A stretch of DNA of 53,207 nucleotides from Candidatus Endomicrobium procryptotermitis (GTDB lineage Bacteria > Elusimicrobiota > Endomicrobiia > Endomicrobiales > Endomicrobiaceae): positions 1 through 53,207 of the forward strand of contig JAITIP010000013.1 of NCBI GenBank assembly GCA_031279415.1. The letters are read 5' to 3'. Positions within the stretch are counted from its first letter, which is position 1. Each line of letters begins with the position of its first letter. Under the pieces are notes generated by a model, which ran no database searches, had not been told where the DNA came from, and was given only the letters and a program-made list of their open reading frames with translations. Positions 1 through 53,207 of the stretch are shown here, one piece after another. Both the position numbers and the translations under genes were made by a program.

Positions 1-217
1 TGAACATACCTCTGGTGTTTCGGTTGTTGCGCCAGCAGCATTGCCGAGTAGCCAAGTATGGATGAGATAAACACTGAAAGCATATAAGTGTGAAACTCGC
101 CTCAAGATAAGGTTTCCCCGAAGGGCACTTGTAGACTACAAGTTTGATAGGATGGAAGTGTAAGTGCAGTAATGTATTGAGCTAACCATTACTAATTGCC
201 CGTTCGGCTTGGTCACA
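1..217 (+). rRNA. 23S ribosomal RNA, 3' end (partial)
   Basis: The sequence matches the conserved last part of bacterial 23S rRNA. It includes the block around CTGAAAGCATATAAG, the CCTCAAGATAAG block, and the terminal GAGCTAACCATTACTAATTG helix strand. The 5' part lies outside the window. The exact 3' end is uncertain by a few bases. It is followed after about 125 bp by 5S rRNA in the usual order. Confidence 0.96.
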
Positions 218-341
218 TTTTCTAATCTTTATATTATGCAGATAGTTGAATTGTATTAACGCAAGGTTTACCTAAAACTGGTAAGTAGTTATTTGATATT
301 GCAAGCCTGTAAAATAGGCTGCCAATAAAAATAGGAATTAT

Positions 342-459
342 TTCCGGTGGTTATTTCGAAGGTGTCACACCCGATCCCATTCCGAACTCGGAAGTTAAGC
401 CCTTCAGAGCCGATGGTAGTTGGACCGCAGGGTCCCGCAAGAGTAGGTCGCTGCCGGAT
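342..459 (+). rRNA. 5S ribosomal RNA
   Basis: The conserved core reads CCGATCCCATTCCGAACTCGGAAG, followed by GCCGATGGTAGT and GCAAGAGTAGG, as in all bacterial 5S rRNAs. The ends TCCGGTGG and CTGCCGGA pair to close helix I. The length of about 118 nt is normal. It lies 125 bp after the 23S gene and is followed at once by a strong terminator, so it ends the rRNA operon. Confidence 0.96.
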
Positions 460-470
460 TAAATATTAAA

Positions 471-508
471 AAGCCGCCGCATTTTTTAATGCGGCGGCTT
501 TTTAATTT
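471..508 (+). terminator. Intrinsic terminator of the rRNA operon
   Basis: A perfect 12-bp GC-rich stem (AAGCCGCCGCAT with ATGCGGCGGCTT) has a loop of six bases and runs into TTTTTAATTTT. It starts 12 bp after the 5S gene, where the rRNA transcript should stop. Confidence 0.95.
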
Positions 509-849
509 TAGTTTTTATTTATACGACCCTGATTGTGTCAAGGAAGGTTATTTTTGACACAAAATAGATTCAAATTGTTTTAGGCAATCATTTCAGCTTT
601 TTCTTTTCTTTTGTTTTACAAAAAAATTATCTAACTTCAACCTTTATATCATCATACGGCAGAATCTGTTATTGATTTGGATACTGATAAAACAGTAATT
701 TGAGATAAAAGGTTGGAGCCAGATAGAATGTTTGCTCTGATGTATTTAAAAACAAGTAATAAAAATCAGGACGGAATTTTAAAACTTTACTTTCTTTTGC
801 ATCCGCTACATAAGCAATGACATAAAAATAAAAGCATTTTGTTTAGGAT
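509..849. other. Non-coding gap between rRNA terminator and trp promoter
   Basis: No credible gene is visible in about 340 bp. It holds a perfect 9-bp inverted repeat (TTGTGTCAA at 533-541, TTGACACAA at 554-562). It also holds a longer imperfect inverted repeat (CAACCTTTATATC at 638-650 with GATAAAAGGTTG at 703-714), inside which CTGTT at 666-670 can pair with AACAG at 691-695. Either could be a degraded mobile repeat; neither has a T-tract. Confidence 0.5.
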
Positions 850-879
850 TTGACAACTGTTAATTTTATTTTGTAACAT
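850..879 (+). promoter_or_regulatory. Putative promoter of the trp operon
   Basis: A perfect -35 hexamer TTGACA (850-855) is followed after 18 bp by TAACAT (874-879), a 4/6 match to the -10 consensus. The start would fall near 886, about 35 bases before the first paired strand of the T-box leader. That position is what a T-box-controlled transcript needs. Assignment is by sequence only. Confidence 0.55.
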
Positions 880-914
880 TATCAAATAACTTAATAGGGA
901 CAATGTCCCAAAAA

Positions 915-1220
915 CCGTTGATGTGGAGATAACGGTAATTGTGCAGTTACAGAGAGCGGGCGCAGCTGAGATTCCCGTACAACGCAGATTATCAAATGGA
1001 CCACAGAGGGCGCGGTCAAAGAAAGCGAAAGCTTTTTAGTATTCCGCGACGTAACGTGTACGTTAATTACGAGGAATATTCCGAAACGTTTTGTTTCCAG
1101 TATTCTACAAAGAGTGCGGCAACGGCAAATTATAGTCGTTTTTCCGCAAAGCAAGGTGGCACCGCGGATAAATTCAAATCCGTCCTTGACATAATATTTT
1201 ATGTTTTGGACGGATTTTTT
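915..1220 (+). promoter_or_regulatory. T-box leader (tRNA-Trp-sensing riboswitch) of the trp operon
   Basis: Stem I is closed by TGTGG (922-926) with CCACA (1001-1005). An upper helix follows, GGTAAT (934-939) with the ATTATC at 988-993, and the internal loop between them carries the specifier codon TGG (997-999, Trp) followed by A. AGAGAG (951-956) and a cggg/cccg helix (957-960 with 974-977) enclosing GCTGAGA form the distal part. The T-box core GGTGGCACCGCGG is at 1155-1167. Its TGGC would pair with the GCCA 3' end expected for bacterial tRNA-Trp, whose discriminator is G. A competing terminator follows. Specifier, discriminator match and the trpE gene downstream all agree. Known T-box biology predicts that uncharged tRNA-Trp permits read-through into trpE. 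Confidence 0.92.
1176..1220 (+). terminator. T-box-controlled terminator before trpE
   Basis: AAATCCGTCC (1176-1185) pairs perfectly with GGACGGATTT (1208-1217), ending in a T-run to 1220. It begins eight bases after the T-box core, the standard position of the terminator that competes with the tRNA-stabilised antiterminator. Confidence 0.88.
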
Positions 1221-1343
1221 ATTTTTGGAGATTCCTTAATGATTAAGATGAATTTCAGACGATGGCGTTTTTTAAAAGCGTAATATGTACAGTACGCATT
1301 TTGCATTTTGTTTTATGTATTTTACGGATAAATGGGAGGAAAA

Positions 1344-2804
1344 ATGCTAAAACCTTCAATTGAAGAAGTTAAACGATATATTAAAGATTACAATGCGTTT
1401 CCAGTATATAAAGAAATTTTTTCTGATATTAAAACGTCGGTTGGAATTCTTAGAAATTTTATGGAAGAAAATAAGAAATGTTATCTGCTTGAAAGCGTCG
1501 AAAGCACAGAAAACTGGGGACGCTATTCGTTTTTAGGCTGTGATCCTAAACTTACGATTAAATGTAATGATGGCAAAATCGTTGTTGATGATGGAAAGCG
1601 GTGCGAAATTGAGACTTTGAAACCTGAAACTGTGCTCAGAGATATTTTGTCGCGTTACAGAAGTCCGCAGATAAAATCTCTGCCGCCTTTTACGGGAGGG
1701 CTGGTGGGTTATTTTTCTTATGACTATATAAAATATATCGAAAAATCTTTAAAGCTTGACAATATAAATGCTGAAAATTTTGATGATTTGTATCTTATGC
1801 TTTTCGATAAAGTTATTGCTATAGATCATCTTAAACAGAAGATTTTTATAATAGTGAACGTCTTGACAGATAATTTTGAAACAAATTATGCAAATGCCGA
1901 AACTGAGATAGAACGGCTGGAACGGTTGATAAAAAAAGAGTCTGGCAGTGTCGATGCAAAATCCGAACTCAAAACTGATTTAAGAATTCTTCACAACAAA
2001 GAAGAATTCTGCAAAATGGTAAGCGAAATAAAACGGCATATATATGAAGGAGACATTTTTCAGGCAGTAATATCTAACGGCATAGAGGGTGACTTCAATG
2101 GGACCCTTTTTGAAACTTATAGAGTTTTAAGAACGGTAAATCCGTCGCCTTACATGTTTTACTGCAATTTCGGCGATTCTGAAATTGCCGGCGCTTCGCC
2201 GGAAACACTTATAACTCTAAAAGACAGCGAACTTACTAATTATGCTCTTGCAGGAACCTGTAAACGCGGCAAAACCATTGAAGAAGACGAACAGCTCACA
2301 GCAGACTTGCTCAAAGATGAAAAAGAGCTTTCAGAACATAATATGCTTGTGGATTTGGGACGAAACGATTTGGGAAAAGTAAGCGAATTCGGCAGTGTTA
2401 AAGTTGTGGAATATATGAAGATATTAAAATTTTCGCATGTTTCGCATATAGCTTCGATAATCAAAGGAAAACTAAAAACTGGTTATGACCAGTTTGACGC
2501 CGTATCCGCTGTGCTTCCTGCCGGAACGCTTTCGGGGACGCCTAAAATTAAAGCATGCGAAATAATCAATTCCCTTGAAAAACACAAACGCGGAACTTAT
2601 GGAGGCGCCGTTGGATATATTGATTTTACCGGAAATATGGATATGTGTATAGCCATAAGAATGGCAAAACTGCAAAATGGAAAAATTTATATACAGGCTG
2701 GAGCCGGCATTGTCGCTGAAAGTGATCCTGAAAAAGAGTTTCAGGAATGTTTAAATAAAGCGCAGGCGATGATTGAAGCGCTGCAAACCGCTTCTGGAAA
2801 TTGA
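1344..2804 (+). CDS. trpE: Anthranilate synthase component I
   Basis: It converts chorismate and ammonia, or glutamine nitrogen supplied by TrpG, to anthranilate: the first committed step to tryptophan. The 486-residue protein has the usual length. The LLES feedback-inhibition element is at residues 48-51, followed by GRYSF. The chorismate-binding domain shows NPSPYMFY, GASPETL, LAGTCKRG, HNMLVDLGRNDLG, LPAGTLSGTPK and GAGIVAESDPEKE in order. The start at 1344 is preferred because GGGAGG lies just before it; the in-frame ATG at 1332 overlaps that ribosome site. It is the first gene after the Trp T-box leader, and its end is followed 28 bp later by trpG. The LLES motif suggests the enzyme is also inhibited by tryptophan. 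Confidence 0.97.
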   Translation: MLKPSIEEVKRYIKDYNAFPVYKEIFSDIKTSVGILRNFMEENKKCYLLESVESTENWGRYSFLGCDPKLTIKCNDGKIVVDDGKRCEIETLKPETVLRDILSRYRSPQIKSLPPFTGGLVGYFSYDYIKYIEKSLKLDNINAENFDDLYLMLFDKVIAIDHLKQKIFIIVNVLTDNFETNYANAETEIERLERLIKKESGSVDAKSELKTDLRILHNKEEFCKMVSEIKRHIYEGDIFQAVISNGIEGDFNGTLFETYRVLRTVNPSPYMFYCNFGDSEIAGASPETLITLKDSELTNYALAGTCKRGKTIEEDEQLTADLLKDEKELSEHNMLVDLGRNDLGKVSEFGSVKVVEYMKILKFSHVSHIASIIKGKLKTGYDQFDAVSAVLPAGTLSGTPKIKACEIINSLEKHKRGTYGGAVGYIDFTGNMDMCIAIRMAKLQNGKIYIQAGAGIVAESDPEKEFQECLNKAQAMIEALQTASGN

Positions 2805-2832
2805 TGATACCGCTGAAATAATGGAGGAAAGC

Positions 2833-3444
2833 ATGATTTTAATAATAGATAATTATGACAGTTTCTCTTATAACCTTTACCAGTACGTAGGAATAATAAA
2901 TGACGATGTTAAAGTGATAAAAAACGATGAGATGACGATTGAAGAAATGGAAAAATTAAATGTTTCACATCTTATTTTTTCGCCCGGGCCGGGACGTCCG
3001 TCAGATGCGGGCCGTAGCGAAGAAGCGATACTTTATTTTAAAGACAAAAAACCGATACTCGGCATTTGTCTTGGACATCAGGCGATATGCGAAGTTTTCG
3101 GCGCAAAAATTACTTATGCAAAAACTCTTTTTCACGGAAAAACAAGCAATGTACAGATAGCGAACGGCAGTCCGATTTTTAAAGGACTGCCGCCGGTATT
3201 AAAAACCGCCAGATACCACTCTTTAATTGCCGACAGAGCAACGCTTTCGGATGAACTGCTTGTTATAGCTGAAGATGAAGAAGGGCAGGTTATGGGCGTA
3301 AAGCACTGTGATTATAATTTGTACGGACTTCAGTTTCATCCTGAATCCGTGCTTACGCAGAAAGGAATGACCATAATAGAAAATTTTTTAAATCTTGAAA
3401 GGGGAGGCAGCAGTGATACGGGAATCAATATACGAAATAGTTAA
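2833..3444 (+). CDS. trpG: Anthranilate synthase component II (glutamine amidotransferase)
   Basis: A class I glutamine amidotransferase that releases ammonia from glutamine for TrpE. The 203-residue protein starts with MILIIDNYDSFSYNL, typical for this family. The nucleophile is Cys79 in GICLGHQ; the other two triad members are His169 and Glu171 in QFHPES. The oxyanion region PGPGRP is at 51-56. The start at 2833 is set by GGAGG eight bases upstream; an earlier in-frame ATG at 2773 lies inside trpE and would add a non-homologous tail. Its end overlaps the start of trpD by 32 bp, suggesting translational coupling. The protein is not fused to trpD, unlike in enterobacteria. PabA function is possible as well, since some bacteria share one subunit. 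Confidence 0.95.
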   Translation: MILIIDNYDSFSYNLYQYVGIINDDVKVIKNDEMTIEEMEKLNVSHLIFSPGPGRPSDAGRSEEAILYFKDKKPILGICLGHQAICEVFGAKITYAKTLFHGKTSNVQIANGSPIFKGLPPVLKTARYHSLIADRATLSDELLVIAEDEEGQVMGVKHCDYNLYGLQFHPESVLTQKGMTIIENFLNLERGGSSDTGINIRNS

Positions 3445-4429
3445 CAGACAGAATCTTTCAATAGAAAATACTAAAATGGTTATGAATGAAATTATGGACG
3501 GCAAAGCCACAGATGCTCAGATTGCTTCTTTTTTAACGTCGATGAGGCTCAAAGGGGAAACTATAGAAGAAATAACTGCATGTGCAATGGTTATGAGAGA
3601 AAAATGCCAGAGACTTAACCCGAAAACCGACGTGTTGGATATTGTTGGCACGGGGGGAGACGAACTTGCGACGTTCAATATTTCTACTGTTTCATCTTTT
3701 ATAATCGCGGCCGCCGGCGTGCCAGTAGCCAAGCATGGCAACAGAAGTGTATCAAGCAAATGCGGAAGTGCGGATTTACTTGAAGCTTTGGGAGCAAACA
3801 TAATGCTTGCTCCGACGCAATGCGATTTTGTGCTTGAAAAAACTGGAATATGTTTTCTTATGGCACAGACTTTTCATTCCTCGATGAAATATGTGGCAAA
3901 AGTGAGAAAAGAACTGGGGATAAGAACCATATTTAATATTTTAGGTCCGCTGGCAAATCCCGCCAAAGCAAAATACGAACTTATAGGTGTGTACGATGAA
4001 AATCTTGTTGAACCTATGGCGAGGGTGCTGGCAAATCTCGGTGTCAAAAGAGCTATGGTAGTACATGGCCACGATGGGCTTGATGAAGTTACGCTCTCAG
4101 ATACCACAACAATATGTGAAGTAAACGATGGAAAATTAAACAGCTTTTTTATAACTCCGGAACAGTTTGGGCTTCAAAGATGTTCTCTTTACGAACTGAT
4201 AGGTGGAAGTCCGCAGGAAAATAAAGAGATAGCACTGAATATTTTGAAAGGCGAAACAGGTGCAAAAAGAGATATAGTTCTGCTAAATTCTGCAATATGC
4301 CTTTATATGTTTTACAATAATGTAACTCTTAAAGAATGTTTAAAAATTGCGCGGGAGATGATTGACAGCGGCAAAGCGTTAAATAAACTTGAAGAGTTTA
4401 TAAAAGTGTCTAATGAGGCGGCAAAATGA
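3413..4429 (+). CDS. trpD: Anthranilate phosphoribosyltransferase
   Basis: It joins anthranilate to PRPP to give phosphoribosylanthranilate. The product has 338 residues from the GTG start at 3413, which is preceded by GGGGAGG; the upstream TTG at 3395 has no spacing for a ribosome site. The glycine-rich PRPP loop GTGGD is at 79-83, followed by STVSSF and the KHGNRSVSS block at 107-115. NILGPLANPA and the metal-binding HDGLDE also match the family. It overlaps trpG by 32 bp and its stop overlaps the start of trpC (ATGA), so all three are probably translated from one message. Confidence 0.97.
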   Translation: MIRESIYEIVNRQNLSIENTKMVMNEIMDGKATDAQIASFLTSMRLKGETIEEITACAMVMREKCQRLNPKTDVLDIVGTGGDELATFNISTVSSFIIAAAGVPVAKHGNRSVSSKCGSADLLEALGANIMLAPTQCDFVLEKTGICFLMAQTFHSSMKYVAKVRKELGIRTIFNILGPLANPAKAKYELIGVYDENLVEPMARVLANLGVKRAMVVHGHDGLDEVTLSDTTTICEVNDGKLNSFFITPEQFGLQRCSLYELIGGSPQENKEIALNILKGETGAKRDIVLLNSAICLYMFYNNVTLKECLKIAREMIDSGKALNKLEEFIKVSNEAAK

Positions 4430-5226
4430 TATTGGATAAAATCGTTGCGGCAGCAAAAGTAAGAATTGAAAAGTCAAAAGAAAAAAAATCTCTTGAAGAG
4501 GCAAGAAAAGAGGCCATCTCGGTTTCAAAAGATGGGAATTTCTCTTTTGAAAAAGCGCTTAAAAAAGAAGAAATAAGCTTTATATGCGAAATAAAAAAAG
4601 CGTCTCCGTCAAAAGGAATTATTTCACATGATTTTAGATATTTGGAAACGGCAAAAGAGTATGAAGCAGCAGGTGCGGATGCAGTTTCTGTTATTACCGA
4701 ACCTGACTTTTTTATGGGTTGCGATAGGTATCTTACGGAAATTAAAAACACTGTAAGAATACCGGTATTAAAAAAAGATTTCATAATAGACGTTTACCAG
4801 ATTTTTGAAGCAAAAAATACCGGCGCCGACGCAGTACTTTTGATATGCACAATACTTAGTTTTGAAGATTTAAAAGAGTTCATGGAAACTGCTCATGCTT
4901 TGGGATTATCATGTCTTGTTGAAACGCATGATGAAAAAGAAGTTGAAATGGCGCTTAAAGCCGGTGCAAAAATAATAGGCGTTAACAACAGAAATCTTAA
5001 AACTTTCGAAGTGGATATAAATAACAGCGCAAAATTGAGAAAACTTGTATCGCAGGACAAAATATTCGTTTCAGAAAGTGGAATAAGAACAAAAGAAGAT
5101 ATAGATGCTCTGCGTTTGCACAAAATTGATGCTGTTTTGATAGGCGAAGAACTTATGAAAAGTACAAACGTAAAGCAAAGGCTTAAAGAATTGAAAAGCA
5201 TATGGAGGAAAAATGACGAAAATTAA
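4426..5226 (+). CDS. trpC: Indole-3-glycerol-phosphate synthase
   Basis: It closes the pyrrole ring, turning carboxyphenylamino-deoxyribulose phosphate into indole-glycerol phosphate. The 266-residue (beta/alpha)8 barrel shows EIKKASPSKG at 55-64 with the catalytic lysines, then VLKKDFI, GADAVLLI, LVETHDEKE, GVNNRNLKTF and VSESGI at the ends of successive strands. It is a separate enzyme, not the enterobacterial TrpC-TrpF fusion. It starts inside the stop codon of trpD and overlaps trpF by 14 bp. Confidence 0.97.
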   Translation: MILDKIVAAAKVRIEKSKEKKSLEEARKEAISVSKDGNFSFEKALKKEEISFICEIKKASPSKGIISHDFRYLETAKEYEAAGADAVSVITEPDFFMGCDRYLTEIKNTVRIPVLKKDFIIDVYQIFEAKNTGADAVLLICTILSFEDLKEFMETAHALGLSCLVETHDEKEVEMALKAGAKIIGVNNRNLKTFEVDINNSAKLRKLVSQDKIFVSESGIRTKEDIDALRLHKIDAVLIGEELMKSTNVKQRLKELKSIWRKNDEN

Positions 5227-5815
5227 AATATGCGGTTTAAAAAGAGAAGAAGACATAAAATATGCCAATGAAACAAAACCGGATTACATAGGATTTGTTT
5301 TTGCCGGAGAAAAAAGGAAAATAACTTTTGAAAACGCAGCAGAACTTAAAACAATGCTTGACAAAAAGATAAAGTCCGTTGGTGTTTTTGTAAATGAAAA
5401 AATAGACAATATAATAAATCTTTCTGCTGAAGGAATAATTGATTTAATACAGCTGCACGGCGGTGAAGATGAAGCATATATTTACAGGTTGAAAGAAAAA
5501 ACTGATAAACCTGTGATAAAAGCGATAAGAGTGAAAGAAAAAATGCATAATTTTAACACGGCGGCAGATTTTGCACTTTTTGATGCCTATACGGAAAATG
5601 AATACGGCGGAAGCGGAAAATCTTTTGATACAGAACTGATTAAAGAATACGACCATCCTTTTTTTATAGCTGGCGGAATAAATGTCGGAAACGTTGAAAC
5701 GGTAATAAAAGAGTTAAATCCGTTCTGCGTTGATTTAAGCAGCGGAGTTGAAAGCGGCGGCGTCAAAGATTTAAATAAAATCAGGGAAATTGTCAAAACC
5801 GTAAGGAGCTTGTGA
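5213..5815 (+). CDS. trpF: Phosphoribosylanthranilate isomerase
   Basis: It performs the Amadori rearrangement of phosphoribosylanthranilate. The 200-residue barrel begins MTKIKICGLKREED with catalytic Cys7. The general acid is Asp124 in ALFDAY. The phosphate-binding ends FIAGGINVGNV and DLSSGVESGGVKD are present. The length is typical. A ribosome site GGAGG lies inside the trpC end, with 14 bp of coding overlap. A gap of 61 bp to trpB follows. Confidence 0.96.
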   Translation: MTKIKICGLKREEDIKYANETKPDYIGFVFAGEKRKITFENAAELKTMLDKKIKSVGVFVNEKIDNIINLSAEGIIDLIQLHGGEDEAYIYRLKEKTDKPVIKAIRVKEKMHNFNTAADFALFDAYTENEYGGSGKSFDTELIKEYDHPFFIAGGINVGNVETVIKELNPFCVDLSSGVESGGVKDLNKIREIVKTVRSL

Positions 5816-5876
5816 TAAAATAACCTGTCGTTGTGAAATCGTTACTGTTTTAATATCTTAACGCGGGAGAAATAAA

Positions 5877-7061
5877 ATGTCTAAATGGAAATTCGGAGTG
5901 TATGGTGGATGTTACATACCGGAAACACTTATGAATGCCGTAAAAGAGCTGGATGAAGCTTACAATCATTATAAAAACGATAGAGATTTTAATTCTGAAC
6001 TAAACGCATTATTAAACGAGTATGCCGGCAGACCGTCAAGATTGTACTATGCAAAAAATATGACGGAAAAACTCGGCGGGGCAAAGATCTATCTTAAAAG
6101 GGAAGATTTGAATCACACGGGTTCCCATAAAATAAACAATGTTCTCGGACAGACGCTTCTTGCCAAAAAGATGGGTAAAAAGAGAGTGATTGCCGAAACT
6201 GGAGCAGGACAGCATGGCGTGGCAACTGTAACCGCTGCAGCTTTGCTCGGCATGGAATGTGAAATATTTATGGGTGAAGAAGATATTGAAAGACAGTCGT
6301 TAAACGTTTTCAGAATGAAACTGCTGGGTGCAAAAGTTAATCCTGTAAAAAGCGGCACAAAAACTTTAAAAGATGCAGTAAGCGAAACCATGAGAGAATG
6401 GTCACGCAGAGTTGAAGATACTCTTTATGTTTTAGGTTCAGTTATGGGACCGCACCCGTTTCCAAAAATTGTGAGAGATTTTCAAAGTGTTATAGGCAAA
6501 GAGATAAAAGAACAGATTTTGCAAAAAGAAGGAAAATTTCCCGACATTGTAATGGCATGCGTTGGCGGCGGCTCAAATGCTATGGGAACTTTTTATGATT
6601 TTTTAAACGATAAAAACGTAAAACTTATAGGCTGTGAAGCCGCGGGGAAAGGAATTGACACCCCAGAAACGGCCGCAACCATAGCAACTGGCCGTCAGGG
6701 AATATTTCACGGAATGAAATCTTATTTCTGCCAGACGGAAAGCGGACAGGTTGCCCCAGTTTATTCGATTTCTGCAGGGCTTGACTATCCAGGAATAGGA
6801 CCCGAACACGCTTATCTTCATGATATAAAAAGGGCGCACTACGTTTGCGTAACAGATGTGCAGGCGGTTGAAGCTTTTGAATTTTTATCACTTACCGAAG
6901 GAATAATTCCCGCTGTGGAATCTGCGCACGCGGTTTATCATGCGATGCAGATTGCTCCGAAAATGAAAAAAGATGAAATAATTGTCGTGACTCTTTCGGG
7001 AAGGGGAGATAAAGACGTTGCCATGATAGCGAGATATAAAGGAGAAAATATATATGAATAG
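5877..7061 (+). CDS. trpB: Tryptophan synthase beta subunit
   Basis: A PLP enzyme that condenses indole with serine to give tryptophan. The 394-residue protein has the PLP lysine Lys85 in HTGSHKINN, the catalytic Glu107 in ETGAGQHG, the phosphate loop GGGSNAMG, and the C-terminal LSGRGDKD that contacts the pyridine ring. It is a TrpB1-type sequence fitting the TrpA-associated form. The ribosome site GGGAG lies nine bases before the ATG. It overlaps trpA by 8 bp, as expected for subunits made in equal amounts. Confidence 0.98.
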
Positions 7062-7839
7062 AGTCGGAAATGAAATTTCAAAAGTGTTTGATAATAAAAA
7101 AGCGCTGATAACATATTTAACTGCCGGTGACCCATCTCTTGAAAGCAGCGAAGAATTCATAGTTGTGCTTGCTAAGAACGGAGCCGATTTGATAGAAATA
7201 GGTATTCCTTTTTCCGACCCAATAGCTGAAGGTGAAGTTATACAAAACGCTATGAAAAGAGCGTTGTCAAAAAAAATAAATTTGGATGATGTCTTCAATA
7301 TGGTCGTAAGGATAAGAAAGAGAACCGATATTCCTCTAACTTTTATGACTTATTTAAATCCGTTGCTTACATACGGCTATGATAATTTTTTTAAGAAATG
7401 TAAAGAAACAGGAATAAGTGCGATAATAGCTCCCGATATGCCTTTTGAAGAACAAGATGAAGTGAAAGAGTTTGCAGACAAATACGATATAACCATAATA
7501 ACTCTTATAGCGCCGACTTCAAATGAAAGAATAGAAAATATTGCAAAATCTTCAAAAGGTTTTATATATCTTATTTCTTCATTGGGAGTTACGGGAGTAA
7601 GAACAAAGATAGCGACAGATATAGGTTGGCTGGTATCGAAAATAAAAAAAGTTACTGATATTCCGGTCGCCGTAGGTTTCGGTATAGCTTCGGGATGGCA
7701 GGCAAAAGAGATTGTAAAATATGCTGATGGAGTGATAATAGGAAGCGCAATTGTAAAAATAATTGCCGAATATAAAGAAAATGCTGCGCCGAAACTTGCC
7801 GAATATATATTATCCATAAGAAAAGAAATGGAAATTTGA
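7054..7839 (+). CDS. trpA: Tryptophan synthase alpha subunit
   Basis: It cleaves indole-glycerol phosphate and passes indole to TrpB through the intersubunit tunnel. The 261-residue barrel has YLTAGDPS, the catalytic Glu48 in [11 protein letters not shown], loop 6 [10 protein letters not shown] and the phosphate site GFGIAS. An oddity: the second catalytic acid, Asp60 in Salmonella (LADGP), aligns with Glu59 here (IAEGE). This keeps a carboxylate, but the residue is strongly conserved as Asp in the family. The reading frame is otherwise normal and closely coupled to trpB. Confidence 0.96.
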
Positions 7840-7908
7840 AATAGATTTGATATAATTAATAAACATATATATTTGATATGAAAATTTTTGCTTCAAGGAG
7901 TTTCCGCC

Positions 7909-8826
7909 ATGCCGATAAAAATACCTAAAGATTTGCCGGCACGTAAAATTTTAAACGAAGAAAACATATTTATTATGGATGAAAGCCGTGCAATGACGCA
8001 GGATATACGTCCTTTAAAAATAGCGATACTTAACCTGATGCCTAAAAAAATAGAAACGGAAACCCAGCTTTTGCGGCTCATAGGAAACACCCCTTTACAG
8101 GTTGACATAGAACTGCTGCAGACGGCAAGCCATCAATCGACAAACACCCCTGCCGAACATCTGCTGAAATTTTACCGCACTTTTGGCGATGTGAAAAACA
8201 AGCATTTTGACGGATTGATTATAACGGGCGCTCCTGTCGAAATGCTAGAATTCGAAGAAGTCGACTACTGGCAGGAACTTTGTGAAATTATGGAATGGTC
8301 AAAGACGAACGCTTTTTCAACTTTTCATATTTGCTGGGGATCTCAGGCGGCACTGTACTATCATTACGGAATAAAAAAACATACGCTGGATAAAAAAATG
8401 TTTGGTATTTTTCTTCATGAGCAGACTGCCAAAGGGCATTATCTTTTAGATGGGTTTGATGACGCTTTTTATGCTCCACATTCGCGTCATACCGGCATAG
8501 ACGAAAAAGCCGTTGAACAAGATAACAGGCTTTTAGTTCTGAGCCGTTCAAAAGAAGCCGGAATATATATCGCCTGCAGCAGAGATTCAAAGCAATTTTT
8601 TATTACTGGACATTCTGAATATGACAGAGATACTCTTGCGAACGAATATTTCAGGGATTTGGAAAAAGGGCTGCAAATAGAAAAACCCATAAACTATTTT
8701 CTCGAAAATAATACTAAAAACAAGGCTCTTATAAAATGGAGAGCCCATGCAAACCTTTTATTTTATAATTGGCTTAACTATTTCGTATACCAGCGTACCC
8801 CGTATGACTATGTCGAGAAGGACTAA
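7909..8826 (+). CDS. metA: Homoserine O-acyltransferase, probably O-acetyltransferase
   Basis: It activates homoserine for methionine synthesis. The protein has 305 residues starting [11 protein letters not shown]. The start at 7909 follows AAGGAG at a good distance, and an in-frame TTG at 7888 is rejected. The catalytic triad falls at the standard numbers: Cys142 (HICWG), His235 and Glu237 (TGHSEYD). Residue 111 is Glu (GAPVE). In characterised MetA-family enzymes Glu111 goes with acetyl-CoA and Gly111 with succinyl-CoA, so I infer an acetyltransferase. It lies 69 bp after trpA with no clear terminator between. A TATAAT at 7851-7856 could be a -10 box, but no good -35 accompanies it, so co-transcription with trp is possible. 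Confidence 0.95.
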
Positions 8827-8934
8827 CACACCAATAATCAGCACTCTATAAAAGCTCAAACACAACTTTAAGTTTACTTCCGTTTTCAGCTTTTTCTAAG
8901 ATTTAACTATCTGATTTTTATAAAATTAAACGGA

Positions 8935-9053
8935 ATTATCACTTGATGTCTTGCTCTGTCATATCAAGGCAGCATTGCTGCCGAAATATTAATTATATTC
9001 TGTAATTGATTCACTTTATTTATGACACCAGTTTAGTCGTCATTGCGGGGCGG
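8935..9053 (+). repeat. Dispersed repeat, copy 1
   Basis: This stretch matches the right edge of the window (53089-53207) in the same orientation over 119 bases with only a handful of differences. It contains a short palindrome (CTTGAT at 8942-8947, ATCAAG at 8963-8968) and a perfect hairpin GGCAGC-ATT-GCTGCC (8968-8982). That hairpin is damaged in copy 2. It runs into the palindromic element at 9031. A non-autonomous mobile element is the simplest reading. Confidence 0.88.
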
Positions 9054-9132
9054 TTTTATCGCCAAAGCAAGAATGCCGGGATTGCTTTGGCGCCGTTGCC
9101 ACTCATCCTAGTAATGACGGCAATGACTAAAC
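9031..9132. repeat. Palindromic REP/MITE-like element
   Basis: The outer arms GTTTAGTCgTCATTGC (9031-9046) and GGCAATGACTAAAC (9119-9132) are imperfect inverted repeats. An inner pair, GCCAAAGCAA (9061-9070) and TTGCTTTGGC (9082-9091), forms a second hairpin. The CGTCATTGCG start resembles short palindromic repeats scattered in many bacterial genomes. Copy 2 of the larger repeat is cut by the window end just after the left arm, so the full element may be the mobile unit. Confidence 0.7.
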
Positions 9133-9193
9133 GGCAATTGAGTGTCTCCAAAAATCGCTAATTGTTGTGTCATCAATATTTTAAGTGGGTTGA

Positions 9194-9302
9194 TGGCTGG
9201 CAGATGGTACTAATGTTCAAGAATACCTCAAAGGATAATTCCATTCTAAAATAAAAAATTTTGTCCAAAATCTAAAACGTTTTGCTGATATTGTAGTTGT
9301 AC
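9194..9302 (+). pseudogene. Possible fossil coding fragment
   Basis: One frame reads WLADGTNVQEYLKG, a stop, then FHSKIKNFVQNLKRFADIV and a stop. It looks like a real protein end interrupted by one stop codon. I cannot name the family; the C-terminal end of a transposase or methylase would fit. No start is visible and the repeat next to it may have brought it in. Confidence 0.25.
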
Positions 9303-9348
9303 GCTAAAAATAGGACTGTTTTTGAACATTTTTTGCGGATTTTGCCGC

Positions 9349-9410
9349 TGTGAAAAATATGTGAAAATTCAATGAAAGTTATTGTGAAAGTTAAATCTTT
9401 GTTATATTAT
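9349..9410 (+). promoter_or_regulatory. Promoter with phased TGAAA direct repeats
   Basis: TGAAA occurs at 9351, 9362, 9373 and 9385, spaced 11, 11 and 12 bp, so about one helical turn apart; three copies are preceded by TG (TGTGAAA). The last overlaps a -35-like TTGTGA (9382-9387) placed 17 bp before TATTAT (9405-9410). The start of transcription would be close to the ATG at 9417. This may be the promoter for the small membrane protein and perhaps for the giant gene. Confidence 0.45.
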
Positions 9411-9416
9411 ATTTAC

Positions 9417-9950
9417 ATGGAGAAAATAAGATTTTATTACTATGAAATTTTTAAAGTTAAAGCGGCTTTTGTGCTTGCTTTGTTTCTTGTGTCTGTTATG
9501 GTTTTAGATACGGCCAATTTGACGCTTATTATGAAAAACGACGGCGCAAGTCGAGACGGAAGAGCTGTTACTGAAGTTAAAAATGAGTTAGGTCGAATAT
9601 GCGACGCGGTAAATATGCCGGTTAAAATCGTAAATAAAATGTTTGAAAAAAAAGGTTTTGGCGATAAAATATTTTTTAGCGTTTCGCAGGATTTTATTAC
9701 GGTAAAAATTCTATATGCTTCAATTTCTGCAGTTGTGTTCACAAAATATTTTGCTGTATTTGTAAGTATAAACAAGAAACAATTTTTAAACCTGCTTCCT
9801 TATTCTTTTCAAGGAATTTTTTTAAATATCCAAAATGTATTTTGGCAATTTTCAGACAATGAGTATAGACTGTTATTATTATTTTTAATTATTATGTCGG
9901 TTTTACCTAGGGGAGATCCTTTGATAAAAAAAAACAAAATAAAAATATGA
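9417..9950 (+). CDS. Small membrane protein of unknown function
   Basis: I do not recognise a family. From the ATG at 9417 the product has 177 residues. Three hydrophobic stretches are visible: near the start (AAFVLALFLVSVMVL), in the middle (YASISAVVFTKYFAVFV) and near the end (YRLLLLFLIIMSVL). Between the first two lies a polar segment of about 60 residues. The end is basic (KKNKIKI). No good ribosome site precedes 9417 or the in-frame ATG at 9372, so the start is uncertain and a leaderless message is possible. It sits just before the giant gene, separated by a hairpin, and may be a partner or a leader for it; that is only context. Confidence 0.6.
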   Translation: MEKIRFYYYEIFKVKAAFVLALFLVSVMVLDTANLTLIMKNDGASRDGRAVTEVKNELGRICDAVNMPVKIVNKMFEKKGFGDKIFFSVSQDFITVKILYASISAVVFTKYFAVFVSINKKQFLNLLPYSFQGIFLNIQNVFWQFSDNEYRLLLLFLIIMSVLPRGDPLIKKNKIKI

Positions 9951-9959
9951 GTTTGCAGA

Positions 9960-9992
9960 TGTGTACTTGCGCTTAGCGTAAGTACACATTTT
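9960..9992 (+). terminator. Hairpin (terminator or attenuator) just before the giant gene
   Basis: TGTGTACTTGCGC (9960-9972) pairs with GCGTAAGTACACA (9976-9988), 13 pairs with one G-U, a three-base loop, then TTTT. A second short hairpin, CCGTTTT/AAAACGG, follows at 9993-10007. No promoter is visible between the hairpin and the ATG at 10028, so transcription of the giant gene probably has to pass through it. Confidence 0.7.
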
Positions 9993-10027
9993 CCGTTTTA
10001 AAAACGGGCTGCAAATGGGAGAAAACA

Positions 10028-13000
10028 ATGAAATCCTTTGGCAATGAAGTTAAACGAATGCTTCAAAAATCAAGGTCGGTGACCTTAAGTTTTAAAAAAT
10101 GGTTTTCGTCATTAAACGCTGTAAAGATAACTGCGTTAATTACGTTAAATTGTTTTCTTCTTACAGGTGTTTACGGGCAGTCGGTAGCCGCAATATCTGA
10201 AAATATCCGCGCGGCTGAATCCTTTAATCAAATCTTTGGCGATTTTAACTTATCTTACTCTCAAGGCAAAATAACCTCTGCTTTTTACGGCGCAAGTGAT
10301 ACAGTAGTAATAAGCGTTCAAGATTTGCATGCTCACCCTGAAGTGCAAAAAAATATAAGCAAAATAATAGAGACGTTTGACAAAGAGTTTGGCGTAAAGA
10401 ACGTTTACCTTGAAGGCGCTTACGGCAATGTTGACACTTCTTGGCTTTTGTCTGTTAAAGATAAAACTCTTAGAGAAAAAGTTTTAGGGGAAATGCTTTT
10501 AAGCGGGCGTCTTACTGGAGCGGAATATTATTCGGCTTTGAGCGGCAGAACCGATATTATAAAAGGTTTGGAAAACAGAGAAGAATATTTTGCTAATTTG
10601 CAGAGATTTGGGCAAATACTTGAAATGCAGCCCGACACTAAAATGGTTTTAGATGCAATAGATAAAGATATCGCCTCTTTAAAAACGTTATATTATAGTA
10701 GAAGTCAAAAGAAACTTGACGAATTGTCAAAACAATATTTGAGCGGAAATATCAGCGCAAAAAAATATTTTACACTTTTGTATAAACATACCGATAAACT
10801 CGGCATAGATGTATATAAATATGAAAATATTGATACTTATAAAGAACTTTTACAGCAAGAAAAAGAATTGAACTATAAAAGAGTGACGGACGAGTTAAGC
10901 GCTTTTATAGTGAAAATCAAAGAGATTTTACCGTATTCTGCATATAAACTGCTTCTTAGCAAAACAAATAATTTTTCCGATATGGAAGCTCTTTACGTTT
11001 CGCTTATAAAAATATCTAAAGAATATAAGTTAAATTTAAATTTAATTTATCCACAGCTTGCAAAATTTTTATCTTATATAGAATTAAGTCAAAAAATTAA
11101 TCCATTACAGCTTATAAAAGAAGAACAAAAACTTTTAGACGAAATAAACGAGAGATTTTCACAAAATGACAGCCAAAGGGAAATAGTATTTTTAACGGGC
11201 TTTATTAAGTATCTTAAAGATTTCCTTTCAAGCAAAATAACCGCAGACGATTATGCCTATTACGAAGCCAATAAAGATGAGTTTGATGCTTTGTGGATTA
11301 AATATATAGATAGAAACACAGTGTCTTTGATTGAAGAAAATAAAAATATAGCTGAAAATTTTTACAGGGTGAATTTAGATAGAAATAAATATTTTTTTGA
11401 CAGTATAGAAGGCATAAAAGAAACTGGAAGATTTGATAATATATCTGTAAATGGAAGCGACGATTCAGAAAAAGTAGTAGACAGCCTACGCAAAGCCAAA
11501 AACATATATATTGTAATAACAGGCGGTTTCCATACGGAGTCCGTTTCTAATTATCTTTATAACCACAGCATATCAAATATAGTTATAACGCCTAATATTT
11601 CAGGCGGCGTGCAGTTTGCCGAAGATAAATATTATCAAATAGCCAAAGAACAGAGCAAAATTTTATTTCAGGCTTTGGCCACTTTGAATGCTTCCCAGCA
11701 GCCGCAAACTGAAAAACTTGGTATTATAGCGGCGTCTTTGATGAATGCGTTAGAGCAAAATAGACAGCAGACTGAACAACAATTACAAGATATAATAAAC
11801 AGCGATAAACAGTTTGAAAGCATGACTTTTGAGATTGGTCAATCTGAAAATGGAACAATGCTTTTATCTTTTGCTAAAGACGGAAAAAGGACGCGGCTTA
11901 TATATGATGTAAACAGTAAGGACGCCTCGTTTTCAAGCGTTGAGCAAGATATTTCAGACAGCCGGCAAATATCGGTTTCAACCAGAAATCTTGTAATAGC
12001 AGCAACTGTCGGCATTGCCATTATAGCTGTCGCGGTTACAGCGCTTTTTGCTTCCCTATTTGTCGCTCCGCCTATGTTTGAGCCGATTATAAAAATAGCG
12101 TCGTTGGTAGTTTCGCCCTTAATAATTACGGCAGTTTATGCGCAATATGAAAAAATAATAATAAATCGATTGTCGGAATCTGGCGTCGCTGACCCCGTCG
12201 AAAATGTGATAGAACAGATTAAAGACAAGTTATCTGATAGAACGAAGCAGCGTTTGAACAAATTAGGCTTAAAGATAGAATTAGCCAAATCTGTCGAAAA
12301 AGGCAAAGCGCTGGAACTTTCAGGTGATACTATTTACATAAGTCCGCTTATTGCAGGATATCTGATTAAATATCCAATTTTCTGTGAGATTTTTGTCAGG
12401 CATGAGGCAAGGCATAAGGAACAAGCAAATAAAAACGGGTTTATACACAAATATTATTTGCTTGAAGAATTTGTAGTTTCTTTGGGAAATTTGCCGAGCA
12501 TTATAAATATATTTAATGACAGACGGGTTGAGGCCAAAAAAGAGCATCCGGCGGAACTTGAAAAGCAGATAGAAGCAGAGATATATAAATATAAACCCAA
12601 TGAAGAGACGGCAAAAGCTTTAAGAGAAGCAAAAGACCCTGATGATTTACTTATAACTTCTTACAATAATTATCAACGCAACCGTATTAAAGGTTATTCA
12701 GACAGCAGCCTTTTTACCGTAAGACAGCAGGCTTTGCCTAAACTTCTGTTGAAGTTTAATCAAATAATACAGCTTGGCATGGGAAAAGGAAAACAGGGCG
12801 GTATTCAACTTGCGGCTTTGCAGTTTTTAGCCGATAGCGACAAAAATCCCGGCTCAAAAAACAGGCTTATAACTACTACAAAAGGCGACGGACTTGCAAT
12901 AAGAGACGCAGGAGCTTTGGCCGAGCTTATGAAATCTGAAGAAATGAAAACATTTATAGAGAACAATAACATAAATCCTATTGTCGGCATTTTTACGCAA

Positions 13001-16000
13001 AGAGGAGAATATTTTACTATAGATGGAACAAAAGATAAAAGCGGAGAGTATGTAAAAACTATATATAGCTCTTTCAGAGAATTTCAAGAAGCGACAAATG
13101 GGACAGTTATGTTCGGCACGCCTCAAGGGTTAAATTCTTTGGCTATAAGTCACCAGATAAATAACCGTTCGGTGAATTGGCATATAATAATGGACGAGGT
13201 AGACTCCGCTTTAATTCAAGGAGGTATGACTCCATTAATTATTTCAGGTAAAAACAGAAGGCAAAATGCGCAGTTAAATATTGATATAGCACTCGCCGCT
13301 GATAAGCTGGCAAAAGAAATGATTGATGCAGCAGGAACACAAAAAGGCACAATCAAGTATGAAGTTGACGGCGACAGCGTCCGTTTATTGCCTAGTTTTT
13401 CCGAGCAGGATTACGCCGCTTACAATGAAGCAAAAGAAGCTCTGAAAGCCAGAGGGGTAATTGTTATAGCAGGCTCGGTTCCTCAAGGAGTGCGTTCGCG
13501 TATAAGTGAAGAGATGTTTAATTTTAGATTTAGGCAAGCCGTTCAATCGGCTTTAAGAGCGAACTTAAAAGCTAAGGCCGGAGAAAGCGGGCGATATGTT
13601 GTGGTTAACGGCGAACTCATGTTAGCCGATAAAGATACCGGCGAGGCCTTGCCAGGACAGCAGGAATCTTTTGAATCTTTAGCCGTAGCGATAGCCAATG
13701 GTATGGAACCTGAAGCTCAGACATTAGTTGAAGACCAAATTTCGCTTTTTTATACTTTGAAATATTTGACAGGCAATAACTTTGAAAGATTTACGGGAAC
13801 TTCGGGAACGGCAATAAATAAAAGCGATTACATAAGCCAGACTACAGGCAAAGACGTTTTAGATATGGATACCGATACTATACAAGGAGCTAATGCAGGT
13901 TCTGTTCTATTGAAAGACCATTCCGCAGTGGCTTCGGCTATTGCAAAAATATCCTCTGCTTTGCATCGCAAGATAGTTATCGGAACTAAGCAAGGCTCTT
14001 CACACCCCGTCGCTATGCTTATAAGAACTGAAAATAAGAAAAGAGCTGAGGAAGATGCGCAAGCTATAGCAAAGTCCGACAGCAGTCGTAAAATATTTAC
14101 CGCGCAAGATTTGGAAAGAGCTAGGCAAGCCTTGAATTCTGGGGATATCCATTATGCTTCCTCCAATGCTATTATAATTGTTGACGCTGATACAAAAGCT
14201 CAGCTGGGTGACGATTTGGAAAAAGTTATTCAGTCCTATATTCTTGCAGGAGCGGTAATAATACATACCAATGTTTTTGCCACAGGTTACAGTTTTAAAG
14301 GGGTAATATTTGGAATAAGCGATGGAATAACTTCTCAAATAACCAGAGAGCAAAATAACGGCAGACCTGCCAGAGGCGAATTTGAAGTAGGCTGGCATTT
14401 AGATCTTTATTCATACCAAGAATTTGAGGAGTTAAATTACGATAGAACAAATTTTATAACAGATATGCTTGCAGGAGCCGTAACGGAAGATTTTGATTAT
14501 CAAATACCTGAAGTTTTAGATGAGATTACTTCTGAGCGTGTTAAAAATGCACTTGGCGGTTTAAGCAGCGATTTGCCTAAACAGGGTTTAGCCGCGCGCA
14601 TAATAGCGCCGTTTATTATTAGCAAATCTAATTTAGAACATAACCCTGCGCTTAAAAAAGATATAGCAAGACTAAGAGAAATAGAATCTATCAAGGAAGC
14701 CGAAGCCAATTCTTCTGCAATAAAAATGGCAAACGATGACAGAATGTCTTATGCCAGAGAAGGGGTTGACAATCGTATAGAAATGCGAAATAGAGAAAGT
14801 TCAAGCATAGATGACTTTTTTATGCTTGAATACGCAACGACAGACCGCGTAAAAATAGCGCAGCTGCTTAAAGTAGAAGCAAAAGAAGCGAAGGAAAAAA
14901 TAGAAGAGGTTTTTAACAATTGGAAAGACGAATGGCAAATAGAGAGTTTTGGCAAAATACTTAGCAAAAGAGATTATATAAATCTTGCAAGAGCAAACGC
15001 TGAGAAAGGAGAAGAGATACTTTCAGATGACGCAGCTCTTAAGTCTGGACGCTCTATGGTAGATGAAAAAAGACTTGCCGAAATAAAAGCGTTGGAAGCC
15101 GTTAAGATAGAGATTATAAACGAAAGTTCCGAATACGAACACAATGAAGGAATAATCAATTCAAATAAATGGCTTCAGTGGCTTATGCAAAGAGCAGGCA
15201 TAAATACCGGCGAAATAATGGCAAGACGCTTTTATTCCGCTGAAAAGAAAAAAATAGATTCTGTAGTAAAAAAGACAGATGCAGGATACAACTTTAAACC
15301 TGTTACTGTTAAATGGTATAGCAAGATATTCAAGCTCTCTGCTTGGACAATTTTCGGACATGGCGCTTTGGGAATATTTTTACGCGTTGCAGTGGTAATT
15401 GCACCGATTTTGCCGCTTTTAGGTTTGGGGTCTATTATAGCTATTATAGCGGGAGTAGCGGCAACGTCTTCCGCACTTGTGCTGGCGCCTTTGGCTATAT
15501 TCGCCGGAGCGCTATTGCTTTTATATTTTGCAAAGGTAAAATTTATAGATAAATTAAATTCATATCAATCCAAACAGGGCTACGATACGGCAGTTGTGAA
15601 ATATATGTTCAAAAAAGACGGCGCCAACGCCGTAAGAGCCACAAAAGGAACGTTTAACAAAATAGCGTCAAGCCTAATAAGTACGGCTCTTATGACGTCT
15701 GTTGGACTGCTTGTTGTTGGATTATTTTCAGCTGTAGGAGGAACATTGATAGCGGTCGGAACAGTTTTTGCCTTGGGCGGGTTAGCTGTTGCCGGATTAG
15801 CTTTGTTTGTAAATAGAAAAGATTTAAAAAATATTTTCAAAGAAAATACGATAAACGAAAAGGTAAAATATTCAGGTGTGATGACAGGTGCAGCAGCCGC
15901 TTTTGCGGCGGCAGGAGTAATAAAACTTGCAAGCGCGTTGTCTTTGGCATTTTGGCCGGCTGCGATAATAGCCGTCATTGCAGCGGGGTTATTTGCTGTG

Positions 16001-19000
16001 TTTACCTATATTCAATACAGTGGAAAAAGTCATGTTACTAGCGCAAAATCTACAATTTTAGGTGGAATTTTAGGTGCCGCAGGCATTACAGGCGTTGTGT
16101 TAGCATTGTGGAAAGTTGCAGGAGTTCTTAGTTTAGTCAATCCCATTTTAGGAGGCATAGTATCGGCGGTTTTAGTTATAGGAATGGCAGGGTTATATGC
16201 ATGGTCTAAAACAAGAGCATTGGTTGACCCTCAAGCAAAGACATCTGGCACAATATCTACGGTTTTATCTAAATTAATTTCAAATCCACTGATACTTATG
16301 CCTGTAATATCTTTTATAGCCGTAGCTATAACTGTAGTTCCGATGCTTGGTTTTGGCGGGCTTGGATTTCTGCCGATATTGCTAGGAGTAAGTCTCCCTG
16401 TATCTGCTCCCGTTTTTATCGGTGCGCTGGTGACCGCGCCTTTGATAATATTTAGAAAGCAGATAAAAACGTTCATGGCGCGCAATTATAGGATGAAAGT
16501 TTTATTAATAGAAGAAAAAATAGCGGATTTTAAGAAAAGCGTTATGCCTCAAATAGAAATTATCAATAATTATGAAAAAGAAATAAAAGATAAATATGAG
16601 CAAGAGACGGCAATATTAGCTTCTATGAGGGCGCAGGGCGAAGACGAAAGTACAATAGTCGCGCTTGAAAAAGAGATAAATGACAAATACGAAAGCGGTA
16701 TTAAAGTGCTTGCAGAAAAGCAGAAAAGCGATTTGAGGCAGTCGTTTAACGCGATTATTGACGAATTAAAGAGATTTGAAGCGCCTGAAGCTACGATAGC
16801 CGAATTTACAGAATTGCTTGACGGCAACGCTATATTTGAAACAAATTTAGAACAAATAGGCGCATTAGATAAAACTCTGCTTTATCCTGGAGTTTCTTCG
16901 CTGGTTTCTTTACCGTCTTTTTTGGCGAAGCTTAGAGCGTCTGCGAAAATATTTTTTTCAAGGCGGTCAATTTCGTCTATACAAGACAGACAAAATCTCG
17001 TAAATCATATTGATGGTATCGGCAAAGAGATAGCGGAATATAAAGCCGGCCCGTCCGAACAAGCGCGCAATGCTTTAGAACAAAAAATATCCGCGCTTGC
17101 CGATATGTCAGCAAGAGAAAAACTGTTGTTTGTTTTACAAAACGAAGTGGAAAGCTATGAAAATCAAAGAGAAAATATAATCTCTTCATTGACGACGGGA
17201 TATAGGCTTTCAGAAGAAAGAAAAGCATTTTTACAATATTTTGCCGTGCTTTATGGCGAAGTGGAAAGTTTCCGTCGTTTATATTTGAATTCTAAAAGTC
17301 AGGGGAAACTATCCGAAGTGGAAGCAATTTATGTCGCTTATATTAAAAACAGAATTGACGCTATCTCCGACAAAGGGGTAAGAGACGCGCTTGAAAGTAT
17401 AGCATGGGCAGGCAATATAGTAGAAAAAAGCGCGATATTGCAAAATGTGAAAACGTATAACATAAAAACTGCCGCGGCGCGTTTGCATATTTTAACGACA
17501 GAAGAAATGAAAGCCGTAAGAGATTCTATAAAAGAAAGCGAAAGCGGCGCTATTAAACAGGACATAAAAGATAAATACAATATAAAAGAAGGTGATAAAT
17601 TAATATCTGAACAAACTTTGATTCAGGTGGGACAAATGCGGGGAAGAGACAAAGAACGCGAAGCTGTCGCTAATATAGCATACGACGACGCTATAGACTC
17701 GGCATTCAAAAAAATCGCTTTGGGTTTGAAAAAATTTCTCGCGCCGGTTTTATCGTCAAAACGCATTTTTAAATATGTTACTTTTGGTTTTACCGCAGTT
17801 TCGGCTGTGGCTATGACGGCTTGCAGATCAGGAGACGTGGAAAAAAACATGCAAATACAAGAGACGGCTAAAGCACAAAAGGAAGAGTTGATAAATACTT
17901 TAATTGCCAACGGAATGGACGCTCAAGAAGCGAGAAGAGCTGTGGAAAATGGAGAGATACAATCATTAGAACAGTATCTTGAGCAAATTCAGGCAAATGA
18001 TCCAAATGCCGTAATTACGGTTCCAAATAGATTTAAGGAAGAACTGCAATCGCGAGAAGAAGTCTTGCAGACGGGAGATGTTTCTGGTTTGCAACAACAA
18101 GCACCGCCACAAATTGCCGCTGCTGAAGAACCCGCCGCCGTGCTGGTTCAAGAAACTGAATCCGAGGAGCGCCAACCTCTTATAAGCGATGCGATTAAAG
18201 AAGATGAAGTTCCCGTAATAACCCAAGGTCAACGTGATGCCGCTCAAGCGGCGCAAGCTCGAACGCAGCAAGTACAGGAAGAGAGAAGAAATCAAACACC
18301 AGCTTCAGCCGAAGAGGGAAAAGTAAAAACCGCAACACAAGAAATAACAAGTGCAAAACCTGTTCCTATAAATCCATTTTACGCCATTGATGATAGTTAT
18401 AGAGGGTTTTTGGGCAGTCAGGGCGTCGCTGCTTTAAGCAATTTGTTAAATTATATGGGACAGGGAAACGCAGACCTTCAAAAATTTTTGACGGGTCATC
18501 CTGAGGCTGCCGGAGCGGCGGCTTTTGTAGAGGCATACGTTAATCAAGCGGGCAGCGAAGGCATGAGAAACGCTTTTGATAAAATTCAAAAATTTAACGA
18601 TGCTTTTTATAAATGGCGTCAGGCGGCGGCTTTGACCGACCAATTTTACAATCAGGCTCCTCTTAATCTTTCAAATATGGATTTTAGCGCTATGGATGCG
18701 ACTGAAATTGTGCCTCTAGTGTCAATAATGACTCTTCTTAACACCGCTATGACTTACGTGGACCAATCTAACGGCAATAATGCAAGACTTGAGTTTAGCA
18801 ATATGCGTCAGATTATAACGGACAAGGCTTACGGCAATATGAAAGTGGACGACCCTCGCAATCAGAAATTTTTATATTTTGACGGCGCAGACTTAGGAAA
18901 AGCTGACCAGCCCACATTGAGAAGTTATCTTGCGCAAAACAACAATAACGCACAGCTGGCTTTTGACCGTATAATGTTTGGTTTTCTTTTTATAAAGTTA

Positions 19001-22000
19001 CAAGGACTTCCGGCAAACTATGTGATGAACGAAGCTCTGCGCAACGCTATGATTTCTGATTTCACTATGGATGAGGCAGTTGCCATAACCGACGAATATG
19101 GAACGATTACAGAGTGGGATTTAAGCAAATGGGAAAACAAAATTATTGACAAATACGGCAAATACGTATTTTTAGATGCTTTGTCTCAGTCGGAAAAAAA
19201 TCACACAACGTCTCAAGATTGGATTAATTTGGGAAGAGTTATAACTGAAATTCCAGCAGCTTATTCAAATGTAACTTCAAACACAGAACTTATTCTTAAT
19301 GCAAACGCCAGCGGAGATTTTAGGGGAAACGCAAGAGCGAACGCAAATGTTGACGTTCCTGTTTTTTCTCCTTTGTTTGCTCAAGGTGGAATAGGCAGAA
19401 CGTTCCACAGTTCGTTAAAAAAGATTTTCGCTTCAGGTTTTTCAGATGCTGAAATTAACTCTTTAAAAAGCGGTTTTGAACAATATGAATTGTCTATGAA
19501 CAACAGAATAGCTAAAGGCGGAAGCGTAGTTTCTTTGGAAAAAAGCGAGGCTGAGTCAAAAGGTCTTATGAATTTATACGGCGTTGAAAATGAAAATTAC
19601 ATTATGAGAAACGTAGAACACTCAATGATAGGAGCGGCGTTTGACGCTTATGTTATGCAAGAATACGGTGTAGCATCTTTGTCGGATGATTTAAAAAATG
19701 AATTAATAAAGATGTATATAAATGAGCTAAAATATGGGAAAAAGATAGAATTTGAAACTTGGATAAAACTTGTTGCCGATATAGAAGTTACACTGGACAT
19801 TTTAGGTCAAAAAATAGAGGTTAAAGGCAAAAAACAGGGGTATTCTTATTTTCAAGAAGTAAGGGCTTTACGCGGCAAATTGACAGAACCGGCTATAAGA
19901 GTCGGATTATGGTTTAGTACTTCTAAACAAAGCGCCAAAATATTGAGAGATGCCGACAATTTCCTTTCCAATGAAGGCAAAAAAGAGCTTAAAGAATTAA
20001 ACACTTTGATAAATGAGCTCCCCAATAAGTTGGACTTTCTCATATCTCAAAAAGACGCCGATTTGCTTCCAATTTTAAGAGCAAATAATTATGACGTAAA
20101 AAATTCTTTTTATGCTATATTTGTAGACAACTTTTTTATTGAACCCGCAATTGCTGCAGACGGAAGAGTAGTGGGTTGGAGCTGGGGAAACCGCAAAAAC
20201 GGCACATATCTTAAATGGGGAAAAAAGCCCGCAAAAGGCGTAGAATATTTTAATAGATGGCAGCAGCTAAAATCTCGAGATGGCGCACGGCTTTTAACTT
20301 TTGACGCTTTGTTGTCTGCTATAAAAACTTCAACGGAATTTAAAGATAAACAGGTTGAAATGTCAAATAAGGATGATTTTGATATGAGACTTGCTTTTAT
20401 GTCTTCTCAAGAGACTGATTTTAACGCAAGGCTCGCTGTTATTATCAGCGCTTATAGAAAGGTAAATCTCAAAGAGAATTTAAGCACAGCGATTGCCGCT
20501 AAAGACTATAATAAAATTCAAGAGCTTTTATTGCAAGCCCAGATTATAGACGCGGGTCATGGGATAAACGAAAACATTGAGTTAATAGTTCAGGTTAGAA
20601 ACGATTATATTCACCCCGATACTCCTATGACTAAAGACGCTCTTATAGAATGTGTAATGGATCTGATGAAAACCAATTTACACGATGGTTATCAAAGACC
20701 TTCTTCCGGTCTTGCAAGCGCTATTTTTTCCGATTATGAAAAGACAGGTTCGGTCAGAGAAACACTTGAGAAATTTAAAAACGATATTGTTTTTGAAGCG
20801 TGGAACGAATACATAAAGGGACGTAAACCAAGCAAGTTAGATGTTATTGCTCCTATAGCAGCTTTGTTTTTGCCTAGATTGTCAGAGTATTTGAACGAAC
20901 AGATTCCTGGGGTCTCTACTATTGAAAATTTATCAATTTCTGCAGGCATAAGACTTATGCCTGGGCCAAAAGCTACACCTACCGCTTTATTTAGAACTAT
21001 GGTAGAGCAGAATTGGACAGATGCTGACCTTGCCGAGCTGGGAAATATGTTAGCTTCATGGCAAAATACGCAAAACAAAGACAGCGTGTTTTCTTATTAT
21101 AATGACAGTTATTTCAAGAATCACTCAGGTAATAAACCGTCTGATATACAAGCTTGGATAAACAAACGAGGTGCAAACTTCATAAAACAGTATATAAGAG
21201 ACCAAATCCCCGCAGAATACGGAATGTCCCAGCTAGACGATGATTTGGAGGGATTTATATTAAAAAATTATCAATTTGACGCAAACGTTGATCTAGACAG
21301 TCAAGCTCAGAATTTTTGGAAACAGCATGAAGGCGATATTTTGCTTAATATTTTGAGCCGAATAATAGAAAATAAAAACGATTACGACCAAGCGACTATA
21401 ACTTCCGAAAATTTAGGAAAAAAGTATTCTGATAAGAGTCAAAAAAGAATAATAGACATAAGAAATCTGCTTGAGAGAGTTGAAACTATTAGAAAAGAAA
21501 ATCCTTCTTCTTTTAAATATTATAAAGATAGCAATAAGATTAACGAGATTATAAAAAAAGCCCAAAAAGCTCTTGATGGTTATTCTTCTAACATAACCAA
21601 AATAATGACTTTAAATGGCAAAAAAACAAAAGAGTTAATAGACGCTTTAAAGAGAGAAGGAAAAACTATAAACGCTCAGGAAGCCAATCGTATTTTAGCG
21701 AAAGAGAGATATAATGTCGCAAACGCCGTAAAAGTCGCTATGGGCAGGGAATCTTCTGAAAACTCTCAGTTTAACGCTGAAGAAATAATGACTTTCTCGC
21801 GTGTTTTTATGGCTTCGCAAATATCGGAAGAGTACCAGATGTCAGATAAGCTTCGCAATGAAATGCTTAAACATTTGGCGGAAAATATCAATAAACCAGA
21901 AAATGCAGGCAAAAGTAATTGGCAGCTTGCGATGATGCTTGTCGGAGAATTTTCAAGGGATATTTCCGTTGAGGTTATGCAGCAGTATAAAGAGGGAAAA

Positions 22001-25000
22001 ATTGTCACGTTTAAAGACGTATTCTTTCCTGCGCTTATGGCTGTTGGCAGTTTGATTCCTTTTGGCATAGGCTCTTATGTTCGTCTTGCAGCACAAAGCG
22101 CGGAGCTTTTCTTTCCCGGCATTTCTGGACAAAATCTTATAAATAAAATTAATCAGTCAGGTTATCTTATAAATGACGTCGTAAAAAGAGATATGCTAAG
22201 GCTTAATTCTTCAGGGCAATCGCAGAGACTGCGCGTTTATTCGGAAAGACAAGAAAAAAACGTTAAAGATTGGTTTAATAAAAATGAAAGAAAAAACATA
22301 AGGTCGTCATTGCAAAGCTGGATTGAAAGCGAGTTAGGAATTTCAGGCATTATTGAAATAAAGCTACCTGATAAATTGCTTGACGGATATGTTTATAACG
22401 CCAATATAGATGCCGCACAAGTCTTTAATGAATATTTAAATTCGCTTAGAAACGACATATATTTGCATGCTCTAAATGAAATTGTCAAAGAAGCTCGTAC
22501 GTCGCAAAATCCAGCAATTTTTAATGCTATGATGCGAGCGAAAAAATATTTTGACGGCGTTTATCCTCAAGGTGATTATCCGCAAGCCGTCAAAGACTCT
22601 CTGCAAAAAGTCTACGAGAGAAACGATATTGTCAATAACAAACTTGAGCTGCTAAAAAGGGAACTTCTCAGATACGGCATAACAAAAGACGACCAAACTT
22701 TGATGCAGGAACTGGCAAAATATTATTACGATATAGAAGATACTGTAGAGGCTATAAAAACTTCTTCTGCCGATTCTTCGTTGCCGTCAACGACTGCGGT
22801 ACCAACAGTTGCCCAGATTATCGACACACAATTACCTCAGAAGGTAACGACTCAGCCGCTGCAATCGTCAGAAACGCCTCAGGAAGCAGCTACACAACAA
22901 CGATATTCTGAGTTACTTATCCAATACGGCATAGAACCTGTAGAGACAGCTGAGGTAGCAGCACCTCAGCCGCTGCAATCGTCACTAACACCTCAGGAAA
23001 GCGCCCCACTGTCAGTGAGTAGTGAGGCGGAACGCCAAATTGCTGGTTTAGAAGGTCAAATTGCTCAGTTATCTAGCGAATTACAAAAAGCACAAAAGGA
23101 ACTTAATAATTTGCTGCAAAGCGCGTCAAAGCAGACAGCAGCATCTCAGCCGCAGTTGCAGCCGTCAGTAACTCCTGAGCAAAGAGTTCCGTCAACTAAG
23201 GAAGAAACAGGGATGCCTGCTGATTCTTCGTCGTCGCAAAGCGGTCAACGATATTCTGAGTTACTTATCCAATACGGCATAGAACCTGTAAAGCCAGCTG
23301 AGGTAGCAGCACCTCAGCCGCTGCAATCGTCAAAAACACCTCAGACGCCGTTGTATGACAATCAAAGAATGGATGCTTTTTTACAAGAAATGAACGCTTA
23401 TAGCAATTATTTCAGTTCTCTACTTATCACAAATCAAATATCAAAATATTTTTCATCTTTAGGAAATGACCAAGATGCGCGCGAATTGTCGTATTTGCTT
23501 ATTATGAGCCAGATTCTTGCAGGACAAAACCCTGATATAGAGCAGGCTTTGACGCCAGAACTTAAAAATACTTCTGTAGCGTATTTGCCGTCTTCTGCTG
23601 CAAACCAAGTAATGGCTGCATATAGAGTTTTTCTCCAAGTGGAAACTCAAGAAAATAAACTTTCAGATTTAAATTCTAAATTCCAAACATTAAGAGACTA
23701 TTTAAATTTTTATCACGCTTGTTTAAACGCGGATATTTCTAACGCTATAAATTCGACTGCAACTGTTAGAGAGATTCATCTTTTAAAAGAAGCTGCAAAA
23801 GAAGTCGTAAGGATACAAAGGCAGGTTTTATTAATTCAGGCGGAAATTTCAATGCTTCAGTCGCAAGGCAGAGCGGATTATACGCGGCTTGGTAGGCTTC
23901 TTTCTCAACTAAACAACATAGCCGTTAAACAGTCCGAAGCCCAAGCTGGCGCGAAAGCAAAAGAATTATTGTCTGAAATTTCAGTTTCTGACATAACTGA
24001 CACAGATCGTAGCGATGCAGTCTCTTCTCTCAATAATTTTCTTATTTCAAAGGGTTTAGCGTATGATAACACCAGCAGATATTCGTCTTTTTCAGATTCC
24101 GCTTTGAGACTTAAAATAGTAAGAGATTATGTAATTGCTAAAAAAATAAAAACATCAAAAGGCGAATTTTTTGATAAAGCGGTTTGGGCGCAGGAAGCCT
24201 CTAATAAATTTATGCGGCAAATACTGCCTGATATATTGAAACAGGAAAACACGCACTTACTATATTCTACCAGAGGTAATGTCATAGATTTTGATGGAAT
24301 GCAGATGAGAGCGGCGTATTTAAGACGTTTGGCTGCGGCAGATGACACTCAAATGACACAGGCGGAAATAGACATTTTAAAAGCTGTTGATTCACGTCTT
24401 AGAACTTATATTGAAGCGCGCGCTTCAGAAATGCCCGTTATAGTAAACGTCTTAGAACAATACAATGCTGAAATTAAACAGATGCCAGCGGGATTTACGC
24501 ATTTATCGCGCGAACTTCAGATGCTTATAATGAAAGATTATTATGCATTTTTTCTAGATCAATGGCTTGCTAATGGCATGAATAAAAGCTCTGTAAATCA
24601 AAATCGCATTACAACTTTGCTATACAATAAATATAAAACTGATATCATTTTTGATTTGCTTGCTTTTGAAACTCAAAAAGGTTCTGCAGCCGATAATTAT
24701 TTAATTGCAAACCTAATAAAAGTTTTAGACCAAAACGCTGGACGTCGCGTAAATTCCGGTCTTGCCGCGCAGACGGGCAATAAATACGGATTTGTCCATT
24801 ATACGGATTCAAATATGGAAACCGCAGTGCGTTTTGTAGATGCAATTTATAACAACAAAGCGTTTTCCGACGAAGAAAAAAACAATATTTTGCAAATAGC
24901 TCTTGCAGGAATAAGCTCGGAGGCTGAGAAAGTTGATTTTGTGTTTAGACTTTTTGACGAAGCTATCGGCTCAAATTTGTCCAGCAAAGACCGCGTAAAA

Positions 25001-28000
25001 TTAAGGAATTATATTAGAATCATCGTGCATGCTCAGGTCAACTATGATTTTGTCGCCACAGGACGCGATGGAATAGATAGAAATCTTGGTACGATTTCTT
25101 TAAGCGGATTTACCGATTTTGTGAACTGGAGTTTAAATTTGACGGCTAGAGCAGACCTCAAGGAAATTTGGGAACATTTAAACGCAAAAGCTCAAAACGC
25201 AAGAAATGAAGAAGCTATAGACCATGGCGTAAATCAAGCTATAAGCGATGCAGTTTTTGAAGCTATTAAACAGACACTTGGCATATATTTGCCCAAAAGT
25301 TTTGAATTGTCTGACATATCTAAGGACTTGGCAAATACTATAATAGCCGCCATTCGCAGCGCTTTTGGAGCGGACGTAGATAAAGAAATAGAAGATAAAG
25401 TTCAAGCGATACTAAACAATAAAGATTTAACCGATAAACAAAAACAAGCGCAAATTCAAGCACAAATAAGCGCCGTTTTAACGGCAAAAGGGTTGGTTTC
25501 GGTAAATGGAGGAGAAAATCCACTTGTAAAATTTGCCATACAAATAGTAAACAATTGGCAAAGCGATATTTTATTTAGCGCGCTCAATACTTATGCGAAA
25601 GATGCGTATATATCGCTTGACGATTTCAAAGCAATTGCAGGAAAAATATATTCAGGTCTAAAAATAGTTTGGGAGAATTCAGGCGACCAAATGCAACAAT
25701 CCATAGTAAACAATTTTGAAAAATCTTTGGACAATATCAGAACTATGAGAAAAGGTGTTATATCGGACACGGATTGGTTTAACAAGTATGAAACTTATTT
25801 CAGAACTCAATTTGCCCATTCGGACATTCCCGATACAGTTCCTGCCTATGACGAGCCTGAAGTTGTTCCTTCCGAAGATCAACAAACGGAACAAATAGAT
25901 AATCAAGATCCGAACGCCCAAGTAAACGACGCCGACCTTGTAACGTTACATGACCTTATTTTAAATAATCCGTATTATCTTGCAAGATTTAACGAATGGT
26001 ATTTAGGAAATCAGCAAAATCTTGCGGATTTAACGACAACGGAGCAATACAATGCTATTAGAAAAATGCTTTCTGTTGATATGCATAGAAATGGCAATAT
26101 GAAGAATTTAAGCGCAAGCAGCGCACAAAAAGTTTTTGAAAGACAAGTTCAACTGTATGAAACTATAAAAAATGGTTATAGAGCTTTGTTTGCCACAAAG
26201 TACGGGCGTGATATAACCGACGCTAGTTGGGGATATGAAACTATGCGTGTTTTAAGCGCTCTTTTGTTTGACGAAAATGGCAATTTGAGAAGCAACAACT
26301 CGGCGATAAAATTACTTCAACGCGTAATTGAACTTGATAAGGTGTGGGATTTTTTAAACAATAAAGGCGGACAGCAAAGAAGAGATTTGGTAAATGATTG
26401 GTTTTACAAAACAGAAGGTTCTTGGATGGGAAAACCTTTAGAAGTGATTGTGGATGATGCAGGAAAATACGAGTGGCTAGAGGGTCTTATGTCTTTGGAT
26501 ATAGACGGCAACTTAACTGTTGATAAAGACATAAGTCCGCAGACTTTTATAAATATTTTTAAAAGGCAGGAGTCTTTATATTACGCTATAAAAAACAATG
26601 CGAAGTTATCCAATATGTTTAAGATGTTGACGGGATATGATATAACTTCCAGAGATTCCATAAAAGGAATTAATCTGTTGTTATTTGAAAGTAGCGGAAA
26701 AATGAAATCCCAAAATCAGATATTGGACGAATTACAGCATTTGGCAAATTCTTATTCCACATTGCACCAGTCTTGCGCAAGCATAAGCAATAATTGGTCA
26801 GTAACGCTGGCCAGAGACGGAACAATTCCTTATTTTGACGTGCAAATAACAGTAAATGGGCAGACGTATTCTACAAAAGTATATCCGTTTAACGCCGCAG
26901 GAAGAGACAGCCGTGTAGTCGAAAATACGATATTTATTTTAAAGACTTTTGAAGGTCTGGTTAAAGCCGGTTTTACAGTAAATATTGTTAATCCTAATAA
27001 TGATCCCTCGCAACAATATTTTAAAATAAGTAAAGCTGGAATTAATACTTCAAACGGCCAGGCTATTTCTATGGATGCGTACCCTTTTGTCTTAGGAGGC
27101 GGACGGAATATAGATATAGTCGCAATTATGAATAAACTGTTTAATTCTATGCAGGGACTTATCAGCAAAGGGTATTCTATAGATAGAGTTATTATGGAAA
27201 ACAGCATAACCAGATATGAAGTATCCACAATCGACGGAGTCAGAGGAACGCTTTTTCCTTATAAAGATGGAGTATTGGGCGTTGCCGGCGTTAAATCGCT
27301 GCAGGAGCTTCTAACGTCATTAGATTATATGAAGAATTTAAACGATTTGAGAAACGAAATAGAAAAAAGAGGACTGAGAAATTTTTATGAATTAATGTTC
27401 GGGCATAACTTACGTGGAACAGGACAAGGAGATATAGATGCGCTGGAAAAATTAATATATAAAGCGGATGGTTCCAGTTATACGCCCAGACAGGTTGCAG
27501 ACAATATGGAACAAGTAAAAAAGTTGTATGGAAATATAAATGCTATAGGTAGAGCTAATCCAAGGGCCGCGCAATCTATTTTAGGCGCAAACAAACTTAT
27601 AGCAGGAATTGAATACTCGCAGTGGCCTCGTTCAAGAGGGGATAATTCCGCAGCATATACGGCTCTTTCAAACGCTTTATTTCTTGCAAGCGGAGCTCAA
27701 TCCGATATTTTGTTTATAACCGATATAATGAAATCTGCAGACGGGCGTTTGTCTTTTGGCGGCAGCGATTCTTCGCGTGGATTTTATCTTTTGATTTACG
27801 GCAGACCCGAATATAAGTTTTATATGTATAATAAAGTTGGAGGAGCTGCGATTAGCAGCAGTTGGGATATTCAAGGAGTCATTCAAAATGTTCTTGCTCT
27901 TGCGGCAAAAAAAGAGATGATAAAACAAATTTATACTAAAATGGGCTATGGCAGCGAATTTGTAAACGCTTTGACTTTCGGAAGAAACTTCCAAATAGAA

Positions 28001-31000
28001 ATACAACTGCAAGATAGTTTGCTTGGCAACAGCTTATATTTGGTTTTACCAAACGGCGCTACTGTGTTTCCTTTTGACTCTGGCAGCATTATTAGCAATA
28101 GAGAATTAGGGAATGCAATATATGCTTCTTGGCTTAGGGACGAAGTTGAGACAGGCAGGCTTTTAGGCAGACAATATGGAAGTATGGACGTCGCTTTATC
28201 GGTAGACGAAGCTACTAAAGGTTCAATGGTATTTTATTATAATTCAAAAGGCGAATTTATAGGAGCAAAACCGGGTTTTGACCTGCATCCTATAGCTGTA
28301 AGCGTTGTAAAAAAACTAGGCGACGTTATGAGCAGAGAAGAGGCGCGTTTTGCAATACTTAACGCAGGTAAACTTGAAAAATTAAAATCCGATTATGTTG
28401 CTTTCCGCAGGCAAAACGGAGAGCGCAATTTTGAACTGATTGATTATTTTGATGGTAACAATTTATATTGGAGCATATTAAATTCAGTTACTGGAAGGCA
28501 ATATAAAGTCAATCCTGTAAAATCAAACAAGGAAATAATGACTTTAGACGAGCTTAAACGTTCGGTAGACGACGCTCCTGCCGTGCAGAATATAATTGAA
28601 TCCGCAAGAGAAAAATACGACGACGTAAAAATGGTTATTAACGGTTCGGGCAATGCAGAACTTGAAATTACTCAGGCAAACCCCGATGGCGGCATTTCTA
28701 CGCAGACAAGGCTTCCTCTTTATCTTCAAAATTCAAACGGCGGAGTTTCTCTTTTGGGACTTTCTGAACAAGCCGCTCAAACTCTTACTACAAATCCCAA
28801 TGAAGAAGCAGTAAAAAAAATTGAAGACATTTTTGATTCTTCAAAAAACGTAGAAAACCTTTACAATTACGCAGCCGCTCTTGGTTATAAGATAACGAGA
28901 AACCCCAGCGGAACTTGGACGTTTTCTCATATCAAATATCCTGACGTAAGACCTATTACAACAAATCCTGTGAAAAAAGATGGAGTAAATACCATAGGCA
29001 TAGACACTCTTGAATCTCTTCTCAAAGCCGAGTCCTATAGGCAAAAAGCCATACAAAACGGATATACTATCATTTCTACAGACGCCGATGGCGTATCTCT
29101 TGTTGATGAAAACAGTCTTGCAATATGGGATATAACCACACCCAAGGAGTTTGGATCTTTGTCTTTCATAATCTATCCATTTTCCAAAGATGGCTCTTTT
29201 GCCCTTGAGGCAGACAGTTTAGAGATAGAGGCAAAATTTACAAGAATAAGAAACGCCGCCGAAAAGGAAGGCTATAAGATTGACGTTTCTAATATTAGTA
29301 AGGAAAAAGGCGGATATTGGTTAGTTTCAAAAGATGGAATAGAGGCAAAAGTGTATCCTTTTTACAAGTTTAACAGGCAATTGATGCAAATTGAAGGCGT
29401 GAAAGATATTGAAAATGCTATTTCAGCTGAACGGTTAAGACGACAGGCTGAAAATAACGGGTATGTTATCAGGCCAATTGATGATTCAAACATGGATGAA
29501 TTAAGCAGAGAAATAGGAAGAGATTTAAGAGACGAGTTAAGTAATTGGGTTGTTTCAAAAAGAGTCGGCTCGCAAACTATAACTTTTGTATTGTCTTTGA
29601 TTCTTATGGGAAAAGAAGGAAAGAAAGCGATGACGTTAGAAGAGTTAGACCGCGCTGTTGAAATAGAAGCTCTTAGTCAGCAAGCAGCGGCGGCAGGATA
29701 CGGAATTACTGAACATGTTGACTCAGACTTTAATAAATACTGGGAAGTCATAGGATTCTATAATGGAAATCTAACTACGATTGAAAATTTCTATCCCGTA
29801 GAAAACAATGAAACAAAAAAAGTAAGAACTTTTTCAGATTTAGAGGAATCCATAAGAGTGCAGGGATTGTTTGAAGAAATAATGAGAAATAAAGATACTT
29901 TTCAAGCATTTGACAAGACTGAAAGCAACTTTGACATACAACAAGATACCGATGAAAATGGCAATGGAATTTGGCGGGTTCGTTATGGAAACTATAATTT
30001 TATTTTATATCCGTTTAGAGCAAAAGATAAAAACGGAAGGGTAATAGACCCTGGAATAAGAACTAGAAGACAATTCCAACTTTATATGGAGCATTCGATA
30101 AATGTTGAAATTGCAAAACAAAATGGAGCAAATGGAGCTTTTCAACAAATAATACCCAGTCGTAATTTTACAACTTTACAACAAAAATTGCGTATCAATT
30201 TAGCAAATGCGTTTCCGTCTGAAGGAACAACTCAAACTCAGCGGTCGCAGCAGGACGAAACAAGCTCGCAAGAACTTATCACTTCTTTAGGCATAGGCTA
30301 TAACAAGGCGGATTTGCCAAAAATTTGGGACGCCATAAAGGCTGAACAAGAAATAAGCTATGTTTACAATGCGGATGACATGATAGTTGAAAAAATTGTT
30401 CGCAACATTGACGGTATAAGAATAAACGACAAAGGCGAGCTTATAATAGTTTATAATGAAGAACATTTAGAACCCATAAATTCCGATGCCACGTCTTTAA
30501 AAGAACAGGAAGGTAAAAATGAGTATAACAGCCTATATGTTCAATCTTATGTAGAACATAACGGAAATATGCTCAGACAGAATATTCCTGCGTCCGAACT
30601 CAAAGGCTACGGCGTTTTTGCGCAATCTTTGTATTTTGTAGATGAAAATATAAGGACGATTAATGGAAGGACGATTTATTTGGATTCCTATTATTCCACA
30701 GATAAAATTGACCTCAACCCAGATGTAACTTTCGTAGTAGGAATGGTCGGTTCTAAAAAAACTATGGATTATCAATTTAAAAATTCAGATGGAAAAATTT
30801 CACATCTTCATCATGTATATGGACAATATTATCAAAATAAAGCAGAGGAAAGGATAAATAAAATAAATGAGTTTACGAAAGAAAGTCCCGGAGACAGGAC
30901 GTTTACAATTTCTCCTCAAAGAGTTTTCTTAGGCGGAAGAATAAGGGTTAATGATAAAGAGGGTAAAGAAGTTGAATTTTCTACAACTTCAGACGATCCC

Positions 31001-34000
31001 GAGCATCTAGAATTGATTGAGCGCGAAAGGTTAATTTTTTTAAGAGGTGAACACGAAAGATTATTTTTTGACAATCAGCTCACTTCTTTGAGTCATTTAG
31101 GCGGCATAGTAAGCATAATAAACAGTAGAGATAATACGGGATATTCTTTTAAAGGAAGACGCACGTCTGATTTTGACCAATACGGCGCGCCGATATATGA
31201 AATAAATGTCGCCGCAGGGTCTAGTGCGGATACTCTTAGGGGCGATTTTGTTCAAAAATATAGACTTTATGAATTTTCGCAGGCTGCGCTTTCTGGAATT
31301 ATGCCTAAAGAACTATATGAAGATAAAAACGGTTCGTTAAACAATGGAAAAATAGCTTTGGCGTTTGAAAGAATGAGAAAAGAACAAGGCACTAATTTCC
31401 AATACAAACCACAAGATTTAAAATGGGCTAAAACCGACGTTTTAGGTTTGCACGGCGAAATTTTATATTCTACATGGCAGGCTTACTCTCCAAACAGCAG
31501 CACGGCGATTGCAACTGTTGACAGCAGAGGATTCATAGATTTTAACGTGCAATATTCTAAAAATATCGAAGGTGAAGACAGACGTATAACCGCCGGTTTA
31601 AGATTTAACTTAGGTGAGGAGAATCTTTCTGACCAAAAACCTAAAGTCGTTTCAGTAATTGTAGGAAGTAAAGCTTTGGTATTAAATTATCATGGAAATA
31701 TTGCCTACATTGAAGAGCGTGCGCCGGAAGGGTACTTGTTGTTGAGAGTTCATCTTTCAATAACGGACAACTATTTCCAAGATCAGTCATGGCAGGTGTT
31801 TTTAGATTCAATGATAGAGCGCGATAATTTTGACAAAGAAGTCAATGAAAATAATTTTATACAGAAGGTTACAGAACTCACTACTCCTAACGATAGAGCA
31901 ATTTTTGAACCTTCCAATATGGAAAAGTTTTTTTATGATGACGTAATGGACGATCGGGGCAATAAGATATTAAACAGAGCTGAACTCGCGCATAGAGGCA
32001 TACCGTCTAAAACCATTACTTATGATTTTAGCAGGGGAAAAGAAGGAGCGCATGAAACGCTTAGAAGTTTTTCTCAAGTCGCGCGAGGACAAAGACATAG
32101 TCCGTTGGCACAATTTACGGCTCTTGACAGCTATAGCGAAGAAAATGATTCTATTAAATTGTTTGAAGAATACAAAGTGAGCGGAAGCGACTTGACAAGA
32201 ATAGATTGGCAAGCGGAACATATTTATTTTAATAATGAGCGCGAAGTAAGGAGGGAAGGCGATTCAAAACCGATAAAAATGAGGCTTTACGAAAGTATCG
32301 CGGATTTTGAGGGCAACAGAATCGTTGAAATAGAATATCTCCGAAACGAACAAGGCGAAAAAGTTTATACAGGAGGCGTCTTTGTTGGAAAATATGACGA
32401 ATACGGAATAGCTCAAGCATCTGTGTCCTTTTTGATAAGAGACGGCAAATTAACTCCTATAAGAATGTCGGAATATGAAGATACCATTAGAGCCGAGATA
32501 AATCCCTATGACAATATAAGAGGAAATTTTGTGCTTTACGGATATATTTCAAGGAGCATAGAAGGCGAAAATTTTGTGGTTGATTTTGACAGTTCGGATA
32601 TTCTTAAAGCAAGTTCGGCGTTCTTTCAGACGCAGGAGTCTGGTAGTTCCCCCGCACAAGCAGGAACGATTACGGCTGAATTTAAAAATTATATCAGAGG
32701 GCATACCTCTTCCACAACCAAAATATATAATTCAGGTGAAGGCGAGATAGTAATGACTTTATCGGGTATGCCTGTTGATAAAAATAATAGACCGGATTCT
32801 TCAAAATCATTTTTTATACAATTCAATTATTATGGCGAAGTAAACAAAAAAGATGATTATTCGCTTGTTGACAGAGCTTTGATACCTAAAACTCCCATAG
32901 CGTCTTATACATTTCCATACGATCCTGAAAAAGGGTTGAATGTCAGAGAATATTTGGATGGTAAAGAATTTAGGGATTCCGATGCTCTGTTTGTCTCAAA
33001 CAGTGCAGTTCCTTTCCATACAGGCAACGGCAAAGGCGGAGTAATGTATAAAACAGATGCTGATGTAACCCGCGGACACCGCACTTTTGATAAAAGACTT
33101 GCAGATGCGATAGAAGAAAAAAGAGGCTTGCAGTATATAGCTTATGCCGGCGATGGGAGCCTTATGTTTGAAGTTTATGATTATGTGGTCGTAAAATCTG
33201 CGACAGGCGCTTTAGGCACTGTACTTTCAGCGGATTATTACGAAGTCGCTTATTATGACAATTCAAGCAAATCTAATTATTCTTTTTTAATAGAAAAAAG
33301 TAAATTTAACGCTATACGAGATGAAAACAGCGAAGTTGGCTCGCTAGACATGGATGACCTTGTAAAAGAAATAGAAGCAAACGTTGAATTTTTAAGGAAC
33401 GTTTCCGCTCAAGTTGAAGTAAGCGGGCAAGATATCAATTCGTATTTGCAGGAGCATTGGGAAGAATTTAAAGATTACAAGGGTTATCCTATAAGACTGA
33501 CAAAACTCTTTAACCGGACGCAGATGAGGCAGAGTTTTGGACAAACATTCGGCGTTGAATTATATTACTGGGAATTTGACCCTATTAACGCAAACAGCGA
33601 TGGGTCGCCAAATATAGGCAATACGTCAAGAATGTATCTGCACAAATATGTTTACAACAATGCAGGCGAATATATAACTAAAGAGAGAGCGGACGTTTTT
33701 GGAGATTGGCGTTTGGAAGTGTCGGAATTTTTTACAAGCAAAGGGATGAAGTTTACAGCTGTGACTGTTTTTCTAACTGCCATTTCTCTTTTTGTCCAGT
33801 CGCGCATTAATAGACTTTTTGAAAATAAAGATAAAAAGAATAAGAAAAAAGCCGAGCTTGCAGGTGCGGGCGTTCCTTTGTTATTTGCTGAAAACGGTTT
33901 TGACACACAAGACATAATTCGCAGAAGATATTTTATTCCTGCTTTGATTGCGGCTTTGGTAGGTGCAGTGCTTGCTTTCCCTGCAATTGCTGTTGCAGGA

Positions 34001-37000
34001 TTAGCAGGAATTACACTTTCAGCTCCGCTTGTTTCAGCCACAGCAGCAGGCATTATCACTCTATTTGGGGGGTATAATGCTTTTTTTAGGTATAAACTTC
34101 TTTCTCAACTAGACAAGAATGCTTTGCAAAAAGCGGCCGAGCTTAAAGCAGCAATAATTACAAAACAGGGGGAAGAGCAGCTGCCCAAAACGGTTGTCGA
34201 GGTTAAAGATAAAAGCGCTTATTTAACTGAAATAGAAAATAAAATCACAGATATTATTATGCAGAAGGATGGGGATGAGGATCTACTTAGGAATATAAAC
34301 GCCGCTGAAAAAGAACTGTCAAATTTATATATTGATTCTCAAAATAATAACAGCCTTCTTAGCGAAGCTGATAAACAAGAAATAGAAGAATCTATACTTG
34401 AAGCTGAAAAACAGCTTATTAGAAAGAGAATGGATATTAAATATAAAATTGGCGTTTCCGAGAACAAAGAACATGAACTAATAAACGCGCTTGACCAAAA
34501 CGACACAAATATTTTGGCTTATTTAAGAAACGACTTAAAACTTGACATAAAAGGTAATAGTTTTTTTACCGAATATAGAAGATATGTAGAGACGGTGTTA
34601 GAAGATAAGAACGCAGACGTTAAAAATTTCAATATAGACGACCTTGCTATGTTCTATTATATATTTCGCATAATGAGAAACGCAAGAGTGCATACGCCTG
34701 CTGTGCGAAACGCTTTGTTATACGTAGTAAGAACTTTGCAGGGAGAGGAGCAAATGAAAGCAGGACAAATGCTTTCGGATAATGCTAATGCGGTAATGGA
34801 CTATCTTACAAAAGGGGTGTCAGCGGAGAAAGTAAAAGACAGAGAGCAGGCTATACAAAAGGAAATTTTTAAAAAATATGGAGTTGCAGATATTGAAGCC
34901 TTGGGGTCTTTAAAGGATGTATCCGATAGAAAAGAGTATAAAAAAGATTTAAAAACAGCAAAACAGCTGGAAAAAAATATTCAAAATCATCAAGGCTTGA
35001 AAAATATGGCTTCGGGTAAGGACGGGCGTCCTTTGCTTCCGATAATGATAGATAATTTATATAACACTACGAAGTGGGTTAATGGAGTTATAAAAAACAT
35101 CAGAAAAAATATAAAAAATGATGAGGCTAATCTTTCTGGCCTTTCAGAAGAATTTATTCCGTATCAGCCCTATATTAGTGTCACTCCTAAAGATACAAGA
35201 AAACAAGGGGGATTTCTAAAGTTTATTGATATTTTTGATATAACAAAATTTTTTAGTAATAGAATGCAGCTGCTTGTAAATACAAAAGCTGCGGCAAGTT
35301 ACAACATTGCGGCTATAATGGTACCTTTTGGCATTGCAATAGGAATTTCGCTGTCTGCGCCGTTGATAGGCATCTTAGTTGGTGTGGCGGGGATAGGCAT
35401 TGCGGCTTTATTTTACACTGTAATAGCGCCCTGGATAAATGACGTGCTGCAGTCCAATGCCGATGTTATGTATTTTGGCAAACCAGTAAAGTTTAAAGGT
35501 TCTTTTATAGATGAGCAGACTATAAAGCAAAAATGGGAACTTAGAAAGAGATGGTTTTCTGTATTTGTCGTAAATACTGCTACTATGACTTTGTTAATGG
35601 GCATAGTCATTATGGCGATAAAATGGATATTGGCAAATGGAGGGCTTGCGATTATTTTGCCGGCTTCACTTTTATCTTCAGGTATTTTATTTATTGTTTT
35701 TGGCGTTGCAACACTTTCATTTGTTCCTCATTTTACGCAATGGTTTAAAGAACACAAATCAGAGAATGCAATTACTAAAGGATTTTTCACAGCTATGGGA
35801 GCAACGGTCTTTATAATGGGCTTATTTGCAGGATTTTATGCTTTAACTGCAACATTTCCTGTTTTGGGAACAGCTGCAATAATAATAATATTTTCTCCTA
35901 TTTTCTTTATGCTGCCAAAATTAAGCACGTTTTCAATTTGGAAAATATTTGAGGCTTTTGAAGGAAGAAAAGAATTTAAAAGACAGAAAATTTCAGACAC
36001 CAAAAAAACATGGTTGGATTTTAGAGATTCTTTTGGAAGTTCAGCCCCGTCTGTGGATGACTATTTTGAAAAGAATAAATTGTATCAGAGATACAAAGCG
36101 ACAATGGTTCCACAAGTCTGGTTAAAGAGAGATGAAACAGAAGCTGGAAAAGAGAAACTGACAAGACAATATTTTATTAATGATTGGAACGCTATAATTA
36201 AAGATATGTATTATACGTCAAGTATGATAAGCAAGGAAGAGTTTGAAAGATATAAGTTTGAACTTAACGACGCAGGTGAGATAACAAAATTTCCGGATAT
36301 GTCATCTGCTCCGCAAGACCTTGAAGCGGAGGAAAGATTTTTTGAAATATTAAAAAACTGGAGAGCTGATAATAGAGTGCAGGAAGATTTTGACGCTTTA
36401 CCTCCAATGGCTGTAAGAATACCTGCTTATAATGAAGCGGTTTTTCAAAAACTTGACACAGAAGATGCGCCTTCGGAAAAATTGAACAGCGATGAAGTTT
36501 CTCCAAACGGAGACAGACTCTTTACAACTATAGCGAGAAACTATAAAGACCAGTTTATGCCTATGTATCACAGGCTTACTGACGATATAGAAGAAGGTTT
36601 TTACTACGATATGAACGGAAAAAAACAAAATTACAGTGCAGATGATATTGTGGTGGCAAGAGCTTTAAAATCTATGATTGACAAGAAAGGAGAAATTATA
36701 CCGGGTAAGCTTTTAAGAGGGACGGATGGTTCTTTTTTACCGGAGTGTAGAGTTAAAACGGAAATAGAGGCATGGGCAAACAAAAGACTTCAGCCTTTAA
36801 GCAAAACATTGCTTGAATATTCGGTTTTGCTTGATTCTTATTTTGAATCCGCAAGAAGAACGCATCCGGAATGGACTGAACAAGAGGTAAAAGAAGCGGT
36901 AAAATCAAAATTTAAAATTGTAGTGGGATATCAGGATTTTTGGAATTTGTATAAGAAGAATGCTAATGACGTCAGAGTTCAGGGCGTTATTAAAGTACTT

Positions 37001-40000
37001 GAATTATTCAAAGAACGAGGTAATGGATATGAAGAGTTTGTAACGATACCTGTTATGAGGGTGATGGATGAATATACGGGAGAAGAGTATAAGAAACTGA
37101 AAAAAAAGCAAGAATTAGAAGCTGCTTCCGCTTTTGAAAATGAAGTCATAGAAGAAATTGAAAGACAAGCGGGCGGCGCAGAGAAAGTAGAAGATGATAA
37201 AAAATATCCAGTCCCTGCTGTTACTCAGCTTATACTTGAGCAGTCCGATATTGATGAGTATAAACGTTTAAAAGAGTTGATGAAAGAAAATAAACTTAAA
37301 GATTTTGAACATTTGAGATTATTAAATATAACGAATTTATTAAACGCTGAGAAAGCAAAATGGGCTGGATGGGCTAAAAATCTTGCAAATATACAGAATT
37401 CTGAACTTAGTGAAGATAAAACGAAAGCGGAAGAAATAAGGGATACTCTTACCAGATGGGATAATATGACTGAAGATGAAAGGGATAAGTTTATTTTTGG
37501 ACAGGCAGGGGGCAGCTTAACAATTTTTAGTTTTAAAGAGGACAAATCAAATATAACAGACATTAAAGGCGTTTTTGTTGGAACGTTTGGAAAAGTGGAG
37601 CATTTGTCATTGCTTGATACTTTTATCCCAGCAGGCTGGCTTATGCTTACTGCGGATATGAATATGGGTGCATATAAAGAAGATATGATGAGAATAACAA
37701 AATTGTTGTCAATATTTAAAAAAGACCCGAGGGCATTTGTAGTATCTTTTGGGGAGTTTATATCTTCAAGGCGTTTTGGAACTACAGTAGCGGCGGCGGC
37801 AGCCCATGCGGATAGAACGTTCAACTATGTTACGCAGCTTACAATGATTATGAGATTTTACTACGGACATCCTGCTATAGTGGATGGAGTAAGAATAGCG
37901 ACTATTGCAGACCAAGCGCTTATGGTGTCTGAAGATATGATGGGAGCAATACTGCAGTTTGTAAAGCAAGGAGCGCTTTTACAAGACCAAGATATGGCGG
38001 CACTCAAACAATTTTTGGGAGAGGAAGCTACAAAAGGAAAAAGCGAAGAACGGATAAAAGAAGATTTAAAAGAAGCGCTTATAAGTTTGCTAAATGATTA
38101 TATACCTAATAACAGAGAGAGTAATGGATATAATATTGTAAAAGATGAAAAAGGAAAAACCCAAGGTGAGCTTATTTATGAGAAAATACTTAAGAATCCC
38201 GATTCAAAAGAATTAGGAAAAATTATAGAAGCATTTGGCAGGGCGGGAGCGATGTCTTATTACGATTCTACAATGAAAGTCAATAAAGGAAGAGAAGTAG
38301 CTTTTGCAAATGCAATGGCTATGTTTGAAAAATTTTCATCTGGATCGGCGCAGGCGCTTACCAGCTATGAGCAGAGCCTGTATAATGAAAACCATTCGTT
38401 TTCACAGCAGCTTACGCATTTCTTTGCAGGTCCTGGATTTTATGAAAAAGACAGGGCTTCAATAAGATTTGTAAAATACGTGGTATATTATATAGTTTTT
38501 GTTGGTGTAAGTATCTTTTCCGCAGCACCAGGACTTAATTTTTTACTTGGGATTTTTGGAAGTTTTTTACTTGGGATTTTTGGAATAGGTATGTCACAAA
38601 CAGGCGGTCTTACGGGGCTTGTAAAAGTTCAACATACAAAAGGTGAAAACTTTTTTACATGGGCCAGTGATTTATTAATGCATGCGCCTTACCATATGGC
38701 TAATATGTATATTCATGCGTCTGGTTTTAATAAAGGTCTCTCTTTTGCACAATATATAGCCACAGGAAGAACTGCAAGATTAATATTCAACCATATCTTC
38801 GGAGATAAAACTTTTGAGGGAGCAGGGAATTCGCTATATCAGAATTTTGCAGAAAGTCATATAGACACAAATATAAGAACGGCAATTATTGCATTGGTAG
38901 GGATTTATTTAATAAGAAGTGCGACGCTTTTATTGTCAGGAATTTATTTGCTTATTCCGTTTGCAGTGATAGGAGCGGTTTTATTTTACAATCAAGGCGG
39001 TTCAGTTACGAATGCAGATTATAGAGAAGTTTTTAAAAATTATAAACAGGATATGGCAAGGTGGGCGGGGTTGCTCTCAAGAAAAGGAGAAAGTCTGCCG
39101 AATTCAAAAAGTGAGATAAAAACTGTAAATCCTATAATGGCTTTTGTTGCGGGGTTGTTTATATATTCTTACGCACTAATATATAATATAGCTGCATTTT
39201 TATTTTCAAAAAAATCAAACATAACTCAAAAAATTGTAACGGGCGTTTTAGGAGCGGGAATTTTAGTGGCGGGAATAGTTTTAGGAGTTCCTGCTTTTGC
39301 GACTTTATCAATTCCGGCTTTAATTGTTGGCGTTGGAGCGGCGTTAGTGCTTGGCATCTGGAAAATAATTTCAGATAATAGCGCGTCGACGCCTGCTTCA
39401 AAATCAAGCGTTTTCCGCAAAGCTGTAGGATTATTGACGGGCATTGCCATTATAAGCTCTTTGGCTTTGTGGGTTGTGGGAGCGCCTGTGGCAATACTTC
39501 TTGTGGGTGTAGGTGCTTTGGCTTTATTCTATGGGACAAGAGGCGGGATGAACTATCCGTATGCCGATACTGAAAAAAAATTAAGAGATAATAAATTACC
39601 TGTAAACGATATTACAAGGACAATTCCCACAGTGGACATAGATTATTATGCGGAAATATTTAAAAATGTCGAGTTTACAGACGTAGATGATGAAACAAAA
39701 AGTTTGTTTATGAAAATAGATTTAAACAAACTCGCTTCAACCGTAAAAGAAAATAGAGACGAAGATGATAAAATCACCGCTGGAGCGCTTCAAGAAAAAC
39801 TCAAGGACGATTTGGAAAAAATTAGAAAGGATTTTACTGATGGACAAGCCGAATACAAAACTAATTCCAAAAAGGCTTTGACAGTTTTTGGAATAATGGC
39901 TGTTCCGTTTGCTGTAGGCATAGCGGCTTTTATTACGTCGATTCCCGCCGCAGCGGTTCTCATAGGTTTTACTATTCCTGTTATAGTCGTAGCCGTCTTC

Positions 40001-42943: not shown

Positions 42944-43112
42944 AAAGTTCTTTTTTACGTCCAAAAGTTTTGCTGTTTATGCTTTCTTAATATCACGTCC
43001 TAAAATTATTCCATTGTGGACAACGTCATGGCGGGCTTGCCGCATTATTGCTCCTATTGTTGTTGGCTAATAAATGGGACGAAGTCCATATCGGGTTTAG
43101 TTGGGGGATTTA

Positions 43113-43150
43113 AATGAACCTCCGCACAGTTTGCTGTGCGGAGGTTCATT
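43113..43150 (+). terminator. Strong hairpin after the giant gene
   Basis: AATGAACCTCCGCACAG (43113-43129) pairs perfectly with CTGTGCGGAGGTTCATT (43134-43150) around a four-base loop TTTG. It lies 170 bp after the giant gene's stop. There is no T-tract on either strand, so it may protect the 3' end of the message or be part of a repeat instead of a true intrinsic terminator. Confidence 0.6.
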
Positions 43151-43197
43151 ATTATCAATAATTGCTGTAAAGCTTTCTATTTTAAAAAAACTTTTAG

Positions 43198-43422
43198 CTC
43201 TTAACTTTTACCGACGTTTTATTCATATTTTTACCCAACTTTTTCAGTGGATTGATTGTTCAGAAAGCCAAAGCCTTATTTTTTGCTATAAATGAGTTAA
43301 AAAAGATTTACAAGGAAAGCGATTACAAAGATAAGACTTTAATCATAAAAGAGATATACAGAATTTCAACAATGAAAGGCAATAAGGCAATACCAAGCTG
43401 CCACCGTTTGGCACATTAACAC
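43198..43422 (+). pseudogene. Possible coding remnant
   Basis: One frame, open from a stop at 43195 to TAA at 43420-43422, reads protein-like: LFIFLPNFFSGLIVQKAKAL, then INELKKIYKESDYKDKTLII and KEIYRISTMKGNKA. It has no start codon with a ribosome site. I cannot name the family. It could be the end of a lost gene. Confidence 0.25.
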
Positions 43423-43474
43423 TGATAAAATGCAAAATTGAGGCTGAAAATCTTACTACAGCCGATTTGGTACT

Positions 43475-43504
43475 AAAAAACTGCCTGATAATTCAAGCAG
43501 TTTT
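43475..43504 (-). terminator. Intrinsic terminator of the tRNA unit
   Basis: Read on the minus strand, AAAACTGC pairs with GCAGTTTT around a 12-base loop and is followed by more T. It starts 22 bp after the 3' end of tRNA-His, where the tRNA transcript should stop. Confidence 0.75.
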
Positions 43505-43525
43505 AAAAGTTATAGTGAAAAACTA

Positions 43526-43603
43526 TGGGGTGGACGACGAGACTTGAACTCGCAGCCTTCGGCTCCACAAACCGACGCTCTAACCAGTTGAGCTACGCCC
43601 ACC
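43526..43603 (-). tRNA. tRNA-His (GTG)
   Basis: The minus strand folds as a standard cloverleaf: acceptor GTGGGCG with CGTCCAC, D-arm with AGCTCAACTGGTTAGAGC, anticodon loop TTGTGGA giving GTG, and T-arm with GAGTTCAAGTCTC. The extra 5' G and the discriminator C form the G-1:C73 pair specific to tRNA-His. The CCA end is encoded. Confidence 0.97.
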
Positions 43604-43658
43604 ATTTAAGAAAGAAATTAACGACTTGAAAAAAGAATTAAATATCTAAAGCTAAAAA

Positions 43659-43732
43659 CGTCTCCGGCGTGAGTTGAACACGCAACCTACTGCTTAGAAG
43701 GCAGTTGCTCTATCCAATTGAGCTACGGAGAC
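43659..43732 (-). tRNA. tRNA-Arg (TCT)
   Basis: The minus strand gives acceptor GTCTCCG with CGGAGAC, D-arm AGCTCAATTGGATAGAGC, anticodon stem ACTGC/GCAGT with loop CTTCTAA (anticodon TCT), and T-arm with GTTCAACTC. The discriminator is G. CCA is not encoded, unlike the neighbouring tRNA-His. The two lie 55 bp apart in the same transcription unit, tRNA-Arg first. Confidence 0.96.
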
Positions 43733-43757
43733 ACAAAGCCAATAGATAAGGTTTGAA

Positions 43758-43787
43758 ATTATATCAAAATTAGCTCAATACAGTCAA
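43758..43787 (-). promoter_or_regulatory. Promoter of the tRNA-Arg/tRNA-His unit
   Basis: On the minus strand TTGACT (43787-43782) is followed after 18 bp by TATAAT (43763-43758). The -10 is preceded by TG one base away (TGATATAAT), an extended -10. It ends about 25 bp before the 5' end of tRNA-Arg, a good distance for a tRNA promoter. Confidence 0.85.
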
Positions 43788-43963
43788 TATAAATGTTAAT
43801 TTGCCAGTTCAACATGCTAATGTAACATCTGAAACGAAGCAGAAGAAAGAGGTCAAACCAGTAGTTGGTGTTAGTTTTTAAAAGAGAAAAGGAGTTCTTA
43901 TCGTTGTTTCTTTTTTCTTTGAGGACAAGTCGGCTAGATTGTGAATAAGGAGGATAAGTCCAG

Positions 43964-44452
43964 GTGAATTGTTCTATAAAAAATAGTAATATAGTTAAGT
44001 GTATAAGATGTGTTGGAAGAACGAAGGGGAATAGGACAAAAAGCCTGAGGACTGCCTCGTTTTTCACTCAGCTTGGCATATCTATCTCTTGCGGAACAAT
44101 TTTTAAGGCCGCAATTTATTCCAAAGAAGGAAACTATAAAATAATCCCGTCTAGTTTTTTAACTTGCATAAGATTAAAGCCTGAACTTAATATATCAGCC
44201 AGCTATGTAGCCGCTTATTTAAGACATAAAGAAAATAGTATAATATCAAAAGGAAAAACGATAAATAAATCAAGCGAAAAAAAGTCCAAAATACAATTAA
44301 AACTTTCAGATATTTACAATATAGAAAGCCCAATTGCTTCAATCAAAATTCAAAAAGAAATTGACAAGTTATCTTCAGAAGCAACGTCATTGCTAAAACA
44401 AAGTATTGAGAAGACAAAAAGAATAGAAAATATTATTAAGAAAAATAGTTGA
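43964..44452 (+). pseudogene. Partial type I restriction specificity subunit (HsdS-like)
   Basis: The last 110 of 162 residues look like the second half of an HsdS target-recognition unit. They show a KIIPSSFLTCIRLKPE core, then ASYVAAYL, then a short strand block ending in SPIASIKIQKEI, then the long conserved helix (SSEATSLLKQSIEKTKRI). A complete HsdS has two such units and about 400 residues. The first 50 residues (NCSIKNSNIVKCIRCVGRTK) do not look like the family and may come from a frameshifted or rearranged start. A GTG start with AAGGAGG upstream exists, so a short product could still be made. Between the tRNA promoter and this gene (43774-43881) another frame reads protein-like but has no start. 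Confidence 0.6.
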
Positions 44453-44467
44453 GAGGCTATCATTATC

Positions 44468-44609
44468 GTGGATAAAATCAAAGAATTTATTAACGACAAT
44501 ATATGGCGGGATAGATAAAAAAGCTTGGATTAAAAATGGTATTTTTGTCGATATAAATACATTAGGAAGCTTCTACGGATTAGAAGAAGATTTGGAGAAA
44601 AACAAATGA
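44468..44609 (+). pseudogene. Frameshifted small gene before the methylase
   Basis: A GTG-started frame reads MDKIKEFINDNI and stops soon after. Shifting by one base near the TATGGCGGG at about 44502 continues it as YGGIDKKAWIKNGIFVDIN and on to EEDLEKNK, ending at the TGA that overlaps the methylase start (ATGA). The simplest reading is one small gene broken by a single-base indel. I do not recognise it; its place suggests it belonged to the same restriction-modification unit. Confidence 0.45.
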
Positions 44610-45583
44610 TAAAATCACCCCTAAATTACACGGGAAATAAGTCAAGGTTTTTAGTCCAACTCCTTCCGCGTTTTCCACAAAAGGTAAATAGATTTGTAGA
44701 TATGTGCTGCGGTGGCGCAAGTGTAGGCTTAAATGTAAATGCCAAATATGTCATTTGCTTTGATAATAATAAAAAGGTTATAGATTTATTGCAAACTCTT
44801 AGCTTCCTATCAGAAAAAACTATTGTTGATAAAGTAGAAGAATTTATAAATGAATTTAATTTATCAGATAATTATAATAAAGGTTATGCTATATATAGAA
44901 AATACATACGGGATAATAACGGATTAAAGCAATATAATGCCGAAGGATATGCAAAATTACGCAGTTTTTATAATGATAAAGGACTTAACACCAAAAGGGA
45001 CAATGATGTTTGTCTATTTACTCTTTTAGTTTTTTGTTTCAATAATGACCTTCGTTTTAATTCTGCTGGAAAATTCAATATGCCTGTTGGGAAAACAGAT
45101 TTTAACGAGAGTATTCGCAAGAAGTTAAACTCTTTTAAGCACGGGACAAGCGAGAAATCAATAAATTTTATTCAAGGCGATTTCAAAATCCTTAAAGAAT
45201 TTGGCTTACGCCGAGACATTTTTGTTTATATAGCCCCGCCTTATCTAATAACAAATGCAGTTTATAATGAAAGTGGCTCAAAATGGGACAAAATTAAGGA
45301 AGTGGAGTTATTATCAGTTTTATCATATTTAGACGATAAGGGAATAAGGTTTGCGCTTTCAAATGTGTTAAGAAAAGGCGAGAAAGAAAATACTATTTTA
45401 TCTTCGTGGGTTAAGAAAAATAAATTCAATACTCATTACATAAATTACCATTACCGCTCTTCAAGTTATAATAAAAAGGACAGGGCAACGCCAGAAGAGG
45501 AAGTATTAATTACAAATTATAATGTCTTAACTATCTTAGCACCGCAGGAGGTCTTTAATTCTACTGTTGTATTAGCAACTTGA
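44606..45583 (+). CDS. Dam-like D12-class adenine-N6 DNA methyltransferase, probably inactive
   Basis: A 325-residue protein of the D12 class (Dam, DpnII methylase type). SPLNYTGNKSR (4-14) is the AdoMet/DNA motif X, and FVDMCCGGASVGLN (30-43) is motif I. The catalytic motif IV, normally DPPY, reads APPY at 210-213 (VYIAPPYLI), through a GCC codon at 45233-45235. The Asp binds the target adenine and is essential in characterised enzymes, so I expect loss of activity. The rest of the frame is intact, which suggests recent decay or a DNA-binding role only. It starts in the overlapping stop of the frameshifted small gene. No restriction enzyme is nearby. Confidence 0.85.
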   Translation: MIKSPLNYTGNKSRFLVQLLPRFPQKVNRFVDMCCGGASVGLNVNAKYVICFDNNKKVIDLLQTLSFLSEKTIVDKVEEFINEFNLSDNYNKGYAIYRKYIRDNNGLKQYNAEGYAKLRSFYNDKGLNTKRDNDVCLFTLLVFCFNNDLRFNSAGKFNMPVGKTDFNESIRKKLNSFKHGTSEKSINFIQGDFKILKEFGLRRDIFVYIAPPYLITNAVYNESGSKWDKIKEVELLSVLSYLDDKGIRFALSNVLRKGEKENTILSSWVKKNKFNTHYINYHYRSSSYNKKDRATPEEEVLITNYNVLTILAPQEVFNSTVVLAT

Positions 45584-45590
45584 ATCCGCC

Positions 45591-45619
45591 TTGTATATTT
45601 TTATATTAATTTGTATAAT
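45591..45619 (+). promoter_or_regulatory. Promoter of the rimP-nusA-infB operon
   Basis: TTGTAT (45591-45596), a 17-bp spacer and a perfect TATAAT (45614-45619). The predicted start near 45626 lies a few bases before a leader hairpin and about 55 bp before the rimP start. Confidence 0.85.
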
Positions 45620-45629
45620 ATCTTAAATT

Positions 45630-45658
45630 AAGGCGGCTAAATGCCGTCTTTTATTTTT
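45630..45658 (+). terminator. Terminator-like hairpin in the rimP leader
   Basis: AAGGCGGC (45630-45637) pairs with GCCGTCTT (45643-45650) around TAAAT and is followed by TTATTTTT. It lies at the very 5' end of the transcript from the promoter above. It could end transcripts arriving from the methylase gene or attenuate the operon. CCGCCTT at 45586-45592, upstream of the start, could pair with AAGGCGG and prevent the hairpin in read-through transcripts only. Confidence 0.65.
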
Positions 45659-45679
45659 GATATAGGACGCATTTTAAAA

Positions 45680-46138
45680 ATGTCAAATAAAGCAGAAGAA
45701 ATAGAAAAACTTTTAATTTCCGTAGCTGATTCAGAAAATATTGAAATTGTCGATTTGCAATATGTTAAAGAAAACGGCAGTTGGGTGATTCGCGTTTTTA
45801 TTGACAAAGAAGCTGGTGTGAGTATAGATGATTGTGAGAAAATGAGTTATCTTTTTGGAGCAACTTTAGATGCGGGCGATGTTCTTAACGATTCTTACGT
45901 TTTGGAAGTTTCTTCTCCAGGCATAAACAGAATATTAAAAAAAGAAAAAGATTTTGAAAAGTTTACCGGAGAAAAAATAAGAATACGGACTTTTACACCG
46001 ATTAACAATCAAAAAAATTTTCTCGGAAAATTAATTTCATTCAAAGACAGAAAACTAAAAATTAACGATGTCACAAATGGCGAGGTCGAAATAATATTTT
46101 CAGATGTAGAAAAAGCAAATTTGGAAACAGATATTTAA
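45680..46138 (+). CDS. rimP: Ribosome maturation factor RimP
   Basis: It helps assemble the 30S subunit. The 152-residue product has the normal length, with the N-terminal domain (VADSENIEIVDLQYVKENG, VFIDKEAGVSIDDC) and SSPGINRILKKEKDFEKFTG, a family hallmark, before the SH3-like C-terminal domain. The start at 45680 is preferred: AGGA lies ten bases before it, and the in-frame ATG at 45641 sits in the loop of the leader hairpin. It lies directly before nusA, the standard bacterial order. Confidence 0.95.
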   Translation: MSNKAEEIEKLLISVADSENIEIVDLQYVKENGSWVIRVFIDKEAGVSIDDCEKMSYLFGATLDAGDVLNDSYVLEVSSPGINRILKKEKDFEKFTGEKIRIRTFTPINNQKNFLGKLISFKDRKLKINDVTNGEVEIIFSDVEKANLETDI

Positions 46139-46150
46139 ACGGAGGATGAA

Positions 46151-47404
46151 ATGGCAGAAAAGGGCGAACTTTTGATGGCTCTTGAGCAGATTGAGAAGGA
46201 TAAGAAAATAAGAAAGGAAGACATTTTAAGCGTTATAGAGAATGCTTTGATATCCGCTTATAAAAAGCATGTCGGCAGAAATGTTAATGTGGTTGCAAAA
46301 GTCGACCCTGATACAGGAGAGATGGCGGCTTTCGTATTGAAAACCGTCGTAAAAGACGTTGAAAATCCGTTGCTTGAAGTCGGTGTTCAGGAAGCAAAGA
46401 AGTTGGGACAGCCGTATGAAATAGGTTCTGAAGTGAAAATTTCTTTGGACACGCAGGACTTTTCGCGTATAGCTGCACAGACGGCAAAGCAGGTTATAGT
46501 GCAGAAAATAAGAGAATCTGAACGCGATTCTTTATATGACGAGATGAAAGAAAAAGTAGGACAGATTATAAATGGTGTAATTTATCGTATTGCAAATAAA
46601 AATATTATAGTAGACTTGGGCAAAACTGAAGCCATACTTCCTGTAAGCGAACAGGTTTTCAGGGAAAAGTTTTCAGTAGGGCAGCATATAAGAGCTGTTA
46701 TCATCAAAGTCGAAAAAAATGTAAAAGGTCCGGGAACAGTTTTGTCGCGCGCCAGTACAGAACTTGTAAAGAGACTTTTTGAGCTCGAAGTCCCCGAAAT
46801 TTATGAAAAAATTGTGGACATAGTAAACATCGTCAGAGAACCTGGTATGAGATCTAAAGTTGCCGTAATATCGCATAATCCAAAAGTTGATCCCGTAGGC
46901 GCCTGCGTCGGAATTAAAGGCGCCAGAGTTAAGCCCATTATTGATGATCTCAAAGGTGAAAGGATAGATTTGATACCGTATTCCGAGGATATGTCTAAAT
47001 ATATAGCAGCATCTCTTGCTCCTGCGAAGGTTGTCTCTGTGGTTTTAATTTCACAAGATGATAAAAAAGCCGAAGTTCTTGTGTCGGATGATATGTTGTC
47101 TCTTGCGATAGGTAAAAATGGACACAACGTAAGGCTTGCTGCCAAGCTTACAGGATGGCATATTGATGTTAAATCAGAAAGTCAGAAAAAACAGGAAAGC
47201 GAAGAAAAGGCCGAGCAGCAGACGGAAGCGCTTGAAAAGCTAGAAGGAATTAGTGACAAAAATATAACAACTCTCGTGAAAGCTGGTTTTACAAATATAG
47301 AAAAACTTGCTCAGCTTACCGTTGATGATCTTACGACTCTACCAGGAATAGGCATTAAAACTGCAGAAAAGATTATCGAAGCAGCCAAGAAAGCCATTTC
47401 TTGA
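46151..47404 (+). CDS. nusA: Transcription termination/antitermination factor NusA
   Basis: It binds RNA polymerase and nascent RNA and modulates pausing and termination. In its 417 residues: the polymerase-binding N-terminal domain, an S1 domain (near 135-200, GQIINGVIYRIANKNIIVDLG), two KH domains (DPVGACVGIKGARVKPIIDDL; AIGKNGHNVRLAAKLTG) and a C-terminal helix-hairpin-helix segment (LPGIGIKTAEKII). That tail is a short form compared with the two acidic repeats of E. coli. GGAGG is seven bases before the ATG, and the gene lies 12 bp after rimP. Confidence 0.97.
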   Translation: MAEKGELLMALEQIEKDKKIRKEDILSVIENALISAYKKHVGRNVNVVAKVDPDTGEMAAFVLKTVVKDVENPLLEVGVQEAKKLGQPYEIGSEVKISLDTQDFSRIAAQTAKQVIVQKIRESERDSLYDEMKEKVGQIINGVIYRIANKNIIVDLGKTEAILPVSEQVFREKFSVGQHIRAVIIKVEKNVKGPGTVLSRASTELVKRLFELEVPEIYEKIVDIVNIVREPGMRSKVAVISHNPKVDPVGACVGIKGARVKPIIDDLKGERIDLIPYSEDMSKYIAASLAPAKVVSVVLISQDDKKAEVLVSDDMLSLAIGKNGHNVRLAAKLTGWHIDVKSESQKKQESEEKAEQQTEALEKLEGISDKNITTLVKAGFTNIEKLAQLTVDDLTTLPGIGIKTAEKIIEAAKKAIS

Positions 47405-47447
47405 TAGCCGAATATCGAATTAAGTATAAAGGGGAGTGATACAGCTT

Positions 47448-49745
47448 ATGCCAACAAAACAAGTAAAAACTCAAAAAGAGACAGTCGCAACTGAGAAGGC
47501 AAGGAAAAAAAACACGGTTAAGACAAGAGAAGCACCCATAAAGAAGAAAACTGCTGCGAAGTCTGTCGAAATGGCGGTTACAAAAAAAGCCATCAAAGAA
47601 AAAAGTGCATCTAAAAAAAGCACTGAATCCAAGACGGTTAAGGCAAAAAATACTAAAACTCCTTCTGTGGTTAAAAAAACGGTTAAGAAAAAAGATGATA
47701 ATGTAAAAAAACAACAAGCATCCGTTCAGTCTTCTCAATCAAAACAGAGAAAAAAGGTTGAAGAAATAAAAAAAGCCGAAACACAAAGCAAAGTTACTGT
47801 TGAGAAGAACATAGAAAAAAATCAAAATATAGCGCATATCCAGCAGCAAGTTCTTGAGTCAAAAGATCAGCATATTCAAACTCAAAAAGAATCGGTCGTA
47901 AAACAGCCTGAACAGGCTGCCTCAGATTCGCAGCAAAAACAGAAGATTTTTAAACCTGAGGAAAAAGAAGAAAAAATTCCAGAAACAAAATATATAGGAT
48001 ATATTTCCATAAACGAACTCATAACCGTCAGAGATTTGGCCGAAAAAATGAAATTGAGAGTCGGAGACGTTTTAAAAAAACTCTTATCAATGGGAAGCCT
48101 TGCGACGATAAATCAAAGGCTTGATACCGACACAGCGATACTTCTTGCTAACGAATTCGGATATGACGCAAAGCTTTCTTCAATTTATTCCGAAGAAAAG
48201 GTTACGACAACATCAGACGATCCAACAAAATTGAAATCGCGTCCTCCCGTTGTTACTATCATGGGACATGTTGATCATGGTAAAACGTCTTTACTTGACG
48301 CTATAAGAAGCAGTCATATCGCTGAAGGGGAGCACGGCGGGATAACACAGCATATAGGAGCATATAAAGTTAAAACTTCAAACGGCTCTTATATTACATT
48401 TTTGGATACTCCCGGACATGAAGCTTTTACGGCTATGCGTTCTAGAGGAGCGCAGGCTACGGATATAGTAATTTTAGTCGTTTCTGCTGCGGATGGAGTC
48501 ATGCCTCAAACGGTTGAAGCCATAAATCATGCCAGAGCTGCTGGAGTTTCAATGATAGTAGCAGTAAACAAGATCGATTTGCCGACGGCGGATCCACAGA
48601 AAATAAGACAGGAATTGAGCAATTATAATCTTATGCCAGAAGAATGGGGCGGAGATACGATAATGGTTGACATTTCGGCAAAACAAAGAATAAATATTGA
48701 TTCACTTCTTGAAATGATTTTGCTGAGATCCGAAATCATGGAACTTAAAGCAAATCCTGATAAAAATGCCGAAGGCATCGTCGTTGAAGCAAAACTCGAT
48801 TCAAGAAGAGGTCCTGTTGCGACAGTTTTAGTTCAGGGCGGCACTTTGCGCATCGGAGACAATTTGGTTGTAGGCACGACTTATGGCAAAATAAGAGCTA
48901 TGGCCGATGAGTACGGAAAGCGTTTTAATGAAGCTCCTCCGAGCACTTCGGTTGAAATTCTCGGAATAAATGAACCACCTCAGGCCGGTGATAAATTCGT
49001 CGTAGTGGAACAGGAATCACAGGCCAGAGAAATAGCGCAATCGAGAAAAGAAAAAGCAAAAGCCGATGCTTTAAGACCGAGACATCATATTTCCCTTCAG
49101 GATATAAACTCTGGAAAAACGAAAGATCTAAGAATAATTTTAAAAGCCGATGTTCAAGGGTCACTTGGTGCCTTGGGCGACGCTTTGGAAAGACTTTCCA
49201 CTTCGGAAATAAGCTTAAAAATAATACATAGAGGCGCAGGTTCAATCACAGAATCAGATGTCGCTTTAGCCGTAGCTTCCGATGCGTTAATTGTAGGATT
49301 CAATTTAAGGCCTGACGCGACTGTAGAAAGACTTGCTGAAGCAGAAGGCGTGAGTATTGATGTTTACAGAATAATCTACGATTTGATTGCCGACGTTAAG
49401 GCTGCTATGGAAGGACTTCTGGATCCAGACATGAAAGAGAAAATTTTAGGAAAAGCCATAGTGAAACAGGTTTTTAAACTTTCAAGCCATGGCACTATTT
49501 CCGGCTGTTCAGTAATTGACGGCAAAGTGCAAAGAGGGGCGCGTGTCAGGCTTTTGAGAGATAATGTGATAGTTTTCGAAGGAAGCATATCGTCTTTAAA
49601 AAGGTTTAAAGATGATATAAAAGAAGTCGAAAAAGGTTATGAATGCGGGATAGGTCTTGAAAATTTTTCCGATGTAAAAGCCGGAGACATTATGGAAAGT
49701 TTCACTACTGAAAAAGTCGCCAGAAAACTCGAGGAAGGAAATTAA
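47448..49745 (+). CDS. infB: Translation initiation factor IF-2
   Basis: A GTPase that brings initiator tRNA to the 30S subunit. It has 765 residues. The first 180 are Lys/Gln/Thr-rich low complexity, common and poorly conserved in IF-2. An IF2_N segment ([20 protein letters not shown]) follows. The G domain has GHVDHGKT at 273-280, then [20 protein letters not shown] and SAK. Domains II-IV follow with IMESF near the end. The start at 47448 follows AAGGGGAG at about 11 bases; the GTG at 47436 overlaps that site and is rejected. It belongs to the rimP operon. Confidence 0.97.
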
Positions 49746-49748
49746 AAA

Positions 49749-50105
49749 ATGCCGGCTTCTTATAAACGTGCAGACAGAGTGAAAGTTGTTATACAACAGG
49801 AAATTTCTTTGATATTAAGAGACATGCGTGATTTGAGCGCGGGGTTGGTTACTGTTATGGGCGTTAAGCTTACGGATGATTTGCTTTCCTGTAAAATATT
49901 TTATTCAGTTTTCGGAGATGAAGCGGTTAAAAATAACGCCGCCATGATTCTTAAAGACAACGCCAAAGAGATAAGACATCAGCTCGCGCTGAGAATTAAT
50001 CTAAGAAGAACGCCTTCATTAGAGTTTATATACGACAATACTAATGAAGCAGCTTCAAAAGTTTTTGACATACTTAAAAAAATAGAAGATGAAAAAAATG
50101 ATTAA
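49749..50105 (+). CDS. rbfA: Ribosome-binding factor A
   Basis: It supports late maturation of the 16S rRNA 5' end. The 118-residue KH-like protein shows YKRADRVKVVIQQEIS at the start, VTVMGVKLTDDLLSCKIFYSV in the first strands and LRRTPSLEFIYDNTNEAA, the family's C-terminal signature. It follows infB by 3 bp, the usual partner, and overlaps nrnA by 17 bp. Confidence 0.95.
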   Translation: MPASYKRADRVKVVIQQEISLILRDMRDLSAGLVTVMGVKLTDDLLSCKIFYSVFGDEAVKNNAAMILKDNAKEIRHQLALRINLRRTPSLEFIYDNTNEAASKVFDILKKIEDEKND

Positions 50106-51087
50106 AAACCACAAGTCAGAATATGAAAAACTTTCGGCAATATCGAAAATAATTAAACAATCAAGAACATTTTTTATCGCTGGACATGTAAAACCTGATG
50201 GTGACAGTCTGGGTTCGGCTTTGGCGCTGCGGTCGGCACTTAGAAGGCTGGGCAAAAAGTCCGACGTATACTGTGCCGATGATGTTCCTGATGTGCTTAA
50301 GTTTCTCAACGGAGCAGAATTCATAAAAAAGACTGCTCCGAAAAATGCTGTTTTCGATTGTGCGATAATACTTGAGTCTGTAAATTTTTCGAGGATGGGC
50401 GATATTATTTCTCAGCAGCAGGCAAAAAAAATAATAAATATCGATCATCATTCGGTTTTTACAGATTTTGGCGACATCAATTATATAGTTCCAGATTCTT
50501 CTTCTACGTCTGAGCTGGTACTGAAAATTTTTGAATATATGAAAATAAAGCCCACAAAAAATGAAGCGGAGAGCCTTTACACGGGTTTGGTTACCGATAC
50601 CGGCCGCTTTCAGCAGTTAAATACCACTTCTCAATCTCATCTTTCCGCTGCAAAACTTATAGATTTAGGGGTTTCTCCGAATGATATTTTCAATAAAGTC
50701 TATGCAAGTTCTTCTCCTGAAGGGTTAAAACTTTTAGGTCTTGCTTTGTCTGGGATAAAAACCGTTTTTAGCGGACAGATGGCTTATATGAATCTTACAA
50801 AAGACATATATATAAAAAGCGGCGCAAAAGAAGACGAAACCGAAGGCATAGTAAATTTCGGTATGATGATAAAAGGCGTTAAAGTAAGCTGTATTTTTAA
50901 ACAAGAGGATAAAAACAGAACAAAAATAAGTTTCCGTTCTGTAAAAGATTTTGATGTGCTCAAAGTTGTGAAAAAGTTTGACGGCGGCGGGCATAAAAAC
51001 GCGGCCGGCTGTACGTTAAGGTGCGATATAAAATCTTCTTTGAAAATAATATGCGATGTTTTTAAAGAGAAGTTTAATGAAAAATGA
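50089..51087 (+). CDS. nrnA: Bifunctional oligoribonuclease / pAp phosphatase (DHH family)
   Basis: A DHH/DHHA1 phosphoesterase that degrades short RNA and converts pAp to AMP. In its 332 residues: GHVKPDGDSLGS with His33, Asp37 and Asp39 (motif I), DHH at 119-121 (motif III), LVTDTGRFQ with Asp170 (motif IV), and GGGHKNAAGC in the DHHA1 domain. The motif II metal ligand, usually Asp, appears as Glu96 (IILESVNFSRMG). The place between rbfA and truB is common in many bacteria. Another ATG at 50098 is equally possible as start. Confidence 0.93.
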   Translation: MKKMIKNHKSEYEKLSAISKIIKQSRTFFIAGHVKPDGDSLGSALALRSALRRLGKKSDVYCADDVPDVLKFLNGAEFIKKTAPKNAVFDCAIILESVNFSRMGDIISQQQAKKIINIDHHSVFTDFGDINYIVPDSSSTSELVLKIFEYMKIKPTKNEAESLYTGLVTDTGRFQQLNTTSQSHLSAAKLIDLGVSPNDIFNKVYASSSPEGLKLLGLALSGIKTVFSGQMAYMNLTKDIYIKSGAKEDETEGIVNFGMMIKGVKVSCIFKQEDKNRTKISFRSVKDFDVLKVVKKFDGGGHKNAAGCTLRCDIKSSLKIICDVFKEKFNEK

Positions 51088-51787
51088 CTTTTCGGGAATG
51101 CTGCTTTTTGACAAACCTAAATCGATAACATCTTTCAAAGCAGTAAATAAAATCAGAAAAATTTTAAATATAAAAAAAGCCGGACACTGTGGCACGCTGG
51201 ATCCTGCTGCGACAGGGCTCTTGCTTATTCTAACTGGAAAGGCTACTAAGCTTCAGCGTAAATTTATGAAGCGGGACAAAGTTTACCTAAGCTCTTTTCT
51301 TTTGGGTACTACCACCGACAGCGGCGATTTGGATGGCACTATCATCGAGCAAAAAGAAGTAAAAGATATAAATATTAAAGAAATAAAAAATGCGCTAAAT
51401 GTGTTCAAAGGCGAAATAGAGCAAATTCCACCCATGTATTGTGCTCTTAAATATAAAGGAAAGAAACTTTACGAACTGGCCAGAAAAGGCATTATTGTTG
51501 AACGAAAACCGCGTAAAGTGACAATTAAAGATATAGAAGTACTTTCTTTTAGCGATAATATTTTAAAAGTAAGAGTTTCCTGTTCAAGCGGCACTTATAT
51601 AAGGAGTTTGGCAGAAGATATAGGAAATTTTTTAGGCAGCGGCGCCGTCGTAAGCGAATTGAGAAGAGAAAAAATCGGAGATTTTCGTGTGGAAGATGCT
51701 TTAAAAATGGAAGATTTGGTCAATGTGGAAAAAATAATAAGCGGTTTGATAAATATGGAAAAGCTGCAGGCTGACGATGAGAAATAA
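51077..51787 (+). CDS. truB: tRNA pseudouridine-55 synthase
   Basis: It makes pseudouridine 55 in the T-loop of tRNA. The 236-residue protein shows LLFDKPKSITSF, the catalytic Asp42 in GHCGTLDPAATGLLL, the Tyr block (PPMYCALKYKGKKLYELAR) and CSSGTYIRSLAEDIG. It lacks a long C-terminal PUA domain, as many short bacterial TruBs do. It overlaps nrnA by 11 bp and ribF by 11 bp. The in-frame ATG at 51056 lies deeper in nrnA and is not preferred. Confidence 0.95.
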   Translation: MKNDFSGMLLFDKPKSITSFKAVNKIRKILNIKKAGHCGTLDPAATGLLLILTGKATKLQRKFMKRDKVYLSSFLLGTTTDSGDLDGTIIEQKEVKDINIKEIKNALNVFKGEIEQIPPMYCALKYKGKKLYELARKGIIVERKPRKVTIKDIEVLSFSDNILKVRVSCSSGTYIRSLAEDIGNFLGSGAVVSELRREKIGDFRVEDALKMEDLVNVEKIISGLINMEKLQADDEK

Positions 51788-52652
51788 CAAATCGGTTTTA
51801 ACCATAGGCACTTTTGATGGAGTTCACAAGGGACACGAATTTCTCATACAAAAAACTTTGGACGCCGCAAAAAAAAATAATCTAAAAAGCGTTGTGGTCA
51901 CTCTTGCAAAACCGGTAAAAAACATAAACGGTTTATTGTCTTCTTATGAGGAAAAAATCGACTTTCTAAAAAATTGCGGAATTGATGAAATTGTTGTGAT
52001 TGCCGTTCCTTCGGAGATTCTGAACTTATCTCCGGACGAATTTTATGACAAAGTGCTTATAGATGAGCTGAATGTACAGTGTATAATATGCGGCATTGAT
52101 TTCGCTTTCGGAAAAAATAGAGTCGGCAACATCGAATGGCTTTTAAAAAAATCTAAAAAGTCTGGTGTGGAGGTAAATATAATCAAACCTTTAAAAATTT
52201 TGTCAAAAATTGTATCTTCATCGCACATAAGGAATTTGCTGCATAAAAGCGATGTTGAAAGTGCAAATAAACTGCTCGGCAGGGAATACTCTTTCAGCGG
52301 TAGTCCTTTTAGGGAAAAAGGCATTGGCACAAAAATAGGATTTCCCACTATTAACATCAAAGCGAGTAAAGATAAAATTCTTCCATATGGAGTGTACGTA
52401 AGCCTAATTTCGCAAGGAGACAGAACATATCCTTCAGTTACAAGCATAGGAAATAGACCCACGCTTGACAGAGGAGAAAAAATCGTAACGGAGAGCCACG
52501 TTTTGGATTTTAACGGCAGATGGAATAAAAGAGAAACTACGGTACATTTGATAAAAAAAATAAGAGCCGAAAAAAAATTTAAAAATTTAGAAGCGTTAAA
52601 AAAAGCTATTGCAAAGGATATAACTACGGCAAAAAAGTTTTTTAATCTTTAG
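51777..52652 (+). CDS. ribF: Bifunctional riboflavin kinase / FAD synthetase
   Basis: It phosphorylates riboflavin to FMN and adenylates it to FAD. The 291 residues carry an N-terminal nucleotidyltransferase domain (GTFDGVHKGHEFLI, SSSHIRNLL) and a C-terminal kinase domain (GREYSFSG, KIGFPTINIK, GVYVSLI, SIGNRPT, ESHVLDFNG). Length is normal. It starts inside the end of truB, its frequent neighbour, and closes the operon; its last 11 bp overlap the convergent gene on the minus strand. Confidence 0.96.
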   Translation: MRNNKSVLTIGTFDGVHKGHEFLIQKTLDAAKKNNLKSVVVTLAKPVKNINGLLSSYEEKIDFLKNCGIDEIVVIAVPSEILNLSPDEFYDKVLIDELNVQCIICGIDFAFGKNRVGNIEWLLKKSKKSGVEVNIIKPLKILSKIVSSSHIRNLLHKSDVESANKLLGREYSFSGSPFREKGIGTKIGFPTINIKASKDKILPYGVYVSLISQGDRTYPSVTSIGNRPTLDRGEKIVTESHVLDFNGRWNKRETTVHLIKKIRAEKKFKNLEALKKAIAKDITTAKKFFNL

Positions 52653-53022
52653 ATTTTTTAAAAGCTGAAATCCCGAAAAAAATAAAAAATATTGCTGCAA
52701 CAGCTCCTAACACCGCAAGTCTGTTTCGCAGCACCAAACATGCAGCAAGAACGACAATTCCTGCCACGATATAAGTAATTCCCGTATTTTTCATCATTTT
52801 TGCCATCTTCTGTGCTTCAAAAGAAGTATAATCTTTTATCATTTTAAATTCTTCGGAATTTAAATTTATTCCACGTGCAGCTAGAGTTTTTAAAGCGGTT
52901 TGATTATCCTGCGTATCGCTTGAAATCATCTGCTTACGCAGCCCCGACAGAACATCAGCATCCCCTTTTTTTGTAAATTCCTGATTTATAAGATTTGAAA
53001 GTTCCACTATGCTTCTGTTCAT
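52642..53022 (-). CDS. Small membrane protein of unknown function
   Basis: The 126-residue product starts MNRSIVELSNLINQEF after GGGAGA on the minus strand. The first 75 residues are soluble and helical (LRKQMISSDTQDNQTALKTL). Two adjacent membrane helices follow (YIVAGIVVLAACLVL and LAVLGAVAAIFFIFFGI), with a basic end KKSKD. I do not recognise the family. The gene converges on ribF with an 11-bp overlap of the ends, and no clear terminator separates them. Upstream lies copy 2 of the dispersed repeat. Confidence 0.8.
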   Translation of the reverse strand: MNRSIVELSNLINQEFTKKGDADVLSGLRKQMISSDTQDNQTALKTLAARGINLNSEEFKMIKDYTSFEAQKMAKMMKNTGITYIVAGIVVLAACLVLRNRLAVLGAVAAIFFIFFGISAFKKSKD

Positions 53023-53088
53023 AACATCTCCCTTTATTTCATAAATATTTAACTGCGTTGATTTTGGTTAATGCTTTAAATATTTCGG

Positions 53089-53207
53089 ATTATCCCTTGA
53101 TGTCTTGCTCTATCATATCAAGGCAGCATTGTTACTGAAATATTAATTATATTCTATAATTGATTCACTTCATTTATGACACCAGTTTAGTCGTCATTGC
53201 GAGGCAG
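53089..53207 (+). repeat. Dispersed repeat, copy 2 (cut by the window end)
   Basis: It matches 8935-9053 in the same orientation with few differences. The GGCAGC-ATT-GCTGCC hairpin of copy 1 is altered to GGCAGCATTGTTACTG here. The match includes GTTTAGTCGTCATTGCG, the left arm of the palindromic element, and probably continues beyond the window. Confidence 0.88.

What the first reader, a model, noticed from the sequence alone, without database searches (positions are those of the whole stretch)
915..1220. Tryptophan T-box riboswitch outside the usual lineages
Stem I, TGG specifier, T-box with a C matched to the tRNA-Trp discriminator G, and a terminator are all readable. T-boxes are best known from Firmicutes and Actinobacteria, with scattered cases elsewhere. 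If the organism is an Elusimicrobiota member this is a useful outlier, and points to transfer or wider ancestry.
Basis: partly seen in the sequence, partly recalled or inferred. Interest (0 to 1): 0.6.

Follow-up and report, generated by a model that had tools for sequence, protein, structure and literature searches.

The report
Tryptophan T-box in an Endomicrobium
A tRNA-sensing RNA switch of the kind best known from Firmicutes precedes the tryptophan operon in Endomicrobium, a genus of gut bacteria in a phylum for which I found no published T-box; the switch and its genes appear to have come together from Clostridia-type bacteria, probably twice.

Summary
Confirmed. Window 909-1190 is a full-length T-box leader (Rfam RF00230, 85.2 bits, E 7.5e-19). 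It lies under Rfam's 93-bit gathering score, but so do all nine clostridial and coriobacterial trp T-boxes scored for comparison (66-92 bits). It has Stem I, specifier UGG, T-box bulge UGGCACC, and an antiterminator that excludes a strong terminator. The genome's own tRNA-Trp has G73, facing the C. It precedes trpEGDCFBA. Stem I covaries strongly among relatives.

It is no lone outlier: 38 genomes of its family carry a trp-type T-box, while 25 trpE genes sampled from other families of the phylum have none upstream.

Transfer is favoured over ancestry. TrpE and TrpD of this family fall among Clostridia-type operons, many with the same T-box, and away from other Elusimicrobiota; one origin for the phylum's genes is rejected (AU p 2e-45 and 2e-5). 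Two acquisitions within the family look likely (p 0.025 for TrpE, 9e-5 for TrpD). In two endosymbiont-type relatives the T-box is decaying beside a retained trpE. The mechanism is textbook; the phylum, linked transfer and decay are new. No wet-lab evidence exists.

The parts
850..879 (+). Promoter-like site TTGACA-18-TAACAT, a candidate start for the leader
   Evidence: Consensus scan, 10 of 12 matches; the number of such sites in the region is no more than chance (3 found, 3.6 expected), so position only
915..1009 (+). Stem I of the T-box (basal CC/GG, 923-926 with 1001-1004, 934-939 with 988-993, AG bulge about 951-955, distal stem and loop about 956-978)
   Evidence: Rfam alignment; covariation
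997..999 (+). Specifier codon TGG (Trp) in the specifier loop AAATGGA
   Evidence: Rfam register; invariant in 31 aligned Endomicrobiaceae trp T-boxes
1011..1048 (+). Stem II (CGCGG / CCGCG) with an AGTA internal-loop motif
   Evidence: Rfam alignment; sequence
1049..1065 (+). Short hairpin after Stem II in the position of the Stem IIA/B element (ACGT / ACGT)
   Evidence: Rfam alignment; pseudoknot not tested
1115..1148 (+). Stem III (TGCGG / CCGCA)
   Evidence: Rfam alignment; sequence
1157..1163 (+). T-box bulge TGGCACC; TGGC (1157-1160) is complementary to GCCA, discriminator G73 plus CCA, of tRNA-Trp
   Evidence: tRNA-Trp in L111 ends ...TGCCCCC-G
1152..1188 (+). Antiterminator: 1152-1156 with 1184-1188, 1164-1169 with 1178-1183
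   Evidence: Minimum-energy fold of 1150-1191, -11.3 kcal/mol; 98% of cells paired in relatives
1176..1220 (+). Intrinsic terminator: AAATCCGTCC (1176-1185) with GGACGGATTT (1208-1217), then a U-run; shares 1178-1185 with the antiterminator
   Evidence: Fold -22.3 kcal/mol, z -7.8; more stable than the antiterminator in 46 of 50 related leaders
1344..2804 (+). trpE (anthranilate synthase I); start at 1344 preferred over 1332, GGGAGG at 1334-1339
2833..3444 (+). trpG
3410..4429 (+). trpD
   Evidence: exact start not settled
4426..5226 (+). trpC
5213..5815 (+). trpF
5877..7061 (+). trpB
7054..7839 (+). trpA

Best explanation
This is a class I (transcription-attenuating) T-box riboswitch specific for tRNA-Trp, controlling the trpEGDCFBA operon of an Endomicrobium. 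When tryptophan is scarce, uncharged tRNA-Trp (anticodon CCA) pairs with the specifier UGG in Stem I, and its 3' end GCCA pairs with UGGC in the T-box bulge. That stabilises the antiterminator, so the polymerase reads into trpE. When the tRNA is charged the bulge is not engaged, the more stable terminator at 1176-1217 forms, and transcription stops. Shown from sequence: the elements, their mutual exclusion, the match to this genome's own tRNA-Trp, and conservation with covariation. Inferred from the well-studied family: tRNA binding and switching. Evolution: T-box and operon were most likely acquired together from Clostridia-type bacteria, probably in two events within Endomicrobiaceae (inference from trees).
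For: Full-length RF00230 match, E 7.5e-19. Specifier TGG, T-box C and tRNA-Trp G73 agree. Antiterminator and terminator are mutually exclusive and well folded. trp operon downstream. Strong Stem I covariation. 38 family genomes with trp-type T-boxes, including one single-contig genome (G294). Near-identical trp T-boxes upstream of clostridial trpE. TrpE and TrpD trees put the family with Clostridia-type genes; phylum monophyly rejected, p 2.4e-45 and 1.9e-5. One origin in the family rejected at p 0.025 (TrpE) and 9e-5 (TrpD).
Against: Score is under Rfam's gathering cut-off, though so are clostridial trp T-boxes. No promoter shown beyond chance. The RNA fold of Stem I alone does not recover the T-box structure and is no more stable than shuffles, so the Stem I structure rests on homology and covariation. 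The two-acquisition claim rests on quick trees with groups chosen after seeing the TrpE tree, and p 0.025 for TrpE is modest. Donor sampling came from one scan biased towards sequences like the query; the direction of transfer for group A relative to termite-gut Oscillospiraceae is not resolved.
Confidence: 0.9

Rival explanations
1. Wider ancestry: the T-box and trp operon descend vertically from a common ancestor of Elusimicrobiota and Firmicutes and were lost in the rest of the phylum.
For: The T-box is present across many genera of one family; PMC3766115 lists ancestry as one of two proposed scenarios.
Against: TrpE and TrpD of other Elusimicrobiota form separate groups, and one clade for the phylum is rejected (p 2.4e-45; p 1.9e-5). 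25 other-family trpE loci have no T-box motif upstream.
Confidence: 0.04
2. Contamination or misbinning: a Firmicutes contig binned into an Elusimicrobiota genome.
For: The window comes from a 46-contig assembly, and the genes look Clostridia-like.
Against: The same T-box-trpE arrangement occurs in 38 genomes of the family, including a single-contig genome G294 and a four-contig genome G290. The nearest relatives by far (83% TrpE, 92% TrpD) are named Endomicrobium.
Confidence: 0.01
3. A decayed relic: the leader looks like a T-box but no longer regulates.
For: Relatives G284 and G276 keep trpE but have visibly degraded leaders.
Against: In this genome every element is intact and matched to its own tRNA-Trp, and the structure is kept by covariation in relatives.
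Confidence: 0.03
4. Transfer in the opposite direction for group A: termite-gut Oscillospiraceae and Family XIII received the operon from Endomicrobiaceae.
For: Group A TrpE and TrpD lie next to termite-gut Oscillospiraceae and a Family XIII genome, and these share a habitat.
Against: The trp T-box operons of the wider clade are spread over many Firmicutes and Coriobacteriia families, while the rest of Elusimicrobiota lacks them.
Confidence: 0.1

Closest known systems
T-box leader, Rfam RF00230, class I transcriptional, tRNA-Trp type upstream of trpE in Clostridia and Coriobacteriia (for example Anaerovorax odorimutans L044, Desulfosporosinus L047)
   Same: Same full-length architecture, specifier TGG, bulge UGGNACC, terminator, gene controlled, and long stretches of shared sequence
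   Different: Host phylum only; minor sequence differences
Scattered T-boxes outside the main phyla: Dehalococcoides trpE (Chloroflexi), Deinococcus, Geobacter and Pelobacter leuA (PMC2494555; PMC3766115)
   Same: T-boxes in phyla where the class is rare; Dehalococcoides also has it at trpE
   Different: Those lists do not include Elusimicrobiota; here the trait spans a family and was acquired with the operon
HisR-regulated his operon of Elusimicrobium minutum (PMC9413887)
   Same: Amino-acid biosynthesis regulation in the same phylum of a type shared with Firmicutes
   Different: A DNA-binding repressor, not an RNA switch; another amino acid

Membership tests
T-box leader (RF00230), class I transcriptional | Covariance-model match over the whole leader | tested here: met
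   Model 1-219, E 7.5e-19; 85.2 bits is under the 93-bit gathering score, as are comparable clostridial trp T-boxes
T-box leader (RF00230), class I transcriptional | Stem I with specifier loop codon matching the regulated pathway | tested here: met
   TGG at 997-999, trp operon downstream; invariant in relatives
T-box leader (RF00230), class I transcriptional | T-box bulge UGGN with N complementary to the discriminator of the cognate tRNA | tested here: met
   UGGC against G73 of the genome's own tRNA-Trp
T-box leader (RF00230), class I transcriptional | Antiterminator competing with an intrinsic terminator | tested here: met
   Folds of 1150-1191 and 1167-1222 share 1178-1185
T-box leader (RF00230), class I transcriptional | Conserved secondary structure supported by covariation | tested here: met
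   Stem I; the antiterminator is largely invariant
T-box leader (RF00230), class I transcriptional | Stem IIA/B pseudoknot and distal-loop contact with the tRNA elbow | tested here: inconclusive
   The corresponding regions align to the model, but the pseudoknot and tertiary contact were not tested, and the distal loop GCUGAGA differs from the Rfam consensus
T-box leader (RF00230), class I transcriptional | Read-through dependent on uncharged cognate tRNA | not testable with these tools
   Needs an experiment
Class II (translational) T-box | Sequestrator covering the ribosome-binding site in place of a terminator | tested here: not met
   A strong terminator with a U-run precedes trpE

The most novel reading that the evidence does not exclude
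Endomicrobiaceae acquired complete tRNA-Trp T-box plus trp operon cassettes from gut Clostridia-type bacteria on at least two separate occasions, and the switch is then lost before the enzymes in flagellate endosymbionts, giving a natural series from gain to decay of a riboswitch.
Probability: 0.6. Interest if true: 0.5.

Novelty: new member of a known kind. Interest (0 to 1): 0.42.

Why it matters
Earlier surveys limit T-boxes to Firmicutes, Actinobacteria, Chloroflexi, Deinococcus-Thermus and a few Deltaproteobacteria and leave transfer versus common ancestry open (PMC3766115). This case adds Elusimicrobiota and gives direct tree evidence for transfer of switch and operon together. It also shows that Rfam's gathering score misses the trp subtype, so default genome annotation will under-report it. 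The decay of the leader beside a retained trpE bears on whether endosymbionts make aromatic amino acids for their flagellate hosts, a capacity reported as not conserved across Endomicrobiellum (PMC11257099).

Tried and rejected
A second T-box in this genome: only an 18-bit match at G000:C42, taken as chance. The weak G326 match (25.5 bits) did not recur at E 0.01 and was dropped. The Vitreschak 2008 T-box survey is not held, so its taxon list could not be checked. Folding Stem I alone gave no T-box-like structure; structure evidence was taken from covariation instead. MAFFT misregistered the specifier-proximal helix between the two groups, so it was counted by script at fixed offsets and left out. 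The first run of pair counting failed on string length. In the first TrpD phylum test one Endomicrobium row (L071) was mislabelled as a named outsider; it was put right for the family test. Part of the T-box 5S rRNA transcript: unlikely, since a strong terminator at 465-506 separates them, but no promoter was shown.

Full report
OBSERVATION. The region was re-read and searched against Rfam. Window 909-1190 on the + strand is a complete T-box leader (85.2 bits, E 7.5e-19, model positions 1-219 of 219). It does not reach Rfam's gathering score of 93 and is therefore absent from a default scan of the window. To see whether that matters, nine loci with clostridial or coriobacterial trpE were scored: their T-boxes gave 66.5 to 92.3 bits, none over 93. 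The shortfall is a property of this trp subtype and does not count against the identification.

ANATOMY. Stem I runs 915-1009. The specifier codon in the Rfam register is UGG (997-999). The T-box bulge is UGGCACC (1157-1163) inside an antiterminator (1152-1188) that is the minimum-energy fold of that segment. The terminator 1176-1217 with its U-run folds at -22.3 kcal/mol (z -7.8) and uses part of the same strand (1178-1185), so the two exclude each other. Stem I folded alone does not give the T-box structure and is no more stable than shuffles, which is why covariation was used. The genome's tRNA-Trp lies on another contig (G000:C18, read in L111): anticodon CCA, acceptor GGGGGCA/TGCCCCC, discriminator G, CCA not encoded. 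In some relatives the bulge is UGGU; three of those were checked and also have G73, so a G-U pair would be used.

CONTEXT. The leader is followed by trpE, G, D, C, F, B, A in one direction, then a metA-type gene. The 3' end of 23S rRNA and a 5S rRNA lie upstream, closed by a strong terminator at 465-506. A promoter-like site at 850-879 is well placed, but such sites are no more frequent than chance.

CONSERVATION. Of 341 genomes of the phylum, 42 have an RF00230 match at E 0.001: 39 in the window's own family, two in a distant family and one weak hit. One of the 39 (G253) is a Tyr-type T-box, leaving 38 with a trp-type. In the 31 Endomicrobiaceae trp T-boxes aligned the TGG is invariant; G302, with a shortened Stem II region, also has it. 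Sixteen Stem I pairs counted over 30 distinct sequences are 99.4% paired, with two-sided changes at nine pairs and no shuffle as high; sliding the partners drops pairing to at most 53%. The specifier-proximal helix, scored by script over 50 sequences including Clostridia, is paired in 269 of 300 cells against a shuffle maximum of 225. The antiterminator is 98% paired but mostly invariant, so it offers little covariation. The terminator is predicted more stable than the antiterminator in 46 of 50 leaders.

ORGANISM. NCBI places that record in Elusimicrobiota, Endomicrobiia. rRNA placement was not done directly.

TRANSFER OR ANCESTRY. Upstream of trpE in Anaerovorax, Desulfosporosinus, Oscillospiraceae, Lachnospiraceae, Family XIII, Veillonellaceae, Erysipelotrichaceae and Coriobacteriia lie trp T-boxes of the same subtype, alike over long stretches. 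TrpE of other Elusimicrobiota is at most 45% identical to this one, less than the 57% of Anaerovorax, and 25 such loci have no T-box motif within 500 bases upstream. In the TrpE tree Endomicrobiaceae sit inside the group that holds the T-box-bearing operons (99% support) and apart from the other Elusimicrobiota; holding the phylum together costs 270 log units (p 2.4e-45). TrpD agrees (p 1.9e-5). Within the family there are two groups: A (including this genome, near termite-gut Oscillospiraceae and Family XIII) and B (genera g10, g12, g13). One origin is rejected at p 0.025 for TrpE and 9e-5 for TrpD. Leaders of B form one clade (97/99) in a T-box tree whose deep branches are unresolved. I infer at least one, probably two, transfers of switch plus operon. 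The direction for group A is inferred from the wider clade, not proven.

DECAY. Of the Endomicrobiaceae with trpE but no T-box hit, G284 and G276 show degraded leaders, G267 has a divergent bulge cut off by a contig end, and G303 has an unrelated upstream region. This fits genome erosion in that group (PMC11257099).

LITERATURE. Searches of the held library for T-box with Elusimicrob or Endomicrob found no report of T-boxes in this phylum: the hits were a histidine-regulation paper and an unrelated termite transcriptome paper. PMC2494555 and PMC3766115 give the earlier phylum lists. Absence from this library is not proof that nobody has noted it.

VERDICT. The extension to a new phylum, with evidence of linked transfer and later decay, is worthwhile but makes this a new member of a known kind.

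Noticed in passing
window 10028-42943 +: An open reading frame of 10,971 codons, with SecA-like and large glycosyltransferase-like stretches by eye; remarkable size for a bacterium.
   Followed up: no
L132, L113, L133, L135 (G313, G314, G315, G311); G317: A second, higher-scoring T-box (up to 132 bits) upstream of ilvB-ilvN-ilvC in genus g13, specifier GUC or GUA (Val); in G311 Stem I is shortened and the codon reads UUC.
   Followed up: partly
L123, L125 (G103, G104): T-box upstream of thrS in a distant family (f16) of the same phylum, bulge UGGA, specifier probably ACC (Thr), so T-boxes entered Elusimicrobiota more than once.
   Followed up: partly
L127 (G253), 2766-2999 -: Tyr-type T-box (UAC) with a poor antiterminator, upstream of a short remnant of a beta-eliminating lyase (tyrosine phenol-lyase or tryptophanase family).
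   Followed up: partly
L041 (G284), L042 (G276): Degraded trp T-box leaders upstream of intact trpE in endosymbiont-type genomes.
   Followed up: partly
L009 and L208 (G292): Mosaic operon: T-box and TrpD group with group A relatives, but TrpE is only 56% identical and falls outside them, as if trpE alone had been replaced behind the T-box.
   Followed up: partly
window 7888-8826 +: A metA-type gene follows trpA by about 50 bases and may be read with the trp operon.
   Followed up: no

Follow-up and report, generated by a model that had tools for sequence, protein, structure and literature searches.

What kind of restriction-modification (R-M) locus left the gene remnants at positions 43964-45583 of the analysed DNA of Candidatus Endomicrobium procryptotermitis (a stretch of 53,207 nucleotides, here called the window), and how recently was it lost? 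The affected span lies between a tRNA-His/tRNA-Arg pair and the rimP-nusA-infB operon and contains two open frames in the ORF list (43964-44452 and 44606-45583). The initial annotation of this DNA described a decaying R-M island, a description supported by the nuclease stub, the change in methylase motif IV and the codon models presented below. Taken together, the analysis indicated that the span very probably represents the remains of one collapsed type II R-M cassette, in which the first methylase (M1) is catalytically lost and in which the damage is recent. The following features were assigned in and beside the span:

43526-43602, minus strand: tRNA-His (gtg), found by ARAGORN; neighbour, outside the cassette
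43658-43733, minus strand: tRNA-Arg (tct), found by ARAGORN; neighbour, outside the cassette
44083-44452, plus strand: surviving 3' part of a single-domain HsdS-like gene, 5' part lost (blastn to G046 and G156)
44465-44494, plus strand: first ~10 codons of an HNH nuclease gene (blastn of 44465-44490 to G046)
44481-44606, plus strand: final 42 codons of the same nuclease gene, in a different frame (E 8.9e-17, 83%)
44606-45526, plus strand: M1, Dam-like D12 methylase, homologous across 307 aa
45233-45235, plus strand: codon 210 of M1, GCC (Ala), giving APPY for DPPY in motif IV (by alignment; aligned to Asp171 of T4 Dam, 1yfj)
45527-45583, plus strand: read-through tail of M1, 18 residues and a stop, where the second methylase (M2) starts in relatives; no M2 match
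45591-45640, plus strand: conserved leader 5' of rimP, at which the cassette ends on its right side; G001 and G004 share this sequence block

Related cassettes were located by a search with M1 in 99 genomes of relatives, that of the host included (matches in 25 at E 0.001, examined where locus sequence was available), and by a search with the nuclease in 294 genomes of the phylum, 17 of which had some match and which yielded two more copies of the cassette. In these relatives, the genes formed a block in the order HNH nuclease (~460 aa), M1 and M2, in some copies preceded by a half-HsdS gene. The order HNH-M1-M2 was observed in G046, G028, G055 and G026, as well as in G141, which belongs to another family, and the HNH domain of the relatives' nuclease was recognised by PF01844 (E 3.6e-7). 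The nuclease frame of G141 was open, and a simple HNH-core pattern that fitted the other copies failed on it. In G046, G028 and G055, the nuclease and both methylases were all open, so that the intact island, for which a search in relatives had been suggested, was found.

The frame that starts at 43964 had been read as a half HsdS. Its HsdS-like homology was confirmed by blastn matches to G046 (44083-44437, 77%, E 1.6e-74) and G156 (44087-44490, E 7.5e-77), but the remnant is smaller than half a gene and lacks the front. Homology to the 196-aa single-domain S protein starts near 44083 and, therefore, roughly 40 codons at the start of the ORF open from 43964 are unrelated to it. The ORF as a whole (43964-44452) showed no Pfam or NCBIfam match at E 0.001, and its best PADLOC match had an E value of 3e-4. 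The S proteins of G046 and G156 have a single domain each. Like half-HsdS genes, that of G046 matched PF01420 (E 6.1e-10, residues 2-169); unlike a type I HsdS, it has one domain and no HsdM or HsdR partner in the 9 kb of G046 that surround it, and the window keeps the 3' part of the gene only. HsdM and HsdR were also absent from the ORFs that adjoin the window locus, and the type I combination of two target-recognition domains with adjoining HsdM/HsdR was not encountered. No relation at E 0.01 was detected between the S remnant and other S genes of its own genome (8 of 11 Methylase_S stretches compared).

The HsdS-like gene lies directly 5' of the nuclease in G046 and G156, where half-S, HNH and M1 follow one another in the same order and with close spacing. 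One inherited cassette therefore explains the mixture of gene types, and the repeated gain and loss that the initial annotation invoked for the mixed type I and type II parts is not needed. An accumulation, at a tRNA hotspot, of remnants from distinct systems of the two types is, accordingly, quite unlikely. By family, HsdS-like and D12 genes do represent different system types, and the lack of a match to the HsdS-like gene beside the cassettes of G028, G026 and the more distant G141 is consistent with an optional neighbour that joined once, as are genes of another defence system between S remnant and nuclease in G055. Against such an accumulation stand the recurrence of the same three genes in G046 and G156, the position of the cassette 5' of the tRNA, with no integrase in the surrounding ORF list, and the different locations of the cassettes in relatives, of which that in G028 sits beside recA, unlike the window copy.

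In G055, the HsdS-like gene is internally deleted. Genes for a CBASS-type cyclase and a Cap15 effector were identified between this S-like remnant and the HNH nuclease (locus L031, 3785-5292), and so the front of this cassette has received an insertion of defence genes.

ARAGORN confirmed the two tRNA genes that had been noted beside the remnants. These genes look incidental to the cassette, since the cassette lies at the 5' side of tRNA-Arg and since the same pair has different neighbours, and no cassette, in G004 and G005. Along with the lack of an integrase, these observations left tRNA-guided insertion unsupported. To the right of M1, rimP was recognised by Pfam. Ten loci around nusA in relatives, nine of which include rimP (absent from L067), contained none of S, HNH, M1 and M2. 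Moreover, the tRNA pair was upstream of rimP in none of the ten and the neighbours varied; the region has therefore been rearranged, and the ten loci offered no clean empty site 5' of rimP.

Between the S remnant and M1, the initial annotation had placed a small gene broken by one indel. This is in fact the stub of the ~460-aa HNH nuclease gene around a deletion of ~1.2 kb, as measured relative to G046. Its 5' end (44465-44490) matched G046 (92%, E 1.4e-5, blastn), G055 and G028, although the match of the N-terminal peptide is by itself weak (E 0.44). At the 3' end, the stub differs from G055 at four amino acids in 42 codons, three of them within the first six codons, which sit at the deletion junction; the last 36 codons thus contain a single difference. 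An imperfect short AAAGA-TTT-TTA stretch is common to both ends at the junction, and the deletion appears to resemble those that occur between short repeats. No second copy of the nuclease was found elsewhere in the host genome, and of the nuclease gene that belongs to a type II R-M system the window holds the stub alone.

In relatives, M2 is a 337-aa D12 methylase (PF02086, E 1.1e-34) whose gene overlaps the end of M1. Tblastn searches for an M2 remnant in the window gave noise-level matches only. The pair of methylases of a type IIS-like system is thus present in relatives and not in the window, where the original stop of M1 is missing and the frame continues through other DNA for 18 residues, as far as the edge of the rimP leader. 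Neither the absence of M2 nor the read-through tail had been mentioned in the initial annotation.

Cassette copies within the family represented different stages of erosion. In G026, a stop interrupts the nuclease at codon 75 of its aligned part and both methylases are open, while in G156 the nuclease is internally deleted and both methylases are likewise open. G056 combines a nuclease frameshift with a deletion that extends from residue 65 of M1 to residue 55 of M2, whereas the window copy has a broken nuclease, no M2 and an M1 with APPY. The nuclease was broken in 4/7 Endomicrobiaceae copies, and 0/7 paired a broken methylase with an intact nuclease, a count that leaves aside G019 (whose nuclease-like frame, at 40% identity, is truncated by the contig end) and G141 (outside the family). 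Given the risk to a genome left unprotected, the nuclease is predicted to be lost first, and the seven copies are an illustration of this self-protection, not a test. That erosion stages of one cassette are visible within one family is of modest importance.

The deletion in G056 (locus L131, 3446-4544) fuses M1 at residue ~65 to M2 at residue ~55, creating an accidental methylase chimera with an extra stop in the M2 part. In G046 (locus L029), a 150-bp direct repeat (1155-1304 and 4909-5058, 96% identical), which corresponds to the 3' part of the S-like gene, flanks HNH-M1-M2. Recombination between these repeats could provide a route for removal of the cassette; deletion or restoration of an R-M system via 80-bp flanking repeats is described in PMC7494987.

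Consistent with a type IIS-like organisation, intact relatives share with HpyAII, as described in PMC7494987, an HNH nuclease and two separate methylases. Unlike HpyAII, whose M2 is given there as an N4-cytosine methylase, both methylases of this cassette are of the D12 class, and the window copy lacks nuclease and M2. According to PMC4081073, type IIS nucleases usually come with a separate methylase activity for each strand, and the two methylases are sometimes joined as in FokI. PADLOC profile PDLC03292 (722 residues), which presumably stands for M.FokI-like proteins, was matched by M2 over 78-406 and by M1 over 417-717, so the M1/M2 pair would seem to resemble a fused two-domain methylase. 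The pair differs from the FokI type in that M1 and M2 are separate, overlapping genes in the order M1-M2 and in that the nuclease has an HNH domain. Overall, the locus is an ordinary R-M cassette, recently collapsed, that had been rightly suspected and partly misread. No literature on this cassette was found by title or start of abstract (Endomicrobium R-M, R-M decay, HNH type IIS), in a collection that covers subscription journals thinly.

M1 itself had been described as a Dam-like methylase in which DPPY is changed to APPY, and both elements were confirmed. M1 matched PF02086 (E 3.1e-21, 76.7 bits, cut-off 22) and TIGR00571 dam (117.7 bits, cut-off 114.85); its frame is 100% open and 79-83% identical to those of four relatives (G046, G028, G055 and G026). 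The motif IV codon is GCC in the window and GAC or GAT in five close relatives. In the alignment to relatives that had been proposed as a check, the window alone read APPY (residues 210-213) and 20/20 homologues, comprising six cassette copies and 14 more distant sequences, read DPPY; L025 (G019), which is cut by a contig end and lacks motif IV, was excluded. D210A was the sole departure of the window at 39 near-invariant columns, defined as those with a residue in at least 16 of 20 rows and at most one dissenter. Across the 158 columns invariant in six cassette copies, the window M1 departed at 6, as compared with 1 to 3 of 153-155 columns for each of the other five near copies when treated alike. 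The window M1 is thus somewhat more changed than the near copies, and its branch is also long.

By sequence, M1 shares a Dam-like fold and the same motif positions with T4 Dam (1yfj; E 6e-35) and M.DpnII (2dpm; E 6.9e-7). Both of these enzymes keep DPPY, unlike the window M1, which moreover derives from a two-methylase cassette. The T4 Dam residue aligned with position 210 is Asp171, and the same exchange in EcoDam (D181A) serves as a catalytically inactive control in PMC9895073. By analogy with these other Dam enzymes, D210A should abolish methylation by M1, which would be a D12/Dam member by descent and is not expected to function as one. GATC would not be a natural first guess for the site of M1, because the gene comes from a two-methylase cassette and, in type IIS systems, each strand has its own methylase.

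The intact cassette, as seen in relatives, combines an HNH nuclease with two D12 adenine-type methylases, and some copies add a single-domain HsdS-like gene in front. If the analogy with type IIS systems holds, the nuclease would act on an asymmetric site and cut DNA that is unmodified there, and M1 and M2 would each shield one strand of this site. In the window copy, the internal deletion of ~1.2 kb removed the nuclease, M2 was wholly lost, the HsdS-like gene lost its front and M1 acquired D210A in the catalytic DPPY motif, with the expected loss of methylation; this damage is very probably recent relative to the divergence from relatives. Judged from its gene content, neither restriction nor modification by the window locus is expected.

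Codon models were used to place a rough upper bound on the age of the death of the window copy. Pairwise omega values were 0.055-0.077 between the window M1 and five relatives, and 0.043-0.116 among those five. In a branch model (lnL -3299.48), omega was 0.052 on the window branch and 0.059 elsewhere; a single omega gave lnL -3299.58 and a neutral window branch -3341.86, and a second tree topology agreed with this result. A two-phase model, in which a neutral phase was placed at the end of the window branch, gave a best neutral fraction of 0 for M1, with lnL drops of 1.22 at 1% and 2.44 at 2%. For the S remnant (115 codons) and the 42-codon HNH stub the best neutral fraction was also 0, with lnL drops at 5% of 2.14 and 2.03, respectively. 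At most about 2% of the M1 window branch was therefore neutral, with bounds near 5% for the S remnant and for the nuclease stub, branch proportions being rough because synonymous sites are almost saturated (pS 0.62-0.68 against five near relatives) and because support for the M1 tree is weak (28-73 for DNA, 11-40 for protein). These results indicated either that the death of M1 is recent or that its frame is still under selection, as an inactive M1 under selection would give the same signal. The proposal that the catalytic change may be recent was thus strengthened by the open frame, the omega of ~0.05 and the ~2% neutral bound.

Continued selection would apply if M1 were catalytically dead and kept as a DNA-binding protein (for example, as a repressor or as a shield of old sites), so that D210A would represent exaptation rather than decay. 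The open frame, the similarity of omega on the window branch and the rest of the tree and the single change at 39 near-invariant columns are all compatible with this explanation. However, the HNH stub, by now non-coding, is equally unworn, so that recency covers all three parts, and M1 has lost its stop and its downstream partner. Since the S remnant and the HNH stub are as undamaged as M1, selection on M1 is unneeded and its retention as a binding protein is very unlikely. The combined proposition that a just-inactivated M1 is selected as a binder of the former restriction site and that the single-domain HsdS-like protein is a working type II specificity part would be a long shot; if true, the locus would be a snapshot of a defence cassette becoming a regulator. 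It is, finally, highly improbable that APPY is an assembly or consensus error and that M1 is a solitary methylase, still active, that has outlasted its nuclease: one base separates GCC from a DPPY codon, the codon at 45233-45235 was read from the consensus of a 46-contig assembly, the rest of M1 is conserved and G156 provides an example of a deleted nuclease with both methylases open, but such an error would have had to strike the most critical codon of an independently wrecked locus from which the partner M2 is missing.

A recent catalytic change in the methylase had been presented as expected in a symbiont losing phage pressure, for which no support was found. The host genome (2.01 Mb, scored 100% complete) contained 11 PF01420 (Methylase_S), 10 PF02384 (N6_Mtase) and 11 PF02086 (D12; 10 over cut-off) stretches, which were counted by domain and include pieces of one gene. 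Its size is in the range of the large-genome genera (2.11 Mbp) and not of the established endosymbiont genus (1.13 Mbp on average), as given in PMC11257099. The same source describes R-M systems as abundant in E. trichonymphae but as rare across the family, where their distribution is random, a description that is hard to reconcile with the large number of R-M-type stretches in this genome. Ruin of an R-M system need not mean lower phage pressure.

A phage or plasmid origin of the cassette was also considered and rejected. M1 matched 772 phage records (best identity 43.5%), so that kin of M1 are common in phages, but the cassette itself was not found there. Searches with the HNH nuclease found nothing in 50,697 phage records or in viral contigs and gave five weak matches in plasmids.

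Several other observations were made in the host genome (G000). Two half-HsdS frames stand in tandem after an HsdM-like gene at C37:65202-66168 (L116), where blastn detected no internal repeat and thus no sign of an invertible pair, and two others face each other on opposite strands at C37:114584-115498 (L118). Another D12 protein of this genome (L005, C24:6720-7547) reads DTPY (VYIDTPYIS) where DPPY is usual. Most of the window is filled by a single open frame of 10,971 aa on the plus strand (10028-42943) with many membrane-like stretches and one stretch that looks SecA-like.
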